This document shows positions 1 to 64,000 of a stretch of 64,000 nt of DNA, in pieces. Position 1 is the stretch's first letter, and each line of letters opens with the position of its first letter. The notes beneath the pieces were generated by a model. That model was not told where the DNA came from, did no database searches, and was given only the letters and a program-made list of their open reading frames with translations. Source of the stretch: Pelagovum pacificum (GTDB lineage: Bacteria; Pseudomonadota; Alphaproteobacteria; Rhodobacterales; Rhodobacteraceae); contig NZ_CP065915.1 in assembly GCF_016134045.1 (NCBI RefSeq), forward strand, positions 1,054,001 through 1,118,000, given 5' to 3'. A program made the translations under genes and the position numbers.

Positions 1-67
1 GGTCGGGTTACGGACGCCTGAAGCTTTGATGACGTTTGGATGGAAAGTGACGGCCGACCGTTTCCGG

Positions 68-3000
68 TCAGCCGTTCGGCATGTTTAGCCGCGTCTGGCG
101 GCCGCCCCGGCTGTAGGTCAGAAAGCTGTCGCCGATCGAGGTAACCTGTCCGCCATCCAGCCGGTCGCCCACTTTCACGTGCACGAAACGGCCGTTCGAC
201 AGGCGTACCATGGCGCGGCGGTCGTCGACCCGGCCGAAGATCCCGATCAGGTTGTTCTGACGCAGGTTGATCGCGCGCGAGAGGGTCGCGGCCTGCGCCA
301 CGCTGCCCGCCGTCGGGCCCGAGGGCGCTGCGGCGCGCGCCACCGTGGCCGCGGGCTGCTGTGCGGCCGGTTGCTGGGCCGCCGGCTGCGTCGTCTGCTG
401 ACGCGGCGCCGCGCGGCGGGCACGATCGACGATGGTCGCCATGTTGCGCGGCCGGGCATCGGGATGGATCGAGCGCGGCACGGCGTTGCGCGTCGCGGTG
501 GAGAAGCCGGCGGGCACGCTGCTGTTCAGCGCGGCGGCGGCGGCGGCGAGCGTCGCTTCGACGTCGGGACCGGTGTCCTCGATCTCGGCTTCAGGCTCCG
601 GCTCTTCTTCGAGCTCTTCCTGCATCGCGGCCAGCACCTCGTCCGGGACCAGCCCATCGGGCCGGGGGGAGGGGCGGAACCCTTCGAGCGCGGGGTCGGC
701 GACGAGCTCCGCCGGCGCCTGCGACGCGGCGAGCGTGATGTTTTCGGGCCGCATCGTCGGGCGCAGGCCGGTCAGAGCGACACCGCCGTTCGGGACGGTG
801 TCGAGCGCGGCGCTGTCGTCGGACTCCGCACCGGCAGCAGCGGCAGCCGCTGCTGCGACGGCGGCAGGCCGTGTCGGCGGGTCGATCGCGGCAGTGTCGA
901 CGAAGCGCACCGGAACCGCGTCCGTTGGCGCGACGATGGTGTCGGCGGCGTCGGACTCTTCGGTGCCGGGCCGGATCGGCGGGTCGACGGCGGCACTGTC
1001 GAGCAGGATCACCGGTGCCGCGTCATCTTCCGATGGCGCGTCGGCGCTCGCCGGCGTCGGCCGGGTCGGCGGGTTCACCCCCGGATTGTCGCGGAACACG
1101 ACGCCCGGCGATGCACTGGCCGGCGCCTCGGCAGGTGCGTCCGGCGCGGCGACATCGCTGTCGTCGCGAGTCGGCGGATTGACCAGCGCGGTGTCGATGA
1201 TGGTCACGTCCGACGTCGGCTCGGCTTCCGGTGCCGCCGCAGGCTCGATGCTGGCCGGTGCCGTGCGGGTCGGCGGATTGACCGGCGCGGACGAGACGAT
1301 CGTCAGGCCGTCGGGGCTGTCCGTTTCCGGATCGGTGGCGGTTTCCGAACCCGTGTCCGTTTCGACGGCGACATCGACATCGGATGTCGACAGAGTGCCC
1401 GGACGCACCGGCGGATTGACCGGACGGCTGTCCACGAACGCGACGGCGGCGGTCTCGGTCGCCTCTTCGACGGCGTCGTCCGTGTCGGCGGTCGCTTCCG
1501 CGGCGGCGAGGGCGACGGCCTCCGCGAACGGATCGGCGGGGGCCTCTTCCTCGGGCGCGGGCTCCGGCGCGGGGCGCAGGGCGACCTCGACCGGGGCGGC
1601 GCCGACGATGCGGCGCAGTCCGTCGGAGGCGACGACTTCGGCACCTTCGGGCAAGTTGTCGGTCACATCGGGCGGCGGCGCGACGGTGCCGGGACGGATC
1701 GGCGGCTCCCGCTCCGGCGCGCCGGAGAAGACGAGGATGCCGTCCGGCGTCAGGGTTCCGTCCGCGGTGGCGAGGATGAAGCCCTCATCATCTCGGTCGA
1801 ACGTCGCGCCGGCAGGCGGCGGATCGGCCGGTGTCGGAATCCGGACATCCGTCGCGGAGGCGAGTGTTTCGGGCAGGCCGACAGGCTGCGACAGCCGGTC
1901 GACATCATCGGTCGGCGGCACCGGCACCTCGCCAAGCGCAGTGGTGCGCGGCGTCACCGGCAGGCGCGGCGCACGCTGCCAGACACCTGTCGCGGCATAG
2001 ATGCGCTGTGCCTCGGCCGGGCTGAGCACTTGTCCGATCGGCGCAGAAGGTTGTTGCGGCGCGATGACTTCGGCGGTTTCCGTCGCCGCTTCGGGCTCGG
2101 GCTCCGGCGCGACGGCATTTTCAGGAGCGTCCGACAGCAGGTCCGGCGCGTCGTCCAGCACCACATCGGGGCCGGAGTCGCCGGCGACGGGCAGATCGTC
2201 TCGCGCGGCCGGAGCATCGGGGGCGCTGCTGGTCGGCACACTGGCCATGCCACCGGACGCCAGCGCGGGTTCGGGGTCCGCGGACGTGTCGCTCGCCACG
2301 TCCGGAGTGTCCGTGTCCGAGCCGAACCAGCGGGCGAAACTGTCGCTGTTGACCGCGGCGAGCGCGCCGACGACGGCCATGAAGAGGATCAGCAGGACCG
2401 TCAGCACGAGACCGAGGAAACGCGGCTTGCCCCCGACCTGTACCGGTTCGGAGCGGCGGGCGCCGAAGACGGTCATGCGTTCGCGTTCTTCCTCGGCGGC
2501 TTTCTGTGCCTCAGGATCGGGCTCCGCCCGGCCACGACGCGACCGGGACAGCAGGCCGGGCTTGGCCTCGGCCGCTTCAGGGGCGGTGGCCGCAGCGGCA
2601 GACACCGCAGCCGCAACGGTCGGTTCCTTGCGCGTCGCGGGGGGCGCCGCCTTGCGGCCCTTCCGGGCCTTCTTCGGCGGCGCTTCCGGCGCGGGATCGG
2701 GGATCGGAGAGGGGCGCGTCGCGGCGTCGAGCGCGGGCACGTCGCGTTCGTCGATGGCGGCGTCGGACCGTCCGGTGATCGGCGGCGCGGCAGCGTCCTC
2801 CTCGACATCCGTAGAGGGCGCGCCGAGCGAGGCGGCGGGCGCCAGCGCGGCGCCACGGCTCGCGGCACCGAGTCGCGGCGTGAAACTCATCGAGCCGGGG
2901 CCCTTGCGGCGATCGTCCAGCGACACCGCCCCGGCAGGGCGCGTGGCGACGAGCGACGACGCCGGACGGTCGTCAGCGGGCAGTTCGAAGCGGGGCTGGC

Positions 3001-4150
3001 CCGGCTCCGGCGGCTTGCTGCCGCCGAACCGCTCGCGCATCCGGTCGCGGAAGGTGAGCGCCTGCGGCGCGGGCGTCGGGGCGCGCGGAGCTTCGGCGTC
3101 GGGCTCGGGTGGCATCCGGTCGCCGAGCTTCATGCGCATCCGTTCCTGGAAGGACTGTGCGGACTTCGACAGTTCGACCGACGGCTGAGGCGCAGGCTCG
3201 GGGGCCGGCGCGTTCGGCTCTTCGACGGGGGCGGGCGCGCTGTCGAGGCTCGGCGCGGGTGGCTCGGGGTCGACGACGGGCTCGGGCGCGACAGCGGGCG
3301 TCTGCTCCGCCACGGGCGGGGCGGGCGGCGCGCGGCGCTGGCGGTGGCGCGACGTGAAGACGGGGAGCGCCTCGTCAGGGGCTGGTTTGGCCCCGGTCTT
3401 CGGTTCGATCTCGGCCGTGTTGGCGAGCGCATCGACCAGCCGGTCGCCGGCGATCGACGTCCCGTCGGGACGCAGTCCGCCGATCTGGTCGGCGGCGGCG
3501 GTCGCCTCGGCCTCGGACACCTCGGGTTCAGCCGGTGCTGCCTCCGGCTCCGGTTCCGGCGCTTTCGGCGGCGCGGGGGCGAAGGTGGCGGCGGGCTCCT
3601 GCAACGCCGTCGCGGGGGCGGTGCTCTTGGCGACGCCGACCATGCGAACCGGATCGGAGTCGCGTTCGACATGGACGTCGCCGGCGGCTGTCGCGGGACC
3701 GAACACCACTTCGCCCACGAAAGTGAAGGGCGCTGGTACGGCGGCGAAACTGACCGGCGTCATGCCATGCTCGATCGCGAAGGCCTCTGCCTCGACCAGC
3801 GTCTCGCGGGCGACGGCGGCGACATAGGTGCGCCCGCCGCCCTTGGTGTAGTCGTAGACGAGGTCGTCGACCGCGTAGGGCGTCGCCCCTTCGAGCGCGA
3901 GACGGATGTCGTCCTCGGTCGTCATGGTGCCGTCTAGGGCGAGATACTTGATCTGCTCCTTCGGGATCAGCAGCTTGATCTGCACCGGTCCGTCGGACAG
4001 GGATTCAGCCCGGGCCCGGAGCTCGGCCAGGGCGGCGCGAAGGTCGGGGGAGTCGAGATTGACCTCGCCGACGAGCAGCCAGCCCGTATCGCTGCGCTGA
4101 AGCAGGCGCAGGCCGTCGAAGGAAAGAGACAGAGCGAAGTTGGGCGTCAT
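68..4150 (-). CDS. Large Pro/Ala/Glu-rich membrane protein with GspL/PilM-like N-terminus and GspC/PilP-like C-terminus
   Basis: The protein has 1360 residues, starting at the ATG at 4150. Residues 1-150 resemble the actin-like fold of GspL/PilM proteins of type II secretion and type IV pilus machines; the phrase LEGATPYAVDDLVYDY matches the 'TPF..edVyfDy' signature of that family. Residues 150-570 are low-complexity, rich in Pro, Glu and Ala. One strong hydrophobic segment (FLGLVLTVLLILFMAVVGAL, roughly residue 580) should span the inner membrane. A second long Pro/Ala/Asp-rich stretch follows, with repeated (V/I)(N/D)PP(T/I/V)RP motifs. The last 65 residues (IFGRVDDRRAMVRL...VKVGDRLDGGQV) resemble the GspC/PilP homology region. 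An envelope scaffold role is inference. No other secretion genes are nearby. The function is unrecognised; confidence is high that the frame is coding and low on role. Confidence 0.85.
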   Translation of the reverse strand: MTPNFALSLSFDGLRLLQRSDTGWLLVGEVNLDSPDLRAALAELRARAESLSDGPVQIKLLIPKEQIKYLALDGTMTTEDDIRLALEGATPYAVDDLVYDYTKGGGRTYVAAVARETLVEAEAFAIEHGMTPVSFAAVPAPFTFVGEVVFGPATAAGDVHVERDSDPVRMVGVAKSTAPATALQEPAATFAPAPPKAPEPEPEAAPAEPEVSEAEATAAADQIGGLRPDGTSIAGDRLVDALANTAEIEPKTGAKPAPDEALPVFTSRHRQRRAPPAPPVAEQTPAVAPEPVVDPEPPAPSLDSAPAPVEEPNAPAPEPAPQPSVELSKSAQSFQERMRMKLGDRMPPEPDAEAPRAPTPAPQALTFRDRMRERFGGSKPPEPGQPRFELPADDRPASSLVATRPAGAVSLDDRRKGPGSMSFTPRLGAASRGAALAPAASLGAPSTDVEEDAAAPPITGRSDAAIDERDVPALDAATRPSPIPDPAPEAPPKKARKGRKAAPPATRKEPTVAAAVSAAAATAPEAAEAKPGLLSRSRRGRAEPDPEAQKAAEEERERMTVFGARRSEPVQVGGKPRFLGLVLTVLLILFMAVVGALAAVNSDSFARWFGSDTDTPDVASDTSADPEPALASGGMASVPTSSAPDAPAARDDLPVAGDSGPDVVLDDAPDLLSDAPENAVAPEPEPEAATETAEVIAPQQPSAPIGQVLSPAEAQRIYAATGVWQRAPRLPVTPRTTALGEVPVPPTDDVDRLSQPVGLPETLASATDVRIPTPADPPPAGATFDRDDEGFILATADGTLTPDGILVFSGAPEREPPIRPGTVAPPPDVTDNLPEGAEVVASDGLRRIVGAAPVEVALRPAPEPAPEEEAPADPFAEAVALAAAEATADTDDAVEEATETAAVAFVDSRPVNPPVRPGTLSTSDVDVAVETDTGSETATDPETDSPDGLTIVSSAPVNPPTRTAPASIEPAAAPEAEPTSDVTIIDTALVNPPTRDDSDVAAPDAPAEAPASASPGVVFRDNPGVNPPTRPTPASADAPSEDDAAPVILLDSAAVDPPIRPGTEESDAADTIVAPTDAVPVRFVDTAAIDPPTRPAAVAAAAAAAAGAESDDSAALDTVPNGGVALTGLRPTMRPENITLAASQAPAELVADPALEGFRPSPRPDGLVPDEVLAAMQEELEEEPEPEAEIEDTGPDVEATLAAAAAALNSSVPAGFSTATRNAVPRSIHPDARPRNMATIVDRARRAAPRQQTTQPAAQQPAAQQPAATVARAAAPSGPTAGSVAQAATLSRAINLRQNNLIGIFGRVDDRRAMVRLSNGRFVHVKVGDRLDGGQVTSIGDSFLTYSRGGRQTRLNMPNG

Positions 4151-4320
4151 TACCTTGCCTTAAGCAGGTGTCCGGGAGGGCGCAAGAACGGCGCGGCAAC
4201 AGTTGTAAAATATAGCAATTTCCCGCCCAGGCCAAGGGTCGCGAAAAATCCTTCCAAGGATCTCGGGGCGGGCTGCGTCAAAGTCGTGAAGCATTCGAAA
4301 TTCACCAGTGGAGGGACCAC

Positions 4321-5049
4321 ATGTCTAACAGATTCGGAAGCCGGGTTCTCAACCTTTTGATGTTCGCCGCGATGGCGGCGGGTTTTGTCGCACTCTTCGC
4401 GTTCGCCGCGACGCCTGCGGCGGCGCAGGGCCATGACGGTCCGACCATTCAGGTCACGGGGGAGGGCGAAGTCACCGTCAAACCCGACATGGCCTACATC
4501 TCCATCGGGGTCCGCGAGGAGCGGGAAGACGCCGACGCCGCGGTCGAGGCGATGAGCGCCGCGCTCGCCATGGTGCTCGACCGGCTGGAGGCCGAGGGCA
4601 TACCGCCCGCCGACATCCGCACCGGGACTCTCCGCCTCGACCCGATGATGTCGAACGGGTCGTCCATGTCCGCGCCCGAGGTCACGGGCTTCGTCGCCTA
4701 CAGCTCGCTCGAAGTCGCGGTGCGCGATCTCGACCGGATCGGGGCCGTGCTCGACACCGTGGTGCAGGACGGGGCGAACAGCCTCGACGGGCTGCGGTTC
4801 GATCTTCAGGACCGCTCCGACGCGCTGGCGGAGGCGCGGCAGGCGGCAGTCGCCGACGCCCGCGACAAGGCTCAGCTTTTCGCGTCGGCCGCGGCGGTGA
4901 CGCTCGGCGATCTCGTCACGCTGACCGAGGGCGGTTCTTCCGCCCCGCCGATGCCGATGATGGAGGCACGGATGATGTCCGACGTCCCCGTCGCACAGGG
5001 AGAAATGACGATTTCCGCACAGGTCAGCATGGTCTACGCGGTCGAGTGA
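4321..5049 (+). CDS. SIMPL domain (DUF541) periplasmic protein
   Basis: The product has 242 residues. The N-terminus has a signal peptide (hydrophobic LLMFAAMAAGFVALFAFA, cleavage near AAAQG at about residue 36). The mature part begins with IQVTGEGEVTVKPDMAYISIGV, the SIMPL/DUF541 signature, and the length fits the family. Relatives such as BP26 and YggE are periplasmic or outer-membrane proteins linked to oxidative stress; the exact activity is not established. A good Shine-Dalgarno (GGAGGG) sits 5-6 bases before the ATG. The gene is divergent from the large gene at 68-4150 across a 170-bp promoter-containing gap. A strong terminator hairpin follows at 5099-5122, so it is probably monocistronic. 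Confidence 0.9.
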   Translation: MSNRFGSRVLNLLMFAAMAAGFVALFAFAATPAAAQGHDGPTIQVTGEGEVTVKPDMAYISIGVREEREDADAAVEAMSAALAMVLDRLEAEGIPPADIRTGTLRLDPMMSNGSSMSAPEVTGFVAYSSLEVAVRDLDRIGAVLDTVVQDGANSLDGLRFDLQDRSDALAEARQAAVADARDKAQLFASAAAVTLGDLVTLTEGGSSAPPMPMMEARMMSDVPVAQGEMTISAQVSMVYAVE

Positions 5050-5098
5050 TCCACGAATTTCAGTACTGACATCATTTTATTAACAATAGTTTAAGCTC

Positions 5099-5122
5099 GG
5101 GCGGCACCTTTCGGTGTCGCCC
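5099..5122 (+). terminator. Intrinsic terminator between convergent genes
   Basis: A ten-base-pair stem GGGCGGCACC / GGTGTCGCCC (one G-U pair) closes a TTTC loop and is followed by TATT. It lies 50 bases after the SIMPL stop and 17 bases from the end of the convergent glycosyltransferase-like gene, so it may serve both strands. The stretch before it (5050-5098) is AT-rich. Confidence 0.75.
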
Positions 5123-5138
5123 TATTCGCGTGCGGGCG

Positions 5139-6137
5139 TTACCGCATCCAGAAGCCGTTCTTCTTGATCTGGTTGCGCAGTTTGCGCTCCGGCCGGGGCA
5201 GGTCGTCGCGGTCGAACAGCGCGCGCACTTTCTGTCCGCGGCCCTGGTAGACCATCCGCTTGATCGGATCGTAGCCCTTCAGCACCTTCTTCAGCCGGTT
5301 GGGCGCCGTCACCTCTTCCAGCACCTGCACGACCCGGTCGCTTTCGCGGGCGTAGAGCAGGGGGAGCATCCGCCAGTGACAGGTGACGTCGCCGTCGAGG
5401 CCGGCAAGCTCCGGCCCCGGACGGCCACCGCCGAAGGACTGGATGACGAGCGGCAGCGCGATCTGGTCGAGCCACGGCCGCATCGGCTGGATCGCCAGCT
5501 CCTCGGGCGGGTCGTTCTCGATCTCGGTGGCGTAGGACAGGAAGCGCTCGCCGAACGCCTTCGGATCCTCGTGGAAGAACCAGCCGGCGTTGAAATACAT
5601 GTAGCGCTGCCAGTATTCGTCCGGCTGCGACGTATCGAGCGTGCTCTCGAACTCCAGCCCGAACCGGTCGTAGAGCGACTTCCAGATGGCGGTGTAGCCA
5701 GGCCAGTAGAGCTCTTCCTCGGGCCACGTCCCCTCGCGCCGCATGGAGGCCGAGGGCCGGGCGAAATCGAACGGTACGGCGGCGAGGTCGCCGGTCACCA
5801 GCGTGTCGGAGTCGAAGAAGACGAAGGGCTCGCCCTCGGGCAGCACGGACAACCCCTCGATCTTGTTGCCGTTGGGGTAGGCGTTGCCGAAGGCGCGGTT
5901 CTCGAACGGCACGACGGTGGCGCCAAGGTCCGTGAGCGCGGTGCGCACTTCGGCGGACATGCGCGGATCATCGGGCCAGAGCGGGCCGGGCTGCGGTTCG
6001 GCGATGAACAGGCGCTTGATGAGTTCAGGCGCGTGAGCCGCGAGTGACGCGGCGAAGACCAGTGCCTCGTACCCGACGCGGCCGCCCTGGCCGACGATCA
6101 TGACGTTGAACTGGCCTGACTGCGGTTTTCGCGCCAT
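5139..6137 (-). CDS. Putative GT-A-type glycosyltransferase-like protein
   Basis: The product has 332 residues. I chose the ATG at 6137 because AGGTGG lies 7 bases upstream; an in-frame ATG at 6143 is too close to that site. The N-terminus is a beta-alpha start (FNVMIVGQGGRVGYEALVFAASL). Residues 106-118 (FVFFDSDTLVTGD) carry a DxD-type motif (D109-D111) as used by GT-A enzymes to hold metal and nucleotide sugar. No membrane segment is evident and the C-terminus is basic (KLRNQIKKNGFWMR). A second small protein with a DLD motif (56436-57236) has a similar layout. The donor, acceptor and pathway cannot be read from the sequence. Real coding status is very likely; the enzyme class is moderately supported. 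Confidence 0.75.
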   Translation of the reverse strand: MARKPQSGQFNVMIVGQGGRVGYEALVFAASLAAHAPELIKRLFIAEPQPGPLWPDDPRMSAEVRTALTDLGATVVPFENRAFGNAYPNGNKIEGLSVLPEGEPFVFFDSDTLVTGDLAAVPFDFARPSASMRREGTWPEEELYWPGYTAIWKSLYDRFGLEFESTLDTSQPDEYWQRYMYFNAGWFFHEDPKAFGERFLSYATEIENDPPEELAIQPMRPWLDQIALPLVIQSFGGGRPGPELAGLDGDVTCHWRMLPLLYARESDRVVQVLEEVTAPNRLKKVLKGYDPIKRMVYQGRGQKVRALFDRDDLPRPERKLRNQIKKNGFWMR

Positions 6138-6218
6138 TATCATGCCACCTGCTATGACTGCCCCTTTCGCGCACCATAGGGACAAGTGTGGCAGGACAAA
6201 AGCGCCCGTCCGGCGCGG

Positions 6219-6785
6219 ATGAGAAAAGGTTGGTACCCGATGATTTTGATCCTGCTCGCCCTCGTCTACGTCGTCGGGCTGAATTTCATGACGGTTGGCG
6301 ATGTCGCGGCGCCTGCCATCCCCGAGGCCGCGCCCGAGGGTCAGGAGTCCGACCGCCCGCTCGACTTCGACATCGGCGCCGGGTCGGGCGATGACGCGGC
6401 GCCGGTGCCGGAGGATCAGACCCCAACCGGCCAGTTCACCACCGCGACCGAAGTGCGCCAGATCCTCGAGATGACGAAGCCACAGTGGATCGCGGTGCGC
6501 GAATATGACGGGCGCGACCTGCTCTATTTCACGCAGCTTCTGAGCTGGCGCTGCGGGCTGTGGGACATCACCTACAGCGTGAACGGCGGCCCCGACGAGG
6601 TCTTCCCGATGGAGCCCTGCCACGAGGGCACGGCGACGCCGAACGCGCTCACGCAGGTCGAGGATTTCCTGCCCTACGCGACGCTGCCCCTCGGCTCTGT
6701 CGAGAGCGTGTCGGTGACGATCACCTACGACGACGGCGGCACCGACAGCGCCAGCTACGAACGCCCGCAGGTGCTGATGCCCTGA
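6219..6785 (+). CDS. Membrane-anchored hypothetical protein
   Basis: The product is about 188 residues from the ATG at 6219; a GTG at 6186 in the same frame, with AGGGA just upstream, is an alternative start adding 11 residues. The N-terminus is a single membrane segment (MILILLALVYVVGLNFM) followed by an acidic, proline-rich linker and a folded domain of about 125 residues with two cysteines (SWRCGLW and EPCHEG) that could form a disulfide outside the cytoplasm. The domain holds several beta strands and ends ASYERPQVLMP. I do not recognise the family. It is convergent with the next gene, 3 bp from its end. Confidence 0.7.
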   Translation: MRKGWYPMILILLALVYVVGLNFMTVGDVAAPAIPEAAPEGQESDRPLDFDIGAGSGDDAAPVPEDQTPTGQFTTATEVRQILEMTKPQWIAVREYDGRDLLYFTQLLSWRCGLWDITYSVNGGPDEVFPMEPCHEGTATPNALTQVEDFLPYATLPLGSVESVSVTITYDDGGTDSASYERPQVLMP

Positions 6786-6788
6786 GCG

Positions 6789-7256
6789 CTACTGCCGGGT
6801 GAAATCGACGACGAAGCTGTCCTCGCGTCCGCTCCGCGTGATCCGGCTGGAAGCGAAGCGCAGCCCCGCGTCGGTCGGCGCGATGGTCAGCGCGGCGGAC
6901 TCGCCGGGTGCTGTCGCCTCCAGCGTCAGCGCATCGCCCGAGGCGGTGCCGGTCAGTTCGCGAATGCGGGTCGTCGTATCGGGCTCGGTCCCGTGCGGCG
7001 CGGCGATCCAGGTGCCGCCGCTGGTCGTCAGCAGCATCCCGATGTCGTCCGCGCCTTCCGCTCCGGCACAGCGGCCTGACAGAACCGTGCCGCCGTCGCC
7101 CGGCGCGATGGTCAGCCGGCAGCGCAGGGTGCCGCTGCTGTCGCCACGCGTATAATTGCCGCCGCCGGTCCAGTCGCCCGTCAGCGTACCGGGCTCGAAA
7201 TCGGCGAGGGCAGGGCCGGCGACGAGGCAGGCCACGAGGGTCACGGTACGGATCAT
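6789..7256 (-). CDS. Small secreted hypothetical protein coupled to the RND transporter
   Basis: The product has 155 residues with a short signal peptide (MIRTVTLVACLVAGPALA, cleaved before DFEPG). The mature part is glycine- and threonine-rich with many short beta strands and two cysteines (LRCRL, SGRCAG), suggesting a small beta-sandwich or lipocalin-like periplasmic protein; the family is not recognised. Its ATG overlaps the stop of the upstream transporter gene (ATGA, 7253-7256), so the two are almost certainly translationally coupled. It may therefore work with the exporter in the periplasm, which is inference. Confidence 0.75.
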   Translation of the reverse strand: MIRTVTLVACLVAGPALADFEPGTLTGDWTGGGNYTRGDSSGTLRCRLTIAPGDGGTVLSGRCAGAEGADDIGMLLTTSGGTWIAAPHGTEPDTTTRIRELTGTASGDALTLEATAPGESAALTIAPTDAGLRFASSRITRSGREDSFVVDFTRQ

Positions 7257-9364
7257 CTGTTGTCTTCCTTCTCGGTCGCCCAGGCCAGCAGGCTCGGGAA
7301 CAGGAACAGGTCGGCGAGGCAGGCAAGTGTCACTGCCGATGTCACGAGACCCGCGAAGATGCCGATGGCAGGCAGTTGGCTGAAGAACGACACCGAAAAG
7401 CCCGTGACCAGGATTATCGAGGTGATTACCACCGGCGGCACCGCCGCGTCGAGGGCGGCCTCGATTGCCTGCGGCCCCGGCAGGGTGCGCCGCGCGATCC
7501 GCAGCCGGTTCATCAGGTGGATCGTGTCGTCCACCGCGATCCCGAAGGCCACGGTCAGCGCGATGGCCCCGGTCAGCGTCAGCGGCGTGTTCGTCAGGAC
7601 GAGCCAACCCTCCACCGCGAGGATCGGGATCAGGTTCGGCACGAAGGACGCGATCGCCAGCCGGACGGAGCGCATCAGCACCGCGCTCAGCACGGCGACG
7701 CAGGCGACGGCGAGGTAGAAGGCCACCCGAAGTTCCTGAACGAGGCGGCGGATCTCGATGTAGGACATCAGCGAATAGCCGGTGATCTCCGTCACCTCCG
7801 ACAGTCCCGCGTCGTCCAGCCGGGCAGAGATGTCGCGCGCATAGGCCTGCGTTCCCGCGCCGTCGCTGCCGAGCGGGGCCGACAGCGGCAGGGCGAAGGC
7901 GGACCCGTCCTCCGCCGCGACCCGGCGCATCAGCTCGCTGGAGGCATCGACATCCGACGGCAGAGCGATGGCGCCGTCATAGAGGACCGACCCGACGGCG
8001 GCGAGGCGCGCGCGGTCGGCTTCCTGCACCCCCGGAGCCGGGTCCGCCGCCGCGACGACGACATAAAGCCGGTCCGACCCCGGCAACGCCGCCTCGACCC
8101 GGTCGAGCGTCGCCGAGAAGTCCGATCCGGTCGGGATATGCTGGTTCATGTCGTAGCCCGGTTCCGTCCGGGTCGACAGCGCGACCAGAACCGCCAGCAG
8201 GCCCATCCCGCCGAGCCCAACCGCCCGCCGGTGCCGCAAGGCCGCCCCGGCCGCGCGACGCACCGGCGTGAAGTGGAAGGATTGCTGCTTCATCGGCGAG
8301 GTCAGCACCAGCCGCGCCAGCGGCGGCACCGTCAGGAACACCGCCGCGAAGGCGATGGCGAGCCCGATCGCTCCGAGGTCGGCGAGCGTGTTCAGCGTGG
8401 GCGAGCCGACCAGCAACAGCGACAGGAACGCCAGCGCCGTGGTGAAGGTCGTCAGGAACAGCGCGGGCCAGCTTTCGGACACTGCCTCGGACACGGCGCG
8501 GTCGACCGGCAGGTGCGCCGCCTTCTTGGAGATCGCGTGGTAGAGATGGACGCAGTCGGCGAAGGCCAGCACCATCAGGATCGTCGGCACCATCGTCACG
8601 ATCGGGTCCATCGGGATGCCTCGCGCCGTCTGCAGGCCAAGCGCCCACGTCAGCGCCACGACCGGCGGGATCGCGCAGACCACGGCGGCCCGCCAGCTCC
8701 GGAACAGCAGCAGGGCAAGCAGGTTGCTCAGCACGTTCGCGATCGGGATCAGCACCAGCTGGTTCTGCGTCAGGGCCTGCGCGACGCCGAGCTGCAGGCG
8801 CGACAGGCCGACCCGGTTCACCGTGATCGGCCCCTCTGCGGTGGCGAGCCCATCCTCCAGCGGCCCGGCGCGGTCGGTCACAGGGATCGACCGGTCCGGG
8901 ATCACGGTGACGAGGGTGAGCGACCGGTCCGCCGCCAGCAGGTCCGCAGACATCGGCAGCTCATCCAGCATTCGCTCCAGCCGCTCCGCCGGGGGAAGGT
9001 CGGCGATGGCGGGCCGCCTGAGGAACGGCGTTGACGGGGCCTCCGGATCGGGGAGCGAGAAGACGGAGATCACGCCGGTGACGCCTTCGGTCAGTTGCAG
9101 CTCGATCAGGAGATCCTCGAACGCGGCGAAACTCTCGGGCGCGCCGAGGTCGTCTGCCTCGACCGCGAGCACGACGTCCTGCCCGACTTCGCCAAACACT
9201 TCCTCGAACCGGTGGAAGCGCTGGTAGGTGACGGACTCGCCTTCCAGCGTCGCCGACAGGTCACCCTCCATCCGGAGGTCGAGCGCGACCCACCCGCCGA
9301 GCGCGGACAGCGCCAGCAGGACAGCGAGGACGGCGAACTGTGCGGCGCGACTGCTCATTGCCAA
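7253..9364 (-). CDS. RND superfamily (MMPL-type) exporter
   Basis: The product has 703 residues with the duplicated RND layout: one N-terminal membrane helix, a large periplasmic loop, a five-helix bundle, a second loop and a second bundle, about 12 helices in all. Typical sequences are ALTWALGLQTARGIPMDPIVTMVPTILMVLAFADCVHL in the first half and ALTVAFGIAVDDTIHLMNRL in the second; the buried Asp residues are of the kind used in proton relay by RND proteins. The short length (about 700 rather than 1000) fits the MMPL/'predicted exporter' branch. No membrane-fusion or outer-membrane partner is adjacent. The start may be the TTG at 9364, since GGAGG lies 10 bases upstream; the ATG at 9358 is the alternative. 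The substrate is unknown. Confidence 0.88.
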   Translation of the reverse strand: MAMSSRAAQFAVLAVLLALSALGGWVALDLRMEGDLSATLEGESVTYQRFHRFEEVFGEVGQDVVLAVEADDLGAPESFAAFEDLLIELQLTEGVTGVISVFSLPDPEAPSTPFLRRPAIADLPPAERLERMLDELPMSADLLAADRSLTLVTVIPDRSIPVTDRAGPLEDGLATAEGPITVNRVGLSRLQLGVAQALTQNQLVLIPIANVLSNLLALLLFRSWRAAVVCAIPPVVALTWALGLQTARGIPMDPIVTMVPTILMVLAFADCVHLYHAISKKAAHLPVDRAVSEAVSESWPALFLTTFTTALAFLSLLLVGSPTLNTLADLGAIGLAIAFAAVFLTVPPLARLVLTSPMKQQSFHFTPVRRAAGAALRHRRAVGLGGMGLLAVLVALSTRTEPGYDMNQHIPTGSDFSATLDRVEAALPGSDRLYVVVAAADPAPGVQEADRARLAAVGSVLYDGAIALPSDVDASSELMRRVAAEDGSAFALPLSAPLGSDGAGTQAYARDISARLDDAGLSEVTEITGYSLMSYIEIRRLVQELRVAFYLAVACVAVLSAVLMRSVRLAIASFVPNLIPILAVEGWLVLTNTPLTLTGAIALTVAFGIAVDDTIHLMNRLRIARRTLPGPQAIEAALDAAVPPVVITSIILVTGFSVSFFSQLPAIGIFAGLVTSAVTLACLADLFLFPSLLAWATEKEDNR

Positions 9365-9508
9365 AAAGGATTATCCTCCGCGTCTTACCGCGTCTATCCG
9401 GTCCCGTTGCGGGGCGGCCTTGTGTTGCGCGCGACGACGGGTCATGCATTGGCCGAGCCCGCGCCCGGCCTCACGGCGGCGCGGACAGGAGGACACCAGG
9501 AGACAATC

Positions 9509-11521
9509 ATGACCATCACACGATGGGGCATCATCGGCCCCGGCTCTATTGCCGAGAATTTCGCGGACGGGCTGGCGGAATGCGATTCGGGCGAGCTGTT
9601 CGCGATCTCGAGCCGGAGCGAAGACAACCGCGCCGCCGTCGGCGACAAGCGCGGGATCGACCCGGCGCGGCGTTACGCCGATGCGGCCGACCTCGTCGCG
9701 GATCCGGAGGTCGACGCGATCTACGTCTCCACGCCTCACCCGTTCCACGCCGAGATGGCGCTGCTCGCCATCCGGGCCGGCAAGCCGGTGCTGGTGGAAA
9801 AGCCCGCCGGCATGAATGCTGCCGAGGTGGAGGCGATCGCCGATGCCGCCCGGCAGGAAGGCGTCGCCTTCATGGAAGCGTTCATGTATCGCTGCCACCC
9901 CCAGATCGCCAAGGTCGATGAGCTGATCACCGGCGGTGCGATCGGGCAGGTGACCCACATCCGCGCATCCTTCGGCTTCGACGCCGCACCGAACCCCGAC
10001 TCGCGGCTTTATGCCCGCAAGCTGGGCGGGGGCGGTATCCTCGACGTCGGCGGCTACCCGGTCTCCGCCGCGATGCATATCGCCGGCGTCGCCCGCGGCG
10101 AGCGCTACGCGGAGCCGGTCTCCGTCAAGGGCAGCGGCCACATCGGCGAGACCGGCGTGGACGAAGTGGCTTACGGCCTGCTCGACTTCGGCGAGGGGCT
10201 GACGGCGCAGGTCGCCTGCGCCATCCATCGCAACATGGAAAACACCGTCACGATCGAGGGGACCGAGGGCACGCTCGTCATCGACAACCCCTGGGTGCCC
10301 GGCCGCAACGCGGGTCCCTCCGACAGCACGCTGCGGATCATCAAGGGCGACGACGTGAAGGTCGTCGAGATCAAGCGCCCCGAGCACCTGTTCACCTTCG
10401 AGGCCGAGCTGGCGAGCCGCACCGTCGCCGACAAGCTGTCCGAGGCGCCCGCGCCGGCGGTCTCCCCGGCGGAGAGCATCGCGATCAACAACGTGCTCGA
10501 CCAGTGGCGTGCCGAGGTCGGCTATACGACCTTCGCCGAAGAGCCGGGCGTCGTGCGCAAGCTCTCCGGCACCATGCCCAAGGGGCTGCCGCAGGTGTCT
10601 ACCGTGAAGGTCGACGGCATCGACCTGCCGATGAACCGGATGATCCTCGGCTGCGACAACCGCAACACGCCGGCCGAGGGCGCGGTGATGTGGGACGCCT
10701 GGATGGAAGTGGGCGGACACACGTTCGATACCGCATTCGTGTACGGCGGCGGCAAACACGAGGCTGTTCTCGGACAATGGATCGCCTCCCGCGGCGTGGC
10801 AAAGGAGATCAACGTGATCGCCAAGGGCGCGCACTCGCCCTACTGCACGCCGCGCGCGATCGAGACGCAACTGGAGATGTCGCTCAACCGTCTGCAACTG
10901 GACAGCGTTCCGATCTACGTCATGCACCGCGACAATCCTGACGTGCCGGTGGATGAGTTCGTCGACGTGCTCGACCGGCTGAAAGCGGCAGGCAAGATCG
11001 GCGTCTGGGGCGGCTCCAACTGGACCACCGCGCGGCTGGCCGAGGCGATCACGCGGGCCGAGGCGACGGGGCAGGCGGCACCGTCGATCCTGAACAACAA
11101 CCTCGCGCTGGCCGTGATGGAAAAGCCGGTGTGGGATGGCTGCATCTCGTCCAACTCCCCGGAAACGCTGGAATTCCTGCGTTCGCGCAACTTGATGCAC
11201 CTCAGCTGGTCGTCCGGCGCGCGCGGCTACTTCCTGCCGCCCGAGATCCGGGGCCGGCTGCCGGAAGACACGTCGCCCGAGACCTGCTTCGGGTCGGACG
11301 CCAACGCCGAGCGTCGCCGCCGGGCGGAGGAGCTGGCCGACGAACGGGGCGTCACCGCGCACCATGTCGCGATGGCGTGGGTGCTGGCGCAGTCCTTCCC
11401 GTCCTTCGCGCTGATCGGCCCGCGCAACCCGGGCCAGCTCGCCTCGACGCTGCCGGCGCTCGAGATCGAGCTCTCCCCGCAGGAGGCCGCGTGGCTCAAC
11501 CTCGAGGCCGAGAGCCGCTGA
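9509..11521 (+). CDS. Fused Gfo/Idh/MocA oxidoreductase - aldo/keto reductase
   Basis: The product has 670 residues; the ATG at 9509 follows AGGAG with 6-base spacing. Residues 1-340 form a Gfo/Idh/MocA dehydrogenase: an N-terminal Rossmann fold (WGIIGPGSIAENFADGL), the VEKPAGMNAAEV motif with the catalytic lysine of the family, and the C-terminal alpha/beta domain. Residues 350-670 form an aldo/keto reductase barrel (MNRMILGCDNRN...). The AKR tetrad is intact: Asp in HTFDTAFVYG, Tyr in FVYGGG, Lys in VIAKGAH, His in YVMHRDNP. Two NAD(P)-dependent sugar or cyclitol oxidoreductases on one chain suggest sequential oxidation and reduction of one sugar, such as an epimerisation or keto-sugar relay. 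That role is inference. The gene is monocistronic and ends in a strong terminator. Confidence 0.9.
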   Translation: MTITRWGIIGPGSIAENFADGLAECDSGELFAISSRSEDNRAAVGDKRGIDPARRYADAADLVADPEVDAIYVSTPHPFHAEMALLAIRAGKPVLVEKPAGMNAAEVEAIADAARQEGVAFMEAFMYRCHPQIAKVDELITGGAIGQVTHIRASFGFDAAPNPDSRLYARKLGGGGILDVGGYPVSAAMHIAGVARGERYAEPVSVKGSGHIGETGVDEVAYGLLDFGEGLTAQVACAIHRNMENTVTIEGTEGTLVIDNPWVPGRNAGPSDSTLRIIKGDDVKVVEIKRPEHLFTFEAELASRTVADKLSEAPAPAVSPAESIAINNVLDQWRAEVGYTTFAEEPGVVRKLSGTMPKGLPQVSTVKVDGIDLPMNRMILGCDNRNTPAEGAVMWDAWMEVGGHTFDTAFVYGGGKHEAVLGQWIASRGVAKEINVIAKGAHSPYCTPRAIETQLEMSLNRLQLDSVPIYVMHRDNPDVPVDEFVDVLDRLKAAGKIGVWGGSNWTTARLAEAITRAEATGQAAPSILNNNLALAVMEKPVWDGCISSNSPETLEFLRSRNLMHLSWSSGARGYFLPPEIRGRLPEDTSPETCFGSDANAERRRRAEELADERGVTAHHVAMAWVLAQSFPSFALIGPRNPGQLASTLPALEIELSPQEAAWLNLEAESR

Positions 11522-11533
11522 GGCACGACATCC

Positions 11534-11565
11534 CGACCGGGCAGGGCCGTCGTCCTGCCCGGTCG
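11534..11565 (+). terminator. Intrinsic terminator after the Gfo-AKR gene
   Basis: A perfect 12-bp stem (CGACCGGGCAGG with CCTGCCCGGTCG) encloses an 8-base loop, 12 bases after the stop codon. No clear T tract follows. Confidence 0.65.
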
Positions 11566-11772
11566 ACCGGAACCGCTGTCCGATAGCGGACCAATGACCG
11601 GCAGAGGCCGGACCTTCAGCCCACCCAAGCCCTTGTCCCGCCCGCACTTGCTGTCTCGCGGCACGGATCCGCGAGTTCTGACCGGTAACGGACGGGTGTC
11701 CGGTAACCGCCTTGAATCTCGTGGCTCAGCCGACAATACCTCCGCCAACTCGAGCAAGGAACGGCCCGTCAC

Positions 11773-14337
11773 ATGCGATACCTCCGGATTTTCCTCGTCC
11801 TTCTTCTTGCACTGCTGCCGCTTGGCTCGGCGATGGCGCAGGAGGAGGCGGCCAGCGAGCCCGCCACGGAGAGCAGCCTGCAACGGCTGATCGAGGTGAT
11901 CGAGGACGACGGCGCCCGCGAGGCACTTCTGGAGGAACTCCGCGCCGCCGGGGCGCTGGAGCAGGACACGACCGGCGACGCGATCGTCGAGGCGCTCGCC
12001 GACGGTGACGCGCCGAGCGAGAGCCTGTCCTTCGGGCGGCGCATCGCGCTCGTCACGCAGGAAGCGGCGGAAGGGATCGCCGACAGCCTTGGCATGGTCT
12101 GGGGCCAGCTGACCGACACGTCCTCTACCTTCGACGGGCTGAGCGGGGACGAGATCGGCGTGCTGCTCGAGGCGCTGCGCGAGCTGCTGCTCGTCATCGT
12201 CTGCACCGTCGCGGTCTTCCTGATCCTGCGAACCTTCGGCAAGGTGCAATACCGGCGCATGGGCGCGGCTGCCGAAGCCGGCGGCGTGCTGCGCACCGTC
12301 GCGCTTTTCATCGCCTCCGCCCTGATCGACGCGCTGATCGTGGTGATCGCCTGGGCCGCCGGCTACGCGCTGGCCGTGTTGCTGCTGGGCGAGTTCGGCA
12401 CGATCGGGATCCGGCAGACGCTCTATCTGAACGCGTTCCTGCTGGTCGAGATGGCCAAGGTGCTGGTGCGGATGATCCTGTCGCCCTCGGCGCGGCACCT
12501 TCGGGTGCTGCCGCTGTCGGACAAGGCCTCCGCCTATATCGCGGCCCGGGTGAACCTGATCGTCGGGTTCGTCGGCTACGGCCAGCTTCTGGTGGTGCCG
12601 ATCATCAATTCCAACGTCTCGTGGGCCGCGGGGCAGGCCGTCTCCAGCCTCATCGCGATCGCCGTCGTGCTGCTGCTGGTCTGGCTGGTGCTGCGCAACC
12701 GCCGCGCCGTCGCCGACTGGCTGACGGGCGAGGGTCCGGCCGCCCTGCGGGACCCGAACGAGGTGGTCGCCATGCGGGCGATGGCCGATGCCTACCAGAC
12801 GACGCCGGCACGAAACGCCGGCGCGGCGACCGACACGCCCGAACCGGGTGAGGACATGGCCGCCGACCTGTCCGGCGGGGCCGTGACTGCCGACGAGGGC
12901 GAACCGCGCCGCACGACCGACGAAAGCGCCGATCCGGTCGAGGCCCGGCCGGTCGAGGCCGCGTCGCCCGAGGCCCGCCGCTTCGACAACGATCCGCGCA
13001 CAAGCGAGGACCTGTCGGAGCCCGGCGCCCCCGGCTACCCAGCCGACCCCGCCGCGACCTATACCGACACCGAAGTCGCCGCCGCCATCGCCGAGGCCGA
13101 GGGCCGGCGCCGTCGCGGCCCGCTCTATTTCCTCGCCCGGCACTGGCATTGGCCGGCGCTCGCCTACCTCCTGGTGATGTTCGTGATCGTCATGGTCAGC
13201 CCCGGCAACGCGGCATTCCGCACGATCACGGCTTCGGGGCAGGTGCTGCTGGTCGGGCTGATCGGCCTCGCCGTCTCGGGCTTCCTGACGCGGGCGATGG
13301 TGCGGGGCGTGATCCTGCCGACCGGCGTGTCGGCCCGGATGCCGATGCTGGAGCGGCGGCTGAACCGCTTCGTGCCGCGCACGCTCTTCATCCTGCGGGC
13401 CCTGATCTTCGTGCTCGTGGTGTTCTTCGCGCTCGATGCGATCAGTCTGATCGACCTGCGCGGGTGGCTCACCAGCCAGTTCGGGATCGCGGTCACCGGC
13501 ACGATCATCTCGGTCGCGCTGGTCCTGCTTGGCGCCTTCGCGGTGTGGCTCGCCATGACCTCCTGGGTGGACTACCGGCTCAACCCGGAATTCGGCGACG
13601 TCGCCACGGCGCGCGAGCACACGCTGCTCGCCCTGTTCCGCAATGCCGCGACGATCGCGCTCATCATCATCACGATGATGTTCGTCCTCTCCGAGGTCGG
13701 GCTCGACATTGCGCCGCTGCTGGCCTCCGCCGGGGTGCTCGGCCTCGCCATCGGTTTCGGTGCGCAGAAGATGGTGCAGGACATCATCACCGGCATCTTC
13801 ATCCAGTTCGAGAACGCGATGAACGTCGGTGACGTCGTGACCGTGGGCGGCACGACCGGCGTGGTGGAGCGGCTGACGATCCGCTCCGTATCGCTGCGCG
13901 ACCTGTCGGGGACGTTCCACATCATTCCGTTCTCGTCGGTCGACATGGTGTCCAACTACATGCGCGATTTCGGCTACTTCGTCTGCGACATGGGCGTCGC
14001 CTACCGCGAGAACGTCGAAGAGGTGCGCCAGGCCATGCTTGACGCGTTCGAGGAACTGCGCATGGACCCCGACCAGAACGCCGGGATCATGGACGACCTC
14101 GAATGGTTCGGCCTCAACAGCTTCGGCGACAGCGCGGTCGTTCTGCGGGCCCGCATCAAGTGTCTGCCGGGCAAGCAGTGGGGTGTGGGCCGGGCCTACA
14201 ACGGCATTCTCAAGCGCGTGTTCGACGAGCGCGGCATCGAGATCCCGTTCCCGCACCAGACGATCTACCTTGGCGAGTCCAAGGACGGAAAGACGCAGAG
14301 CGTGAAGGTCGACCTCGAAGGCAACGTCACGAGCTGA
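11773..14337 (+). CDS. Large MscS-family mechanosensitive ion channel
   Basis: The product has 854 residues. A signal peptide (residues 1-23, ending GSAMAQ) precedes a periplasmic region of about 120 residues, then roughly 11 membrane helices interrupted by a long charged loop (residues 335-440, rich in Glu, Asp, Pro). The MscS core lies at residues 640-720: LASAGVLGLAIGFGAQKMVQ is the pore-lining helix, followed by DIITGIFIQFENAMNVGDVV and the beta domain VGGTTGVVERLTIRSVSLRD, then the C-terminal alpha-beta domain. Length and layout match the YbiO-type large members of the family. The role is to open under membrane tension and release solutes on hypo-osmotic shock. The start is in an alternating GC-rich context without a strong Shine-Dalgarno. 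A hairpin terminator follows. Confidence 0.93.
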   Translation: MRYLRIFLVLLLALLPLGSAMAQEEAASEPATESSLQRLIEVIEDDGAREALLEELRAAGALEQDTTGDAIVEALADGDAPSESLSFGRRIALVTQEAAEGIADSLGMVWGQLTDTSSTFDGLSGDEIGVLLEALRELLLVIVCTVAVFLILRTFGKVQYRRMGAAAEAGGVLRTVALFIASALIDALIVVIAWAAGYALAVLLLGEFGTIGIRQTLYLNAFLLVEMAKVLVRMILSPSARHLRVLPLSDKASAYIAARVNLIVGFVGYGQLLVVPIINSNVSWAAGQAVSSLIAIAVVLLLVWLVLRNRRAVADWLTGEGPAALRDPNEVVAMRAMADAYQTTPARNAGAATDTPEPGEDMAADLSGGAVTADEGEPRRTTDESADPVEARPVEAASPEARRFDNDPRTSEDLSEPGAPGYPADPAATYTDTEVAAAIAEAEGRRRRGPLYFLARHWHWPALAYLLVMFVIVMVSPGNAAFRTITASGQVLLVGLIGLAVSGFLTRAMVRGVILPTGVSARMPMLERRLNRFVPRTLFILRALIFVLVVFFALDAISLIDLRGWLTSQFGIAVTGTIISVALVLLGAFAVWLAMTSWVDYRLNPEFGDVATAREHTLLALFRNAATIALIIITMMFVLSEVGLDIAPLLASAGVLGLAIGFGAQKMVQDIITGIFIQFENAMNVGDVVTVGGTTGVVERLTIRSVSLRDLSGTFHIIPFSSVDMVSNYMRDFGYFVCDMGVAYRENVEEVRQAMLDAFEELRMDPDQNAGIMDDLEWFGLNSFGDSAVVLRARIKCLPGKQWGVGRAYNGILKRVFDERGIEIPFPHQTIYLGESKDGKTQSVKVDLEGNVTS

Positions 14338-14359
14338 GCAGACGACGCGTGTCAGATGT

Positions 14360-14379
14360 GCGGCCCCGCAGGGGGCCGC
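14360..14379 (+). terminator. Hairpin after the MscS gene
   Basis: A perfect 8-bp stem GCGGCCCC / GGGGCCGC with a four-base loop lies 23 bases after the stop codon. There is no T tract, so efficiency is uncertain. Confidence 0.5.
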
Positions 14380-14474
14380 CTCGCTTGACTTCACGCATGG
14401 ATCGGGCGACGGAACAGGCGTGACCGGTTCCTCCCCAGTTTCCGGCCGCTCCCGGAACGAGAATCGAGATCCAG

Positions 14475-15956
14475 ATGCAGAGCCAGACCATGACGGAGGC
14501 GGCAGGCCCCGCCGATTCCACGACGGACGAGTCCGCACGCAACAGGCTGGTGATCGCGCTGCTGCTGGTCTCGGCCTTCACCGTGATCCTGAACGAGACG
14601 ATCATGTCGGTCGCTTTGCCGCGGCTGATGACCGACCTGAACGTCACCGCGAATGCCGCCCAGTGGCTGACGACGGCGTTCCTGCTGACCATGGCCGTGG
14701 TGATCCCGATCACCGGCTTCCTGCTGCAGCGCTTTCACACGCGGTCGGTCTTCCTGCTGGCGATGTCGGCCTTCTCGACCGGTACGCTGATCTGCGCGGT
14801 GGCCGGCGGGCTGCCGCTGCTGATCGTGGGCCGGGTGGTGCAGGCCATCGGCACGGCGATCATGATGCCGCTGCTGATGACCACCGTCATCACGCTGGTC
14901 CCGCCGGAGAGCCGGGGCAAAACGATGGGCAACATCTCCATCGTTATCTCGGTCGCGCCGGCGATCGGGCCGACGATTTCGGGGATCATCCTGCACTACC
15001 TGCACTGGCGCTGGATGTTCGTGCTGGTCCTGCCGATCGGCCTCGGCGCGCTGGCGCTGGGCTACGCGCGTCTGGTCAACGTCACGACGCCGCGCAAGGT
15101 GCCGCTCGACATCATCTCGGTGCCGCTGTCGGCGGTCGGGTTCGGCGGCGTGGTCTACGGCCTGTCCACGATCGGTGAGGGCCACGGCGAGGGCGGGGCG
15201 TTCCCGGTCTGGCTGCCGCTCGTCGTCGGGGGCGTGACGCTCGCCGTCTTCATCTGGCGCCAGCTCGTGCTCGGCCCGAAGGAGCGGGCGCTGCTCGATC
15301 TGCGCACCTTCCGGATCCCGGTGTTCACCGTGGCGCTGGTCATGATGATGTTCGCGATGATGTCGCTGTTCGGCATGATCATCTTGCTGCCGCTCTACAT
15401 GCAGAACGTGAAGGGGCTGGAGCCGCTGCAGGCCGGTCTGCTGCTGCTGCCGGGCGGTCTGACGATGGGCCTGATGGCACCGTTCGTCGGCCGTTGGTTC
15501 GACCGGATCGGAGCGCGCAAGCTGGTGATCCCGGGGGGCATCCTCGTCAGCTCCGCCCTGTGGCTGATGACGACGCTGGCTGTCGACAGCCCGATCCTGA
15601 TGGTGCTGGCCTGTCACCTGGTGCTGAGCGTCGGCCTCGCCCTGCTGTTCACGCCGCTCTTCACGTCGAGCCTCGGCTCGTTGCCGCCGCATCTCTATTC
15701 CTACGGGAGCGCGATGCTCGGCACGACGCAACAGGTCGCGGGCGCGGCGGGGATCGCGCTGTTCGTGTCGATCATGTCGGTGAAGATCGGAGTAGAGCTC
15801 GAGACCGGGGCGGACATGGTCGCGGCCACCGCGAGCGGTCTGCGCAGCGGCTTCCTGGCCGCCGCGATGATCTCGCTTCTGCTGATCGTCGCGGGCTTCT
15901 TCGTGCGGCGCCCGCCGGACCAGCAGCCCGGCGCGGCGGCGCACGGCCACCACTGA
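14475..15956 (+). CDS. MFS multidrug exporter, DHA2 (EmrB/QacA) type
   Basis: The product has 493 residues with 14 predicted membrane helices. After a short polar N-terminus comes the first-helix signature of the DHA2 family (LNETIMSVALPRLMTDLNVTANAAQWLTTAFLLTMA), including the conserved 'Q W' turn before helix 2, and later TLVPPESRGKTMG between helices 4 and 5. The protein ends in a short His-rich tail (AAAHGHH). The family exports drugs or metabolites in exchange for protons; the substrate is unknown. EmrB partners usually have an EmrA/HlyD protein, but none is adjacent here. It converges on the EamA gene, leaving only 2 bp between the stops. Confidence 0.92.
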   Translation: MQSQTMTEAAGPADSTTDESARNRLVIALLLVSAFTVILNETIMSVALPRLMTDLNVTANAAQWLTTAFLLTMAVVIPITGFLLQRFHTRSVFLLAMSAFSTGTLICAVAGGLPLLIVGRVVQAIGTAIMMPLLMTTVITLVPPESRGKTMGNISIVISVAPAIGPTISGIILHYLHWRWMFVLVLPIGLGALALGYARLVNVTTPRKVPLDIISVPLSAVGFGGVVYGLSTIGEGHGEGGAFPVWLPLVVGGVTLAVFIWRQLVLGPKERALLDLRTFRIPVFTVALVMMMFAMMSLFGMIILLPLYMQNVKGLEPLQAGLLLLPGGLTMGLMAPFVGRWFDRIGARKLVIPGGILVSSALWLMTTLAVDSPILMVLACHLVLSVGLALLFTPLFTSSLGSLPPHLYSYGSAMLGTTQQVAGAAGIALFVSIMSVKIGVELETGADMVAATASGLRSGFLAAAMISLLLIVAGFFVRRPPDQQPGAAAHGHH

Positions 15957-15958
15957 CT

Positions 15959-16864
15959 CTATCGCGCTCGCCGGGGGATGGAGACCATCACCCCGGCGGC
16001 CGTGATCGCCAGCACGCCGAGCAGCCCCAACGGGCCCGGCAGCACCGAGAACAGCACGATGTCGAAGCCGAGCGCCCAGATCAGCCCGGTGAAGTCGAAC
16101 GGCGCCAGCACGCTCACCGGCGCCCGCGCCACCGCCTCGTTCGAGACGATGTGCCCGATCCCTCCCGCCAGTCCCGCGAACACCAGCCAGCCGAGATGCG
16201 CGGCCGACAGGCTTTCCCAGCCGAAGGGCAAGGTGGCGAGTCCGGCGACGGCGGCGACGAGGGCGAAGTAGAAGGCGATGGTCGAGGCGCTCTCCGTCAC
16301 GGTCATGCGCTTCGTGTGGACCCGGACCCAGGCCATCGTGACGGCATAGGCAAGCCCCGCTGCCACGCCGAGCAGCGCGCCGTCGCCGGGCAGGGCGAGC
16401 GCCTCCCACAACAGGGCGACCACGCCTGCGAAGCCGAGGCCGACGGCGAAGATCACGGCGGGGCCGAGCGTCTCCTTCAGCAGGATCGCGGCAAGCGGCA
16501 GCGTCAGCACCGGGGCGAGGTAGGCCAGCGCCTGCGCGTTGGCGACCGGCAGGTAGGCGAGCGACAGGAACGACAGGGCCATCGAGAGCGCCCCGAGCGT
16601 GCCGCGCGTGACGTGAAGCTTCGGATGACGGGTGCGCAATCCCCCGGGGAAGTTGCCGCGCAGCGCCATCCACAACAGGATCGGCGGGATCGCCAGCGCC
16701 GAGCGCCAGAACATCACCTGTCCGACCGGCACGCCCTCTTTCGCCACCGCATGAACCGCCGCCGACATGGCCGTCATCAGGAACGTCGCAGCAAGGCGCA
16801 GGCCGATCCCCTCGATCAGGGCGCGGCGATGCGGGGCGGGCAGGGGAGTGGGAGTTGCCGTCAT
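15959..16864 (-). CDS. EamA-family (DMT) inner-membrane transporter
   Basis: The product has 301 residues with ten membrane helices arranged as two EamA repeats of five. Typical sequence includes FWRSALAIPPILLWMALRGN after helix 2 and LAYLPVANAQALAYLAPVLTLPLAAILLKETLG around helices 4-5, with the second repeat ending APFDFTGLIWALGFDIVLFSVLPG. Members export amino acids or other small metabolites; the substrate cannot be told. The ATG at 16864 is preceded by two hairpins that end the upstream Cache gene, so it needs its own promoter nearby. Confidence 0.9.
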   Translation of the reverse strand: MTATPTPLPAPHRRALIEGIGLRLAATFLMTAMSAAVHAVAKEGVPVGQVMFWRSALAIPPILLWMALRGNFPGGLRTRHPKLHVTRGTLGALSMALSFLSLAYLPVANAQALAYLAPVLTLPLAAILLKETLGPAVIFAVGLGFAGVVALLWEALALPGDGALLGVAAGLAYAVTMAWVRVHTKRMTVTESASTIAFYFALVAAVAGLATLPFGWESLSAAHLGWLVFAGLAGGIGHIVSNEAVARAPVSVLAPFDFTGLIWALGFDIVLFSVLPGPLGLLGVLAITAAGVMVSIPRRAR

Positions 16865-16877
16865 CTGAAGGGTCCGG

Positions 16878-16947
16878 GTCAGGGAGCGTCGCTCCCTGAC
16901 TGCCCCATTGGCGGCCGGGATGGAATGGGCGGCCTTCTCAGGCCGCC
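16878..16947 (-). terminator. Two tandem hairpins after the Cache sensor gene
   Basis: Reading on the minus strand, GGCGGCC / GGCCGCC (16928-16947, loop of 6) comes first, then the perfect 10-bp stem GTCAGGGAGC / GCTCCCTGAC (16878-16900, loop of 3). Both lie between the stop of the Cache gene (16955) and the ATG of the EamA gene (16864). They separate the two transcription units. Confidence 0.6.
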
Positions 16948-16954
16948 GCCGGGA

Positions 16955-18043
16955 TCATTCGCCGGGGAATGTACGCAACGCCTGCACCCGCGTCTGCAGA
17001 ATGGCGAGCGCCTTGGAGAGTCGCGCGCTTTCCAGCGAGCTGTGATCGTTGGAGGGGTAGATCTCCTCGCCCTCGGCAATGGCGTTCGCCTCGCGGGCCA
17101 GCCGCTCGATCGGGCGGAGGTAGTGCAGGGCGTAGAACACCGACAGCATGGTCATGGCGAAGAAGATGCCGGCGATGCTGACGGCCATGGTCGACATGAA
17201 CCCGGTGAGGGACGTGCCGCCGTTCAGCGCGGGCACACGCACGACGAGGTTCCAGTTGAAGTGCGGCATGCCCTCGGCGGTCAGCAGGTCGGGGATCACG
17301 CTGACGACGGCCGGCGGACCGTTGCGCTCGGTCAGGACACGGGTGATCGGGTGGCCGAGCGAGGACAGGCTGGAGACATCGCGGTCAATCTCGACGTCGA
17401 GGATCGGATTGTATTCCGCGACGATCACGCCGTCGTCGCTCTTGACCATGAAGTCGACGTCGAGCTCGTCGGCGGTCTCGGCCATGTAGGAGGTCAGCCA
17501 CGCGATCTTGAGGCTGTAGACCACGACGCCGACGCTGTTGCCGAAATCATCCACGACGGGGACGGACATGTTGACGAGGCCACTGTTGGAGCCGGGAACG
17601 TCGCTCTGGTCGGGCAGGAAGGTGTTGCCGACGCTGCCGCCGGTCAGGCCTTCGCGGAACCAGCGGCGCAGGCTGACATCCTCGCCTTCGCGCTCGCCGC
17701 CCGTTCCGGCGATGATCAGGCCGTCGTCGCTCGCGACGCCGACCCAGGCGACGGCATCGGACGCGCGGATCACCGTGTCGGCGAAGTTGCGCATGCCTTC
17801 CTGGTCCTCGATATCCAGCTGGCGGGCGACGGCGCTCATGCTTCGCCATTCCCGTTCGACCGCGCGGGAAACCGCGACCTGCAGGGCCTGGCCTGCGCGC
17901 TCGGCGACGAGGGTCTGGCTCTGGTATTCATGCTCAGAGACGTAATTGCGCACTGGCAGGAACACGATCGCAAGTGCGGCGACGAAGGCCACGACCGAGA
18001 AGTTGATCAGCGTTATCGAGAGTTTGGGAAAGTTCTTTTCCAT
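16955..18043 (-). CDS. Cache-type periplasmic sensor with HAMP-like tail and no output domain
   Basis: The product has 362 residues. The start is the ATG at 18043 (MEKNFPKLS), followed at once by a membrane helix (residues 10-31). The region from about 35 to 285 is extracytoplasmic and looks like a double Cache ligand-binding domain (WVGVASDDGLIIAGTGG, and FGNSVGVVVYSLKIAWL). A second helix (about 288-312) leads into a short HAMP-like segment (RPIERLAREANAIAEGEE) and a helical tail ending at residue 362. No kinase, GGDEF, EAL or chemoreceptor domain follows, so the signal must pass to a separate partner or the protein is a truncated relic. The frame is clean and the gene ends before proper terminators, which favours a real short sensor. 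It sits beside the glucan-synthesis operon; a functional link is inference. Confidence 0.8.
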   Translation of the reverse strand: MEKNFPKLSITLINFSVVAFVAALAIVFLPVRNYVSEHEYQSQTLVAERAGQALQVAVSRAVEREWRSMSAVARQLDIEDQEGMRNFADTVIRASDAVAWVGVASDDGLIIAGTGGEREGEDVSLRRWFREGLTGGSVGNTFLPDQSDVPGSNSGLVNMSVPVVDDFGNSVGVVVYSLKIAWLTSYMAETADELDVDFMVKSDDGVIVAEYNPILDVEIDRDVSSLSSLGHPITRVLTERNGPPAVVSVIPDLLTAEGMPHFNWNLVVRVPALNGGTSLTGFMSTMAVSIAGIFFAMTMLSVFYALHYLRPIERLAREANAIAEGEEIYPSNDHSSLESARLSKALAILQTRVQALRTFPGE

Positions 18044-18084
18044 GAGTAGGCTGCTGCTCCGCTCTGCCAGTGGCCCTTGTGACA

Positions 18085-18120
18085 AATGGTTAATCACGCT
18101 CAAATTTGTGGTTAATGTGG
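18085..18120 (-). promoter_or_regulatory. Repeated GGTTAAT motifs upstream of the Cache gene
   Basis: Two copies of TGGTTAAT lie at 18086-18093 and 18109-18116 in an AT-rich part of the 234-bp gap between two divergent genes. Read on the minus strand they give TTAACCA, which resembles the TTAACCAT half-site of CtrA, a cell-cycle and motility regulator of alphaproteobacteria. The longer form TGGTTAATGTG recurs at 22105-22115 just upstream of the HlyD-like gene. Regulation by CtrA is a guess from the motif alone. Confidence 0.35.
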
Positions 18121-18277
18121 CAAGCTTGGGAACATCTCGGTCGAGTTGCGTTGTCATGCCGCAACGTAGCGATACCGCCACGACGGCGCTGAATCTGGGT
18201 CGCCCGCCTTCTTAATCGCACGATTGCTGCGATAGTGAGGGCGCAGTCCGATGATCCAGCCTTGGGAAGGAAATGAC

Positions 18278-18859
18278 ATGCGCCGCGGCCTCCTGACCGG
18301 TCTCAGCCTTGCCACCGCATTCGCCGCGTCGGCCGCGCTGGCCGACGGGGAATTCCTGCAGCTCGACGTGGCCGAAGGCGGCACGGTCGGGGTCGTGGGA
18401 AGCGTGACGCGCGGCGACCTGAATTACGGCGCGGTCTACACCGGCTACGACGGCGGCGCGGCGCTTGGCCTGAGCGTGACGGCGACGCTCGGATGGCCCG
18501 AGTTCGCGACGGTGAAGTTCGGCCCGACGCTCGGCTACGACTATTCCGAGAGCGACGACGAGACGGAGTCGAACTACGGCGCCAAGATCTCTATCGAGCG
18601 ATACATGCCCACCGGGTTCGGCGCACTCTACGGGCTGGCCGAGTACAACTCGATCGACGATGCCTACTTCCTGCTTCTCCAGCCCAGCTTCGGGCAGTCC
18701 GGCTTCGGCATGGAGCTGACGAGCGGCGGCTCCGACAATTACGAGGAGCGCGCAATCGCCCTGACCAAGCGGTTCGACGGCACGCCCTTCACTGTTCGGG
18801 CGGGCTACAAGTTCGATTCCGAGGAAAGCTTCGTCGGCTTCGCCATCAACACCTTCTGA
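18278..18859 (+). CDS. Secreted hypothetical protein, possible small outer-membrane beta-barrel
   Basis: The product has 193 residues. The ATG at 18278 is chosen because AAGGA lies 6 bases upstream and it starts a signal peptide (MRRGLLTGLSLATAFAASAALA, cleaved before DGEFL). The mature protein is made of alternating short strands with aromatic ends (LNYGAVYTGYDGG, LGYDYSE, ISIERYMPTGFGALYGLAEYNS) and finishes SFVGFAINTF with a terminal Phe, as in outer-membrane beta-barrels. The length fits an 8-strand barrel. I do not recognise a named family. It is convergent with the glucan synthase gene, 9 bp from its end. Confidence 0.75.
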   Translation: MRRGLLTGLSLATAFAASAALADGEFLQLDVAEGGTVGVVGSVTRGDLNYGAVYTGYDGGAALGLSVTATLGWPEFATVKFGPTLGYDYSESDDETESNYGAKISIERYMPTGFGALYGLAEYNSIDDAYFLLLQPSFGQSGFGMELTSGGSDNYEERAIALTKRFDGTPFTVRAGYKFDSEESFVGFAINTF

Positions 18860-18868
18860 CGACGCGGC

Positions 18869-20863
18869 TCAGCTGCGCTGGCCCACCAGCGACAGGCGCC
18901 GCCCGATGTCGGCCAGCAGGACCAGTGCCTGCGAATTGGCGACGCCCGGCGCCACACCGTCTTCCGCGTAGAAGCGCAGGAACAGGTTCTCGCGCTGCTC
19001 CTCGGTCAGGACCAGTTGCAGGCGCGCGCCGTCCGGCGTCTCGGAGATGACGTAGGCCTCGACATCGCCCACGTCGCGGATGTCGAGCAGGCCGCGCTGG
19101 CCGATCTTCAGCTTCTCGCCGCGCAGATGGACCGTATCCGTCGTCAGCGACGAGATCCAAAGCGCGCGCGGCTTGCCGTCGACCACGAAGTTCGCGCGCT
19201 CGGGCTGGTCGGCGATGTGCACTTCGCGGCGCGGCAGCTCCACGCAGGTCAGTACCGTGAAGCAGAGCACGACGAGGTTGTAGACCGTCCAGAACAGCAC
19301 GACCCACTTGCCGTCGCCGGCATCGTTGTAGGCGAAGCGGTCGAAGACCATTCCCAGGCAGAGCCCGATCACGGTAAGCGCCAGCAACACGGCGAAGGGG
19401 GCCATCATGCGCCACTGGATGACCACCTTGGAGCGGTCGCCCCCCTTCGCGGTCACCGAGAACGGATGGCCATGCGGACGGAACAGGCCGACGATCGCGG
19501 CCCGCGTGATGGGGATTGACCCGATCAGCTGGCTGACGTCGTTCAGGATCGGAACGATCACGCCGCGGCTCAACAGGTTCAGAACCATGAAGGTCCAGAG
19601 GTAGTAGGGCCCGAAGACGCTGATGACCTCCGGCAGGCGGGCGTCCACGACGATGATGTTGAAGTACCAGTAGAGCAGGGGGAACACGACGACCGCGAAG
19701 CGGAACGAGAAAGCCGTCATCCAGTAGAAGATGGAATCGATGACGCTGATCCGGTCGCGGAGACGCAACTTGTTCGTCTTGCGCGACAGCGGCCCGAGGC
19801 GCGAGCGCGCGATCTGCATGAGACCGAGGCACCAGCGCGCGCGCTGCGTGACATATTCCTTCAGACCCTCGGGGGCGAGGCCCTCGGTCAGGGGTTCGGA
19901 CAGGTAGACCGACTTCCAGCCGGCATCGCTCAGGGCGAGCGTCAGCATGAAATCCTCGGTCACGCTGTCGGTCGGCAGGCCGCCGATGTCCTGCAGCGCG
20001 GTCCACCGGGTGACGGAGGACGTGCCGCAGCATACCGCGATGCCCCATCCGTCCCGCGACAGCTGAACGTGATCGAAGAAGAACCGCTGCTCGTCGGGGT
20101 AGGACCGCGACAGGCCGAGGTTGTGCTGGATCGGGTCGGCGTTGAAGAAGTGCTGCGGCGTCTGCACCAGCCCGACGTCGGGGTCGTGGAACAGCGCCAG
20201 CGTGCGCGAGATGAAGCCCCGGTGCGGCACGAAATCGGCGTCGAGCACGGCGACGAAATCGGGGACTTCCGCGTCCTCTGCCAGCCGCGCGAGCGCGTGG
20301 TTCAGGTTGCCCGCCTTCGACCCCTTGTTGTCGGGCCGGATCATGTAACGCACGCCCTGCTTGGCGCAGTACTCGCGCAGCCACTCCCGCCGTCCGTCGT
20401 CGAGGATCAGCACTTCCTTGTTCTGGTGGCGCAGCGACTTGGCCCCGATGATCGTGCGCTCGAGGACTTCCAGCTCCTCGTTGTAGGTCGCGATCAGGAT
20501 CGCGACGCGCGGCTCCTTCGCATCCTTCCACCAGCCGAGGTTGGCCGTCGCCTCGTCCGAGCGCTGCTTGAAGCGGGACATCATCACGAAGGCCATCAAC
20601 GTGCCGCACATGTTGATCATCTCGAGCGCGTAGAGCGTCCAGCTCGCCAGCATGTCGGCCGTCCAGCCGGCGGGTGCCAGCGTTTCGGTCCCCCGCCACC
20701 ACGCGTAGCGGACGGCGAGGAAGAACGACACGGCGTAGAGAAACGTCCGGTGCCGCTCGTTCGTCTTGTCGATTAAGGTCGGCAGGATCAGCGCGATCCC
20801 CGCGACCAGCACGACGAGGAAGAACGACGACCAGAGTTCGGACAGGTGCGGGAAGGGCAGCAT
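18869..20863 (-). CDS. BcsA-like GT2 beta-glucan synthase (BgsA-type candidate)
   Basis: The product has 664 residues. Two membrane helices (residues 12-30 and 40-52) and another pair near 75-95 precede a cytoplasmic GT2 domain with all processive-synthase motifs: DDG at 155-157, DAD at 208-210, TED at 302-304 and QRARW at 340-344. Five or so helices follow (380-540). The C-terminal 120 residues occupy the place of the PilZ domain of BcsA, but the c-di-GMP residues are not canonical: PRREVH (544-549) in place of RRxxR and SLTTDT (572-577) in place of DxSxxG. The length, the missing BcsB, and an HlyD-like gene directly upstream (one base between genes) match the bgsBA mixed-linkage beta-glucan synthase locus described in Sinorhizobium. 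Cellulose or curdlan synthase are alternatives. Confidence 0.85.
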   Translation of the reverse strand: MLPFPHLSELWSSFFLVVLVAGIALILPTLIDKTNERHRTFLYAVSFFLAVRYAWWRGTETLAPAGWTADMLASWTLYALEMINMCGTLMAFVMMSRFKQRSDEATANLGWWKDAKEPRVAILIATYNEELEVLERTIIGAKSLRHQNKEVLILDDGRREWLREYCAKQGVRYMIRPDNKGSKAGNLNHALARLAEDAEVPDFVAVLDADFVPHRGFISRTLALFHDPDVGLVQTPQHFFNADPIQHNLGLSRSYPDEQRFFFDHVQLSRDGWGIAVCCGTSSVTRWTALQDIGGLPTDSVTEDFMLTLALSDAGWKSVYLSEPLTEGLAPEGLKEYVTQRARWCLGLMQIARSRLGPLSRKTNKLRLRDRISVIDSIFYWMTAFSFRFAVVVFPLLYWYFNIIVVDARLPEVISVFGPYYLWTFMVLNLLSRGVIVPILNDVSQLIGSIPITRAAIVGLFRPHGHPFSVTAKGGDRSKVVIQWRMMAPFAVLLALTVIGLCLGMVFDRFAYNDAGDGKWVVLFWTVYNLVVLCFTVLTCVELPRREVHIADQPERANFVVDGKPRALWISSLTTDTVHLRGEKLKIGQRGLLDIRDVGDVEAYVISETPDGARLQLVLTEEQRENLFLRFYAEDGVAPGVANSQALVLLADIGRRLSLVGQRS

Positions 20864-20864
20864 G

Positions 20865-22088
20865 TCAGCGGAACAGTCCCCGGATGCCGTCGAGCGGGCG
20901 GCCGTCGAAGAACACCCGTCCCGTGCGCCCGATCCCGCAGCCCGGGATGTCGAGCGCCGGAAGATCGGGCACGACGAGCGCGACGTCGAACCGTTCGAGG
21001 TGTTTGGCGGTCGGGGCGACGGCGTAGTTCTCGTAGACCCGCTCCGCCCCGGTGCCGGCAAGGCGGCTGATGGTGGCGGGCATGACCTCGGTCATGCCGG
21101 TCATCCGGAAGGACGCGGCCTGTCCGATGGCGAGGTCCTGATAGACCTGCTCGGTCACCGAGACATGCACCATCGCCTGGTCGCAGTTCACCAGCCGCAG
21201 CACCGGATCGCCGCGCTGGACGATCACCTCGTTGGCCTGCAGCACTTCCCAGTAGAGCCCCTTCGTCGGCGAATAGAGGTCGCCGCCGCTGAGCGTGTTG
21301 AGCCGCAGCCGCTCGCGCCGGATGCGGGTTTCGATCGCGTCGCTGCGTTCTTCCATCTCCGCCAGCCGCGCCTCGAGCGCGCCGATATCGCCCTGAAGCT
21401 CGACCGCGCGCTGCTCGGCATTCGGCGAATCGTTGTAGCCGTCGCCGAGGAACACGTCCTGTTCCGCAGCGCGCACCGCGATCTCCAGCACGTCGACATC
21501 TTCCTCTGCGCTGGTGAGGATCATCGACTCGGGCGTCTCGGCCGGCGGGAGCCAGTCCAGGATCTCGTCCGAGGCATCGACGAAGAGCCGCGCCTGTTCC
21601 GGCAGGTCGCCCGATTGCAGCAGGCTGAGCCGGTCGCGGGCATGGCCGAGCCGCGTGCGGAGTTCGGCCAGTCGTTCCTCGCGGAACAGCCGAGTGCGGT
21701 CCATAAGTGCCGCGTACTGCGTCTCCGTCGCCTCCAGTTCGGCGCGGAGCCGCTCGATCTCGGCCTGCGCGAAATCGTTCTCCATCAGCAGATCATTCAG
21801 TCGAACGTTGTCGGCCAGCCGGTCCGTCACCGTCCCCAGCACTTCGCCCCGGCTTACCGAAGCGCCGACCGCACGGTCCGCAAGCTCCAGCCGTCCGGCC
21901 GTCTCCGCCCGCACCGTCACGACAGGGGCATTGACCACGGCGTTCGCGCTTGCGCCGGCCATCTGTTCGCCGACGAGCACCCACAGGGCGACGCCGACCA
22001 CGACAATTCCAATGATGAGTCGCGAATATCTCACAACCGCTCTCCAAGTCATATGCGGCTCGGGAGGGAAGACGTGGAGCCGCGACAC
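20865..22088 (-). CDS. HlyD-like membrane-fusion protein of the glucan operon (BgsB-type candidate)
   Basis: The product has 407 residues. The start is taken as the GTG at 22088, preceded by AAGAAGGA; an ATG at 22052 is possible but has no visible ribosome-binding site. A membrane helix (about residues 22-40) is followed by a lipoyl-like strand region (VVTVRAETAGRLELADRAVGASVSRGEVL), two long Glu/Arg-rich coiled-coil arms (about 95-160 and 205-275), then the second half of the lipoyl fold and a beta-barrel (YWEVLQANEVIVQRGDPVLRLVNCDQ, VHVSVTEQVYQDLAIGQ). This is the adaptor architecture of HlyD/EmrA proteins. Located between a GH8 gene and a GT2 synthase, it probably guides the polymer across the periplasm. 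The gene lies in one operon with both neighbours. Confidence 0.85.
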   Translation of the reverse strand: MSRLHVFPPEPHMTWRAVVRYSRLIIGIVVVGVALWVLVGEQMAGASANAVVNAPVVTVRAETAGRLELADRAVGASVSRGEVLGTVTDRLADNVRLNDLLMENDFAQAEIERLRAELEATETQYAALMDRTRLFREERLAELRTRLGHARDRLSLLQSGDLPEQARLFVDASDEILDWLPPAETPESMILTSAEEDVDVLEIAVRAAEQDVFLGDGYNDSPNAEQRAVELQGDIGALEARLAEMEERSDAIETRIRRERLRLNTLSGGDLYSPTKGLYWEVLQANEVIVQRGDPVLRLVNCDQAMVHVSVTEQVYQDLAIGQAASFRMTGMTEVMPATISRLAGTGAERVYENYAVAPTAKHLERFDVALVVPDLPALDIPGCGIGRTGRVFFDGRPLDGIRGLFR

Positions 22089-22104
22089 AATCCTTCTTGA
22101 GACT

Positions 22105-22115
22105 TGGTTAATGTG
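22105..22115 (-). promoter_or_regulatory. TGGTTAATGTG motif upstream of the HlyD-like gene
   Basis: The 11-base sequence TGGTTAATGTG is identical to one at 18109-18119 upstream of the Cache sensor gene, and in the same orientation relative to the downstream gene. It lies in the 73-bp gap after the GH8 gene, 17 bases before the start codon. A shared regulator or an internal promoter is possible but unproven. Confidence 0.35.
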
Positions 22116-22161
22116 CGGGTGCAGCAGAAACGGGGCGTAAATGTGTCAGGAAATCAGAGAC

Positions 22162-23160
22162 TCAGCAGTCCGAACTTTCCCTAAAGGCAACTTCCGCAAG
22201 CTGGTGCAGCGTCGCGGGATAGTAGGGTTGTGCCTTGTCATACTGGGGAATCTCGCCGCATCCCCCCAGGGCGAGGACGGCACGATACCCGGCGAAGTCG
22301 CTGCGCGATTGCGTTTCCCCGTCCGACCCAATGTGCGTGGCGACGGTGCGATTGTCCAAGGCGAACGCGGTGACGCCAAGCCCCGCCGCCGGATGGTCCC
22401 GGCGTCCCGACCATGCAAGGTAGAGCGGAATCCGGATCGCGTCGTAGGCGGAGCGGAGGTCATGCTCTTCCGGCTCGGCGAAGCCCTCTTCGGTCACGTC
22501 GATCCAGTCGGGAAGGAAGGCGCCCTCGGCCAGTTCGGCGAGCAGCGTCTCGCCATGATCGGCGGCCCGCACCAGCCGCGGCGCGTCGAAGGCCTCGCCC
22601 AGTTCCCGTAGCGCGCGGGTCATGTAGTAGGACGGGTTCACCAGCACACGGCCGTCCCTTATTCGCGATTCCGCGCCGGGGCGCAGCAGCAGCTCGGCCG
22701 GCGCCCGCGGGTCGGGCCAGAGGCACGAGGACGACAGGTCGCGGACGATCAGCTCTGCCGTCTCGCGATGGCCGGTCCAGCCTGAATCGCGATCCGCCCG
22801 CAACAGTGCCCATGCCCGGAAGAGGTCGCCGTCGGTGGCATTGCGCCAGTCCGTCACGAAGCCCTCCGGCGACCAGAGCCACGCGAGCAGGTGATCCTGC
22901 CGCACCGCAAGATTCGCACGCGTCCAGAGCTCCATCCGCTCGAACGCGGCGCGGTCGCCGTTGGCCTGCGCGAGCAGCAGCCCGTAGCCCTGACCTTCCG
23001 AATGGCTCACCCCGTTCTGACCGCCGTCGACGACCCGGCCTTCGGGCAGCAGGAACGCCTCCGACCAGTCGGCCCAGCCGTCGGAGGCAGCCCGCGCCGA
23101 CCCGGCAAACCCGGTCGCCGCGAAGCACGCGGTGAGGCCCAGAACTGTCCTTCGGCGCAT
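22162..23160 (-). CDS. GH8-family endo-beta-glucanase (BcsZ/lichenase-like)
   Basis: The product has 332 residues; the ATG at 23160 has GGAGG 9 bases upstream. A signal peptide (MRRRTVLGLTACFAATGFAGSARA) sends it to the periplasm. GH8 hallmarks are present: SHSEGQGYG with the catalytic acid E55, ATDGDLFRAWAL with D110 and D112, and SAYDAIRIPLYLAW with D240. The family cuts beta-1,4 or mixed-linkage glucans; in cellulose operons the GH8 enzyme BcsZ trims or edits the nascent chain. Here it is the first gene of the operon GH8 - HlyD-like - GT2. Its first-gene position and the absence of bcsB and bcsC fit a glucan system other than canonical cellulose. The exact substrate is undetermined. Confidence 0.9.
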   Translation of the reverse strand: MRRRTVLGLTACFAATGFAGSARAASDGWADWSEAFLLPEGRVVDGGQNGVSHSEGQGYGLLLAQANGDRAAFERMELWTRANLAVRQDHLLAWLWSPEGFVTDWRNATDGDLFRAWALLRADRDSGWTGHRETAELIVRDLSSSCLWPDPRAPAELLLRPGAESRIRDGRVLVNPSYYMTRALRELGEAFDAPRLVRAADHGETLLAELAEGAFLPDWIDVTEEGFAEPEEHDLRSAYDAIRIPLYLAWSGRRDHPAAGLGVTAFALDNRTVATHIGSDGETQSRSDFAGYRAVLALGGCGEIPQYDKAQPYYPATLHQLAEVAFRESSDC

Positions 23161-23297
23161 CCGTTCGATCCTCCGGTCTTGGTCGTGAATGACGTAGGCA
23201 CGTAAGCCCACGCTGGAAAGGGTCGAGCCGCGGGTCAGGGAACCTTCACGACCGATAAACTGTTGGTGAGCGTACATATCTTACATGGAATGGTGCC

Positions 23298-24671
23298 ATG
23301 GCTGTTACCCGTGACGAAGCCTCCGACGGACAGGATCGCAATGGCGAGGAGGGCGGTAGCGGCAAGCTGAAGCGCGCCATCGGTCCGGGACTCCTGTTGC
23401 TCTTCGTGGTCGGCGATGTGCTCGGCACGGGGATCTACGCCCTGACCGGCAAGGTCGCCGAGGAAGTCGGCGGACTCGTGTGGGTGCCGTTCCTCGTCGC
23501 CTTCGTGATCGCCGCGCTGACGGCATGCAGCTACCTGGAGCTGGTCACCAAGTACCCACGCGCCGCAGGGGCTGCCCTCTATACCGAAAAGGCGTTCGGC
23601 ATCCACTTCATCACGTTCCTCGTGGCCTTCACGGTGATGTCGTCGGGCCTCACCTCCTCCTCCACCGCCGCCCGCGCTTTCGCCGAGAATTTCGCCACCG
23701 GCTTCGGGTTCGAGTTCGGTGGGATGGCCGTCACCGCGATCGGCCTCGGCTTCCTCGCCATCATCGCGCTCATCAACCTGCGCGGCGTGGGCGAAAGCGT
23801 GATGGTCAACGCGGTCTTCACCTGCATCGAGCTGACCGGTCTTCTCATCATCGTCGGCATCGGCATCGCCGTGTTTGGCGCAGGAGAAGCCGAGATCGGC
23901 CGCGCTTTCGAGTTCGACAGCGCCGACGGTGTCTTCTGGCCCGTGATCGCGGGCACCACGCTCGCCTTCTTCGCGATGGTCGGGTTCGAGGATTCCGTCA
24001 ACATGGCGGAGGAGACGCAGAACCCGTCGCGCAACTTCCCCAAGGTCCTGTTCGCCGGCCTGGCGATCGCGGCGATTCTCTACCTCGTGGTCTCCATCGT
24101 CGCGATTTCCATCGTCCCGGTGGAGGAGTTGTCCGAAGGCGATACGCCGCTTCTGAAGGTCGTCGAGGCCGGGGCGCCCGGCTTTCCGCCGTGGATCTTC
24201 GGGCTCATCACCATGATCGCGGTCGGCAATTCCGCCCTCATCAACCTGCTGATGGCGAGCCGTCTGGTCTACGGCATGAGCGAGGAGGGCGTGCTGCCCT
24301 CCGTCCTCGGTCGCGTGAACAGCGCCAGGAAGACGCCGGTGACGGCGATCCTCTTCACCACGCTTCTGGCCGCCTGCCTCGTCACCTTCGTCGGAGCGGT
24401 GCCCGAACTCGGCGGCACGACCGCGCTCTTGCTGCTGGCGGTCTTCACGGTCGTGAACGTCGCGGTGCTGGTTCTGCGGCGGGACAGTGTGGACCATGAC
24501 CACTTTCGCGCGCCGCCCTTCGTTCCGATCCTCGGCGCATTGACCTGCGCGTTCCTCGTCGGACCGTGGACCGGACGCGAGCCGGCGCAATACACCATCG
24601 CCGGCGTGCTGATCGGCATCGGGGTTCTGCTCTGGGTGGCGACCCGAATCTGGATGCGCAGCGCGCGCTGA
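23298..24671 (+). CDS. APC-family amino-acid permease
   Basis: The product has 457 residues with about 12 membrane helices. The first helix carries the APC signature GPGLLLLFVVGDVLGTGIYALTG (the unwound GxG segment that binds the substrate), followed by VAFVIAALTACSYLELVTKYPRAAGAALYTEKAFG around helix 2-3 and GFEDSVNMAEETQNPSRNFPK in the helix 6-7 loop. These fit the cationic/neutral amino-acid transporter branch. A hydrophilic acidic N-terminus of about 25 residues precedes helix 1. It is divergent from the glucan operon across a 137-bp gap that must hold both promoters. The substrate cannot be predicted. Confidence 0.9.
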   Translation: MAVTRDEASDGQDRNGEEGGSGKLKRAIGPGLLLLFVVGDVLGTGIYALTGKVAEEVGGLVWVPFLVAFVIAALTACSYLELVTKYPRAAGAALYTEKAFGIHFITFLVAFTVMSSGLTSSSTAARAFAENFATGFGFEFGGMAVTAIGLGFLAIIALINLRGVGESVMVNAVFTCIELTGLLIIVGIGIAVFGAGEAEIGRAFEFDSADGVFWPVIAGTTLAFFAMVGFEDSVNMAEETQNPSRNFPKVLFAGLAIAAILYLVVSIVAISIVPVEELSEGDTPLLKVVEAGAPGFPPWIFGLITMIAVGNSALINLLMASRLVYGMSEEGVLPSVLGRVNSARKTPVTAILFTTLLAACLVTFVGAVPELGGTTALLLLAVFTVVNVAVLVLRRDSVDHDHFRAPPFVPILGALTCAFLVGPWTGREPAQYTIAGVLIGIGVLLWVATRIWMRSAR

Positions 24672-24705
24672 GGCGAGCGCAGGTGCGGTCTCGGAAGAGG
24701 GGGGA

Positions 24706-24789
24706 TGGTGGGCGACCCTGGAATCGAACCAGGCGTGGGTCTCCCCGGCGGAGTTACAGTCCGCTGCCGCACCTTGCAGCACGTCGCCC
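24706..24789 (-). tRNA. tRNA-Tyr (anticodon GTA)
   Basis: Minus-strand cloverleaf: acceptor stem GGGCGAC / GTCGCCC with encoded CCA at 24708-24706, anticodon arm GCGGA-CTGTAAC-TCCGC giving GTA, a class II variable arm (GGG-GAGA-CCC) and T arm CCTGG-TTCGATT-CCAGG. The long variable arm and anticodon identify tyrosine. One oddity is an extra G between the acceptor stem and the expected U8, so the junction looks one base longer than usual. Confidence 0.93.
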
Positions 24790-24894
24790 ATCGTGGGGCG
24801 CACCGATAGCTTTGCCCCTCGCGGGCGTCAACCCGATTTTGCGCACCGATTTCGCGCGACTTGCACCCGGCTGCGCGCCGTCGCATGAGAGGGT

Positions 24895-25674
24895 ATGAAG
24901 AAACCGTCCTGGGTCATCGACAAGGAGCGCTCCAAACGCGCGGCGGCATCCGAAACCATCTGGTTGTTCGGCCTGCATGCGGTGCGCGATGCGCTCGAGA
25001 ATCCGCGCCGCGACAAGCGTCGGCTGCTGGTCACCAAGAACGCGCTCGACCGGCTGGGCGACGCGGTGGCGGCCTCCGGGCTCGAACCCGAGATTGAGGA
25101 TCCGCGCAAGTTCTCCGCTCCGATCGACAAAGGCTCCGTCCATCAGGGGGCCGCGCTCGAGGTGCGGCCGCTGGACTGGGGTCCGATTTCGGACGTCTGT
25201 GTTCCGGCGACCGATCTGCCGGCCCGCGTGCTGCTGCTCGACCGGGTGAGCGATCCCCACAACGTCGGCGCCATCCTGCGCTCGGCCGAGGTGTTCGGCG
25301 CGCTCGCCGTGATCGGCGTCCAGCGCCACGCCGCGCCGGAGACCGGGGCGCTCGCCAAGTCCGCCAGCGGCGCGCTGGAGCGGCAGCCCTACCTGCGCGT
25401 CGGCAACCTGTCGAACGCCATGGAGCAGTTGCGTGACATGGGCTACCTGCTGGCCGGTCTCGCCGGCGAGGCGGAGCAGGACATCGGTCCGGCGCTGGCC
25501 GGGCAGGGCGACCGCCCGATCGCGCTGGTGCTCGGCGCCGAGGGGCCGGGTCTGCGCGACAAGACCCGCCAGACCTGCGATCTGCTGGTGCGGATCGGCG
25601 CGGCGGGCAGCTTTGGCTCGCTCAACGTCTCGAATGCGGCGGCAGTCTCCCTATATGCGTCCCGTAACCTCTGA
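24895..25674 (+). CDS. rlmB: 23S rRNA (guanosine-2'-O-)-methyltransferase RlmB
   Basis: The product has 259 residues of the SpoU/TrmH (SPOUT) family. The N-terminal substrate-binding domain has the RlmB/MRM1 pattern (IWLFGLHAVRDALENPRR, ending at about residue 85). The catalytic knot follows with motif 1 SDPHNVGAILRSAEVFGA, motif 2 RPIALVLGAEGPGLR and motif 3 GSFGSLNVSNAAAVSLYAS. RlmB methylates the 2'-OH of G2251 in the peptidyl-transferase P loop of 23S rRNA. It shares a 105-bp gap with the divergent tRNA-Tyr gene and is followed after 8 bp by a zinc-ribbon gene, probably in one operon. Confidence 0.92.
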   Translation: MKKPSWVIDKERSKRAAASETIWLFGLHAVRDALENPRRDKRRLLVTKNALDRLGDAVAASGLEPEIEDPRKFSAPIDKGSVHQGAALEVRPLDWGPISDVCVPATDLPARVLLLDRVSDPHNVGAILRSAEVFGALAVIGVQRHAAPETGALAKSASGALERQPYLRVGNLSNAMEQLRDMGYLLAGLAGEAEQDIGPALAGQGDRPIALVLGAEGPGLRDKTRQTCDLLVRIGAAGSFGSLNVSNAAAVSLYASRNL

Positions 25675-25682
25675 GAGGGTCG

Positions 25683-25958
25683 ATGGAGACGAAGATCGCC
25701 ACTTGCTGCTATTGCGGCACCCGCGCCGCGCTGGTCCTCGACCGGGGTCGGCACGAGTTGAGTTGTGCGGGCTGCGGCGCCCCTCTGCACGACATGAAGC
25801 GCCTGAAGGCGACGCCCGAGCGGCGAGAGGTGCATCACAAGCCGGTCCCGGGCGGGCACGACCGCAAGGAAATGCCGAAGAAGCGGAAGCAGAAGAAGTC
25901 GTTCAAGCGTCGCGCCGTCTCTGGGCTGTTCGACCTCATCGAGGACATCTTCGACTGA
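25683..25958 (+). CDS. Small zinc-ribbon protein with basic tail
   Basis: The product has 91 residues. Residues 8-36 form a four-cysteine zinc ribbon (CCYCG ... CAGCG), followed by a very basic segment (KEMPKKRKQKKSFKRRA) and an amphipathic helix ending in an acidic tail (LFDLIEDIFD). The mix of zinc ribbon and lysine-rich stretch suggests RNA or DNA binding. It lies 8 bp after rlmB and is likely co-transcribed with it, which makes a ribosome-related role plausible. I do not know a characterised homologue. Confidence 0.75.
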   Translation: METKIATCCYCGTRAALVLDRGRHELSCAGCGAPLHDMKRLKATPERREVHHKPVPGGHDRKEMPKKRKQKKSFKRRAVSGLFDLIEDIFD

Positions 25959-26137
25959 TGCCCGCGCCGTGCGTGCGACTGCGCCCTTCGGGCGGCACCC
26001 GCCCACCCGGACCCTCTCCGCAGCGTTCACATTCTGCTGAGAAAAGCTCCACCCGTCCGATATCGCACCCATATCCATTGGCAGACGCGCGATCTGGAAC
26101 ATCCGCGTCATGCACTGTCCCTCGTTCCACACCTCAT

Positions 26138-26170
26138 GCGCCCTCGGCCCTGTGCCTTGGGCGCCTTTTT
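26138..26170 (+). terminator. Terminator-like hairpin just before the CoA-binding gene
   Basis: GCGCCC (26138-26143) pairs with GGGCGC (26159-26164) around a 15-base loop and is followed by CTTTTT. It ends only about 6 bases before the Shine-Dalgarno (GGAGG, 26176-26180) of the next gene, so it lies in that gene's leader or closes the previous operon with no room for a promoter behind it. Confidence 0.5.
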
Positions 26171-26184
26171 CTGCCGGAGGCCCC

Positions 26185-26598
26185 ATGGACGACGCCCTGA
26201 TCCGGGATGTGCTGACACGGACCCGCACCATCGCCCTTGTCGGCTATTCCGCCAATCCCGACCGACCCTCGCACCGGGTCGCTCACTTCCTGAAATCGCG
26301 CGGCTATCGGGTGATCCCGGTCAATCCCGGACTCGCCGGGCAGGAGGCACTGGGTGAAACCGTGCAGCCGTCGCTGAGCGAGATCGAGGGTGACGTCGAC
26401 ATGGTCGACATCTTCCGTCGCTCCGACGCCGTTCCGGCAGTCGTCGACGAGGCGCTTGAGCGCTGGCCGTCTCTCGGCACCGTCTGGATGCAGCTCGGCA
26501 TCACCCACGACGAGGCGGCAGCGAAGGCCGAAGCGCAGGGCGTGACTGTCATCCAGAACCGCTGCCCCGCCATCGAGTACCCGCGCCTCATGGGCTGA
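26185..26598 (+). CDS. CoA-binding (YccU-like) Rossmann protein
   Basis: The product has 137 residues; the ATG at 26185 has GGAGG 4 bases upstream. The sequence is a single CoA-binding fold: TRTIALVGYSANPDRPSHRVAHFLKSRGYRVIPVNP at the N-terminus, then DMVDIFRRSDAVPAVVDEAL and GTVWMQLGITHDEAAAKAEAQGVTVIQNRCPAIEY. The length and NRCPAIEYPRL ending fit the small stand-alone family that binds CoA; physiological role unknown. In related genomes I recall it beside a methionine-synthesis gene, but none is here. A terminator-like hairpin sits directly before its ribosome-binding site. Confidence 0.9.
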   Translation: MDDALIRDVLTRTRTIALVGYSANPDRPSHRVAHFLKSRGYRVIPVNPGLAGQEALGETVQPSLSEIEGDVDMVDIFRRSDAVPAVVDEALERWPSLGTVWMQLGITHDEAAAKAEAQGVTVIQNRCPAIEYPRLMG

Positions 26599-26718
26599 AG
26601 CGCCCTTCACGCCCGACGCCGCGGGCGGGTCAAGTCCCGGCGATCATGAGCGTTTCAGGCATTGTCAGATAGCAGTCCGGCAACGGACGCTGTTCGTTTG
26701 ATGTCTCGGGCAGACCAA

Positions 26719-26734
26719 TGTCCGTTATCGGACA
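26719..26734. repeat. Dispersed palindrome TGTCCG-N4-CGGACA (intergenic copy)
   Basis: TGTCCGTTATCGGACA is a perfect 6-bp inverted repeat with a TTAT loop, located between the convergent ends of the CoA-binding gene and hisE. Near-identical elements occur at several other places in the window, see findings. Confidence 0.6.
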
Positions 26735-26747
26735 CGTGTCGCGCGAC

Positions 26748-27056
26748 CTAGCCGCGCGACGCCTTCTCCTCGAGGCCGCTGGTTCCCGCGCGCCTGTCCA
26801 GTTCCGCCTCGATGTCCGACAGCATGACGCCCCGCGCCGCGCACATCACCAGGAGATGGTAGAGAACGTCGGCAGCCTCCGCCGTCAGCCGCTCCCGGTC
26901 GCCCTTGACGGCCTCGATCACAGCTTCGATCGCCTCCTCACCGAACTTCTCGGCGCATTTCTCCGGCCCCTTGGACAGCAGCTTGGCCGTCCAGCTCTCC
27001 TCCGGATCGGACGACAGGCGACCGCGAATGGTCTCGGCCAATTGCGCGATGCTCAT
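26748..27056 (-). CDS. hisE: Phosphoribosyl-ATP diphosphatase (HisE)
   Basis: The product has 102 residues, the normal length of stand-alone HisE. It removes pyrophosphate from PR-ATP, the second step of histidine synthesis. Recognisable parts are [33 protein letters not shown], with the Glu residues of the metal-binding EExxE-like helix, and [12 protein letters not shown]. The ATG overlaps the hisF stop by 4 bases (ATGA, 27053-27056), so it is the last gene of a coupled hisA-hisF-hisE unit. Confidence 0.95.
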
Positions 27057-27814
27057 GTCATCCTCACCGGAATGCCGGCGGCGGCCATGTGGGCCTTCGC
27101 CTCAGCGATCGTGTGGGTGCCGAAGTGGAAGATCGACGCGGCGAGCACGGCAGAGGCCCCGCCTTCCGTCACCCCTTCGACGAGGTGGTCGAGCGTGCCG
27201 ACGCCGCCACTGGCGATGACCGGCACGTCGACCGCGTCCGAGATGGCCCGCGTCAGGGGCAGGTTGAAGCCCTGCTTCGTGCCGTCCCGGTCCATCGAGG
27301 TCAGCAGGATCTCTCCGGCGCCCTTCTCGGCGGCCATCACGGCGAACTCCACCGCGTCGATGCCGGTCGGGCGGCGGCCGCCGTGGGTGAAGATCTCCCA
27401 ACGGCCGGGCTCCACCGTTTTGGCGTCGATGGCGCAGACGATGCATTGCGCGCCGAAAACGTTTGCGGCTTCGCTCAGCACGTCCGGATTGGCCACGGCG
27501 GCGGAGTTGAAGCTGACCTTGTCCGCGCCGGCCAGCAGCAGGTTGCGCACATCCTCGACCGTCCGGACGCCACCGCCGATCGTCAGCGGCATGAAGCACT
27601 GCTCCGCCGTGCGCGTGGCAAGGTCGTACATCGTGCCGCGGTTCTCGTGTGTCGCATGGATGTCGAGGAAGCAGAGCTCGTCCGCACCGGCGGCATCGTA
27701 GGCGCGCGCGCTCTCCACCGGGTCACCGGCGTCGATCAGGTCGACAAAGTTGACGCCTTTCACCACGCGTCCGTCGGCAACGTCGAGGCAGGGGATGATC
27801 CGGGTTTTCAGCAT
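27053..27814 (-). CDS. hisF: Imidazole glycerol phosphate synthase cyclase subunit (HisF)
   Basis: The product has 253 residues, the standard length. It forms the (beta/alpha)8 barrel that uses ammonia from HisH to make IGP and AICAR from PRFAR. The start [23 protein letters not shown] holds the catalytic Asp (IPCLD), and [15 protein letters not shown] holds the second (DRDGT). Phosphate-binding loops ASGGVGT and TIGGGVR are present. The ATG shares one base with the hisA stop (TGATG), and the stop overlaps hisE, so the three genes are tightly coupled. Confidence 0.96.
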
Positions 27815-28536
27815 CAGGCGGCCTTCATCAGAGCCATCGCCGCGGCGAGGTCGATCGCTCCGTCATACAGCGCCCGGCCCGAAATCGCGCCGGCGATCAC
27901 GCCGGTTTCCTTCAGCGCGGCGAGGTCGTCGAGCGAGGAGACGCCGCCGCTGGCGATGACGGGAATGTCGACGGCCCGGGCAAGCGCTGCCGTTGCGGCC
28001 ACGTTCGGCCCGCCCATGGCGCCGTCCCGTTCGATGTCGGTGTAGATGATCGCCGCGATGCCCGCGTCCTCGAACTGGCGGGCGAGATCGGTGACGAGAA
28101 GCTCCGTCTCCTCCGCCCAGCCCCGCGTCGCGACCCGCCCGTTCCTGGCGTCGAGTCCCACGGCGACCTTGCCCGGAAACGTTTTCGCCGCGTCCCGGAC
28201 AAGTGTCGGGTTCTCGACAGCCACGGTGCCGAGGATGACGCGCGCAAGCCCACGATCGAGCCAGCGTTCGATCGTCGCCATGTCGCGGATCCCGCCGCCG
28301 AGTTGTACGGGGATGTCGACCGACGCGAGGATCGCCTCGACCGGCGCGGCATTCACCGGCGTTCCGGCGAAGGCACCGTTGAGATCGACGAGATGCAGCC
28401 ACTCCGCCCCGGCTTCGACGAAATGCGCCGCCTGTTCGGCAGGCGTGTCGCTGAAGACCGTCGCGGCGTCCATGTCGCCGCGCAGGAGGCGGACGGCCTG
28501 GCCGTCCTTGAGGTCGATGGCGGGGTAAAGGATCAT
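27814..28536 (-). CDS. hisA: Phosphoribosylformimino-AICAR-P isomerase (HisA)
   Basis: The product has 240 residues; the ATG at 28536 has AAAGGAG 8 bases upstream. It isomerises ProFAR to PRFAR. The barrel starts [17 protein letters not shown] with the catalytic Asp (AIDLK), and [11 protein letters not shown] carries the second. Phosphate loops LGGGIRD and IASGGVSS are intact. It is the first gene of hisA-hisF-hisE on this strand, since the upstream 0.9 kb to hisH holds a gene on the other strand. It therefore probably has its own promoter in 28537-28725. Confidence 0.96.
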
Positions 28537-28600
28537 CTCGCGGGCTCCTTTTCGTTCGCGAAAGCAGATGGCACGCTGCCTCGCCGGATGCAACTTGGCC

Positions 28601-28616
28601 TGTCCGTTTCCGGACA
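28601..28616. repeat. Dispersed palindrome TGTCCG-N4-CGGACA (hisA leader copy)
   Basis: TGTCCGTTTCCGGACA, a perfect 6-bp inverted repeat with TTTC loop, lies in the 189-bp gap between divergent hisA and the TetR-type gene. A second palindrome, ACGGACGTCCGT at 28628-28639, lies 11 bases further on and could be an operator for the neighbouring regulator. Confidence 0.55.
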
Positions 28617-28725
28617 CGCGATGCCAAACGGACGTCCGTCCGGAAACCGCCACCGGTGCGTTAAGGATGTGGAAAGGCCTTCGCCGCTAGAGATGGGCAA
28701 CCCAAGGCGGATTGCGGAGGATGCG

Positions 28726-29277
28726 ATGCCAAAGGACACGATGGACCGGCGGGTCCGGCGGACACGGACCGTACTCGCCCAGACGGCCGAGGCGCTTCTG
28801 GACGAAGGCCGCTGGACCGAGGCGTCGGTGCAGGAAATCTGCCAGCGCGCAGACCTCGCCCGGTCGTCCTTCTACGCCCATTTCGCCTGCAAGGAGGGTC
28901 TGCTGACCTGGATGCTGGAAGAAAAGCTCGCTGCTTCGGATGACGAGATCGCCGCGATCCCCGACCGTCACGGGCGGCTCGTGACGCTGACCTGGCTCGT
29001 CTGGCACATCCGCAGCGCGCGACCGCTCTACCGTCACCTGCTGTCGGACGCCGGCCCGGTCGGCCTGCGCCGCCGACACGAAGTGCGGCTCAGGACCGCG
29101 CTCAGTCGCGAGATCGGGCGGTCGGTGCAGGGCAGGGGGCCGGAGCCGCTGCGCTTCATGGCCGCCGGTGCTCTGGCCGTGGTCGAGGACTGGCTGGCCC
29201 GTGACAAGGGACTTGGCACTGCGGACGTGGAGGAACGGTTGCATGCGCTGGTTTCTCCGGCCCTTGCGGTGGCCTGA
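28726..29277 (+). CDS. TetR-family transcriptional regulator inside the his cluster
   Basis: The product has 183 residues; the ATG at 28726 has GGAGG 5 bases upstream. The N-terminal TetR helix-turn-helix is clear: RRTRTVLAQTAEALLDEGRWTEASVQEICQRADLARSSFYAHFACKEGLLTWML at about residues 12-65, including the typical SFYAHF recognition-helix end. The C-terminal ligand domain is diverged and short. It lies on the strand opposite to the his genes, between hisH and hisA, and shares a promoter region with hisA that holds two palindromes. Control of itself or of hisA is possible but not shown. The target ligand is unknown. Confidence 0.85.
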   Translation: MPKDTMDRRVRRTRTVLAQTAEALLDEGRWTEASVQEICQRADLARSSFYAHFACKEGLLTWMLEEKLAASDDEIAAIPDRHGRLVTLTWLVWHIRSARPLYRHLLSDAGPVGLRRRHEVRLRTALSREIGRSVQGRGPEPLRFMAAGALAVVEDWLARDKGLGTADVEERLHALVSPALAVA

Positions 29278-29454
29278 GAGCGGTAAGGAGGGTCACCGAA
29301 CGGGCTCCGCTGGCGACCGTCTTGCCACCAGGGGGACCGAGCAGGCGATCGGTTTGCAGACCTGCCGGGGCGGGGCCAGTCGATCCGGACCAGCATTCGG
29401 TGCGGAAACGGTGCGGGCGCGCGTGTGCTTTTGAGCGTTCGCAAGTAGCGCTGA

Positions 29455-30093
29455 CTACGGCATCCAGTTCAGGAAGTTCGCGATCAGTCGCAGCCCGGCG
29501 GACTGGCTTTTCTCCGGGTGGAATTGCGCGCCGATGATCGTGCGACGACCGACGATGGCGGTGACTTCTCCACCGTAGTCTACATGGGCGAGGAGGTCGG
29601 CCTCGTTCACCGTGTTCATCTGGAAGGAATGCACGAAGTAGGCGTGATCGCCGGTCGAGATGCCGTCCAGAACCGGGTGCGGGCGGTCGATGACGAGGTC
29701 ATTCCAGCCCATGTGCGGCACTTTCAGTGACGGGTCCGCGGGCCTGATCCGCTCCACGTCGCCGGGGATCCAGCCGAAGCCCGGGACCGGCTCGAACTCG
29801 TGACCGGTCGTGGCAAGCAACTGCATCCCGACGCAGATGCCGAGGAAAGGGCGGCCGTCGGTCTCGACCCGCTCGATGATCGCCTCGGACAGGCCGCGGC
29901 GTGAGAACAGCGCGTTGCGGCAGGCGGGAAAGGCGCCGTCGCCGGGCAGCACGATACGCTCTGCGCGACGGACCTCGTCGGGATCGGACGTGACGATGAC
30001 GCGGCCGCCACCTGTCTCCGCCGCCATACGTTCGAACGCCTTCTGCGCGGAGTGCAGGTTGCCGCTTTCATAATCGATGATCGCGGTGGTCAC
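29455..30093 (-). CDS. hisH: Imidazole glycerol phosphate synthase glutaminase subunit (HisH)
   Basis: The product has 212 residues. It is the class I glutamine amidotransferase that feeds ammonia to HisF. The nucleophile elbow is [13 protein letters not shown] with the active Cys, and the C-terminal pair is AQFHPEKSQ with catalytic His and Glu. The oxyanion-strand region and [12 protein letters not shown] match the family. The start is a GTG at 30093 that overlaps the hisB stop by 4 bases (GTGA), showing coupling to hisB. The stop is followed by a 177-bp gap and then the end of the convergent TetR-type gene. Confidence 0.95.
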
Positions 30094-30677
30094 AGCGCGC
30101 CCTTGGTCGAGGGGATCTCGTCGGCCTTGCGCGGGTCGGGCTCGACCGCGACGCGCAGGGCGCGGGCGACTGCCTTGAACGCGGCTTCCGCAACGTGGTG
30201 GCTGTTCAGCCCGTGAACCTGATCGATGTGCAGCGTGATGCCGCCATGAGTCGACAGCGCCTGGAAGAACTCCCGCACCAGCTCCGTATCGAAGGTGCCG
30301 ATCTTGGGGGAGACGAATTCGAGCGTGAAGATCAGGAACGGTCGCCCGGACAGGTCGAGGGCGGCACGCACTTGCGCATCATCCATCGCGAGCGCGCAAT
30401 CGCCGTACCGGCGGATGCCGCGCTTGTCACCGAGCGCCTCTGTCAGGGCCTTGCCGAGCGCGATGCCCACATCCTCGACCGTGTGGTGGTCGTCGATATG
30501 CAGATCGCCGTCGCAGCGCACCTTCATGTCGATCAGCGAATGCCGCGACAGCTGGTCGAGCATGTGATCGAAGAACCCGACACCGGTCTGGTTGTCATAA
30601 GTGCCGGTCCCGTCGAGGTCGATCTCGACCGAGATGCCGGTTTCGGACGTCTGTCTGGTAACTGTCGCGCGTCTCAT
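30090..30677 (-). CDS. hisB: Imidazoleglycerol-phosphate dehydratase (HisB)
   Basis: The product has 195 residues, the length of monofunctional HisB without the phosphatase domain. It dehydrates IGP to imidazole acetol phosphate. The manganese-binding histidine motifs are present: [31 protein letters not shown] and its second-half partner [16 protein letters not shown]. It heads the hisB-hisH pair. The upstream gap to the Sel1/GYF gene is 218 bp and divergent, so the promoter must lie there. Confidence 0.96.
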
Positions 30678-30895
30678 GGCCCTGCCTTTCCCGCGGCCCT
30701 TATAGGCAGCGCGGAGGGGTTAGGAAAGATGCCCGCGAATAACGAAAAATCTTAGTGTGTAAAGGACATTAGGTTGCGTCCGGAGACGGCGGTATAGTCA
30801 GAGCACTATCGATTCGAAGTCCAGTTTCAAACAAATGACCGGGTCCGAATTGGTGTTCGTCAGTGGACACGGGCCCACGCCTTTCCGGGGGAACC

Positions 30896-32200
30896 ATGTC
30901 CAGACCGAACTTGCTTGGGAGCGCCGCGGCGCTCGCGACGGCGCTATTTCTCGCCGCACCCGTCAGCGCCCAGTCCAGCTCCATGACCGTCGACGGCGTC
31001 ACCGTCACGATCACCGGCGGCGGCTCTCAATCCGTCACGTCCGTCGACGGGGGCACGCGGATCGGGCTGAATGGAAACGTTTTCGAACTCTACCAGGACC
31101 GCGTCGTGATCGACGGCGAGGTGATGGAGACCTCCGGGTTCACCGAGGCGGAGATCGACAGCACCGATGGCGTGAAGCTCTTCCTCGACGGCGCGCTGTT
31201 CTACGAGATGACCGAGGCGCAGGTCCTTCAGGCCGCCGTGGATGACGGTGACATCGACGCGATGAATGACCTTGGCCTGCTCTACGTTGAGGGCGAGGGC
31301 GGTGTTGAACAGGATTACGCCCGCGGGATCGAGTTGATGACGGCCGCGGCGGAGGGCGGAAACCAGTATGCGCAGGCCAACCTTGCCTTCGCCTACAACA
31401 CCGGCAAATGGGGCGTCGCGCAGGATGAAGCGCAGGCCCGCGACTACGCCGGGCTGTCCGCCGAACAGGGCAACCTGATCGCGATGCGGCTCTATGGCGG
31501 GTTGCTGCTCTACGGAGAGGGTGGGGAAGCGGACATCCCGACCGGCCTCCAGATGCTGACGACCGCCGCCGAAAGCGGCGACGCCCTCGCCATGAATGCG
31601 CTCGGCGTCGCCTATGGCACCCCCGATTTCGGGGTGCAGGATGCGGCGGCGGGCACCGAATGGTATCGCCGCGGCGCCGAAGCGGGTCTCGCCGTCTCGC
31701 AGTCGAACTATGGTTTCGCATTGCTGAACGGCACGGGGACGGAGGCCGATCCGGCGGAAGCCTACCGCTGGTTCCTCGCCGCTGCAGAGCAGGGCAACAT
31801 CGTCGCGATGCGCAAGACGGGCGAGCTTCTGGCGAACGGCACCGGCGTGGAGGCCGACCTCGTCGCGGCGCGCGACTGGCTCTCGCAGGCCGCGGCGGGC
31901 GGGGACGAACCGGCGGCCGACATGCTCGAGCAACTCGATGCCTACGAGGCGGGTCTGACGGAAGAGGGCGCGACCGACACCGACGATGCTTCGACCGAAG
32001 AGACCTCGACGCCCCCCGACCTGCCGCCCGCCGAGGCGGCGATCTACTTCTATGCCGAGGCCGGAGAGCCGATCGGTCCGGTCACGCTGACCGACCTGCG
32101 CGCCGCGCTTGGCACGCTCGGTCCGGACACGCTGATCTGGTCCGATGGCATGGCCGACTGGACGCCCGCCGCGCAGGTCGAGGGCATTGTCGCGAAGTGA
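30896..32200 (+). CDS. Secreted Sel1-repeat protein with C-terminal GYF-like domain
   Basis: The product has 434 residues from the ATG at 30896 (GGGGGAA just upstream). A signal peptide ends ...APVSAQ at about residue 26. A small domain of about 75 residues follows, then about five to six Sel1-type repeats (residues 110-350) of the form 'A.NDLGLLYVEGEGGVEQDYARGIELMTAAAEGG'. An acidic Thr-rich linker leads to a C-terminal domain (residues 380-434) with FYAEAGEPIGPVTLTDLRAAL and TLIWSDGMADWTPAAQVEGI, the GYF_2-type pattern. Sel1 repeats are protein-binding solenoids and GYF folds bind proline-rich or short peptide ligands. The same GYF-like module occurs in the next gene, so the two proteins may share a partner. 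The function is unknown. Confidence 0.85.
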   Translation: MSRPNLLGSAAALATALFLAAPVSAQSSSMTVDGVTVTITGGGSQSVTSVDGGTRIGLNGNVFELYQDRVVIDGEVMETSGFTEAEIDSTDGVKLFLDGALFYEMTEAQVLQAAVDDGDIDAMNDLGLLYVEGEGGVEQDYARGIELMTAAAEGGNQYAQANLAFAYNTGKWGVAQDEAQARDYAGLSAEQGNLIAMRLYGGLLLYGEGGEADIPTGLQMLTTAAESGDALAMNALGVAYGTPDFGVQDAAAGTEWYRRGAEAGLAVSQSNYGFALLNGTGTEADPAEAYRWFLAAAEQGNIVAMRKTGELLANGTGVEADLVAARDWLSQAAAGGDEPAADMLEQLDAYEAGLTEEGATDTDDASTEETSTPPDLPPAEAAIYFYAEAGEPIGPVTLTDLRAALGTLGPDTLIWSDGMADWTPAAQVEGIVAK

Positions 32201-32221
32201 GTTTTTCAAGGGAGTGAGACT

Positions 32222-33079
32222 ATGAGACGTTTCTTTACAAGCACTTGCCTGATCGCCGGCCTGCTCGGCGCCACTGGCGTGGTGGCGCAGACACCACCGC
32301 CGCTGCCGGTCACGCCGCCGCCGTTGCCGACCCCGCCGCCGCTGCCGGCGGTCTCGGCCTTCATCGACGAGGGCGGCACACCGGGCGGCCCCTACGACCG
32401 GGAGGCGCTGACTGCCAAGGCAGACGAGGGCGCGCTGACCGCCGAGACGCTGGCCTGGATGGAGGGCATGACCGACTGGACCCCGGCGGGCGAGGTCGAG
32501 GACCTTGCCTTCCTGTTCGACGCGGACACGGCCGAAACGGAGGAGACTGCCGAAGGCATGGCTGACGCGGCAGAGCCCGCCGAGGGGATGGCCGACACGG
32601 AGGAGACCACCGAAGGGATGGTCGACGAGATGGAGGAGATGGCCGAAGAGATCGACGAGTCGCTCGAGGTCACCACCGATGAGAGCGAGACGGCGGAGTC
32701 GGGCGCGATCGACCCCGCGACCGCGATCGTCGGCGCGTGGTACGAGGAATCCCCGGTGCCGATCCCCGGCGTCGGCTTCGGCCTCGGCAAGCTGACGACG
32801 ACGTATGGCGCGGATGGAAACGTTTCCGCCGAGGGCACGATCGAGCTGGACATGCAGGGTATGCCGCTTGAGCTGCCGATGTCCCTGACGGGGAGCTACA
32901 CGATCACGCCGACGTCGGGCGAAGCGTTCGACCTTGCAATCGACGGCGAGATCGAGGTGACCATTCCCGGACTCCCGCCCGAAACCGGACCGATGCAGGA
33001 AACCGTAACGCTCGAGTTCCTGGACGCCGACACGATGCGCGACCCGGAGTCGATGGGGACCATTACGCGGGTGGAGTAG
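32222..33079 (+). CDS. Secreted GYF-domain protein with Pro-rich N-terminus and beta-rich C-terminus
   Basis: The product has 285 residues. After a signal peptide (ending GVVAQ) comes a proline-rich run of TPPPLP repeats (residues 23-46), then a GYF_2-like module (GGPYDREALTAKA ... AWMEGMTDWTPAGEVEDL, about 50-100). A very acidic linker (about 100-160, rich in Glu, Thr and Met) follows. The last 125 residues (IVGAWYEESPVPIPGVGFG...) look like a beta-rich lipid- or ligand-binding domain. The gene is 21 bp after the Sel1/GYF gene with its own RBS (AGGGAG), so the two form an operon ended by a strong terminator. The Pro-rich segment could be a ligand for the neighbour's GYF-like module; this is inference. 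Confidence 0.85.
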   Translation: MRRFFTSTCLIAGLLGATGVVAQTPPPLPVTPPPLPTPPPLPAVSAFIDEGGTPGGPYDREALTAKADEGALTAETLAWMEGMTDWTPAGEVEDLAFLFDADTAETEETAEGMADAAEPAEGMADTEETTEGMVDEMEEMAEEIDESLEVTTDESETAESGAIDPATAIVGAWYEESPVPIPGVGFGLGKLTTTYGADGNVSAEGTIELDMQGMPLELPMSLTGSYTITPTSGEAFDLAIDGEIEVTIPGLPPETGPMQETVTLEFLDADTMRDPESMGTITRVE

Positions 33080-33088
33080 TCGGAAAGG

Positions 33089-33115
33089 GAGGCGCTGCGG
33101 CCGGCGCAGCGCCTC
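33089..33115 (+). terminator. Intrinsic terminator after the GYF operon
   Basis: A perfect 11-bp stem GAGGCGCTGCG / CGCAGCGCCTC with a five-base loop begins 9 bases after the stop codon and is followed by TTCGA. It also lies 26 bases from the end of the convergent regulator gene. Confidence 0.75.
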
Positions 33116-33140
33116 TTCGATGCGGACCCGTCCGAAGCGG

Positions 33141-33836
33141 TCAGTTCGACAACAGGCTGTTGAGTTTCCGGACCGGCGGGACCGGCTCGTCATGGCCAAT
33201 GATCTGGATATGACCATCGGCCATGCGCTTGAAGCCGACCGCCGAGAATCCGCCGAATCGCTGACGAGGTAGGTCAGTGAGGTCGAACAGACTGTAGGAA
33301 GCGGTTCCCGTGGCGGCCTCGTCGACTTCGATCAGGCCGATGATGCGGTTGTCGCCGACCGGTTCGGCGACGATGAAGCTCGTCTCGTCGTCGCGTCCCA
33401 TGGAGTTGCAGATGACGATGCCGCCGTGACTGTCGCCGAGGTTGGCGTAGATGTGCGGGCGTCCCTCGCCGGGCTTGGGGAAGGTGACCTTGCCGCCCAG
33501 CAACTCGATCATCCCTGCGAGCAGAAGTACCGGACCGGAGGCCGATCCGGCGTCGGCCGGCAGGTCCGTCTGATTGTCCAGCGGGCGTCTGCCGAGCGCG
33601 AGCCAGGATTCATCGACCTGAAGCAATTCCGCGATGGCATGCAGCTTTCCATAGCGCGGACGCGCCAGACCCCTGTACCATTTATTGATCGTGTTGGATG
33701 AGACGTCGACCCGCGCTTCCTCGAGCAGCCGGTTCTTGAGCCATTTCTGACGTCCCTGAACCATCTCCGGAGAATCGGGATGACTCTCCACTGCCAGCCT
33801 CAAACGGTAGCCGAATTCCTTCGTGGTATCGCGCAA
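33141..33836 (-). CDS. XRE-like HTH transcriptional regulator divergent from the giant RTX gene
   Basis: The product has 231 residues. The start is probably the TTG at 33836: GGGGGGAAG lies 5 bases upstream and no in-frame ATG occurs before the HTH. An N-terminal helix-turn-helix of Cro/CI type covers about residues 30-80 (KNRLLEEARVDVSSNTINKWYRGLARPRYGKLHAIAELLQVDESWLALG). The C-terminal 130 residues contain short beta strands (GGIVICNSMG, NRIIGLIEVDEAATG) and are not a recognised ligand domain. It is divergent from the 8.7-kb RTX gene across 577 bp of AT-rich DNA and is the obvious candidate regulator of it. That link is inferred from position only. Confidence 0.8.
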   Translation of the reverse strand: MRDTTKEFGYRLRLAVESHPDSPEMVQGRQKWLKNRLLEEARVDVSSNTINKWYRGLARPRYGKLHAIAELLQVDESWLALGRRPLDNQTDLPADAGSASGPVLLLAGMIELLGGKVTFPKPGEGRPHIYANLGDSHGGIVICNSMGRDDETSFIVAEPVGDNRIIGLIEVDEAATGTASYSLFDLTDLPRQRFGGFSAVGFKRMADGHIQIIGHDEPVPPVRKLNSLLSN

Positions 33837-34413
33837 CTTTGCTTCCCCCCGTCAGTCCCAGGGGCCAGCGCCGCAAACATTTGCTTCGCGACATATTCCA
33901 CCCAAACGTGACCGATCTCTTAAACGTCTACTAAACAATCCCTAAGGGCAGCCCCCTGCTGCCCTTAGGTCACCTAGACTTCCCCCTATCTGCTCGTATT
34001 GCAAGAAGATTTTGAAAATTCTTTTGATATTTCACGCATGAGATTACCAAAATTCGTATTCACCTTTCGAGTCCTGACTCGCTGAACAATTCAGTCTTGC
34101 GATGATTTCACCTTTAAGGTGGATTTACGTGGATATTGGAGTTGAATGCTTGAATCAACTTTTGGCTAACCAATGGCCTTTAAGCAAATTTTGTTTGTCA
34201 GTCATGAGTCAACTGCCCAACTTCCGCCAGATTTGGTGCATCTAAATATCTGAAAATAAACAATTAATACGAATATGTCTTTAATAGGGCAATATTTGTT
34301 GACGAATTGGTCGCTGTCGACAACCATCTGGCACGACGCGGTCAGCTGGGGCTGCGGGGAGTAATCGGAAGCCGCTTGTTTGCTTTTGCGGCAGAATACC
34401 GGGGGATAATTTA
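33837..34413. promoter_or_regulatory. Long AT-rich divergent intergenic region with a perfect 12-bp hairpin
   Basis: This 577-bp stretch has no convincing gene. From about 33970 to 34310 it is visibly AT-rich in an otherwise very GC-rich window. At 33941-33969 a perfect 12-bp inverted repeat (CCTAAGGGCAGC / GCTGCCCTTAGG, loop CCCCT) stands alone. A Shine-Dalgarno (GGGGGAT) lies just before the giant gene. It probably holds both promoters and control sites; a small RNA is possible. No specific site could be proved. Confidence 0.6.
33941..33969. other. Perfect 12-bp inverted repeat in the divergent control region
   Basis: CCTAAGGGCAGC pairs perfectly with GCTGCCCTTAGG around CCCCT. It sits 105 bases upstream of the regulator start and 445 bases upstream of the giant gene. 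It has no T tract on either side, so it is more likely an operator or RNA structure than a terminator, but this is not settled. Confidence 0.55.
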
Positions 34414-37400
34414 ATGGCAGCTGGTAACACGGTAACGGGTACGCCCGGTGCGGATTCTATTGACGAAAACTTTAGCCCTGTCGGCACGACCGATAACGAT
34501 GATGTCGTAATCGCGTCGGGCGGCAACGATACGATCAACGGCCAAGGCGGCTCCGATACGGTCGATTATTCGGGTAATACGAGCGGGGTCTTCGTGAACC
34601 TCGAGAACGGCACCGCGTTCGGTGGTGCAGAGACCGGGTTCGACTCGCTGGTGAGCATCGAGAATGTCATCGGATCCGCCGGTGACGACGTCATCTCGGG
34701 CAATGCCGATTCGAACACGATGTTCCTCTCGGGCTCCAGCCTGGGCGGCGGTGACCAACTTTCCGGAGACGGCTCCGGCGCAGTCGGCGGTATCGATACC
34801 GTCGATGGCAGTCTGTTGAGCCAAGACCTCGATATCGACCTCGCAGCGGGAACGGCGACGGGCAGCGGGGTGAACTCCACGATCTCCGGATTCGAGAATG
34901 CCACGGGCGGCTCGGGCAACGACACGCTGACCGGCTCCGCGGACGGCAACACGCTGTCCGGCGGCGACGGCGACGACCGGCTCGTGGGCGGCGACGGCGC
35001 CGACAGCCTGATCGGTGGAGAAGGCACGGATACCGCTGTTTTTGAAGGCGGAACCTTCTCCTCCTACACTCTCACCGATACGGTCGACGGAGTGCAGGTG
35101 CAGGGACCGGACGGTGTCGACCTCGCGGCTGTCGAACTGCTCGAGTTTTCGGACGCGACCGTTCTGATCGTCGGCGATGGCGGCTTCGCCACAATCCAGG
35201 AGGCGGTCGACGCGGCCAGCGCGGGCGACACGATCTTCATTCGGGCCGGCACGTACGCCGGCGGCGTCGATGTCGACAAGGAACTGAGCTTTGTCGGGCA
35301 GGGCGCGGCGACGGTGATCGACGCCACGGGCGGGGCCGGCTTCACGCTTGGCGCCATCGGCGCAACCGCGACCGTGTCCTTCGACGGCCTGACCATCAAC
35401 AACGCCTCGTCGAGCGGTATCCGCAGCACGGCATCGACTGTCCTCGGCACGCTCGAAGTCGAGAATAGTTCGATCAACGAGTCGGGGTCCAACGCGATCG
35501 AAGTTCGCGAGAACGGCATTTCCGACGTTCACGTCCTGAACTCCACGTTCAACGCCAACGGTGGTGGCACGTCCGGCGGCGACGGCGCCCTGATCTTCTT
35601 CCAGTACAACGGCGACGCGCTGATCCAGAACGTCACGATCACCGGCGATGGCGTCGGCGAGCCGTTCCCGGCCGAAGGTCCGGCGACTCACTCCGGCTCC
35701 CAGACGGGGATCCAGTTCCGGGGCGATACTGGCAGCCTCGGCAACGTGGTCATGGACAACGTCGAAGTGAACGGCAGCCACAGCCGTCAGCCCGTCGGTT
35801 TCTTCAACTACGACGACATCGACGGTCTTTCGATGAACGACGTCACGATCAGCGCCGACTCCACCGGCTATGACGTCGCGCTGAACATCGACGGCGTGGG
35901 CGGTGACGTCGACCTGACGAACACCAATCCCGCGAACGGGGCGAGCTTCACCAACGTCAGCTTCCCGTCGCTGGTCGTGAACGGTGACCAGGTCGCCCTG
36001 CAAGGCGATGCGACCGAGAACACGCTCACCGGCGGTGACGAGGCGAACCTCGTGCGCGGCTTCGGAGGCGACGATACCCTGCGCGGGAACGGCGGAGACG
36101 ACATCATCCTCGGCGATACGCGCGACGGCACACCCGACAGCGATGTCGACACGGCGCTCTTCTCGGGCAACCTGACCGACTACACGATTTCCTCGTCCCC
36201 GACCGACATCGGCTTCGGCAGCATCCCGGGCCTGTCCGTGTCCGGTCCCGACGGCGACGACTTCGTCGGGCAGGTCGAGATCCTGAGCTTCGACGGCGGT
36301 GACACCGTCCGTATCGTCGGCGCAGGAGGCTACGACACGATCCAAGACGCCATCGACGCCGCCAATGACGGGGACACCATCCTCGTCGCCGGCGGTGTCT
36401 ATGACGAGCTGATCAACCTGAACAAATCCGTCGCCATTCAGGCGATGAGCGGCGAGTATGTCACTGTCGCTGGCGTCACTGTGGACGAAACCGCTGTTGA
36501 CGGCGCGACCGACATGGCGAGCATCGGCGGGCTGGTGCTCGACCCGACCCTGTCGGCTGCCGGCAACTACGGCATCCTGCTGAACAGCGACTTCGGTGAC
36601 AGCCTTCAGGGCTCGCTGGTGATTTCCGGCGTCTCCAACGCGACGGACATCGACGGCAACGGCTTTGCTCGGAACGGTCTCTACGTGAACGGCGGCGGTA
36701 GCGACCTCGACGTGACGGTCACGAGCTCGACCTTCACGGCGAACGGCCACAGCACGTCGAGCGGTGGTGGCGGCGACATCCTGCTCTTCGAGTTCACCGG
36801 CGATGCCAGCTTCTCCGGCGTGGCTGTCGAGGGGACCGGAAGCGGAACCGCCGACCGCGGCATCCAGGTGTCGGGCTTCGTCGATGACTCCGACAAGAAC
36901 CTGGAGTTCTCGAACAACCCGATCGGTACGGTGATCTTCGACGACGTCACCGTGAACGGCGACTACGCGAAGGACGGGATCCTCTTCCAAGGGTACAACG
37001 ACTTCGGCGGCCTGAGCCTGACCGACGTGGTCATCGGCGCCGAGAGTGCCTCCACCTTTGGCTGGACGGCGACCTACTTCGAAACCGAAACCGGTAACGG
37101 TAGCGCGAATCCGGCGGACGGAACCGTCAACATCGACGTCTCCGGCATCACTGTCGATCCGTCGGTCGTGGCCGGCAACTTCGGTCTGAACCCGAATCCG
37201 GGCGTTTTCGTCGGCGGCTATTCAGCGCCGGACAGCGTCACGGGCAGCGACGGCGCCGACAGCTTCTTCGACGGTCACGCCGATAGCGGTGACGACACCG
37301 TGGCGATGGGCGCTGGAGATGACGTGGTCTACGCGGCTGCCGGGAACGACTCCATCGACGGGGGCGAGGGCACGGATACGGCGATCTACGCATCCGACCT

Positions 37401-40400
37401 CAGCAGCTACGACCTTGGCGTCTCCACGGATGCGGACGGCCGTGTCACCTCGTTCGACACCGTTACCGACACGGACCCGTCGCTCGCCGGAGACGAAGGC
37501 ACGGATACGCTGACCGGTGTCGAGCGTGTCACCTTCTGGGGCAACGATGGGCTGTCCGAGAACGATCTGACGCTCGACCTGACCCAGTCGGTCCAACTGT
37601 TCAACGACTCCGGAGACCTTGTCGGTACGTTCGACACGATCCAGGACGCGGTTGATGCCGCCAGCGACAACTTCCGGATCGAGCTCGACGGATCGGCCAC
37701 CTACCGCGAGCAGGTCGTCATCGACGGGCTGGAAGGTCTGGTCATCGACGGCAATGGCGCGACGGTGGAGATGGTCGACAACCCGGCCACGACCAATGCC
37801 ACGACGGGCAACAACCGCGAGGCCGTCTTCACCATCGAGAACGGTGAGGCGACGCTCGACGACCTCGTCATCGACGGGCGCGGCCTCGGCTCGTCCAACC
37901 AGTTCGACGGTGTCTACTTCGGCAACGCCTCGGGCACGGTGACGAACTCCACCGTGACCGGCATCCGCGCGCCGCTTCAAGGTGACGATACGCCGGCTGG
38001 CACCCAGCTCGGTCGGGCAATCTACGCCAATAATACCGATGGCGGCTCGAGGACAGTCGAGGTCAGCAACAACACCATCGTCGACTTCCAGAAGAACGGC
38101 ATCGACCTGCGTGGCGAAGGACTGACCGTCAACGTCACGGGCAACACGATCGAAGGATCAGGCTTCCTGCCGGCATCGAACGCCATCGCGCAAAACGGCA
38201 TCGTGCTCGTCTTTGGTGCCACGGGGACCATCTCCGGCAACACCATCTCCGAGATCGGCTTCGCGCGGGGTGACTACGCGCCGGTCGGTATCCTCGGCTT
38301 CGACGCCGGCGACGGCGTTCAGGTGACGGGCAACACTATCACTGGCCCGGTGGACGGCACCGGTGCGGCGATCCCCGCCAACTTCAACGCGATCAACTTC
38401 TCGGCGGGCGAGGCGGACGACCTCGTCATCACCGGCAACACGATCGAAGGGGCGCTCACCGGCATCACGCTGTCCGACAACGTCGACAACCCGACGGTCT
38501 CGGGCAACACGTTCATCGACATGGTGTCCGAGTTCCTGTCCAACACTGGGGAGGGAACGCTCAACGGTTACAACGTCGAGCTGTACGGCGGAGCCAACGA
38601 TGCGTCGCTCTCCTTCACCGCGACGGACGGTGCGGACCTCGTGATCGGCACCGATGCCGCTGACGAGCTGAACGGCGGCGCCGGAAACGACGTCATCAGC
38701 GGTGGCGACGGCGACGACACGGTGACCGGCGGAGAGGGCGACGACGTGCTGGACGGCGGCCGGGGCGACGACGTGCTCGACCTCACCGCAGGCGGCGACG
38801 ACGTGGCCGACGGTGGGCTCGGCACGGCCGACGTCGCGCAGCTCAAGTACAACGGAGGTGCGGCCTACGACGCAGCGGCCTTCGACTTCTCGGGCTTCGA
38901 CGCGACCGACGGCGTGAACGGCGACACCATCGGCATCGACGATACCGGTGATGGCAACACCGACCGCACCGTGACGCTCAGCGGCGTCGAGTTGCTTGAG
39001 GTCACTGCCGACGGCTTCTCGACCTTCATCGTCCGCGAGGGCATGTCCGTCCAGGCGGCCATCGACGCGGCCGAGACCGGCGACACGATTGTCATCGGAC
39101 CGGGCACGTTCGACGAACTGCTCACGGTCAACAAGACGCTGAACTTCGTTGGCGCCAACGCCGGACTGGCGGGGGATGACGAGGGCCGCGGCCCGGGATC
39201 GGTCCTCGCAGGCGCGGTCGTGACGGCCTACAATGTCCAGTTCGACGGCATCGCGATCGATGGTTCGTTGTCGCAATCGTCCACCGTGGGCATCAGCGGT
39301 GCTACCGTCGCGGGCATAGGCATCTCGAATAGCACTTTCGAGAATGTCTCGGGAGACAGCGTCGCCTTCAGCGCGTCGTCCACTCTGACGATCAGCAACA
39401 ACGCCTTCGAAGACGCCGGCATCCAGCTGTCGGGGGTGGTCAGTTCCGTCGTCAGCGGCAACAGCTTCAACGATGCCGAAAGCAAGGTCGACGGCACGTC
39501 CACAGGGACGGAGTTCAGCGGCAACAGCTTCAGCTTCGACGGTGATGCGACTGACGAAGCCGGCCTCGTCATCGGCGGCTCCCTTCTGGCGCAAGGTCTG
39601 AGCGTCACCGGCAACAGCTACTCCGGCCTCGCCAAGGGGATCGTGGTGGTCTCCGCGGACGGATCGGTCAGCATCTCCGAGACGATCACCAGCTTCACCG
39701 ACATCGGCCCCGACCTGCCGACGCCCTCCGAAGGGCCGGCGATCGCGGTCGAGGAATCGCTGGAAGAGCTGGGCATCGTCGACGAAGCCGTGCTGGCGAG
39801 CACCGGCAACACCGCGACGACGTGGGACCTCGACGCTTCGGGACAGCCCGAAGACGGAGGCTTCGGCTACTTCGGCAGCCTGTCGGGCGCCATCGCAGCG
39901 AGCCAGGATGGCACGACGGTCGTGGCGAGTGATGGTGACTTCTCCGGCGAAGGCGCGATCACGGTCGATCCTGAAGGGCTCACCGTTTCGGCGGGAGCCG
40001 GCGCGACCGGGATTTCGCTGACGCTCGGCGCTGCCTCGGACATCGAGCTTGACGGCGCGTCCGACATCGCGGTCACCGGCAATGCCGACGGTAACGCGAT
40101 CACCGGCAACGACGGGGCGAACAACCTCGACGGTGGCGCGGGGGATGACGTTCTCGAAGGCGGTGCGGGCGACGACGTCCTCACCGGCGGGGACGACATC
40201 GACACCGTGGTCCTTGCAGGCGGTATCTCCGGCTACGACATCTCCGTGACGACGCTCGGCAACGGGTTCGTCGACGGCTTTACGTCGGTGGAGGATATCG
40301 ATGTCCTCGCGGACGGCGACGACGGGACGGATACGCTGTTCGGCATCGAGCGGCTGGTCTTCCAGAACGGCACCGCCGGAACGCCCGGAGATGACACCGT

Positions 40401-43131
40401 GCTCAGCGTCGCCGACCCGGTCCAGCTGGTGTCCTCTGCCGGTGTGATCATCGGCACCTTCGCGACCATCCAGGCCGCGATCGATGCCGCCACCGGTGGT
40501 ATCGGTGAAAAGGTCCTGCTGGCCGACACCGTGTTCAGCGAGGATGTCCTCGTGGACAAGGAGCTGACGATCCTCGGTGCGCTCACCGGTGTGGCGGGTA
40601 CCGACGGGTCCCGCGGGACCGGCGAAAGCGCGATCGAAGGTCAGGTCACCGTGACCGCCGACAATGTCACGCTCGACGGCCTCTTCTTCGACATCAACGC
40701 CTCGGGAGCCAGCGGCGGCCAAGGCGTGGTGATGCTGCGGGGTGAGGGAGGCACCGTCAGCAACTCCGTCTTCATCGAAGGCAGCGACGACGGTACCACG
40801 CCGTACGCCGTGATGATTGAAGGTGAAGGCAACAGCGTCGAGGGCAGTCTCGTCGATCGGTCTGGTGCCAGCGGCGCTCCGAGCCTCGGCAACCCGGCGA
40901 TCTTCGCCAGCGGTGCCGACAGCCTGTCGATCACCGGCAACACGCTGATCGCGGGGATCGTGGGCATCGTGACCGGCGACGGGACCGCTCCGGGAGCGGG
41001 GCTGACCGTGACCGGCAACACGATCACGGCGGCGGCGGTGAACAGCGACTCGATCTTTGTCACCGGACCGGGCTTCGGACCGCTCCCCGACGGGTTCGAT
41101 CCGATCGACGCGACCGTCGACTTGTCTGGCAACACCTACACGACCGGCAAGGGCGTGCAGCTGCGGGGCACCGGGGAGGCTGACGACTTCAGCGGCTTCG
41201 GAACCTCCGGTCAGGATCAGTTCAGCGGCTACGGCGGGGAGGACCTGTTCGTCTACGGTCCTGGCGGCGACAGCTACGATGGCGGCGATGACGTCGACAC
41301 TGTGGATGCGACGGCCGAGACCGACGACATCGTCGCCGATCTGTCCGCCGGAACGCTGGAAGTTGGAACCGACGCGTCCACCTCGCTCGCTTCGATCGAA
41401 CGCTTCCTGTCGGGCGCTGGCGATGACACGATCACCGGCAACTCAGCCGACAACACCATCGATGCGGGCGCCGGCAACGACGTCGTGATCGGGGCGTCCG
41501 GGGACGACGACCTCCGGGGCGGAACGGGCACCGACACCATCAGCTACGCGAACGATACCGCGGGTCTGCAGGTGGTGTTGAACTCCTTCGCCATCGGGGC
41601 GGGTATCGGCGCGGACTTCCTCTCCGGCTTCGAGAACCTCGAGGGTGGACAGGGTGACGACACGCTTACCGGCGACAGCGGGGACAACGTGTTTTTCGCA
41701 ACGCTCGGGTCGGACTCGATCAATGGTGCCGGCGGCTCGAACACTTACGACGCTTCCGGGTCTACCAATCGCGTTATCGCCGATCTCGGCTTCGGGACGG
41801 CTGGCGGCTCGGATGTCGGTGTCGACAGCCTGACCAACATCCAGAACCTGGTCGGTGGTCTCGCCGACGACCAGCTCACGGGTGACGGAAACGCCAACAC
41901 CATCGACGGCGGGATCGGCAACGACATCCTGTCCGGCGGAGGTGGCTCGGACTCGATCGTCGGTGGCTCCGGCAATGACCGGATCGTGGCCGGCGACGGC
42001 GACGACGAGATCGACGGCGGCGCGGGCTCCGGTGATACACTGGTGATGTCCGGTGACCGTTCGGACTACCTGATCGACTTCGTCAACGGCATGATCGAAG
42101 ACCTGAAGGGAACGGAGGGGACCGACAGCTTCACCGGCATCGAGTTCCTCGAGTTCAAAGACCGGACAATTGAGTTCTCCCCGGCCGAGCCCGATGGCAG
42201 CTTCGACTTCGACGGAGACCTCGCCAGCGATGTTTTCGTGATCCGTGCGAATGGCTCTCATGAGTTGCTCAGTGGCCAATCCGGGAATTCGATCGACAAC
42301 TTGGGAGTTGCTCCGCACACCGCGGTCGGAGCCGGAAACTTCGGCGCCGGATCGGACAGCCCGATCCTCGTCGATGCCAACGGCACGACCTACTGGGACG
42401 ATGGCTCCAGCCGGAACCGGATCGGTGGCGGCAACGAAAGCGTCGGCGTCGGGGACGTCAATGGTGACGGCTTGGACGAGATCATCTTCGCCAACGCCAA
42501 CACCGGCGGCACCTATGCGCTGTCCGGCGACACCTCTGACACGATCCGCTACAACATGCCTCTGAGCACGCTGGCTGCCGTCGGTGACTTCAACGGTGAC
42601 GGAGCGGATGACATCCTGCTCCGCGCACCGAACGAAGGCCGCTTCTCCTTCGGAGATGGTCCGACGGGTGCCAACGAGTTTATCGGGCGGAAGAACTTCG
42701 ATCTGCTCGGGGTCGGTGACTTCGACGGAAACGGGGTCGAGGAAGCACTGATGGTCAACGGGAAGGGCGTGAAGTTCTTCATCGATGGCACGAACGGTGC
42801 CGCCCAAGGCAAGCTGGATGGTGCGAAGTTCCGTGATGTGGCTGGTGTCGGCGACTTCAACGGCGATGGTGCAGATGATGTGCTGCTCGACGATGGCGGA
42901 ACCTTCATCTTCCAGGATGTCGCCGCGGGTCAGACCTTCGAACTCACCACTGCCAACGAGTTGATGGCGATCGGGGACTACAACGGTGACGGCATGGACG
43001 AGCTTCTGTTCCAGCGGAATGACGGATCGTTCTACACTTGGCTGCCGAGTGAGGACGAGCTCGGCACCGAACTGAACCTCGGTGCCGTGGACGACGTGGT
43101 CGCCGACCTGTTCAACACGGGACTGTTCTAA
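34414..43131 (+). CDS. Giant modular RTX / beta-helix / FG-GAP surface protein (adhesin-like)
   Basis: The product has 2905 residues and no cysteine that I can find. There is no N-terminal signal peptide, as expected for type I secretion. Blocks of Ca-binding GGxGxDxLx nonapeptides lie near residues 30-75, 165-215, 530-570, 945-990, 1400-1460, 1885-1935, 2260-2360 and 2480-2545. They alternate with right-handed beta-helix units whose N-terminal cap 'xTIQxAIDAAxxGDTI' starts at residues 258, 640, 1073, 1544 and 2016, with a diverged copy near 1817. The final 310 residues hold FG-GAP/VCBS-type repeats with DxNGDGxD calcium loops (VGDVNGDGLDE, VGDFNGDGADD, IGDYNGDGMDE) as in integrin-like propellers. 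An adhesin or extracellular glycan-binding role is likely. No ABC/MFP type I secretion genes are adjacent. The RBS is GGGGGA, and a strong terminator follows. Confidence 0.9.
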   Translation: MAAGNTVTGTPGADSIDENFSPVGTTDNDDVVIASGGNDTINGQGGSDTVDYSGNTSGVFVNLENGTAFGGAETGFDSLVSIENVIGSAGDDVISGNADSNTMFLSGSSLGGGDQLSGDGSGAVGGIDTVDGSLLSQDLDIDLAAGTATGSGVNSTISGFENATGGSGNDTLTGSADGNTLSGGDGDDRLVGGDGADSLIGGEGTDTAVFEGGTFSSYTLTDTVDGVQVQGPDGVDLAAVELLEFSDATVLIVGDGGFATIQEAVDAASAGDTIFIRAGTYAGGVDVDKELSFVGQGAATVIDATGGAGFTLGAIGATATVSFDGLTINNASSSGIRSTASTVLGTLEVENSSINESGSNAIEVRENGISDVHVLNSTFNANGGGTSGGDGALIFFQYNGDALIQNVTITGDGVGEPFPAEGPATHSGSQTGIQFRGDTGSLGNVVMDNVEVNGSHSRQPVGFFNYDDIDGLSMNDVTISADSTGYDVALNIDGVGGDVDLTNTNPANGASFTNVSFPSLVVNGDQVALQGDATENTLTGGDEANLVRGFGGDDTLRGNGGDDIILGDTRDGTPDSDVDTALFSGNLTDYTISSSPTDIGFGSIPGLSVSGPDGDDFVGQVEILSFDGGDTVRIVGAGGYDTIQDAIDAANDGDTILVAGGVYDELINLNKSVAIQAMSGEYVTVAGVTVDETAVDGATDMASIGGLVLDPTLSAAGNYGILLNSDFGDSLQGSLVISGVSNATDIDGNGFARNGLYVNGGGSDLDVTVTSSTFTANGHSTSSGGGGDILLFEFTGDASFSGVAVEGTGSGTADRGIQVSGFVDDSDKNLEFSNNPIGTVIFDDVTVNGDYAKDGILFQGYNDFGGLSLTDVVIGAESASTFGWTATYFETETGNGSANPADGTVNIDVSGITVDPSVVAGNFGLNPNPGVFVGGYSAPDSVTGSDGADSFFDGHADSGDDTVAMGAGDDVVYAAAGNDSIDGGEGTDTAIYASDLSSYDLGVSTDADGRVTSFDTVTDTDPSLAGDEGTDTLTGVERVTFWGNDGLSENDLTLDLTQSVQLFNDSGDLVGTFDTIQDAVDAASDNFRIELDGSATYREQVVIDGLEGLVIDGNGATVEMVDNPATTNATTGNNREAVFTIENGEATLDDLVIDGRGLGSSNQFDGVYFGNASGTVTNSTVTGIRAPLQGDDTPAGTQLGRAIYANNTDGGSRTVEVSNNTIVDFQKNGIDLRGEGLTVNVTGNTIEGSGFLPASNAIAQNGIVLVFGATGTISGNTISEIGFARGDYAPVGILGFDAGDGVQVTGNTITGPVDGTGAAIPANFNAINFSAGEADDLVITGNTIEGALTGITLSDNVDNPTVSGNTFIDMVSEFLSNTGEGTLNGYNVELYGGANDASLSFTATDGADLVIGTDAADELNGGAGNDVISGGDGDDTVTGGEGDDVLDGGRGDDVLDLTAGGDDVADGGLGTADVAQLKYNGGAAYDAAAFDFSGFDATDGVNGDTIGIDDTGDGNTDRTVTLSGVELLEVTADGFSTFIVREGMSVQAAIDAAETGDTIVIGPGTFDELLTVNKTLNFVGANAGLAGDDEGRGPGSVLAGAVVTAYNVQFDGIAIDGSLSQSSTVGISGATVAGIGISNSTFENVSGDSVAFSASSTLTISNNAFEDAGIQLSGVVSSVVSGNSFNDAESKVDGTSTGTEFSGNSFSFDGDATDEAGLVIGGSLLAQGLSVTGNSYSGLAKGIVVVSADGSVSISETITSFTDIGPDLPTPSEGPAIAVEESLEELGIVDEAVLASTGNTATTWDLDASGQPEDGGFGYFGSLSGAIAASQDGTTVVASDGDFSGEGAITVDPEGLTVSAGAGATGISLTLGAASDIELDGASDIAVTGNADGNAITGNDGANNLDGGAGDDVLEGGAGDDVLTGGDDIDTVVLAGGISGYDISVTTLGNGFVDGFTSVEDIDVLADGDDGTDTLFGIERLVFQNGTAGTPGDDTVLSVADPVQLVSSAGVIIGTFATIQAAIDAATGGIGEKVLLADTVFSEDVLVDKELTILGALTGVAGTDGSRGTGESAIEGQVTVTADNVTLDGLFFDINASGASGGQGVVMLRGEGGTVSNSVFIEGSDDGTTPYAVMIEGEGNSVEGSLVDRSGASGAPSLGNPAIFASGADSLSITGNTLIAGIVGIVTGDGTAPGAGLTVTGNTITAAAVNSDSIFVTGPGFGPLPDGFDPIDATVDLSGNTYTTGKGVQLRGTGEADDFSGFGTSGQDQFSGYGGEDLFVYGPGGDSYDGGDDVDTVDATAETDDIVADLSAGTLEVGTDASTSLASIERFLSGAGDDTITGNSADNTIDAGAGNDVVIGASGDDDLRGGTGTDTISYANDTAGLQVVLNSFAIGAGIGADFLSGFENLEGGQGDDTLTGDSGDNVFFATLGSDSINGAGGSNTYDASGSTNRVIADLGFGTAGGSDVGVDSLTNIQNLVGGLADDQLTGDGNANTIDGGIGNDILSGGGGSDSIVGGSGNDRIVAGDGDDEIDGGAGSGDTLVMSGDRSDYLIDFVNGMIEDLKGTEGTDSFTGIEFLEFKDRTIEFSPAEPDGSFDFDGDLASDVFVIRANGSHELLSGQSGNSIDNLGVAPHTAVGAGNFGAGSDSPILVDANGTTYWDDGSSRNRIGGGNESVGVGDVNGDGLDEIIFANANTGGTYALSGDTSDTIRYNMPLSTLAAVGDFNGDGADDILLRAPNEGRFSFGDGPTGANEFIGRKNFDLLGVGDFDGNGVEEALMVNGKGVKFFIDGTNGAAQGKLDGAKFRDVAGVGDFNGDGADDVLLDDGGTFIFQDVAAGQTFELTTANELMAIGDYNGDGMDELLFQRNDGSFYTWLPSEDELGTELNLGAVDDVVADLFNTGLF

Positions 43132-43163
43132 AGGGTCCAGCACTCGCTCCAGCAGCAAGCAGG

Positions 43164-43193
43164 AAAGCGGCGTCTCTCTCGAGGCGCCGCTTT
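43164..43193 (+). terminator. Intrinsic terminator of the giant RTX gene
   Basis: A 13-bp stem AAAGCGGCGTCTC / GAGGCGCCGCTTT (one T-G pair) with TCTC loop begins 32 bases after the stop and is followed by TCATTT, giving TTTTCATTT. This is the best-looking intrinsic terminator in the window. Confidence 0.85.
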
Positions 43194-43367
43194 TCATTTG
43201 GCGCAGTGCATTGAGGCTCGGCAACTCGCGGAGAGCGCCACAGCGCCACGGAGAGCGGCCGCGACAGGCGAAGGTGAGCAATTGGGCACACGGGGCCGTC
43301 CGGGCACTCAGGGCTGCCCACGCAGCCATGAGTGTCGAGGCCCGTTCACCTGTCCGGCCACAAAAGA

Positions 43368-43396
43368 AAGACGCCGCGCAGATCGCGTGGCGTCTT
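43368..43396 (-). terminator. Terminator for the membrane-protein gene on the minus strand
   Basis: A 12-bp stem AAGACGCCGCGC / GCGTGGCGTCTT (one G-T pair) with AGATC loop lies 19 bases beyond the stop of the minus-strand gene at 43415. On that strand it is followed by TCTTTTGTGG; on the plus strand by TTGTCC, so it may be bidirectional. Confidence 0.7.
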
Positions 43397-43414
43397 TTGT
43401 CCTGACGTGCCGGC

Positions 43415-44410
43415 TCAGGCCGGGTCGGGGTCGGGGGCGGAGGTGTTGGGGATCGTTCGACCGCCGGTGGCCCATGTGACGGCCTTCTCGCCGAGCGTCC
43501 GGAACTTGCCGGATGCGTTTTCCAGCTTGGCGACCCACTCCGGGTTCGGCTGCTGGCCGTCGGTGACGCGGAAGAAGGCCTGCAGCAGGCAGGCGATGGC
43601 GAAGGGCTCGATCAGCGCGACCTTCACGGCCCATGCGAACAGGATCGCGAAGACGAAACCTCCGGCCGACCAGGCTCCGGGGATCAGGTAGACGACCGCT
43701 GCTGCCGGGGCGAGCATCAGGAAGAAGACGAGCAGCGAGATGCCCCACGTGATCAGCGTCAGCCAGGCCGCGCTCGCCAGCATCGCCTTGCCGTTCTGGG
43801 CATAGAGCACGAGCGCATCGCGCGACGACGCCCAGGGGTTCTCGGACCGGGTGCGGATGTTGTGGGCGAGGATGACCTCATCGACCAGCCCCACGGCGAC
43901 ACGCAGGTAGGCCCGCACGATGCTCATCACGTTCTGCAGTCCGGGGATCGGCATGATCGCCATGAGCCCCTGGATCAGCCCGGTGATCGCCTTGACCACG
44001 CCCTTGATGAGCTGGTCGAGACCGAACAGCACCGAGGCTTCGCCGAACCGCTCCGTGACGATGTTGCGGGCATAGGCGATCTGGCCCTGACCGTCGGGGA
44101 TGTCGCGCCCTTCGAGGTATTCGACCATGACGGCGATATGGCCGGCCTTAACGATGTAGAGGATGTATTCCCGCAGGAAGTAGAGGATGCCGGCCGTCAG
44201 CGCGAAGCCGATGATGCCGCCGTAGAAGGTGGTGCCGGCCCGGAATTCCGCGTCGCCGAAAGCGCCGATGCCCCAGCCGATCCCCGCGCCGGTGCCGGTG
44301 ACGAGGACATAGGCGACGGCGATCCCGAAATAGACGATCATCCGGAAGACGAGGAACGGCAGCGTCTTGCGCAGGATGGCGAACGCCGTGCCGGTACTGA
44401 AATTCATCAT
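43415..44410 (-). CDS. Multi-pass membrane protein of unknown function
   Basis: The product has 331 residues from the ATG at 44410, chosen for GGGAG 7 bases upstream. It has at least five hydrophobic segments: FLVFRMIVYFGIAVAYVLV, GGIIGFALTAGILYFL, a weaker central stretch around GLIQGLMAIMPIPGLQNVM, LTLITWGISLLVFFLMLA with AAAVVYLIPGAW, and GGFVFAILFAWAVKVALIEPFAIACLLQAFF. The C-terminus is polar (TIPNTSAPDPDPA). The family is not recognised. It stands alone between the RTX terminator and a tRNA gene. The topology suggests a helical inner-membrane protein of channel or carrier type, but there are no motifs to confirm this. Confidence 0.8.
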   Translation of the reverse strand: MMNFSTGTAFAILRKTLPFLVFRMIVYFGIAVAYVLVTGTGAGIGWGIGAFGDAEFRAGTTFYGGIIGFALTAGILYFLREYILYIVKAGHIAVMVEYLEGRDIPDGQGQIAYARNIVTERFGEASVLFGLDQLIKGVVKAITGLIQGLMAIMPIPGLQNVMSIVRAYLRVAVGLVDEVILAHNIRTRSENPWASSRDALVLYAQNGKAMLASAAWLTLITWGISLLVFFLMLAPAAAVVYLIPGAWSAGGFVFAILFAWAVKVALIEPFAIACLLQAFFRVTDGQQPNPEWVAKLENASGKFRTLGEKAVTWATGGRTIPNTSAPDPDPA

Positions 44411-44558
44411 TGAAATACTCCCATGACCTAACGTCATGGTCACCCGGAGCCTGCCACCGTCGCAAGGCAGAAAAACCAGACCTTTCGCAGTCCGGTCAGG
44501 GATTCAACGAACTCCCCGGAGGGGGTCAATTCTGCGCATTTGACGGGAAGGACCGAAT

Positions 44559-44633
44559 TGGAGCGGGTGATGAGATTCGAACTCACGACCCTTACCTTGG
44601 CAAGGTAATGCTCTACCCCTGAGCTACACCCGC
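44559..44633 (-). tRNA. tRNA-Gly (anticodon GCC)
   Basis: Minus-strand cloverleaf of 75 nt with encoded CCA: acceptor GCGGGTG / CACCCGC, D arm GCTCAGGGGTAGAGC, anticodon arm TTACC-TTGCCAA-GGTAA giving GCC, T arm GTGAG-TTCGAAT-CTCAT. All parts are intact. Confidence 0.96.
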
Positions 44634-44724
44634 ATCCGTTCGGTGAGCGGTGATCTATAAAGACTCGCCGGTGGCTGCAAGAGGAAAATTCACACGATTT
44701 GCAGCCACCGTCGCGGCACCCTGT

Positions 44725-45459
44725 TCAGGTGCCGCTACCCGCGAGTCTGATACGCCGTTTCGACCGCCAGAGGTTCAGTGCCTCGACCGCGCCGGCGAAG
44801 ACCATCGCGGCGTAGATGAAGCCGCGCTCGACGTGGAAGTGGAAGCCGTCGGCCACCAGCGCCATGCCGACCATCACGAGGAAGGCGAGGGCGAGCATCT
44901 TGGTGGAGGGGTGCGCTTCCACGAAGCCCGCGATCGGGTTGGCGGCGATCATCATGATGACGATGGCGATCACCACCGCAGCGATCATTACCTCGATATG
45001 GTCTGCGATCCCCACGGCGGTGATGACGGAATCGAGCGAGAACACGAGATCCAGCATCATGATCTGGGCGATCACGCCGACGAAGGTTGCCTGCGCAACG
45101 GACCCCTTTTCGCCATGCTCCGATCCTTCGACCTCGACGAAGATCTCGGTGGCGGCCTTGTAGATCAGGAAGAAGCCGCCAAGCAGCAGGATGATGTCCC
45201 GCCAGGAGACTTCCCACCCGGCAATCTCGGCGATCGGCTCCGACAGCCCGATGATCCACGCGATCGAAAGAAGCAGCAGCACGCGCAGCACGAGCGCTCC
45301 GCAGAGGCCGATGAACCGGGCCCGGGCCCTTTGCGCCTCGGGCAGCCGGGACGAGGCGATGGAGATGAAGATGACGTTGTCGACGCCAAGCACGATCTCG
45401 AGGATCGTGAGGGTCAGGAAAGAGGCCCAGACGGCCGGGTCGCTCAGAAGTTCGATCAT
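44725..45459 (-). CDS. TerC-family integral membrane protein
   Basis: The product has 244 residues from the ATG at 45459; a GTG at 45468 is an alternative. The N-terminus MIELLSDPAVWASFLTLTILEIVLGVDNVIFISI is the family signature, with the metal-binding 'E(I)VLGVDN' motif in helix 1. The second copy, LDLVFSLDSVITAVGI, carries the matching 'DSV(I)T' motif. There are about seven membrane helices. TerC proteins are linked to manganese efflux and metalation of exported proteins, and historically to tellurite resistance. There is no other ter gene nearby. It lies 92 bp after the tRNA-Gly gene on the same strand. Confidence 0.92.
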   Translation of the reverse strand: MIELLSDPAVWASFLTLTILEIVLGVDNVIFISIASSRLPEAQRARARFIGLCGALVLRVLLLLSIAWIIGLSEPIAEIAGWEVSWRDIILLLGGFFLIYKAATEIFVEVEGSEHGEKGSVAQATFVGVIAQIMMLDLVFSLDSVITAVGIADHIEVMIAAVVIAIVIMMIAANPIAGFVEAHPSTKMLALAFLVMVGMALVADGFHFHVERGFIYAAMVFAGAVEALNLWRSKRRIRLAGSGT

Positions 45460-45518
45460 TTTATCCACGTGACCGGGGGTTGATATCCGCGATCACATAG
45501 GGCGCCGCTTGCACTTCG

Positions 45519-46334
45519 TCAGGTGGGGGAGGCCGCGTCGCTGTCGAATTCTTTCACCTTGCGGCCGACATCCTCGAAATGGGCGGTCACGCCGGTCTTG
45601 CGCAGCACGATGACGCCGTAGCCGCCGGGCGCATCGGTGAAGGTGCCGGTGTCCTCCGCGCCGAGTCCGAGCGCGAGCTGGTGGCAGGTGCTCTTGAAGA
45701 TTGTGAAGGGAACGCCGCGCGCGCTGCCCGAGATGGTGCGGTGCACATGGCCCGAAAACAGATGCGCGCCGGGATGGGCGGCGAGCAGGTCGAGCACCTC
45801 GCGCCCGTCGGCGAGGCGTATCTCGTCGACCGTCCCGATTCCGACCTTCGCCGCCGGGTGGTGAGTGAAGACCAGCGGCAGCCGGTCGTCCGACGTCTCG
45901 AGCGCCTGGCGCAGAAAGGCGATGCGGGCCTCGCCGAGCACGCCGCCATGCGCATCCCTGCGCCACGGTGGCCCCTCCAGCGTGTCGAGCGTGATGATCC
46001 GGTGCCGGTCGAGGTCGGTGACCGACTGGACGAAGCCCTCACCGTCGACCGCCGTCTCCGGGAATGCCTCGAGGAAACGATCGCGGCGATCGTGGTTGCC
46101 CAGCATCAGCGTCACCGGCAGGTGCACCCGCTGCAACAGGGCGGCGAGCCGCGCGTACTGCTTCCTTTTCCCCTCGTGGGCGAGGTCGCCCATCACGATG
46201 ATCCGACGGGCGTCGCCATGCCGGGCGAGCGCGTGTTCCAGCGTCGCCTGCAACCGCGCGAACGGGTCGAGACCGGCGATGGTGCGGCCGTCTTCCACGA
46301 TATGCAGGTCGGTGAAGACCAGCAGCTTTTCCAT
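45519..46334 (-). CDS. CpdA-like class III metallophosphoesterase
   Basis: The product has 271 residues; the start is the ATG at 46334 (MEKLLVFTDLHI). All metallophosphoesterase motifs are present in order: FTDLHI (DxH), MGDLAHEG (GDxxxxG), LGNHDRR (GNHD), FTHHPAAK and FSGHVHRT (GHxH). These bind two metals, usually Fe/Mn. The order and length fit cAMP phosphodiesterase CpdA and its relatives; which phosphodiester it cuts cannot be proved. It sits between terC and pyruvate carboxylase on the same strand, with 59 and 79-bp gaps. Confidence 0.88.
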   Translation of the reverse strand: MEKLLVFTDLHIVEDGRTIAGLDPFARLQATLEHALARHGDARRIIVMGDLAHEGKRKQYARLAALLQRVHLPVTLMLGNHDRRDRFLEAFPETAVDGEGFVQSVTDLDRHRIITLDTLEGPPWRRDAHGGVLGEARIAFLRQALETSDDRLPLVFTHHPAAKVGIGTVDEIRLADGREVLDLLAAHPGAHLFSGHVHRTISGSARGVPFTIFKSTCHQLALGLGAEDTGTFTDAPGGYGVIVLRKTGVTAHFEDVGRKVKEFDSDAASPT

Positions 46335-46413
46335 GTCCGTCCCCCGGGTCGTCCGCCGCCGCGCACTCAACCATGGCCATGTGACCATTGGATGAAACGG
46401 CGGCGGATCGGGG

Positions 46414-49400
46414 TTATTCGAACTCGATCAGCAGGTCCTTGGCGTCGATCTGCGCGCCGGGCTGGACGTGGACGGCCTTCACCGTCGCGTCCCGCTCGGC
46501 GTGGAGACCGGTCTCCATCTTCATCGCCTCGATGGTGAGCAGCATGTCGCCCTCTTTCACCTTGGCGCCGGCCTGCACCGCGACGGTCGCCACGACCCCC
46601 GGCATCGGCGCGCCGAGGTGGTTGGCGTTGCCGAGCTCCGCCTTCATCTTCTGCGCCGAGCCGCCGGTCGCCTTGCGGTCGGGCACGCGGATGGTGCGCG
46701 GCTGGCCGTTCAGTTCGAAGAACACCCGGACCTCGCCTTCCTCGTTGGTCTCGCCGACGGCGGAGAGCCGCACCTCGAGCGTCTTGCCGGGATCGATCTC
46801 GGCGGCGATCTCGTCACCGGGCTCCATCCCGTAGAAGAAGACGTTGGTCGGCAGGGCACGGACCGGGCCATAGGCCTCGTTGCGGTTGGCGTAGTCGGTG
46901 AAGACCTTGGGATACATCAGGTATCCGGCGAGGTCGTAATCGTCGATCTCGAGCCCGAGATCCTCGGCCAGCTTGGTGCGGGTCTCCTCGATGTCGGTTG
47001 GCTTGAGGTGCTTGCCGGGACGGTCCGTCATCGGCTTCTCGCCCTTAAGGACCTTCTTCTGAATGTCCTCGGGCCATCCGCCGGGAGGCTGGCCGAGGTT
47101 GCCCTTCATCATGTCCACGACGGAGTCGGGGAACGAGACGTCGACCTTCGGATCCTCGACCTGCGCGCGGGTGAGACCCTGCGCCACCATCATCAGGGCC
47201 ATGTCGCCCACCACCTTTGAGGAGGGGGTCACCTTCACGATGTCGCCGAACATCATGTTCACGTCGGCATAGGTCTTGGCGACTTCGTGCCATTTCTCCT
47301 CGAGCCCGAGGGACCGGGCCTGGGCCTTGAGGTTGGTGAACTGGCCGCCCGGCATCTCGTGGAGGTAGACCTCCGACGCCGGCGCCTGCAGCCCGCTCTC
47401 GAAGGCGAGGTAATGGGCGCGCACCATTTCCCAGTAGTTCGAGATTTCGCGGATCGCGGCGATGTCGAGCCCGGTGTCCCGCTCCTCGAAGCGCAGCGAC
47501 TCGACGATGGAGCCGAGGGTCGGCTGGCTGGTGTTGCCCGAGAACGAGTCCATCGCGGCGTCGACGCAATCCACGCCGGCCTTGCTCGCGGCCATCACGG
47601 TCGCGATCGCGGCGCCCGAGGTGTCGTGCGTGTGGAAGTGGATCGGCAGCCCGACCTCCGCCTTCAGCGCGGCGATCAGCGTCTCCGCCTGCTTCGGCTT
47701 CAGCAGCCCGGCCATGTCCTTGAGGCCAAGCACGTGGGCGCCGGCCTTCTCCATCTCCTTGGCCATCGCGACGTAGTACTTCAGGTCGTACTTCGCGCGG
47801 TCGGGGTCGAGAAGGTCGCCGGTGTAGCAGATCGTGCCCTCGCAGATCTTGCCGGACTCGACCACGGCATCCATCGCGACGCGCATGTTCTCCACCCAGT
47901 TGAGCGAGTCGAACACGCGGAACACGTCGACCCCGGCCTCGGCGGCGGTCTTGACGAAGAACTGGACGACATTGTCGGGATAGTTGGTGTAGCCGACCCC
48001 GTTCGACGCGCGCAGCAGCATCTGCGTCAGGATGTTCGGCATCTTCTCGCGGATCATCGCGAGGCGCTTCCACGGGTCTTCCTGCAGGAAGCGGTAGGCC
48101 ACGTCGAAGGTCGCACCGCCCCAGCACTCGACCGAGAACAGCCCCGACATGTTCGCCGCATAGGCCGGGGCCACGCGGATCATGTCGATCGAGCGCATCC
48201 GCGTCGCGAGCAGCGACTGGTGACCGTCGCGCATCGTGGTGTCGGTGATCAGAAGGTGCTTCTGCTCCTTCATCCAGTCGGCGACCGCCTCGGGGCCGAA
48301 CTGGTCCAGTATCTGACGCGTGCCCGGTAGCGGACTCTCGGTCTTCGGCTCGGGCGCGACGGGCTTCTTGACGTCGGCGGCCGGTTTCGGACGGCCGTCC
48401 GTTTCCGGATGCCCGTTCACCGTGATGTCGGCGATGTAGGTGAGCAGCTTCGTCGCGCGGTCGCGGCGCTGTTTGAAATCGAACAGCTCCGGCGTCGTGT
48501 CGATGAACTTGGTCGAATATTCGTTGTTCAGGAAGGTCGGATGCTTGAGCAGGTTCACCACGAAGTCGATGTTCGTGCTGATCCCCCGGATCCGGAACTC
48601 CCGCAGCGCCCGGTCCATCCGCTTGATCGCCGCCTCGGGCGTCGGCGCCCACGCGGTGACCTTGGTCAGCAGCGAATCGTAGTAGCGGGTGATGACCGCG
48701 CCGGAATAGGCGGTGCCGCCGTCGAGGCGGATGCCCATGCCCGTGGCCGACCGGTAGGTCTGGATGCGGCCGTAGTCGGGGATGAAGTTGTTGGTCGGAT
48801 CTTCTGTCGTGACCCGGCACTGGAGCGCGTGGCCCGACAGCTCCACGTCGTACTGGGACGCGCATCCGGTTGCCTCGACGAGGGACTTGCCCTCGGCGAT
48901 CAGGATCTGCGCGCGGACGATGTCGATGCCGGTGACCTCTTCGGTCACGGTGTGCTCGACCTGCACGCGGGGGTTCACCTCGATGAAGTAGAACTCGCCC
49001 GTCTCCATATCCATCAGGAACTCGACGGTGCCGGCGCATTCGTAATTGACGTGCTGGCAGATCTTCTTGCCGAGGTTGCAGAGCTTCTCGCGCTGCGCGT
49101 CCGACAGGTACGGGGCAGGGGCGCGCTCAACGACCTTCTGGTTGCGGCGCTGGACGGAACAGTCCCGCTCCCAGAGGTGATAGATGTTGCCCTCCTGGTC
49201 GCCGAGGATCTGCACTTCGACGTGCCGGGCCTTGGTGATCATCTTCTCGAGGTAGCCTTCGCCGTTGCCAAAGGCGGCTTCCGCCTCGCGACGGCCTTCG
49301 CGGACCTTTTCCTCGAGCTCCTTTTCCTCCTCGATCGGGCGCATGCCCCGGCCGCCACCGCCCCACGACGCCTTCAGCATCAGCGGATAGCCGATCTCCG

Positions 49401-49854
49401 CGGCTTCCTTCTTGATCGCCTTCATGTCGTCGCCGAGCACTTCGGTCGCCGGGATCACCGGCACCCCGGCCTCGATTGCGACGCGACGGGCGCTGGCCTT
49501 GTCGCCGAGCGCGCGCATGGTGTCCGCTTTCGGACCGATGAATGTAATGCCTGCTTCCGCACAGGCGTCCACGAACTCCGGGTTCTCGGACAGCAGTCCG
49601 TAACCGGGATGGATCGCGTCGGCGCCGCATTCGCGGGCGACGCGGATGATCTCGGGGATCGAGAGATAGGCAGCGACCGGGCCGAGCCCCTCACCGATGC
49701 GATAGGCCTCGTCCGCCTTGAACCGGTGCAGGCCCAGCTTGTCTTCCTCGGCATAGACGGCGACCGTCTTTTTGCCCATCTCGTTCGCGGCCCGCATGAT
49801 GCGGATCGCGATTTCTCCCCGGTTGGCAACGAGAATCTTGTTGAACTCGGGCAT
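46414..49854 (-). CDS. pyc: Pyruvate carboxylase
   Basis: The product has 1146 residues, the size of single-chain alpha4-type enzymes. It adds CO2 to pyruvate to give oxaloacetate. In order: biotin carboxylase (1-460) with the ATP-grasp loop KASWGGGGRGMR and VEHTVTEEVTG; a variable linker (about 460-530); the carboxyltransferase domain (about 535-800) with MRDGHQSLLATRMRS and IHFHTHDTSGAAI; an allosteric/PC tetramerisation region; and a C-terminal biotin carrier domain with TIEAMKMETGL, where Lys carries biotin. A strong AAAGGAGGT precedes the ATG by 6 bases. A copy of the dispersed palindrome falls inside the linker coding sequence at about 48397. Confidence 0.97.
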   Translation of the reverse strand: MPEFNKILVANRGEIAIRIMRAANEMGKKTVAVYAEEDKLGLHRFKADEAYRIGEGLGPVAAYLSIPEIIRVARECGADAIHPGYGLLSENPEFVDACAEAGITFIGPKADTMRALGDKASARRVAIEAGVPVIPATEVLGDDMKAIKKEAAEIGYPLMLKASWGGGGRGMRPIEEEKELEEKVREGRREAEAAFGNGEGYLEKMITKARHVEVQILGDQEGNIYHLWERDCSVQRRNQKVVERAPAPYLSDAQREKLCNLGKKICQHVNYECAGTVEFLMDMETGEFYFIEVNPRVQVEHTVTEEVTGIDIVRAQILIAEGKSLVEATGCASQYDVELSGHALQCRVTTEDPTNNFIPDYGRIQTYRSATGMGIRLDGGTAYSGAVITRYYDSLLTKVTAWAPTPEAAIKRMDRALREFRIRGISTNIDFVVNLLKHPTFLNNEYSTKFIDTTPELFDFKQRRDRATKLLTYIADITVNGHPETDGRPKPAADVKKPVAPEPKTESPLPGTRQILDQFGPEAVADWMKEQKHLLITDTTMRDGHQSLLATRMRSIDMIRVAPAYAANMSGLFSVECWGGATFDVAYRFLQEDPWKRLAMIREKMPNILTQMLLRASNGVGYTNYPDNVVQFFVKTAAEAGVDVFRVFDSLNWVENMRVAMDAVVESGKICEGTICYTGDLLDPDRAKYDLKYYVAMAKEMEKAGAHVLGLKDMAGLLKPKQAETLIAALKAEVGLPIHFHTHDTSGAAIATVMAASKAGVDCVDAAMDSFSGNTSQPTLGSIVESLRFEERDTGLDIAAIREISNYWEMVRAHYLAFESGLQAPASEVYLHEMPGGQFTNLKAQARSLGLEEKWHEVAKTYADVNMMFGDIVKVTPSSKVVGDMALMMVAQGLTRAQVEDPKVDVSFPDSVVDMMKGNLGQPPGGWPEDIQKKVLKGEKPMTDRPGKHLKPTDIEETRTKLAEDLGLEIDDYDLAGYLMYPKVFTDYANRNEAYGPVRALPTNVFFYGMEPGDEIAAEIDPGKTLEVRLSAVGETNEEGEVRVFFELNGQPRTIRVPDRKATGGSAQKMKAELGNANHLGAPMPGVVATVAVQAGAKVKEGDMLLTIEAMKMETGLHAERDATVKAVHVQPGAQIDAKDLLIEFE

Positions 49855-49941
49855 GGGCGGACCTCCTTTTCGCAGTTGCAGAAAATGCTATGATGGTTCT
49901 GCGACGGCGTAAATGGCCCTTGGAGCTTCGCTTTCGACTTA

Positions 49942-50352
49942 CTACTCCATCAGCGGCACCCCGTCCGGGTCCCAGACCTGAACCAGCATGCATTCGATAA
50001 GGTACGGCCGCAGCGTGGAATCGCAGACCGACTCCGCGACGGCTTCGGCGACCGGCTGATCGGCGAGGCCGCAGAACGTCTCGTGCCAGTGGATGCCCTC
50101 CTGGTGCTGCAAGAAGATGTCGATCGAATAGCCGGCATCGGCGCAGGCCGTGGTGACGATGCAATCTTCCTCCATCGCGCCACCCTCGACGCATTGCGCG
50201 ACGGCCTGGTCGATCGCCTCTCCGACGGTGGCGGCGAACGCGGTTCCGTTGCTCATTTCAGGGGCCTGGGCAAAGGCGACGGATTGCGCGGCGGCGGGGC
50301 CGGCGGCCGCGATCGCGGCCAGGGCAAAGGCGGTGGTGGCGAAACGGGTCAT
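49942..50352 (-). CDS. Small secreted hypothetical protein with multiple cysteines
   Basis: The product has 136 residues with a signal peptide (MTRFATTAFALAAIAAAGPAAA, cleaved before QSVAF). The mature part has six or so cysteines (VAQCVEG, EDCIVTTACADAG, ETFCGLAD, ESVCDS, LIECMLV), suggesting a disulfide-stabilised periplasmic fold. I do not recognise the family. It ends 87 bp from the start of pyruvate carboxylase and on the same strand, upstream of it, so it could be co-transcribed. It is divergent from the helicase gene across 132 bp. Confidence 0.7.
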   Translation of the reverse strand: MTRFATTAFALAAIAAAGPAAAQSVAFAQAPEMSNGTAFAATVGEAIDQAVAQCVEGGAMEEDCIVTTACADAGYSIDIFLQHQEGIHWHETFCGLADQPVAEAVAESVCDSTLRPYLIECMLVQVWDPDGVPLME

Positions 50353-50484
50353 TGTTGTACTCCTGTCTTCAATGCCCGAAGACTACCGCCCGTTAACGGA
50401 CAGGCGAAGCTTTATCGACATTAAGAAGAACGGAAGGGGAACTCGCCTTTTCCCCGGAGGGCCTTTGCGCTAGACTATCGCCCC

Positions 50485-52872
50485 ATGAGCAGCTTTTCCG
50501 AAGAAGACGCCTTCGAGGGCGCCGTGCCCCTGTCCCAACGCGCGATGGGCGCGCGTGCCGCGCCCTATCTCGACGGGCTGAATGCCGCGCAGCGCGAAGC
50601 GGTCGAGGCGCTCGATGGCCCCGTCCTGATGCTGGCCGGGGCAGGGACGGGCAAGACCAAGGCGCTGACCACGCGGATCGTGCACCTTTTGGCGCAGGGC
50701 AAGGCTCGTCCGAACGAGATCCTGTCGGTGACCTTCACCAACAAGGCCGCGCGCGAGATGAAGAAACGCGTCGGCGCACAGCTTGGCGAAGTGGTCGAAG
50801 GGATGCCGTGGCTCGGCACCTTCCACGCGATCTGCGTGCGCCTGCTGCGCCGCCATGCGGAGCTTGTCGGGCTCAAGTCGAACTTCACCATCCTCGACAC
50901 CGACGATCAGCTGCGCCTGCTCAAGCAACTCATCGTCGCGGCCAACATCGACGAAAAACGCTGGCCGCCCCGCATGTTGTCCGGGATCATCGACAGCTGG
51001 AAGAACCGCGCCTGGACGCCCGAAAACGTTCCCGTGGCCGAGGCGAGCGCTTTCGACCAGAAGGCCGTCCCGCTCTACGCCGAATACCAGGCCCGCCTGA
51101 AGGAGCTGAACGCTGTCGATTTCGGTGACCTCCTTCTGCACATGGTCACGATCTTCCAGACGCACGACGACATCCTGAAACAATATCAGCGCTGGTTCCG
51201 CTACATCCTCGTCGACGAGTATCAGGACACCAACGTCGCCCAGTACCTGTGGCTGCGGCTGCTGGCCGGCGGCCACAAGAACATCTGCTGCGTCGGCGAC
51301 GACGACCAGTCGATCTACGGCTGGCGCGGCGCGGAGGTCGGCAACATCCTCCGGTTCGAAAAGGACTTTCCCGGCGCGACTGTCGTCCGTCTGGAACAGA
51401 ACTACCGGTCGACGGCGCATATCCTCGCCGCGGCGTCCGGCGTCATCGCCGCCAACAAGGGGCGCCTCGGCAAGACCCTGTTCACCGACGGCGAGGATGG
51501 CGAAAAGGTCCGCCTGATCGGCCATTGGGACGGCGAGGAAGAAGCCCGCTGGATTGGCGAAGAAATCGAATCGATGCAGCGCGGCACCCGGGGGATGGAG
51601 CCGTACGACCTTGATTCGATGGCCATTCTCGTCCGCGCCAGCCACCAGATGCGCGCGTTCGAGGACCGGTTCCTCACCATCGGGCTGCCCTACCGCGTGA
51701 TCGGCGGCCCCCGCTTCTACGAGCGGATGGAGATTCGTGACGCGATGGCCTATTTCCGCCTCGCCGTCAGCCAGGACGACGATCTAGCTTTCGAGCGGAT
51801 CGTGAACACGCCCAAGCGCGGGCTCGGCGACAAGGCGGTGCAGACCATCCAGCGCACAGCCCGCGCCAACGGCGTCAGTCTGGTAGAGGGCGCACGTCTG
51901 GCAACGGACGCGGGTCTGATAAAGGGCAAGGGTGCGAAAGAGCTGAAAACGCTCGTGCAGGGCCTCGACCGGTGGCACGGCCAGGTCATGGCAGAGGCCG
52001 ACACCCACGTCGAACTGGCCGAGATGATCCTCGACGAATCCGGCTACACGCTGATGTGGCAGAACGACAAGACGCCCGAGGCGCCCGGCCGGCTGGAGAA
52101 CCTCAAGGAGCTGGTCAAGGCACTGGAATCCTTCGACAACCTGCAGGGATTTCTCGAACACGTCGCGCTCATCATGGACAATGAGCAGGAAGAGCAGGGG
52201 GCCAAGGTCTCCATCATGACGCTGCACGCGGCCAAGGGGCTGGAGTTTCCGGCGATCTTCCTGCCGGGGTGGGAGGATGGCCTCTTCCCCAGCCAGCGCA
52301 GCATGGATGAAAGCGGCCTGAAAGGGCTCGAGGAGGAACGCCGCCTGGCCTATGTCGGCATCACGCGGGCGGAACGGGTCTGCACCATTTCCTTCGCCGC
52401 GAACCGCCGGGTCTATGGCCAGTGGCAAAGCGCGCTGCCCTCCCGCTTCATCGACGAGCTGCCGGAAGAGAACGTGGAGGTGCTGACGCCACCCGGCCTC
52501 TACGGCGGTGGTTTCGGTGCCGCTGGCATGGGCGCGATGGGCGGGGTCGATGTCACGGGGCTGAATTCCGACATGGCCGACCGGGTAAGGGATGCCGACG
52601 GCTACAATTCGCCGGGCTGGAAACGTTTACAGTCCCGCAGCCAACAGCGCGGCATGTCGCAGCCGCGCGAGTCGCGCAACATGACGATCGACCTCGACGC
52701 GGTCTCCGCCTTTACCGAGGGCGACCGGGTGTTTCACCAGAAGTTCGGCTACGGCGAGATCATGGGGATCGAGGGCGACAAGCTCGAGATCGAGTTCGAC
52801 AAGGCCGGCACCAAGAAGGTCGTTGCGAAGTTCATCATCGCCGCCGACCAGGTCGACGATCTGCCCTTCTAG
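50485..52872 (+). CDS. uvrD: ATP-dependent 3'-5' DNA helicase UvrD/PcrA type
   Basis: The product has 795 residues, typical of SF1A helicases. Motifs in order: Q motif LNAAQREAV, Walker A LAGAGTGKTKAL (about residues 52-63), VTFTNKAAREMKKR, GTFHAICVRLLRRH, Walker B VDEYQDTN, CCVGDDDQSIYGWRGAE (motif III), LEQNYRST, and the C-terminal VSIMTLHAAKGLEFPAIFLPG and ERRLAYVGITRAER. The tail holds Gly-rich sequence and a Tudor-like end (GDRVFHQKFGYGEIMGIEGDKLEIEFDKAGTKKV) as in PcrA/UvrD, where it contacts RNA polymerase. It unwinds DNA in nucleotide excision and mismatch repair. The gene is monocistronic and converges on rluE. Confidence 0.95.
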   Translation: MSSFSEEDAFEGAVPLSQRAMGARAAPYLDGLNAAQREAVEALDGPVLMLAGAGTGKTKALTTRIVHLLAQGKARPNEILSVTFTNKAAREMKKRVGAQLGEVVEGMPWLGTFHAICVRLLRRHAELVGLKSNFTILDTDDQLRLLKQLIVAANIDEKRWPPRMLSGIIDSWKNRAWTPENVPVAEASAFDQKAVPLYAEYQARLKELNAVDFGDLLLHMVTIFQTHDDILKQYQRWFRYILVDEYQDTNVAQYLWLRLLAGGHKNICCVGDDDQSIYGWRGAEVGNILRFEKDFPGATVVRLEQNYRSTAHILAAASGVIAANKGRLGKTLFTDGEDGEKVRLIGHWDGEEEARWIGEEIESMQRGTRGMEPYDLDSMAILVRASHQMRAFEDRFLTIGLPYRVIGGPRFYERMEIRDAMAYFRLAVSQDDDLAFERIVNTPKRGLGDKAVQTIQRTARANGVSLVEGARLATDAGLIKGKGAKELKTLVQGLDRWHGQVMAEADTHVELAEMILDESGYTLMWQNDKTPEAPGRLENLKELVKALESFDNLQGFLEHVALIMDNEQEEQGAKVSIMTLHAAKGLEFPAIFLPGWEDGLFPSQRSMDESGLKGLEEERRLAYVGITRAERVCTISFAANRRVYGQWQSALPSRFIDELPEENVEVLTPPGLYGGGFGAAGMGAMGGVDVTGLNSDMADRVRDADGYNSPGWKRLQSRSQQRGMSQPRESRNMTIDLDAVSAFTEGDRVFHQKFGYGEIMGIEGDKLEIEFDKAGTKKVVAKFIIAADQVDDLPF

Positions 52873-52878
52873 GACGCC

Positions 52879-52894
52879 TGTCCGGTAACGGTCA
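52879..52894. repeat. Dispersed palindrome between convergent uvrD and rluE
   Basis: TGTCCGGTAACGGTCA forms a stem with GTAA loop (one mismatch) and lies between the two stop codons, including the rluE TGA (52892-52894 read on the minus strand). Flanking GACGC and GCGTC extend the pairing, so it may act as a bidirectional terminator. Confidence 0.55.
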
Positions 52895-53434
52895 CGCGTC
52901 CCGCCACGCGCCGGAGTCGATCCCGTCGAGTGTCCATTGTCCGACACGCCACCGCACGAGGCGGAGCGTCGGATAGCCGACAGCCGCCGTCATGCGTCGC
53001 ACCTGCCGGTTGCGCCCCTCCGTGATCGTCACTTCGATCCAGCGATCGGGCACGGACTTGCGAAATCGTACCGGCGGATCACGCTCCCACAGTACGGGCG
53101 GGTCGATCAGACGGACGGCCGCGCCGCGCGTCGGCCCGTCCTTCAGGGTCACACCGCGCCGCAACGGTTCGAGATCGCCGTCCGACGGGTCGCCCTCGAC
53201 CTGCACGAGGTAGACCTTTTCCGTCCGCGCCTTGGGGGACGAGATCCGTGCCTGGAGCCGTCCGTCGTCGGTCAGGACGAGCATCCCTTCGCTGTCGCGG
53301 TCCAGTCGTCCGGCAGGGTAGACTTCGGGAACGTTTACGAAGCCGGAAAGCGTCGGACGCTCCGTCGGGGACTTCGTGTCCGTGAATTGCGAAAGCACGC
53401 CAAAAGGCTTGTTGAACAAGAGGATACGGGTCAT
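52892..53434 (-). CDS. rluE: 23S rRNA pseudouridine synthase RluE
   Basis: The product has 180 residues; the start is the ATG at 53434 (MTRILLFNKPFGVLSQF). It belongs to the RsuA/RluB/RluE family and lacks an S4 domain, as RluE does. The catalytic motif is PAGRLDRDSEGMLVLTDDGRLQ, with the active Asp in RLDRDSEG; the second motif is EVTITEGRNRQVRRMTAAVGYPTLRLVR. RluE makes pseudouridine at position 2457 of 23S rRNA. Its start is followed by a 250-bp gap to the decarboxylase gene. Its stop lies within a copy of the dispersed palindrome. Confidence 0.92.
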   Translation of the reverse strand: MTRILLFNKPFGVLSQFTDTKSPTERPTLSGFVNVPEVYPAGRLDRDSEGMLVLTDDGRLQARISSPKARTEKVYLVQVEGDPSDGDLEPLRRGVTLKDGPTRGAAVRLIDPPVLWERDPPVRFRKSVPDRWIEVTITEGRNRQVRRMTAAVGYPTLRLVRWRVGQWTLDGIDSGAWRDA

Positions 53435-53685
53435 GCGGCGACTATGGACCAGCGGCGCCCGCGACACACCGCCGAAAATCTCAAATCGCGCAAAATTACC
53501 CCTTGAATCGACTCGCATGATGTTCCAGATGCGCATTCAAGACGCCAACGCACGCGCCTCTGGCCACGTCCGGTGAAAGAGCAGTAGCGAGCTCACCTGA
53601 CAACATCGGCACGCGTTATGCAGCGACGGTAACGTCTCCCTTGGAACTGAGCGGTCATAGCTGGCCGGGTCTATTGGAGATGACC

Positions 53686-54849
53686 ATGACACTGCATAAC
53701 ACGCACCTGCGTGCCCAAGACGCTGTCTCCCGCCTCGACACCTTTATTGCGCTCTCCGATTTCGATCGGCCGACGCTCGTCGTCGACCTCGACCGGGTCG
53801 AGCAGCAGTATCGCGCGCTCGACGCAGGCCTTGGCCGTGCCCAGATCCACTATGCCGTGAAGGCCAACCCGGCGGAGGAGGTGATCGACCGCCTCGTCAC
53901 GCTCGGCAGCCACTTCGACGCCGCGTCGAAGGGCGAGATTTCGCTGTGCCTGTCGCGTGGCGCGAAGGCGCACCAGATCTCCTTCGGCAACACGATCAAG
54001 AAGCCGTCCGACATCGCCTGGGCCTGGGATCGCGGCATCACGCTTTTCGCCGCCGATGCCGAGGAAGAGCTTGAGAAGATTGCCGAAAACGCGCCCGGTG
54101 CACAGGTGTACATCCGCCTCATCGTCGAAGTGTCCGAGGCCGACTGGCCGCTGACGCGCAAGTTCGGCTGCGACGCCACGAAGGCGCTCGAGCTGCTCGA
54201 CTACGCCCGCGACCTCTGCCTCGAGCCGGTCGGCTTCTCGTTCCACGTCGGCTCCCAGACCCGCCGTGCCGAGATGTGGATCCCCGCGCTCGACGCGCTC
54301 GCGCAGACCTGGAAAGCGGCGCAGGACGCCGGCCACGACCTGTCGGTGCTCAACATCGGCGGCGGTTTCCCGGCGTTCTACGGTGAGGAAGTCGACGCGC
54401 CCGAAGCCTACGCCGCCAAGGTGATGGAGCTCGTGACCGAGCGGTTCGGCGACGTGCGCCACATCATGGCCGAGCCGGGCCGCGGCATGGTCGCCGAGGC
54501 CGGGACGATCGTGGCCGAGTGCATGCTGGTATCGCGCAAGTCCGAGCGGGATCTTCACCGCTGGGTTTACCTTGATATCGGCCGTTTCTCCGGCCTTGCC
54601 GAGACCGAGGGCGAAGCGATCCGCTACCAGCTCGAGACCGCGCGCGACCACGAGGCGACCGGCCCCTGCATCCTTGCCGGGCCGTCCTGCGACAGTGCCG
54701 ACGTGCTCTACGAGAAGCGTCCGGTTCAGCTTCCGGTCGGTCTGAAATCCGGCGACCGCGTGCTCATCCGCAACACGGGCGCCTACACGTCGACCTACTC
54801 GTCGGTTGGCTTCAACGGCTTCCCCCCGCTGGACGTCGTCTGCATCTGA
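53686..54849 (+). CDS. Ornithine decarboxylase (PLP, fold III)
   Basis: The product has 387 residues; the ATG at 53686 is preferred over 53680 because TTGGAG lies 6 bases upstream of it. It makes putrescine from ornithine. The PLP lysine is K59 in HYAVKANPAEEV; the phosphate loop is HVGSQ and LNIGGGFPAFYG; the second-subunit Cys near residue 335 is in LAGPSCDSADVLYEK; and EPGRGMVAEAG and RNTGAYTSTY are intact. This matches alphaproteobacterial ODC, which may also act on lysine. Long leader (about 250 bp) and a strong terminator suggest a single-gene unit. No other polyamine genes are nearby. Confidence 0.92.
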   Translation: MTLHNTHLRAQDAVSRLDTFIALSDFDRPTLVVDLDRVEQQYRALDAGLGRAQIHYAVKANPAEEVIDRLVTLGSHFDAASKGEISLCLSRGAKAHQISFGNTIKKPSDIAWAWDRGITLFAADAEEELEKIAENAPGAQVYIRLIVEVSEADWPLTRKFGCDATKALELLDYARDLCLEPVGFSFHVGSQTRRAEMWIPALDALAQTWKAAQDAGHDLSVLNIGGGFPAFYGEEVDAPEAYAAKVMELVTERFGDVRHIMAEPGRGMVAEAGTIVAECMLVSRKSERDLHRWVYLDIGRFSGLAETEGEAIRYQLETARDHEATGPCILAGPSCDSADVLYEKRPVQLPVGLKSGDRVLIRNTGAYTSTYSSVGFNGFPPLDVVCI

Positions 54850-54857
54850 TCGGCTTG

Positions 54858-54889
54858 GACGTGTGCGGCGGTATACCGTCGCACACGTC
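54858..54889 (+). terminator. Terminator after the decarboxylase gene
   Basis: A 14-bp stem GACGTGTGCGGCGG / CCGTCGCACACGTC (one G-T pair) with TATA loop lies 8 bases after the stop codon. No T tract follows, but the stem is very stable. Confidence 0.7.
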
Positions 54890-55259
54890 TAACGTTCCGA
54901 TCAGAAATGAAAACTCTGCTTACAGCGCCGGTCCGGATCCTTTTAGGTAACGCCACCCGAAGGACTCCGACAGATACCGTTCTAAGACCATCCCGACCGC
55001 TACGACGTCGCCAAAGAGCCGTACAAGGCGATGGCCATGCTCGGCCCCGTGACGGCGCTCGGCCCCGCCGATCGGATTCGCCGGATCGACGGCGGCCGTG
55101 GGGATATCAAAGACGACGCTTGGTGCCCTGCTGATGCTGCCGGTTGTCAGACTGGTCGCGCGGATCCGGCGGCGCATGGGGCATTAGGCCGCCGGGCCTT
55201 GTAGTGGCGCGGTGAGTGCGTCAGGGTCTGGCGGTCCACCAGATCGCGGAGCCTCCCCC
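54890..55259. other. Non-coding or decayed stretch, possible gene remnant
   Basis: About 370 bases hold no convincing gene. Two frames give protein-like fragments interrupted by stops or shifts: a hydrophilic stretch near 54985-55110 (DRYDVAKEPYKAMAML-like), then in another frame a hydrophobic end near 55112-55185 (TLGALLMLPVVRLVARIRRRM-like). This looks like a frameshifted relic of a small membrane protein, but it may be chance. No RNA gene or repeat was seen. Confidence 0.3.
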
Positions 55260-56423
55260 ATGCCCATCAAGAACCGATTCTCAGAGCTTCTGCCAGAGAT
55301 CACGGAGTGGCGGCGCGACCTGCACCAGCATCCCGAGCTGTTGTTCGACACGCACCGCACGGCTGGCTTCGTCGCGGAAAAGCTTGAGGAATTCGGGGTA
55401 GATGAACTCGTGACCGGTATCGGACAGACCGGGGTCGTTGCGGTCATCAAGGGCAGGTCCGACAGCAAGGGCCGGGTCATCGGGCTGCGCGCGGACATGG
55501 ATGCACTGCCGATCGAGGAGGCGACGGGGCTCGATTATGCCAGCCGCACTCCCGGACAGATGCACGCTTGTGGACACGACGGGCACACGGCGATGCTGCT
55601 CGGTGCGGCAAAATACCTAGCCGAGACGCGCAACTTCGACGGCACCGTCGTGCTGATCTTCCAGCCCGCCGAAGAGGGCGGCGGCGGCGGCAAGGTGATG
55701 GTCGACGAGGGGATGATGGACCGCTGGAACATCCAGGAGGTCTACGGAATGCACAACTGGCCGGGGTTGCCGCTTGGCACTCTCGCGATCCGTCCGGGGC
55801 CGTTCTTCGCCGCGGCGGACGAATTCAACATCGTTGTGACCGGCAAGGGCGGCCATGCGGCCAAGCCGCACGAGACGGTCGACAGCACCGTCGTCGCCTC
55901 GCACATCGTGATCGCGTTGCAGACCATCGTGAGCCGGGTCGTCGATCCGGTCGAGAACCTCGTCGTGTCGGTCACGGCGGTCGAATCCTCGTCAAAGGCA
56001 CACAACGTGATCCCGGCGCGGGTGCACCTGCGTGGCACGGCCCGGACGATGGACGAAGGGGTGCGCAACATGGCCGAAGCGCGGATCACCCAGATCGCGG
56101 AGGGCATCGCGGCGAGCTTCGGTGCGACGGCACGTGTCGAATATGACCGCGGCTACCCCGTGATGGTCAATCACGAGACCGAAACCGGGCACGCGTCCGA
56201 CGCGGCGACCGCGGTCGCCGGCGCCTGCGACGAGGCGCCGCTCGTGATGGGAGCGGAGGACTTCTCCTACATGCTGGAAGCGCGGCCCGGCGCCTACATC
56301 CTGCTCGGCAACGGGGACACGGCGCCGGTCCACCATCCGGAATACAACTTCAACGATGAGGCGATCCCCGCCGGATGCTCCTGGTGGGCGGAAGTCGTTG
56401 AGCAGAGGATGCCGGTCAGCTGA
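55260..56423 (+). CDS. M20-family amidohydrolase (hippurate hydrolase-like)
   Basis: The product has 387 residues from the ATG at 55260. It belongs to the M20D metal-dependent amidohydrolases (HipO, N-acyl-amino-acid hydrolases). The metal site is MHACGHDGHTAMLLGAAKYLAE, the catalytic Glu pair is FQPAEEGGGGGKVM, and the dimerisation domain has FNIVVTGKGGHAAKPHETVD. Late motif LVMGAEDFSYMLEARPGAYILLGNG and VHHPEYNFNDEAIPAG complete the fold. The substrate is an N-acylated amino acid or indole-acyl amino acid and cannot be fixed. No good Shine-Dalgarno is seen. The TGA stop falls inside a copy of the dispersed palindrome, 13 bp before the next gene. Confidence 0.9.
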   Translation: MPIKNRFSELLPEITEWRRDLHQHPELLFDTHRTAGFVAEKLEEFGVDELVTGIGQTGVVAVIKGRSDSKGRVIGLRADMDALPIEEATGLDYASRTPGQMHACGHDGHTAMLLGAAKYLAETRNFDGTVVLIFQPAEEGGGGGKVMVDEGMMDRWNIQEVYGMHNWPGLPLGTLAIRPGPFFAAADEFNIVVTGKGGHAAKPHETVDSTVVASHIVIALQTIVSRVVDPVENLVVSVTAVESSSKAHNVIPARVHLRGTARTMDEGVRNMAEARITQIAEGIAASFGATARVEYDRGYPVMVNHETETGHASDAATAVAGACDEAPLVMGAEDFSYMLEARPGAYILLGNGDTAPVHHPEYNFNDEAIPAGCSWWAEVVEQRMPVS

Positions 56424-56435
56424 CCGGTAACGGAC
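56422..56435. repeat. Dispersed palindrome across the M20 stop and next start
   Basis: GACCGGTAACGGAC, with the preceding T giving the TGA stop of the amidohydrolase gene, ends directly before the ATG of the next gene. It is close to the copies at 11680 and 52879. Confidence 0.55.
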
Positions 56436-57236
56436 ATGGAAACGATTACGGTCGCCTGCATCAAGTGGGGCACGCTGTTCGGGCCGGAGTATGTGAACCG
56501 GCTCTACTCGGGCGTGCGGCGCAATCTCTCCGCGCCGGTGCGGTTTCTCTGCATGACGGAACATGCCGAGGGGCTGCACCCGGATGTCGAAGTTCTGCCG
56601 CTGCCCGAGGAGCCGTTTCACGCCGAGATGGCGGCCGCGCTCGCCGTGGCAAACCGGCAGGGGGCGATGCGCAAGGTGTCGCTGTTCCGGCCGGGGCTGA
56701 TCGAAGGCCTGTCGGGACCGGTTCTGGGGTTCGACCTCGACGTCGTGATTACTGGCGATCTGTCCCCGATCTGGGAGATGGCGCCGGGCAAGGTCGCGAT
56801 GCGCGCCGACTGGGTCGAGGCGCGGCGCGGACGGCCGACCGGACACGGGTCCGTTTTCAGATACGCGCCCGACAGGCATGGATATCTCTATGAAGACATC
56901 GCGAAGGCCCCGACTGCCGAGGTCGAGAAAGCCCGCGGGTCGGAGCAGCGTTACACCTCGCTGAAGGCGCAGGGTCGCGGCGATTTCGCCTATATCGACA
57001 AGGATCTCGTGGTCAGCTTCAAGCACGATTGCCTCGGCCTGCCGCCGGTGAACTGGCTGCGCCCCGCACGGCTGCCGGACAATGCACGGGTAGTCTGCTT
57101 TCACGGGCACCCGAAGATGCCGGAGGCGGTGGACGGCTACAGCGGATCGCTGCTTCGTTATGCGAAACCCGTGCCGTGGCTGCAGGATCACTGGATCGAC
57201 AGGGCCCGCGACGATCTGGGCGCCGACTGGACGTAA
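56436..57236 (+). CDS. Putative GT-A-like glycosyltransferase
   Basis: The product has 266 residues. The start METITVACIKWGTLFGPEYVNRLYSGVRRN resembles small nucleotide-sugar transferases. A DxD-type motif lies at residues 98-108 (LGFDLDVVITGDLSP, D100-D102), with SVFRYAPDRH and VVCFHGHPKMP further on; the last is typical of the acceptor side in such proteins. No membrane segment is seen. It has the same general plan as 5139-6137. Acceptor and donor are unknown. It is 13 bp after the M20 gene and 60 bp before the NDUFA12 gene, so co-transcription is likely. Confidence 0.75.
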   Translation: METITVACIKWGTLFGPEYVNRLYSGVRRNLSAPVRFLCMTEHAEGLHPDVEVLPLPEEPFHAEMAAALAVANRQGAMRKVSLFRPGLIEGLSGPVLGFDLDVVITGDLSPIWEMAPGKVAMRADWVEARRGRPTGHGSVFRYAPDRHGYLYEDIAKAPTAEVEKARGSEQRYTSLKAQGRGDFAYIDKDLVVSFKHDCLGLPPVNWLRPARLPDNARVVCFHGHPKMPEAVDGYSGSLLRYAKPVPWLQDHWIDRARDDLGADWT

Positions 57237-57296
57237 GGGGCACTGGATCTTGCCGTCCCGATGGGGCAAGAGGTGGACAAAGGCCCGGAGGACACG

Positions 57297-57680
57297 ATGA
57301 GCGTGCTGAACAGGATCAAACGCATCTTCACATGGTGGGACGGGCAGACGCTCAACACCCAGTTCTTCACCAGCCGTCACGGCAAGAAGGTGGGTGAGGA
57401 CGCGCAGGGTAATATCTATTACCGCAATGCCGACGACAGCAAACGCTGGGTGATCTACAACGGCGAGATCGAAGGCAGCCGGGTAAGCCCCGACTGGCAC
57501 GGCTGGCTGCACCGGACGTGGGACGAACCGCCGTCCGACAAGCCGCTGGTCCACAAGCCGTGGGAGAAGGAGCATATCCCGAACCTCACCGGCACGATGG
57601 CGGCCTATGCGCCGCCCGGCTCGATCCGGCGGCCGGAACCCGCGCCGCGGACGGACTATGAGGCCTGGACCCCCGAGTGA
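57297..57680 (+). CDS. NDUFA12-family NADH:ubiquinone oxidoreductase accessory subunit
   Basis: The product has 127 residues; the ATG at 57297 has GGAGG 5 bases upstream. The pattern [34 protein letters not shown] and [30 protein letters not shown] is characteristic of NDUFA12/B17.2, an accessory subunit of complex I at the membrane. In alphaproteobacteria it often sits beside mlaD, as here: the mlaD ATG shares one base with the TGA stop (TGATG, 57678-57682). Confidence 0.93.
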
Positions 57681-58132
57681 TGCGCGAGAACACGACAGAA
57701 GTCGTCACCGGCGGCGTCGTGCTCGTCCTGGCGGTCGCATTCCTGTTTTACATGTTGCAGGTCGCCGGCGTGTCCGGCCGGACCGGCGGAGGCTATCCGC
57801 TGGTCGCGACGTTCAGCTCTGCCGAGGGGGTGAGCGTCGGGTCGGACGTGCGGCTTGCGGGCGTGAAGGTCGGCACGGTCACGGGGCTTGAGCTGAACCC
57901 GGAAACCTACCTCGCCGACATGGAAATCCAGGTCGTCAACGGCATCGAGGTGCCCGACGATTCGTCGCTCGCCGTCTCGTCCGAAGGGTTGCTCGGCGGG
58001 AACTTCATGGAAATCATTCCCGGTGGCTCCTTCGAATTCTTCGAGCCGGGGGGGCAGTTCCTCGACACGCAGAGCTCGGTCAGCCTGATCACCCTGCTGC
58101 TGCGCTACGTCGGCGGAAGCGGCGAGGAATGA
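57680..58132 (+). CDS. mlaD: Outer-membrane lipid asymmetry protein MlaD
   Basis: The product has 150 residues: a single membrane helix (TGGVVLVLAVAFLFYMLQVAGV, about residues 8-30) and one MCE domain (VATFSSAEGVSVGSDVRLAGVKVGTVTGLELNP ... SEGLLGGNFMEIIPGGS). MlaD binds phospholipid in the periplasm as part of the MlaFEDB ABC importer, which returns outer-membrane phospholipids inward. MlaE and MlaF are not in the window. Coupled to both neighbours: TGATG with NDUFA12 and ATGA with the DUF2155 gene. Confidence 0.92.
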   Translation: MRENTTEVVTGGVVLVLAVAFLFYMLQVAGVSGRTGGGYPLVATFSSAEGVSVGSDVRLAGVKVGTVTGLELNPETYLADMEIQVVNGIEVPDDSSLAVSSEGLLGGNFMEIIPGGSFEFFEPGGQFLDTQSSVSLITLLLRYVGGSGEE

Positions 58133-58479
58133 GCCGCGCGCTTGGCCTCTGCCTTGCGCTGGCGGCCAGCCCGGTCGCCGCGCAGCAGGTGAACTCTGCC
58201 GGCGGCGGCGTGCTGCGGGTGCTCGACAAGGTGTCGGGCACCGTGCGCGATCTCGAGATGACGAGCGGCGAGACGCAGGGCGCGGGACTGCTGGAAGTCA
58301 CGCTCGAGGAGTGCCGTTATCCGGCGGGCAACCCGTCGGGGGATGCCTTCGCGCTGCTGACGATCAGCTACCAGGACGAGCAGGTCTTTCGTGGCTGGAT
58401 GATTGCCTCCGCACCGGCGCTGAACGCGCTCGACCATCCGCGTTACGACGTCTGGGTCATGCGCTGTATGACGTCCTGA
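58129..58479 (+). CDS. DUF2155 secreted protein
   Basis: The product has 116 residues with a signal peptide ([18 protein letters not shown], cleaved before QQVNS). The mature part [35 protein letters not shown] and [27 protein letters not shown] matches DUF2155, with two cysteines. The function is unknown; the usual company is mlaD, suggesting an envelope role. The ATG overlaps the mlaD stop (ATGA, 58129-58132), and its 3' end overlaps the end of aat on the opposite strand by 37 bp. Confidence 0.9.
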
Positions 58480-59096
58480 GCGGGCGGCACCTGTCCTTGC
58501 AGATCGAAGTTCGCGGACCGGCGCAGCGCGTCGGCGAGCTGATCGCGATACTCGGCGCGCGGGATCTCGATCGCGCCGAGGCTGGCGAGGTGCGGGGTGA
58601 GGAACTGGGTGTCGAACAGCTGAAAGTCCCCGACCCGAAGCCGGTCGACGAGATAGGCGAGGGCGATCTTGCTGGCGTCGGTGGCGCGGCTGAACATGCT
58701 TTCGCCGAAGAAGGCCGCGCCGAGCGAGACGCCGTAGACGCCGCCGATCAACTCTCCCTCGTTGGTCCAGACCTCGAGCGAGTGGGCGTGTCCACTATCG
58801 AACAGCGCTTCGTAGAGCTCGTAGATCGTGTCGTTGATCCAGGTTTCCTCGCGATCCGCGCAGCCCTGCACCACGGCGGGAAAGGCGGTGTCGGTGGTGA
58901 CGCGGTAGTCCGCGCGGCGCATCCGACGGGCGAGTGAGCGGGAGACATGGAAGCGGGTGAGCGGAAACACCCCGCGGTAGCGCGGGTCGACCCAGAAGAT
59001 CTCAGGGTCGCTGCGGCTCTCCGCCATGGGGAAGATCCCAGTGGCGTAGGCCGTCAGCAACATATCCGGGGTCAGAGTTGCCGGTTCGCCCTTCAT
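58443..59096 (-). CDS. aat: Leucyl/phenylalanyl-tRNA-protein transferase (Aat)
   Basis: The product has 217 residues, the usual size; the ATG at 59096 begins [27 protein letters not shown], the family start. Hallmarks are [53 protein letters not shown] and [38 protein letters not shown]. It adds Leu or Phe from tRNA to proteins with N-terminal Arg or Lys, feeding the ClpS/ClpAP N-end rule. Its 3' end overlaps the DUF2155 gene by 37 bp. The start is divergent from a methyltransferase gene, 56 bp away. Confidence 0.95.
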
Positions 59097-59152
59097 TCCG
59101 CCGATGTCTGTCGATAGCTTCTGAAGCAATTCTGGCAGGGGCGGGGAGGAAT

Positions 59153-59866
59153 ATGAACGGCTTTTTCGATTTTCTGGCGGATATTCCGCCATACGAGGAC
59201 AGCCCGACGGTGATCGACCGGCTGAACAAGCGGCACGAGATGTTTATCGCGCCATTCGCGGAAGAAATCGCAGGCGCGCGGGTGCTCGACCTCGCGGCTC
59301 ATGACGGGCGGTGGAGCCATGCCTTCGCCGGGGCCGGCGCACGCGAAGTGACCGGGATTGAGGGCCGGCAGGAGCTGGTCGACCGTTACGCGCACTATCC
59401 GTCGCCTGAGCTGAAAGCCCATGTGTCGCTGCGCACCGGGGACATCTTCGACGGGATGGAGGATCTCGTGAAGGCGGGCGAGACGTTCGACGTCGTCGGC
59501 GTCCTCGGCATCTTCTATCACATCATGGATCACTTCCGGCTGCTGCGGCTCGCCTCGCTTCTGAAGCCCAAGCTGATCATCATCGATTCGGAGTTTTCGC
59601 TGCGTCCGGGGCCGCTGATCATGCTGTCGCGCGAGCGGACGGCCAAGGATCTGAACGCGATCGAGCAGGTCGAAGGGCAGGAGACGGCGGTGATCGGCAT
59701 CCCGTCGCGCGCGGCGACCGAGGTGATGGCCGACGTTCTGGGCTATTCGTGCGAATGGCTCGACTGGGAGGGGCGGCGCGGTGCGGCTCGGAAGAACCTT
59801 GCCGACTATTACCGGCCGGAACGGAAGCGGCGCGGGACCTGCATCCTGCGGCCTCGGCGCGCCTGA
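59153..59866 (+). CDS. Class I SAM-dependent methyltransferase
   Basis: The product has 237 residues; GGGGAGGA lies just before the ATG at 59153. Motif I is [22 protein letters not shown] (SAM-binding loop, Asp and Gly conserved), acidic strand-2 end [12 protein letters not shown], and a later [20 protein letters not shown] resembles motif IV. No membrane segments. The substrate cannot be identified; the sequence resembles free methyltransferases acting on small molecules or sugars. It lies between aat and accC. A hairpin terminator follows. Confidence 0.85.
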
Positions 59867-59883
59867 GTGGCGAGGCCTGATCC

Positions 59884-59912
59884 AGCGGTGAGGCGCCTGC
59901 GGCGCCTCGCTG
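59884..59912 (+). terminator. Terminator after the methyltransferase gene
   Basis: GAGGCGCC (59890-59897) pairs perfectly with GGCGCCTC (59901-59908) around TGC; the outer CAGC / GCTG extends the stem with a small bulge, followed by TTT. Confidence 0.7.
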
Positions 59913-59981
59913 TTTGCCGGAGCCCGTGACGCGGTCCGCTCGATTCCTGCCGGCGTCGGGCGGGCGGCACTGGGCCGCCTG

Positions 59982-60000
59982 CCTCCGGCGGGAGGTATTT
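59982..60000 (+). terminator. Short CCTCC-GGCG-GGAGG hairpin with TATTT tail
   Basis: CCTCC (59982-59986) pairs with GGAGG (59991-59995) and is followed by TATTTTC. The sequence from here to 60010 (ending GGCCAGATGA) resembles an intergenic motif I recall as common in Rhodobacteraceae; that memory is unverified. Confidence 0.45.
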
Positions 60001-60017
60001 TCGGCCAGATGACGGGG

Positions 60018-61370
60018 TTACGGTGTCGCGTACCGTTCCTTCAGCCAGCTTTCGAGCCAGTGGATCGTGTAGTTCCCGGTCTGGATATCGGGCTCTGCCA
60101 GCAGGTCGTGGAAGAGCGGGATCGATGTATCAATACCGTCGACGATCAGCTCGCCCAAGGCGCGGGCAAGGCGGGCAAGCGCCTCGGGCCGATCGCGGCC
60201 GTGCACGATCAGCTTGCCGATCAGGCTGTCGTAGTAGGGCGGCACGACGTAGCCGTTGAACAGCGCGCTGTCCATGCGCACGCCAAGGCCGCCGGGCGCG
60301 TGGTACTGGCTGATCCGACCGGGGCGCGGTGCGAATTCCGGAATCTTCTCGGCGTTGATGCGCACTTCGATCGCGTGGCCGCTGATCTGCAGGTCCTCCT
60401 GCGTGAAGGAGAGCGGCAGGCCTTCGGCGACGCGGATCTGCTCGCGCACGAGGTCGACGCCGAAGACCGCTTCGGTCACCGGGTGTTCGACCTGGAGGCG
60501 GGTGTTCATCTCGATGAAGTAGAATTCACCCTTCTCGTAGAGGAATTCGATGGTGCCGGCGCCGGCGTAGTTGATGCGCGCGACGGCATCGGCGCAGACC
60601 TTGCCGATCTCGGCGCGCTCGGCCGGCGTGATGACGGGGCCGGGCGCTTCTTCGAGAACCTTCTGGTGGCGGCGCTGGAGCGAACAGTCCCGCTCGCCGA
60701 GGTGGACGGCGTTGCCCTTGCCGTCGCCAAAGACCTGGATCTCGATATGGCGCGGCGTCGTGAGGTACTTCTCGATATAGACTTCGTCGTTGCCGAAGGC
60801 GTTCTTGGCCTCGGAGCGGGCGGTCTGGAAGGCGCGCTCCATCTCCTCGGCGGTGTGGGCGACCTTCATGCCGCGCCCGCCGCCGCCGGCGGTGGCCTTG
60901 ACGATGACGGGGTAGCCGATCTCCGCACCGAGCTTCTGCGCCGTCTCGAGGTCGGGCACGCCGCCCTCGGAGCCCGGCACGCAGGGCACGCCGAGCGCCT
61001 TCATGGTGTCCTTGGCCGTAATCTTGTCGCCCATGACGCGGATGTGCTCGGCCCGGGGGCCGATGAAGGTGAGGCCGTGATCCTCGACCACCTGCACGAA
61101 GCTCGCGTTCTCGGAGAGGAAGCCGTAGCCGGGGTGAATGGCCTGCGCGCCGGTCACTTCGCAGGCCGAGATGATGGCCGGGAAGGACAGGTAGCTTTGC
61201 GGCGAGGGCGGCGGGCCGATGCAGATCGCCTCGTCCGCCATGCGGACGTGCATCGCGTCGGCGTCCGCTGTGGAGTGGACGGCAACGGAAGCGATGCCCA
61301 TCTCGCGGCAAGCGCGGATCACGCGGAGGGCGATTTCGCCGCGGTTCGCGATCAGGATCTTTTCGAACAT
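60018..61370 (-). CDS. accC: Acetyl-CoA carboxylase biotin carboxylase subunit
   Basis: The product has 450 residues, the standard size. It carboxylates biotin on AccB using ATP and bicarbonate, the first committed step of fatty-acid synthesis. The ATP-grasp loop is KATAGGGGRGMKVAH, with further motifs RDCSLQRRHQKVLEEAPGP, YFIEMNTRLQVEHPVTE and the N-terminal ILIANRGEIALRVIRAC. The gene follows accB after 10 bp and the pair forms one operon. Confidence 0.97.
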   Translation of the reverse strand: MFEKILIANRGEIALRVIRACREMGIASVAVHSTADADAMHVRMADEAICIGPPPSPQSYLSFPAIISACEVTGAQAIHPGYGFLSENASFVQVVEDHGLTFIGPRAEHIRVMGDKITAKDTMKALGVPCVPGSEGGVPDLETAQKLGAEIGYPVIVKATAGGGGRGMKVAHTAEEMERAFQTARSEAKNAFGNDEVYIEKYLTTPRHIEIQVFGDGKGNAVHLGERDCSLQRRHQKVLEEAPGPVITPAERAEIGKVCADAVARINYAGAGTIEFLYEKGEFYFIEMNTRLQVEHPVTEAVFGVDLVREQIRVAEGLPLSFTQEDLQISGHAIEVRINAEKIPEFAPRPGRISQYHAPGGLGVRMDSALFNGYVVPPYYDSLIGKLIVHGRDRPEALARLARALGELIVDGIDTSIPLFHDLLAEPDIQTGNYTIHWLESWLKERYATP

Positions 61371-61380
61371 CGCGATGGCC

Positions 61381-61872
61381 TTATTCGATGATGAGGAGCG
61401 GAGCGCCGTATTCCACCGGTGTCCCGTCCTCGACCAGCACGCGTTTCACCGTGCCGGAGCGGGGGGCGGGAATCTGGTTCATGGTCTTCATCGCTTCGAT
61501 GATGACCACGGTGTCGCCTTCCTTGACTTCCTTGCCCACGGCAATGAAAGGCGCGGCGCCCGGTTCGGCCTGCAGGTAGATGGTGCCGACCATCGGGGAG
61601 GTCACGGCGCCCGGGTGGCTTGCCAGGTCTTCGGGCGATGTCGCCGGGGCCGGCGCGGCAGCGGCTGTCGGAGCGGCGGCGGGCGCCGGTGCGGCGGGGG
61701 CCGCTGCGGGGGCGGGCAGCGCGGCCATCTGGCGGCTGACCGTCACGTTGAGACTGTCGTTTTCCCCGTACTCGCGCTTGACCTGCAGTTCGGTGAGATC
61801 ATTGGCCCGGAGAAGTTCGGCCAGTGCACGGATGAAATCCACGTCGCTGTCGTGGGGGGATTGGTCGCTCAT
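61381..61872 (-). CDS. accB: Acetyl-CoA carboxylase biotin carboxyl carrier protein
   Basis: The product has 163 residues from the ATG at 61872, with AGGAAAGT just before it. Residues 1-60 form the N-terminal domain, a Pro/Ala linker of about 30 residues follows, and the C-terminal biotinyl domain has VVIIEAMKTMNQIPA, where the Lys carries biotin. It shuttles carboxyl groups between AccC and the AccAD transferase. First gene of the accB-accC unit; 120 bp separate it from a small hypothetical gene on the same strand. Confidence 0.96.
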   Translation of the reverse strand: MSDQSPHDSDVDFIRALAELLRANDLTELQVKREYGENDSLNVTVSRQMAALPAPAAAPAAPAPAAAPTAAAAPAPATSPEDLASHPGAVTSPMVGTIYLQAEPGAAPFIAVGKEVKEGDTVVIIEAMKTMNQIPAPRSGTVKRVLVEDGTPVEYGAPLLIIE

Positions 61873-61992
61873 ACTTTCCTCGGGCCTCTGCCTGTGCATC
61901 CGGAGGCACGCCGAGGGGGGCGCGCCATGCGGACGCTTATACGCAAGGCCCCCAATAGGGGAAAGCGGTCACGGTTGCAAAGCCCCGCGTCA

Positions 61993-62445
61993 TCAGACCG
62001 GCGGATCTTCGGGCGGCGTTGCGTTCTGCGCGGTGTCCTGCGGGGCCGGTGGCGGGGTGCGATCGGCCTCCGCGGCGTCCCGTGCGGCGACTTCGGCCTT
62101 GGCATCGGCGTCGGCCTTGAGCGCCGCTGCCGCGTCCGCGCGGGCGGCGGCGGCGCGCGCCCTGTCGCGTGCGGCCTGCCGGGCGGCGTCGTCCGGGAGC
62201 ATCCGAATGCCCCACGGTTTCAACGTGCGCTCCACCGGTGCGAGACTGCCGACTGCATCGGGGGACAGGCCGAGGCGGGCGGAGATGGTCGCTGCACCCT
62301 GAGACGTCGACGCGGGCAGGGGCAGCGGAGTTTCGGGCGTTGGGTCGCGGGCAAGCGCCGTCGCGTCCGCGGTGGGGCGCTGGTCGGCGACGAGGACGGG
62401 CGCCGCGATGGCCGGGCGAAAGGTGACCTCCAATCTGACCTCCAT
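61993..62445 (-). CDS. Ala/Asp-rich hypothetical protein
   Basis: The product would have 150 residues, start ATG at 62445. The N-terminal half (MEVRLEVTFRPAIAAPVLVADQRPTADATALARDPTPE... LGLSPDAVGSLAPVERTLKPWGIRML) is weakly structured; the second half is an Ala/Arg/Asp coiled or disordered stretch ending in Pro-rich residues. No family is recognised, and the strong compositional bias makes coding status uncertain. The start codon lies inside the left arm of a large inverted repeat (62442-62537). Confidence 0.45.
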   Translation of the reverse strand: MEVRLEVTFRPAIAAPVLVADQRPTADATALARDPTPETPLPLPASTSQGAATISARLGLSPDAVGSLAPVERTLKPWGIRMLPDDAARQAARDRARAAAARADAAAALKADADAKAEVAARDAAEADRTPPPAPQDTAQNATPPEDPPV

Positions 62446-62537
62446 CTGTGAAGGGTTACGGGGGCGTTGCTGTGGACAAAACTACAACGAGCGTTGGGCC
62501 CGAGTCGTTAATGCGCCCCCGAAATCTTCACAGATGG
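62442..62537. repeat. Nested inverted repeat (12-bp outer arms, 8-bp inner arms)
   Basis: Outer arms CCATCTGTGAAG (62442-62453) and CTTCACAGATGG (62526-62537) are perfectly complementary. Inside them CGGGGGCG (62459-62466) and CGCCCCCG (62514-62521) also pair perfectly. A short AACGA / TCGTT pair sits near the centre. The element lies between the end of the livF-like gene and the start of the small hypothetical gene and covers that gene's ATG. It could be an RNA structure on either strand, a terminator, or a small mobile element. Confidence 0.7.
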
Positions 62538-62554
62538 TGAACCCCCGGTCAGGA

Positions 62555-63328
62555 TCAGATGGCGAGGTACTGGGCGCGCAACTTCTCGTCGTCGAGCACG
62601 TCCTGCGCGGAGCCGTCGTAGACCACCTTGCCGATGTCGAGGATCACCGCGCGGTCGGCGAGCTTGAGCGCGGCGACCGCGTTCTGCTCGACGATGACGG
62701 TGGTGATGCCCTGGTCGCGGATCAGCTCCAGAGTCTTGGCGATCTCCTGGACGATGACGGGGGCGAGCCCCTCGTAGGGTTCGTCAAGCAGCAGGACCTT
62801 GATGTCCCGGCAGAGCGCGCGGGCGATGGAGAGCATCTGCTGCTCGCCGCCGGACAGCGTCACGCCTTCCTGGCGCCGCCGCTCGGCGAGGCGGGGGAAC
62901 AGCTCGTAGACGCGGTCGAGCGACCAGCCGACGGGTGGGGCGATCTGCGCGAGCTGCAGGTTCTCCTCGACCGTGAGGCCGGGGATGATGCGACGGTCCT
63001 CGGGCACCAGCGCGATGCCGGCGCGCGCGGCCTCGTGAGCGCGCATCTTGTGGAGCGGCTGGTGGTCGAGCCAGATCTCGCCATGCCGCAGCGCGGGATC
63101 GTCGAGCCGGGCGATGGTGCGCAGGGTCGAGGTCTTACCCGCGCCGTTGCGGCCGAGCAGGGCGAGGATCTCACCCTCGTGGATGTCGAAGCTGACACCC
63201 TGAACGATGTAGCTTTCGCCGTAATAGGCTTCGATGTCCCAGACGCTCAGGTACTTGGCGTGGGTCGCGGCCATGTTGCGGTGGCGGTCGTAGGTGCCTT
63301 CGGCACGCAGCGTTTCGACGTTGGTCAT
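62555..63328 (-). CDS. livF: Branched-chain amino-acid ABC transporter ATPase (LivF-like)
   Basis: The product has 257 residues from the ATG at 63328 (AGGAGAG upstream). ABC motifs in order: Walker A ALLGRNGAGKTSTLRTI (about 57-70), Q-loop region, signature VTLSGGEQQMLSIARAL, Walker B KVLLLDEPYEGLAPVIVQEI and H-loop region. The YYGESYIVQGVSFDIHEGEILALLG start and RRIIPGLTVEENL stretch are typical of LivF proteins of HAAT importers. An N-terminal extension of about 28 residues precedes the family start. It is coupled to the upstream LivG-like gene, ending at 63340, 11 bp away. Confidence 0.9.
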   Translation of the reverse strand: MTNVETLRAEGTYDRHRNMAATHAKYLSVWDIEAYYGESYIVQGVSFDIHEGEILALLGRNGAGKTSTLRTIARLDDPALRHGEIWLDHQPLHKMRAHEAARAGIALVPEDRRIIPGLTVEENLQLAQIAPPVGWSLDRVYELFPRLAERRRQEGVTLSGGEQQMLSIARALCRDIKVLLLDEPYEGLAPVIVQEIAKTLELIRDQGITTVIVEQNAVAALKLADRAVILDIGKVVYDGSAQDVLDDEKLRAQYLAI

Positions 63329-63339
63329 GGCAGCTCTCC

Positions 63340-64000
63340 TCAGACCTGTGCTTCGCCGAGATAGGCTTCGCGGACCTTCGGGTGGCCCTTGATGTTCTCC
63401 GGCGTCTCCTCGACCAGCGGCGACCCCTGGGCGAGCACGGTGATCCGCTCGGCCAGCGAGAAGACGACATGCATGTCGTGCTCGATGATGCACATGGTGA
63501 TGTCGCGCTTCTGCTTGATCTCCTTGAGCAGGTCGATCGTGTTGTTGGTGTCGGCGCGGGCCATCCCCGCCGTCGGTTCGTCGAGCAGCAGCAGGCGCGG
63601 GTTCTGCACGAGGCACATCGCCATCTCGAGCCGCCGCTTGTCGCCGCGCGAGAGCGAGGAGGCGAGCATGTCGCGCTTCTCGGCCATGTTGACGTCTTCC
63701 AGCATCGTCTCCGCCTGCTGGCGCAGGTCGCGTTCGCGGCTGACGCTTTCGAGCGCGTGCATCCGGAACGCGCCGTCGCGCTTGGCGAAGCAGGGGATCA
63801 TCATGTTCTCGATCACCGTGAGATCGGCGAAGATCTCGGGCGTCTGGAACACGCGGGAGATGCCCATCTGGTTGATCTCGTAGGGTTTGCGCCCCAGCAC
63901 CGACTGGCCGTCGAACATGACCGAGCCGCTGTCGGGGATCAGCTTGCCGACGAGGCAGTTGAGCAGGGTCGACTTGCCGGCGCCGTTCGGGCCGATGATT
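63340..64000 (-). CDS. livG: Branched-chain amino-acid ABC transporter ATPase (LivG-like), 5' end beyond window
   Basis: The frame is open to the right edge, so the N-terminus is missing; about 219 residues are visible. Walker A IIGPNGAGKSTLLNCLVG is the first part seen, followed by SVMFDGQSV, ISRVFQTPEIFADLTVIENMMI (the Q-loop and helical domain of LivG), SSLSRGDKRRLEMAMCLVQNP (signature, here SRGDKR) and LLLLDEPTAGMARADTNNT (Walker B). It pairs with the LivF-like ATPase on the same strand and would form the two ATPases of a HAAT importer. Permease and binding-protein genes would lie outside the window. Confidence 0.9.
   Translation of the reverse strand, partial: IIGPNGAGKSTLLNCLVGKLIPDSGSVMFDGQSVLGRKPYEINQMGISRVFQTPEIFADLTVIENMMIPCFAKRDGAFRMHALESVSRERDLRQQAETMLEDVNMAEKRDMLASSLSRGDKRRLEMAMCLVQNPRLLLLDEPTAGMARADTNNTIDLLKEIKQKRDITMCIIEHDMHVVFSLAERITVLAQGSPLVEETPENIKGHPKVREAYLGEAQV

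What the first reader, a model, noticed from the sequence alone, without database searches (positions are those of the whole stretch)
34414..43131. 2905-residue modular protein: RTX calcium blocks alternating with beta-helix modules, ending in FG-GAP-like repeats
Five clear copies of an 'xTIQxAIDAA..GDTI' beta-helix cap (nt 35185, 36331, 37630, 39043, 40459) and one diverged copy (39862) appear, most preceded by an RTX block and a 'GTDTA-Y-L-G...FxD' spacer. The C-terminal third ends in DxNGDGxD calcium repeats. I see no cysteine in the whole protein. The combination of three calcium/carbohydrate-type repeat folds in one polypeptide suggests an adhesin or extracellular matrix protein. What it binds is unknown.
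Basis: partly seen in the sequence, partly recalled or inferred. Interest (0 to 1): 0.75.

Follow-up and report, generated by a model that had tools for sequence, protein, structure and literature searches.

The report
Giant calcium-repeat and beta-helix protein
A 2905-residue bacterial protein is built as a repeating chain of calcium-binding repeat blocks and beta-helix rods with a propeller-like domain at its end; it looks like a secreted sugar-binding or matrix protein assembled from interchangeable parts that related bacteria combine in other orders, though its function is untested.

Summary
ORF 34414-43131 (+) encodes 2905 aa without cysteine: five [RTX block - spacer - beta-helix] units (caps at aa 257, 639, 1072, 1542, 2015), a short cap-only module (aa ~1812-1890, supported through a relative), then RTX - spacer - FG-GAP repeats. 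The commonest helix type occurs in 7 of 394 sampled family genomes, own included. Across the six multi-module proteins the helix types stand in different orders and behind different spacer types, which suggests mosaics. A 1221-aa protein from another family of the class carries the same three parts, so the combination is not unique. The gene lies in a ~12.7 kb segment missing from two congeners; none of four congeners held has it. The genome has at least two type I ABC/HlyD sets, unlinked to the gene. No enzyme signature was found. Best reading: a type I-secreted, Ca2+-folded extracellular rod that binds polysaccharide or surfaces; export, folding and binding are inferred. Structure prediction never ran (queue full in 21 tries). 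New variant of a known kind.

The parts
34414..43131 (+). whole ORF, 2905 aa, no Cys, no N-terminal hydrophobic segment
   Evidence: SD-like GGGGGA before the ATG seen in the upstream sequence printed
34930..35034 (+). RTX block 1 (listed stretch)
   Evidence: PF00353 hit, (genome coordinates minus 1054000)
35014..35181 (+). spacer 1 (GTDTA...VELLEF...), perhaps the cap of the RTX roll
   Evidence: boundaries by eye
35182..36012 (+). beta-helix 1 (type A)
   Evidence: cap HMM; end by eye
36004..36108 (+). RTX block 2
36136..36327 (+). spacer 2
   Evidence: boundaries by eye
36328..37209 (+). beta-helix 2 (type A)
   Evidence: end by eye
37279..37380 (+). RTX block 3
37360..37626 (+). spacer 3 (SVQLF type)
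   Evidence: boundaries by eye
37627..38598 (+). beta-helix 3
   Evidence: (best PF13229 stretch aa 1210-1373); end by eye
38644..38751 (+). RTX block 4
38782..39033 (+). spacer 4 (FIVREGMS type), hardly related to the others
   Evidence: z -1.2 to 3.1
39034..39798 (+). beta-helix 4
   Evidence: end by eye
   Evidence: against G080; not clearly similar to sister modules
40102..40209 (+). RTX block 5
40183..40455 (+). spacer 6 (PVQLV type)
   Evidence: z 21 to spacer 3; boundaries by eye
40456..41187 (+). beta-helix 6
   Evidence: end by eye
41434..42030 (+). C-terminal RTX stretch: listed hits 41434-41541, 41623-41721, 41932-42030
   Evidence: PDB matches of aa 2480-2590
42016..42183 (+). spacer 7 before the FG-GAP domain
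   Evidence: z 8.1 to spacer 1; aligned with a 'Large adhesion protein' chain
42166..43128 (+). FG-GAP region, five clear blades at 42442-43098
30714..43469 (.). segment holding the gene, two GYF_2 genes (one with Sel1 repeats) and an HTH-like gene; absent between the flanks in G003 (and nearly the same in G004)

Best explanation
A type I-secreted RTX exoprotein that works as an extracellular, calcium-rigidified rod. It is exported unfolded without a signal peptide (no Cys, very acidic). Outside the cell Ca2+ folds each RTX block together with its spacer, which perhaps caps the RTX roll, and this favours folding of the beta-helix that follows. The result is a chain of five beta-helix modules and a terminal FG-GAP domain offering several glycan- or surface-binding faces, so that the protein cross-links or adheres to (exo)polysaccharide. 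It is probably non-catalytic. Shown here: module order, homology, relatives, secretion genes in the genome. Inferred: export route, Ca2+-driven folding, binding.
For: Domain hits. RTX plus the first part of the spacer matches solved RTX chains: CyaA 2.9e-25, serralysins from 3.1e-12, AlgE6 and AlgE4 R-modules 1.8e-4 and 5.6e-4 for aa 160-256; AlgE4 9.8e-6 for aa 2480-2590, where a 'Large adhesion protein' chain (9cse, 1.4e-7) aligns through nearly the whole spacer 7. Helix profile A1 matches pectinesterase structures (8.5e-7). No hydrophobic N-terminus. PrtD-type ABC 641 bits beside HlyD 374 bits; LssB-type ABC 695 bits with HlyD 313 bits. All six family relatives bearing the type-A helix also carry RTX motifs, and many end in an acidic-plus-hydrophobic tail. 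Precedent: pRL90140 of Rhizobium leguminosarum, an RTX plus beta-helix repeat protein marked as missing from a prsD mutant's supernatant (PMC2275737, passages). AlgE R-modules bind Ca2+ and alginate and AlgE4 is rod-shaped (PMC4444821, passages).
Against: No secretion gene among the neighbours scanned. The C-terminus (VDDVVADLFNTGLF) follows the last FG-GAP blade and deviates from the tails of most relatives. No retention module, so how it would stay near the cell is unknown. No ligand evidence. No structure model. The TolC-like gene of the LssB set is far under its family cut-off (38.8 against 225 bits). In AlgE matches the spacer itself is covered only in its first part.
Confidence: 0.58

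Rival explanations
1. A modular polysaccharide-modifying enzyme, an AlgE-like chain in which beta-helix modules are catalytic and RTX modules bind substrate.
For: Module alternation as in AlgE A/R modules (PMC4444821, passages); the cap region matches pectinesterases and, weakly, a chain named BcAlyPL6 (1.2e-4, no stretch significant on its own; that it is an alginate lyase is recalled from its name).
Against: No DPH motif anywhere; helices H3, H4, H6 have no His. In 10 type-A helices the columns conserved in at least 9 of 10 are 12 Gly plus one each of I, Q, A, D, Y, S, F, N: no His, Arg, Lys or Glu (this was done for type A only). No enzyme family over its cut-off.
Confidence: 0.17
2. A cell-anchored biofilm adhesin of the LapA/BapA kind.
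For: Giant size, RTX repeats, secretion sets in the genome; a BapA_N-type protein stands beside one ABC set; one solved 'Large adhesion protein' chain matches the last RTX-spacer.
Against: No retention module or Ig/cadherin extender match in this protein; the BapA-like neighbour is the likelier substrate of that set.
Confidence: 0.15
3. A surface or matrix scaffold without specific ligand, or a released RTX exoprotein of unknown role like the abundant ones of marine Roseobacter strains.
For: An RTX-type protein was the most abundant exoprotein of Phaeobacter strain DSM 17395 (PMC3933643, start of abstract and passages).
Against: Gene found in one of the five species of the genus held, so not a basic envelope part; module diversity argues for varied binding (inference).
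Confidence: 0.1

Closest known systems
AlgE mannuronan C-5 epimerases (Azotobacter): A-modules (beta-helix) and R-modules (RTX)
   Same: Alternation of right-handed beta-helix and RTX modules; RTX plus early spacer matches AlgE4/6 R-module structures
   Different: No DPH motif; five different helices; FG-GAP end; no AlgE A-module among the structure matches listed
pRL90140 of Rhizobium leguminosarum bv. viciae 3841
   Same: RTX plus beta-helix repeat, no signal peptide, type I (PrsDE) dependent secretion (PMC2275737, passages)
   Different: 79 kDa, two 32-aa helix repeats, no FG-GAP mentioned in the passages; its sequence was not compared here
   Same: type-A helix (A2, 115 bits) - RTX - second cap/helix - RTX - FG-GAP, in that order
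   Different: two helices, not five; begins with a helix; tail DEFVL; FG-GAP only just over its cut-off (PF13517 27.0 against 26.9; PF01839 20.1 under 22.1) and PF13229 under its cut-off
G213 metalloprotease-like proteins with RTX and C-terminal FG-GAP (L112, L113 read, of five matches)
   Same: RTX followed by C-terminal FG-GAP blades, 35-37% identical to the C-terminus here
   Different: protease-like N-terminus, no cap hit
LapA / BapA / BapP biofilm adhesins
   Same: Large Ca2+-linked proteins, secreted or thought to be secreted by type I systems (BapP: PMC12153261, passages)
   Different: Ig/cadherin-like sandwich repeats; BapP's propeller is N-terminal and five-bladed

Membership tests
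RTX exoproteins | Ca2+-binding nonapeptide repeats GGxGxDxUx | tested here: met
   PF00353 140.6 bits over cut-off 23; Ca2+ binding itself not measured
RTX exoproteins | no cleavable N-terminal signal peptide | tested here: met
   best 19-residue hydropathy mean near the N-terminus 0.36; no dedicated predictor used
RTX exoproteins | C-terminal type I secretion signal | tested here: inconclusive
   tail compared by eye with relatives; deviates
RTX exoproteins | a type I ABC/HlyD pair in the genome | tested here: met
   two sets over the family cut-offs, not linked to the gene
RTX exoproteins | secretion by that system | not testable with these tools
   needs a deletion strain
Right-handed parallel beta-helix | profile match | tested here: met
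   PF13229 75.7 bits over 25.9, 5 stretches
Right-handed parallel beta-helix | fold | not tested
   Structure prediction answered 'machine busy' in all 21 tries
FG-GAP propeller | FG-GAP repeats | tested here: met
   PF01839 45.9 over 22.1; PF13517 41.8 over 26.9; not listed in the full-length scan
FG-GAP propeller | seven blades | tested here: inconclusive
   five clear; two more only by eye
AlgE mannuronan C-5 epimerase | DPHD catalytic motif | tested here: not met
   no DPH anywhere in the protein; motif as given in PMC4444821
AlgE mannuronan C-5 epimerase | A-module followed by R-modules | tested here: inconclusive
   RTX and early spacer like R-modules; helices match pectinesterases, not AlgE A-modules, in the listed structures
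LapA/BapA retained adhesins | N-terminal retention / BapA_N domain | tested here: not met
   no Pfam or NCBIfam match, while the 950-aa protein elsewhere in the genome matches BapA_N (PF22783 31.1 over 27)
LapA/BapA retained adhesins | Ig/cadherin-type extender repeats | tested here: not met
   none over a cut-off

The most novel reading that the evidence does not exclude
A combinatorial family of type I-secreted 'glycan rods' in Alphaproteobacteria: RTX-spacer units act as standard Ca2+-folding connectors behind which different beta-helix modules are swapped by recombination, giving each strain its own set of polysaccharide specificities, much as polymorphic surface proteins do, with the FG-GAP end as one of several exchangeable tips.
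Probability: 0.3. Interest if true: 0.65.

Novelty: new variant of a known kind. Interest (0 to 1): 0.42.

Why it matters
If the RTX-spacer unit is a general connector that helps any following beta-helix fold on contact with Ca2+, it would explain how very large beta-helix chains can be exported unfolded, and it would make the strain-by-strain swapping of glycan-binding modules testable, module by module. If it is only one more large RTX exoprotein, it still adds an architecture (multiple beta-helices plus FG-GAP) that none of the papers listed in eight searches of an open-access library is about, judged by titles and abstract beginnings (three of the listings were cut at 12 papers).

Tried and rejected
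Paralogues in the own genome: beyond the gene itself only RTX-level matches; the helix profile A2 hits only this gene. Whole-protein search of 61 genomes: 16 match at E <= 1e-10, own included; most of the listed matches lie in RTX stretches. Plasmid collection: no match for module 2 or the C-terminus; G080's protein gave 4 partial matches. One genome-contig scan gave six loci: five match only the FG-GAP end, one (Caulobacter, L042) spans RTX and FG-GAP. Linked accessory gene: the convergent neighbour 43415-44443 (membrane-protein-like by eye, no family match) is in 43 of 394 family genomes at E <= 1e-15, against 7 of 394 with the helix at 1e-12, and lies far from the giants in G030 and G202; rejected as a partner. 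Chance: rejected by shuffles. I first counted the sixth cap as unsupported (note) and corrected this. Structure prediction of module 1 (alignment A1): 'machine busy' in all 21 tries. The C-terminus was never sent and no fold search was made.

Full report
WHAT IS THERE. The ORF at 34414-43131 (+) is real: 2905 aa, third-position GC 0.83, an SD-like GGGGGA before the ATG, no Cys, D+E 460 against K+R 66. The order is RTX1-spacer1-helix1-RTX2-spacer2-helix2-RTX3-spacer3-helix3-RTX4-spacer4-helix4-short cap module-RTX5-spacer6-helix6-RTX6/7/8-spacer7-FG-GAP (RTX hits, caps, the rest by eye). Caps lie at aa 257, 639, 1072, 1542 and 2015, that is 382, 433, 470 and 473 aa apart. Motif counts exceed shuffles, and all ten pairs of full helices are related beyond 100 shuffles. 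Spacers 1, 2, 3, 6 and 7 are mutually related (z 3.3-21); spacer 4 is not clearly related to any (z -1.2 to 3.1).

FOLDS. RTX: 140.6 bits; helix: PF13229 75.7 bits. The 12-row profile A1 hits a pectinesterase structure at 8.5e-7, by its cap region. FG-GAP passes its cut-off when the C-terminus is scanned alone but is not listed in the full-length scan. RTX plus the first part of the spacer matches solved RTX chains: CyaA first (2.9e-25), serralysins (3.1e-12), AlgE6/AlgE4 R-modules (1.8e-4, 5.6e-4). For the last RTX-spacer, a 'Large adhesion protein' chain (9cse, 1.4e-7) aligns through nearly the whole spacer. So the spacer is perhaps the C-terminal cap of each RTX roll (inference). No fold prediction could be made.

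RELATIVES. With a profile of the type-A helix (A2; rows: own x2, G008, G030) 7 of 394 family genomes match at E <= 1e-12 and 8 of 385 class genomes, own included in both; three of the seven family hits supplied the profile. The six family relatives are 625-3232 aa and all carry RTX motifs. Of the seven class relatives beyond the own genome, four carry 9 to 40 GGxGxD motifs in the matching frame (G475, G482, G490, G576), G720 has five, and G051 and G543 have none. So the helix type also occurs without RTX. G576 combines type-A helix, RTX, a second cap, RTX and FG-GAP in 1221 aa; its FG-GAP is only just over the Pfam cut-off and its general Beta_helix score just under. The FG-GAP end itself matches in 2 of 394 family genomes at 1e-6: own, and G213 at 35-37% in five frames, of which the two I read are metalloprotease-like.

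MOSAICISM. Helices behind 30 caps from seven proteins were compared all against all (435 pairs). Spacer classes came from simple patterns and 6 of 30 stayed unclassed; groups depend on the cut (z > 8 or z > 12). At z > 8 the helix groups cross proteins: own helix 3 groups only with a G202 helix (z 19.7) that stands behind another spacer class; type A follows class i here and in G030, G062 and G202 but class ii in G008; one group of nine helices combines all three spacer classes. The order of groups differs in each of the six multi-module proteins. This fits recombination of modules; no tree test was done.

LOCUS. The DNA match to G003 stops at window 30713 and resumes at 43470, points 86 nt apart in G003; for G004 it stops at 30630 and resumes at 43462, 175 nt apart. 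In G002 hisB and terC are about 2.2 kb apart; in G001 the hisB side was not looked at. So the gene sits in a ~12.7 kb segment with two GYF_2 genes (one with Sel1 repeats) and a weak HTH match. None of the four other genus members held has the gene: no whole-protein match at 1e-10 (four candidates scored per genome) and with profile A1 only RTX-spacer matches in G004.

SECRETION. A PrtD-type ABC (641 bits) with HlyD (374 bits) stands at 3.62 Mb; an LssB-type ABC (695 bits) with HlyD (313 bits), a gene with a weak TolC match (38.8 bits, cut-off 225) and a BapA-like 950-aa protein stands at 2.81 Mb. Neither is linked to the gene, which is not rare for RTX substrates (recalled). The tail VDDVVADLFNTGLF differs from the acid-F-hydrophobic tails of most relatives.

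FUNCTION. An enzyme is unlikely but not excluded: no DPH motif, no His in helices 3, 4 and 6, no conserved His/Arg/Lys/Glu in ten type-A helices. Ten neighbour genes from five relatives' loci were scanned: most are housekeeping, one is another RTX protein, and glycosyltransferase genes stand near the giants of G030 and G080, suggestive only. I favour a released or loosely held polysaccharide-binding rod.

LITERATURE. Passages were read of PMC4444821, PMC8824271, PMC3933643, PMC12153261 and PMC2275737; all other papers were seen only as search listings with abstract beginnings. None of the papers listed in eight searches is about this architecture by title or abstract beginning; listings were capped and subscription papers are mostly not held.

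Noticed in passing
window 38898-38988 (-): ARAGORN calls a tRNA-Gly inside the giant ORF on the opposite strand; probably a false call, since a tRNA-Gly with the same anticodon (gcc) is also called at 44559-44633, in a stretch 91-92% identical in two congeners.
   Followed up: partly
L119/L120 (G004:C6, from about 152.5 kb): A congener carries a far larger RTX frame (10320-aa open frame; 82 GGxGxD motifs in one 20-kb stretch) beside the hisF side of the same his cluster; several FDSEGRPxESVVTFDDGR repeats at its end.
   Followed up: partly
L051:4942-12627 (own genome 2.81 Mb): An LssB-type type I set (ABC, HlyD, weak TolC match) with a 950-aa BapA_N/Big_6 adhesin-like protein.
   Followed up: partly
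L054 (own contig C2, 41 kb): The small contig carries two further RTX frames of 968 and 790 aa with no Cys.
   Followed up: no
window 30863-33079: Two adjacent genes with GYF_2 domains (one also with Sel1 repeats) inside the segment that is absent from congeners.
   Followed up: no
L112, L113 (G213): Two metalloprotease-like proteins (of five matching frames) that end in FG-GAP blades and a DEFVF tail.
   Followed up: partly
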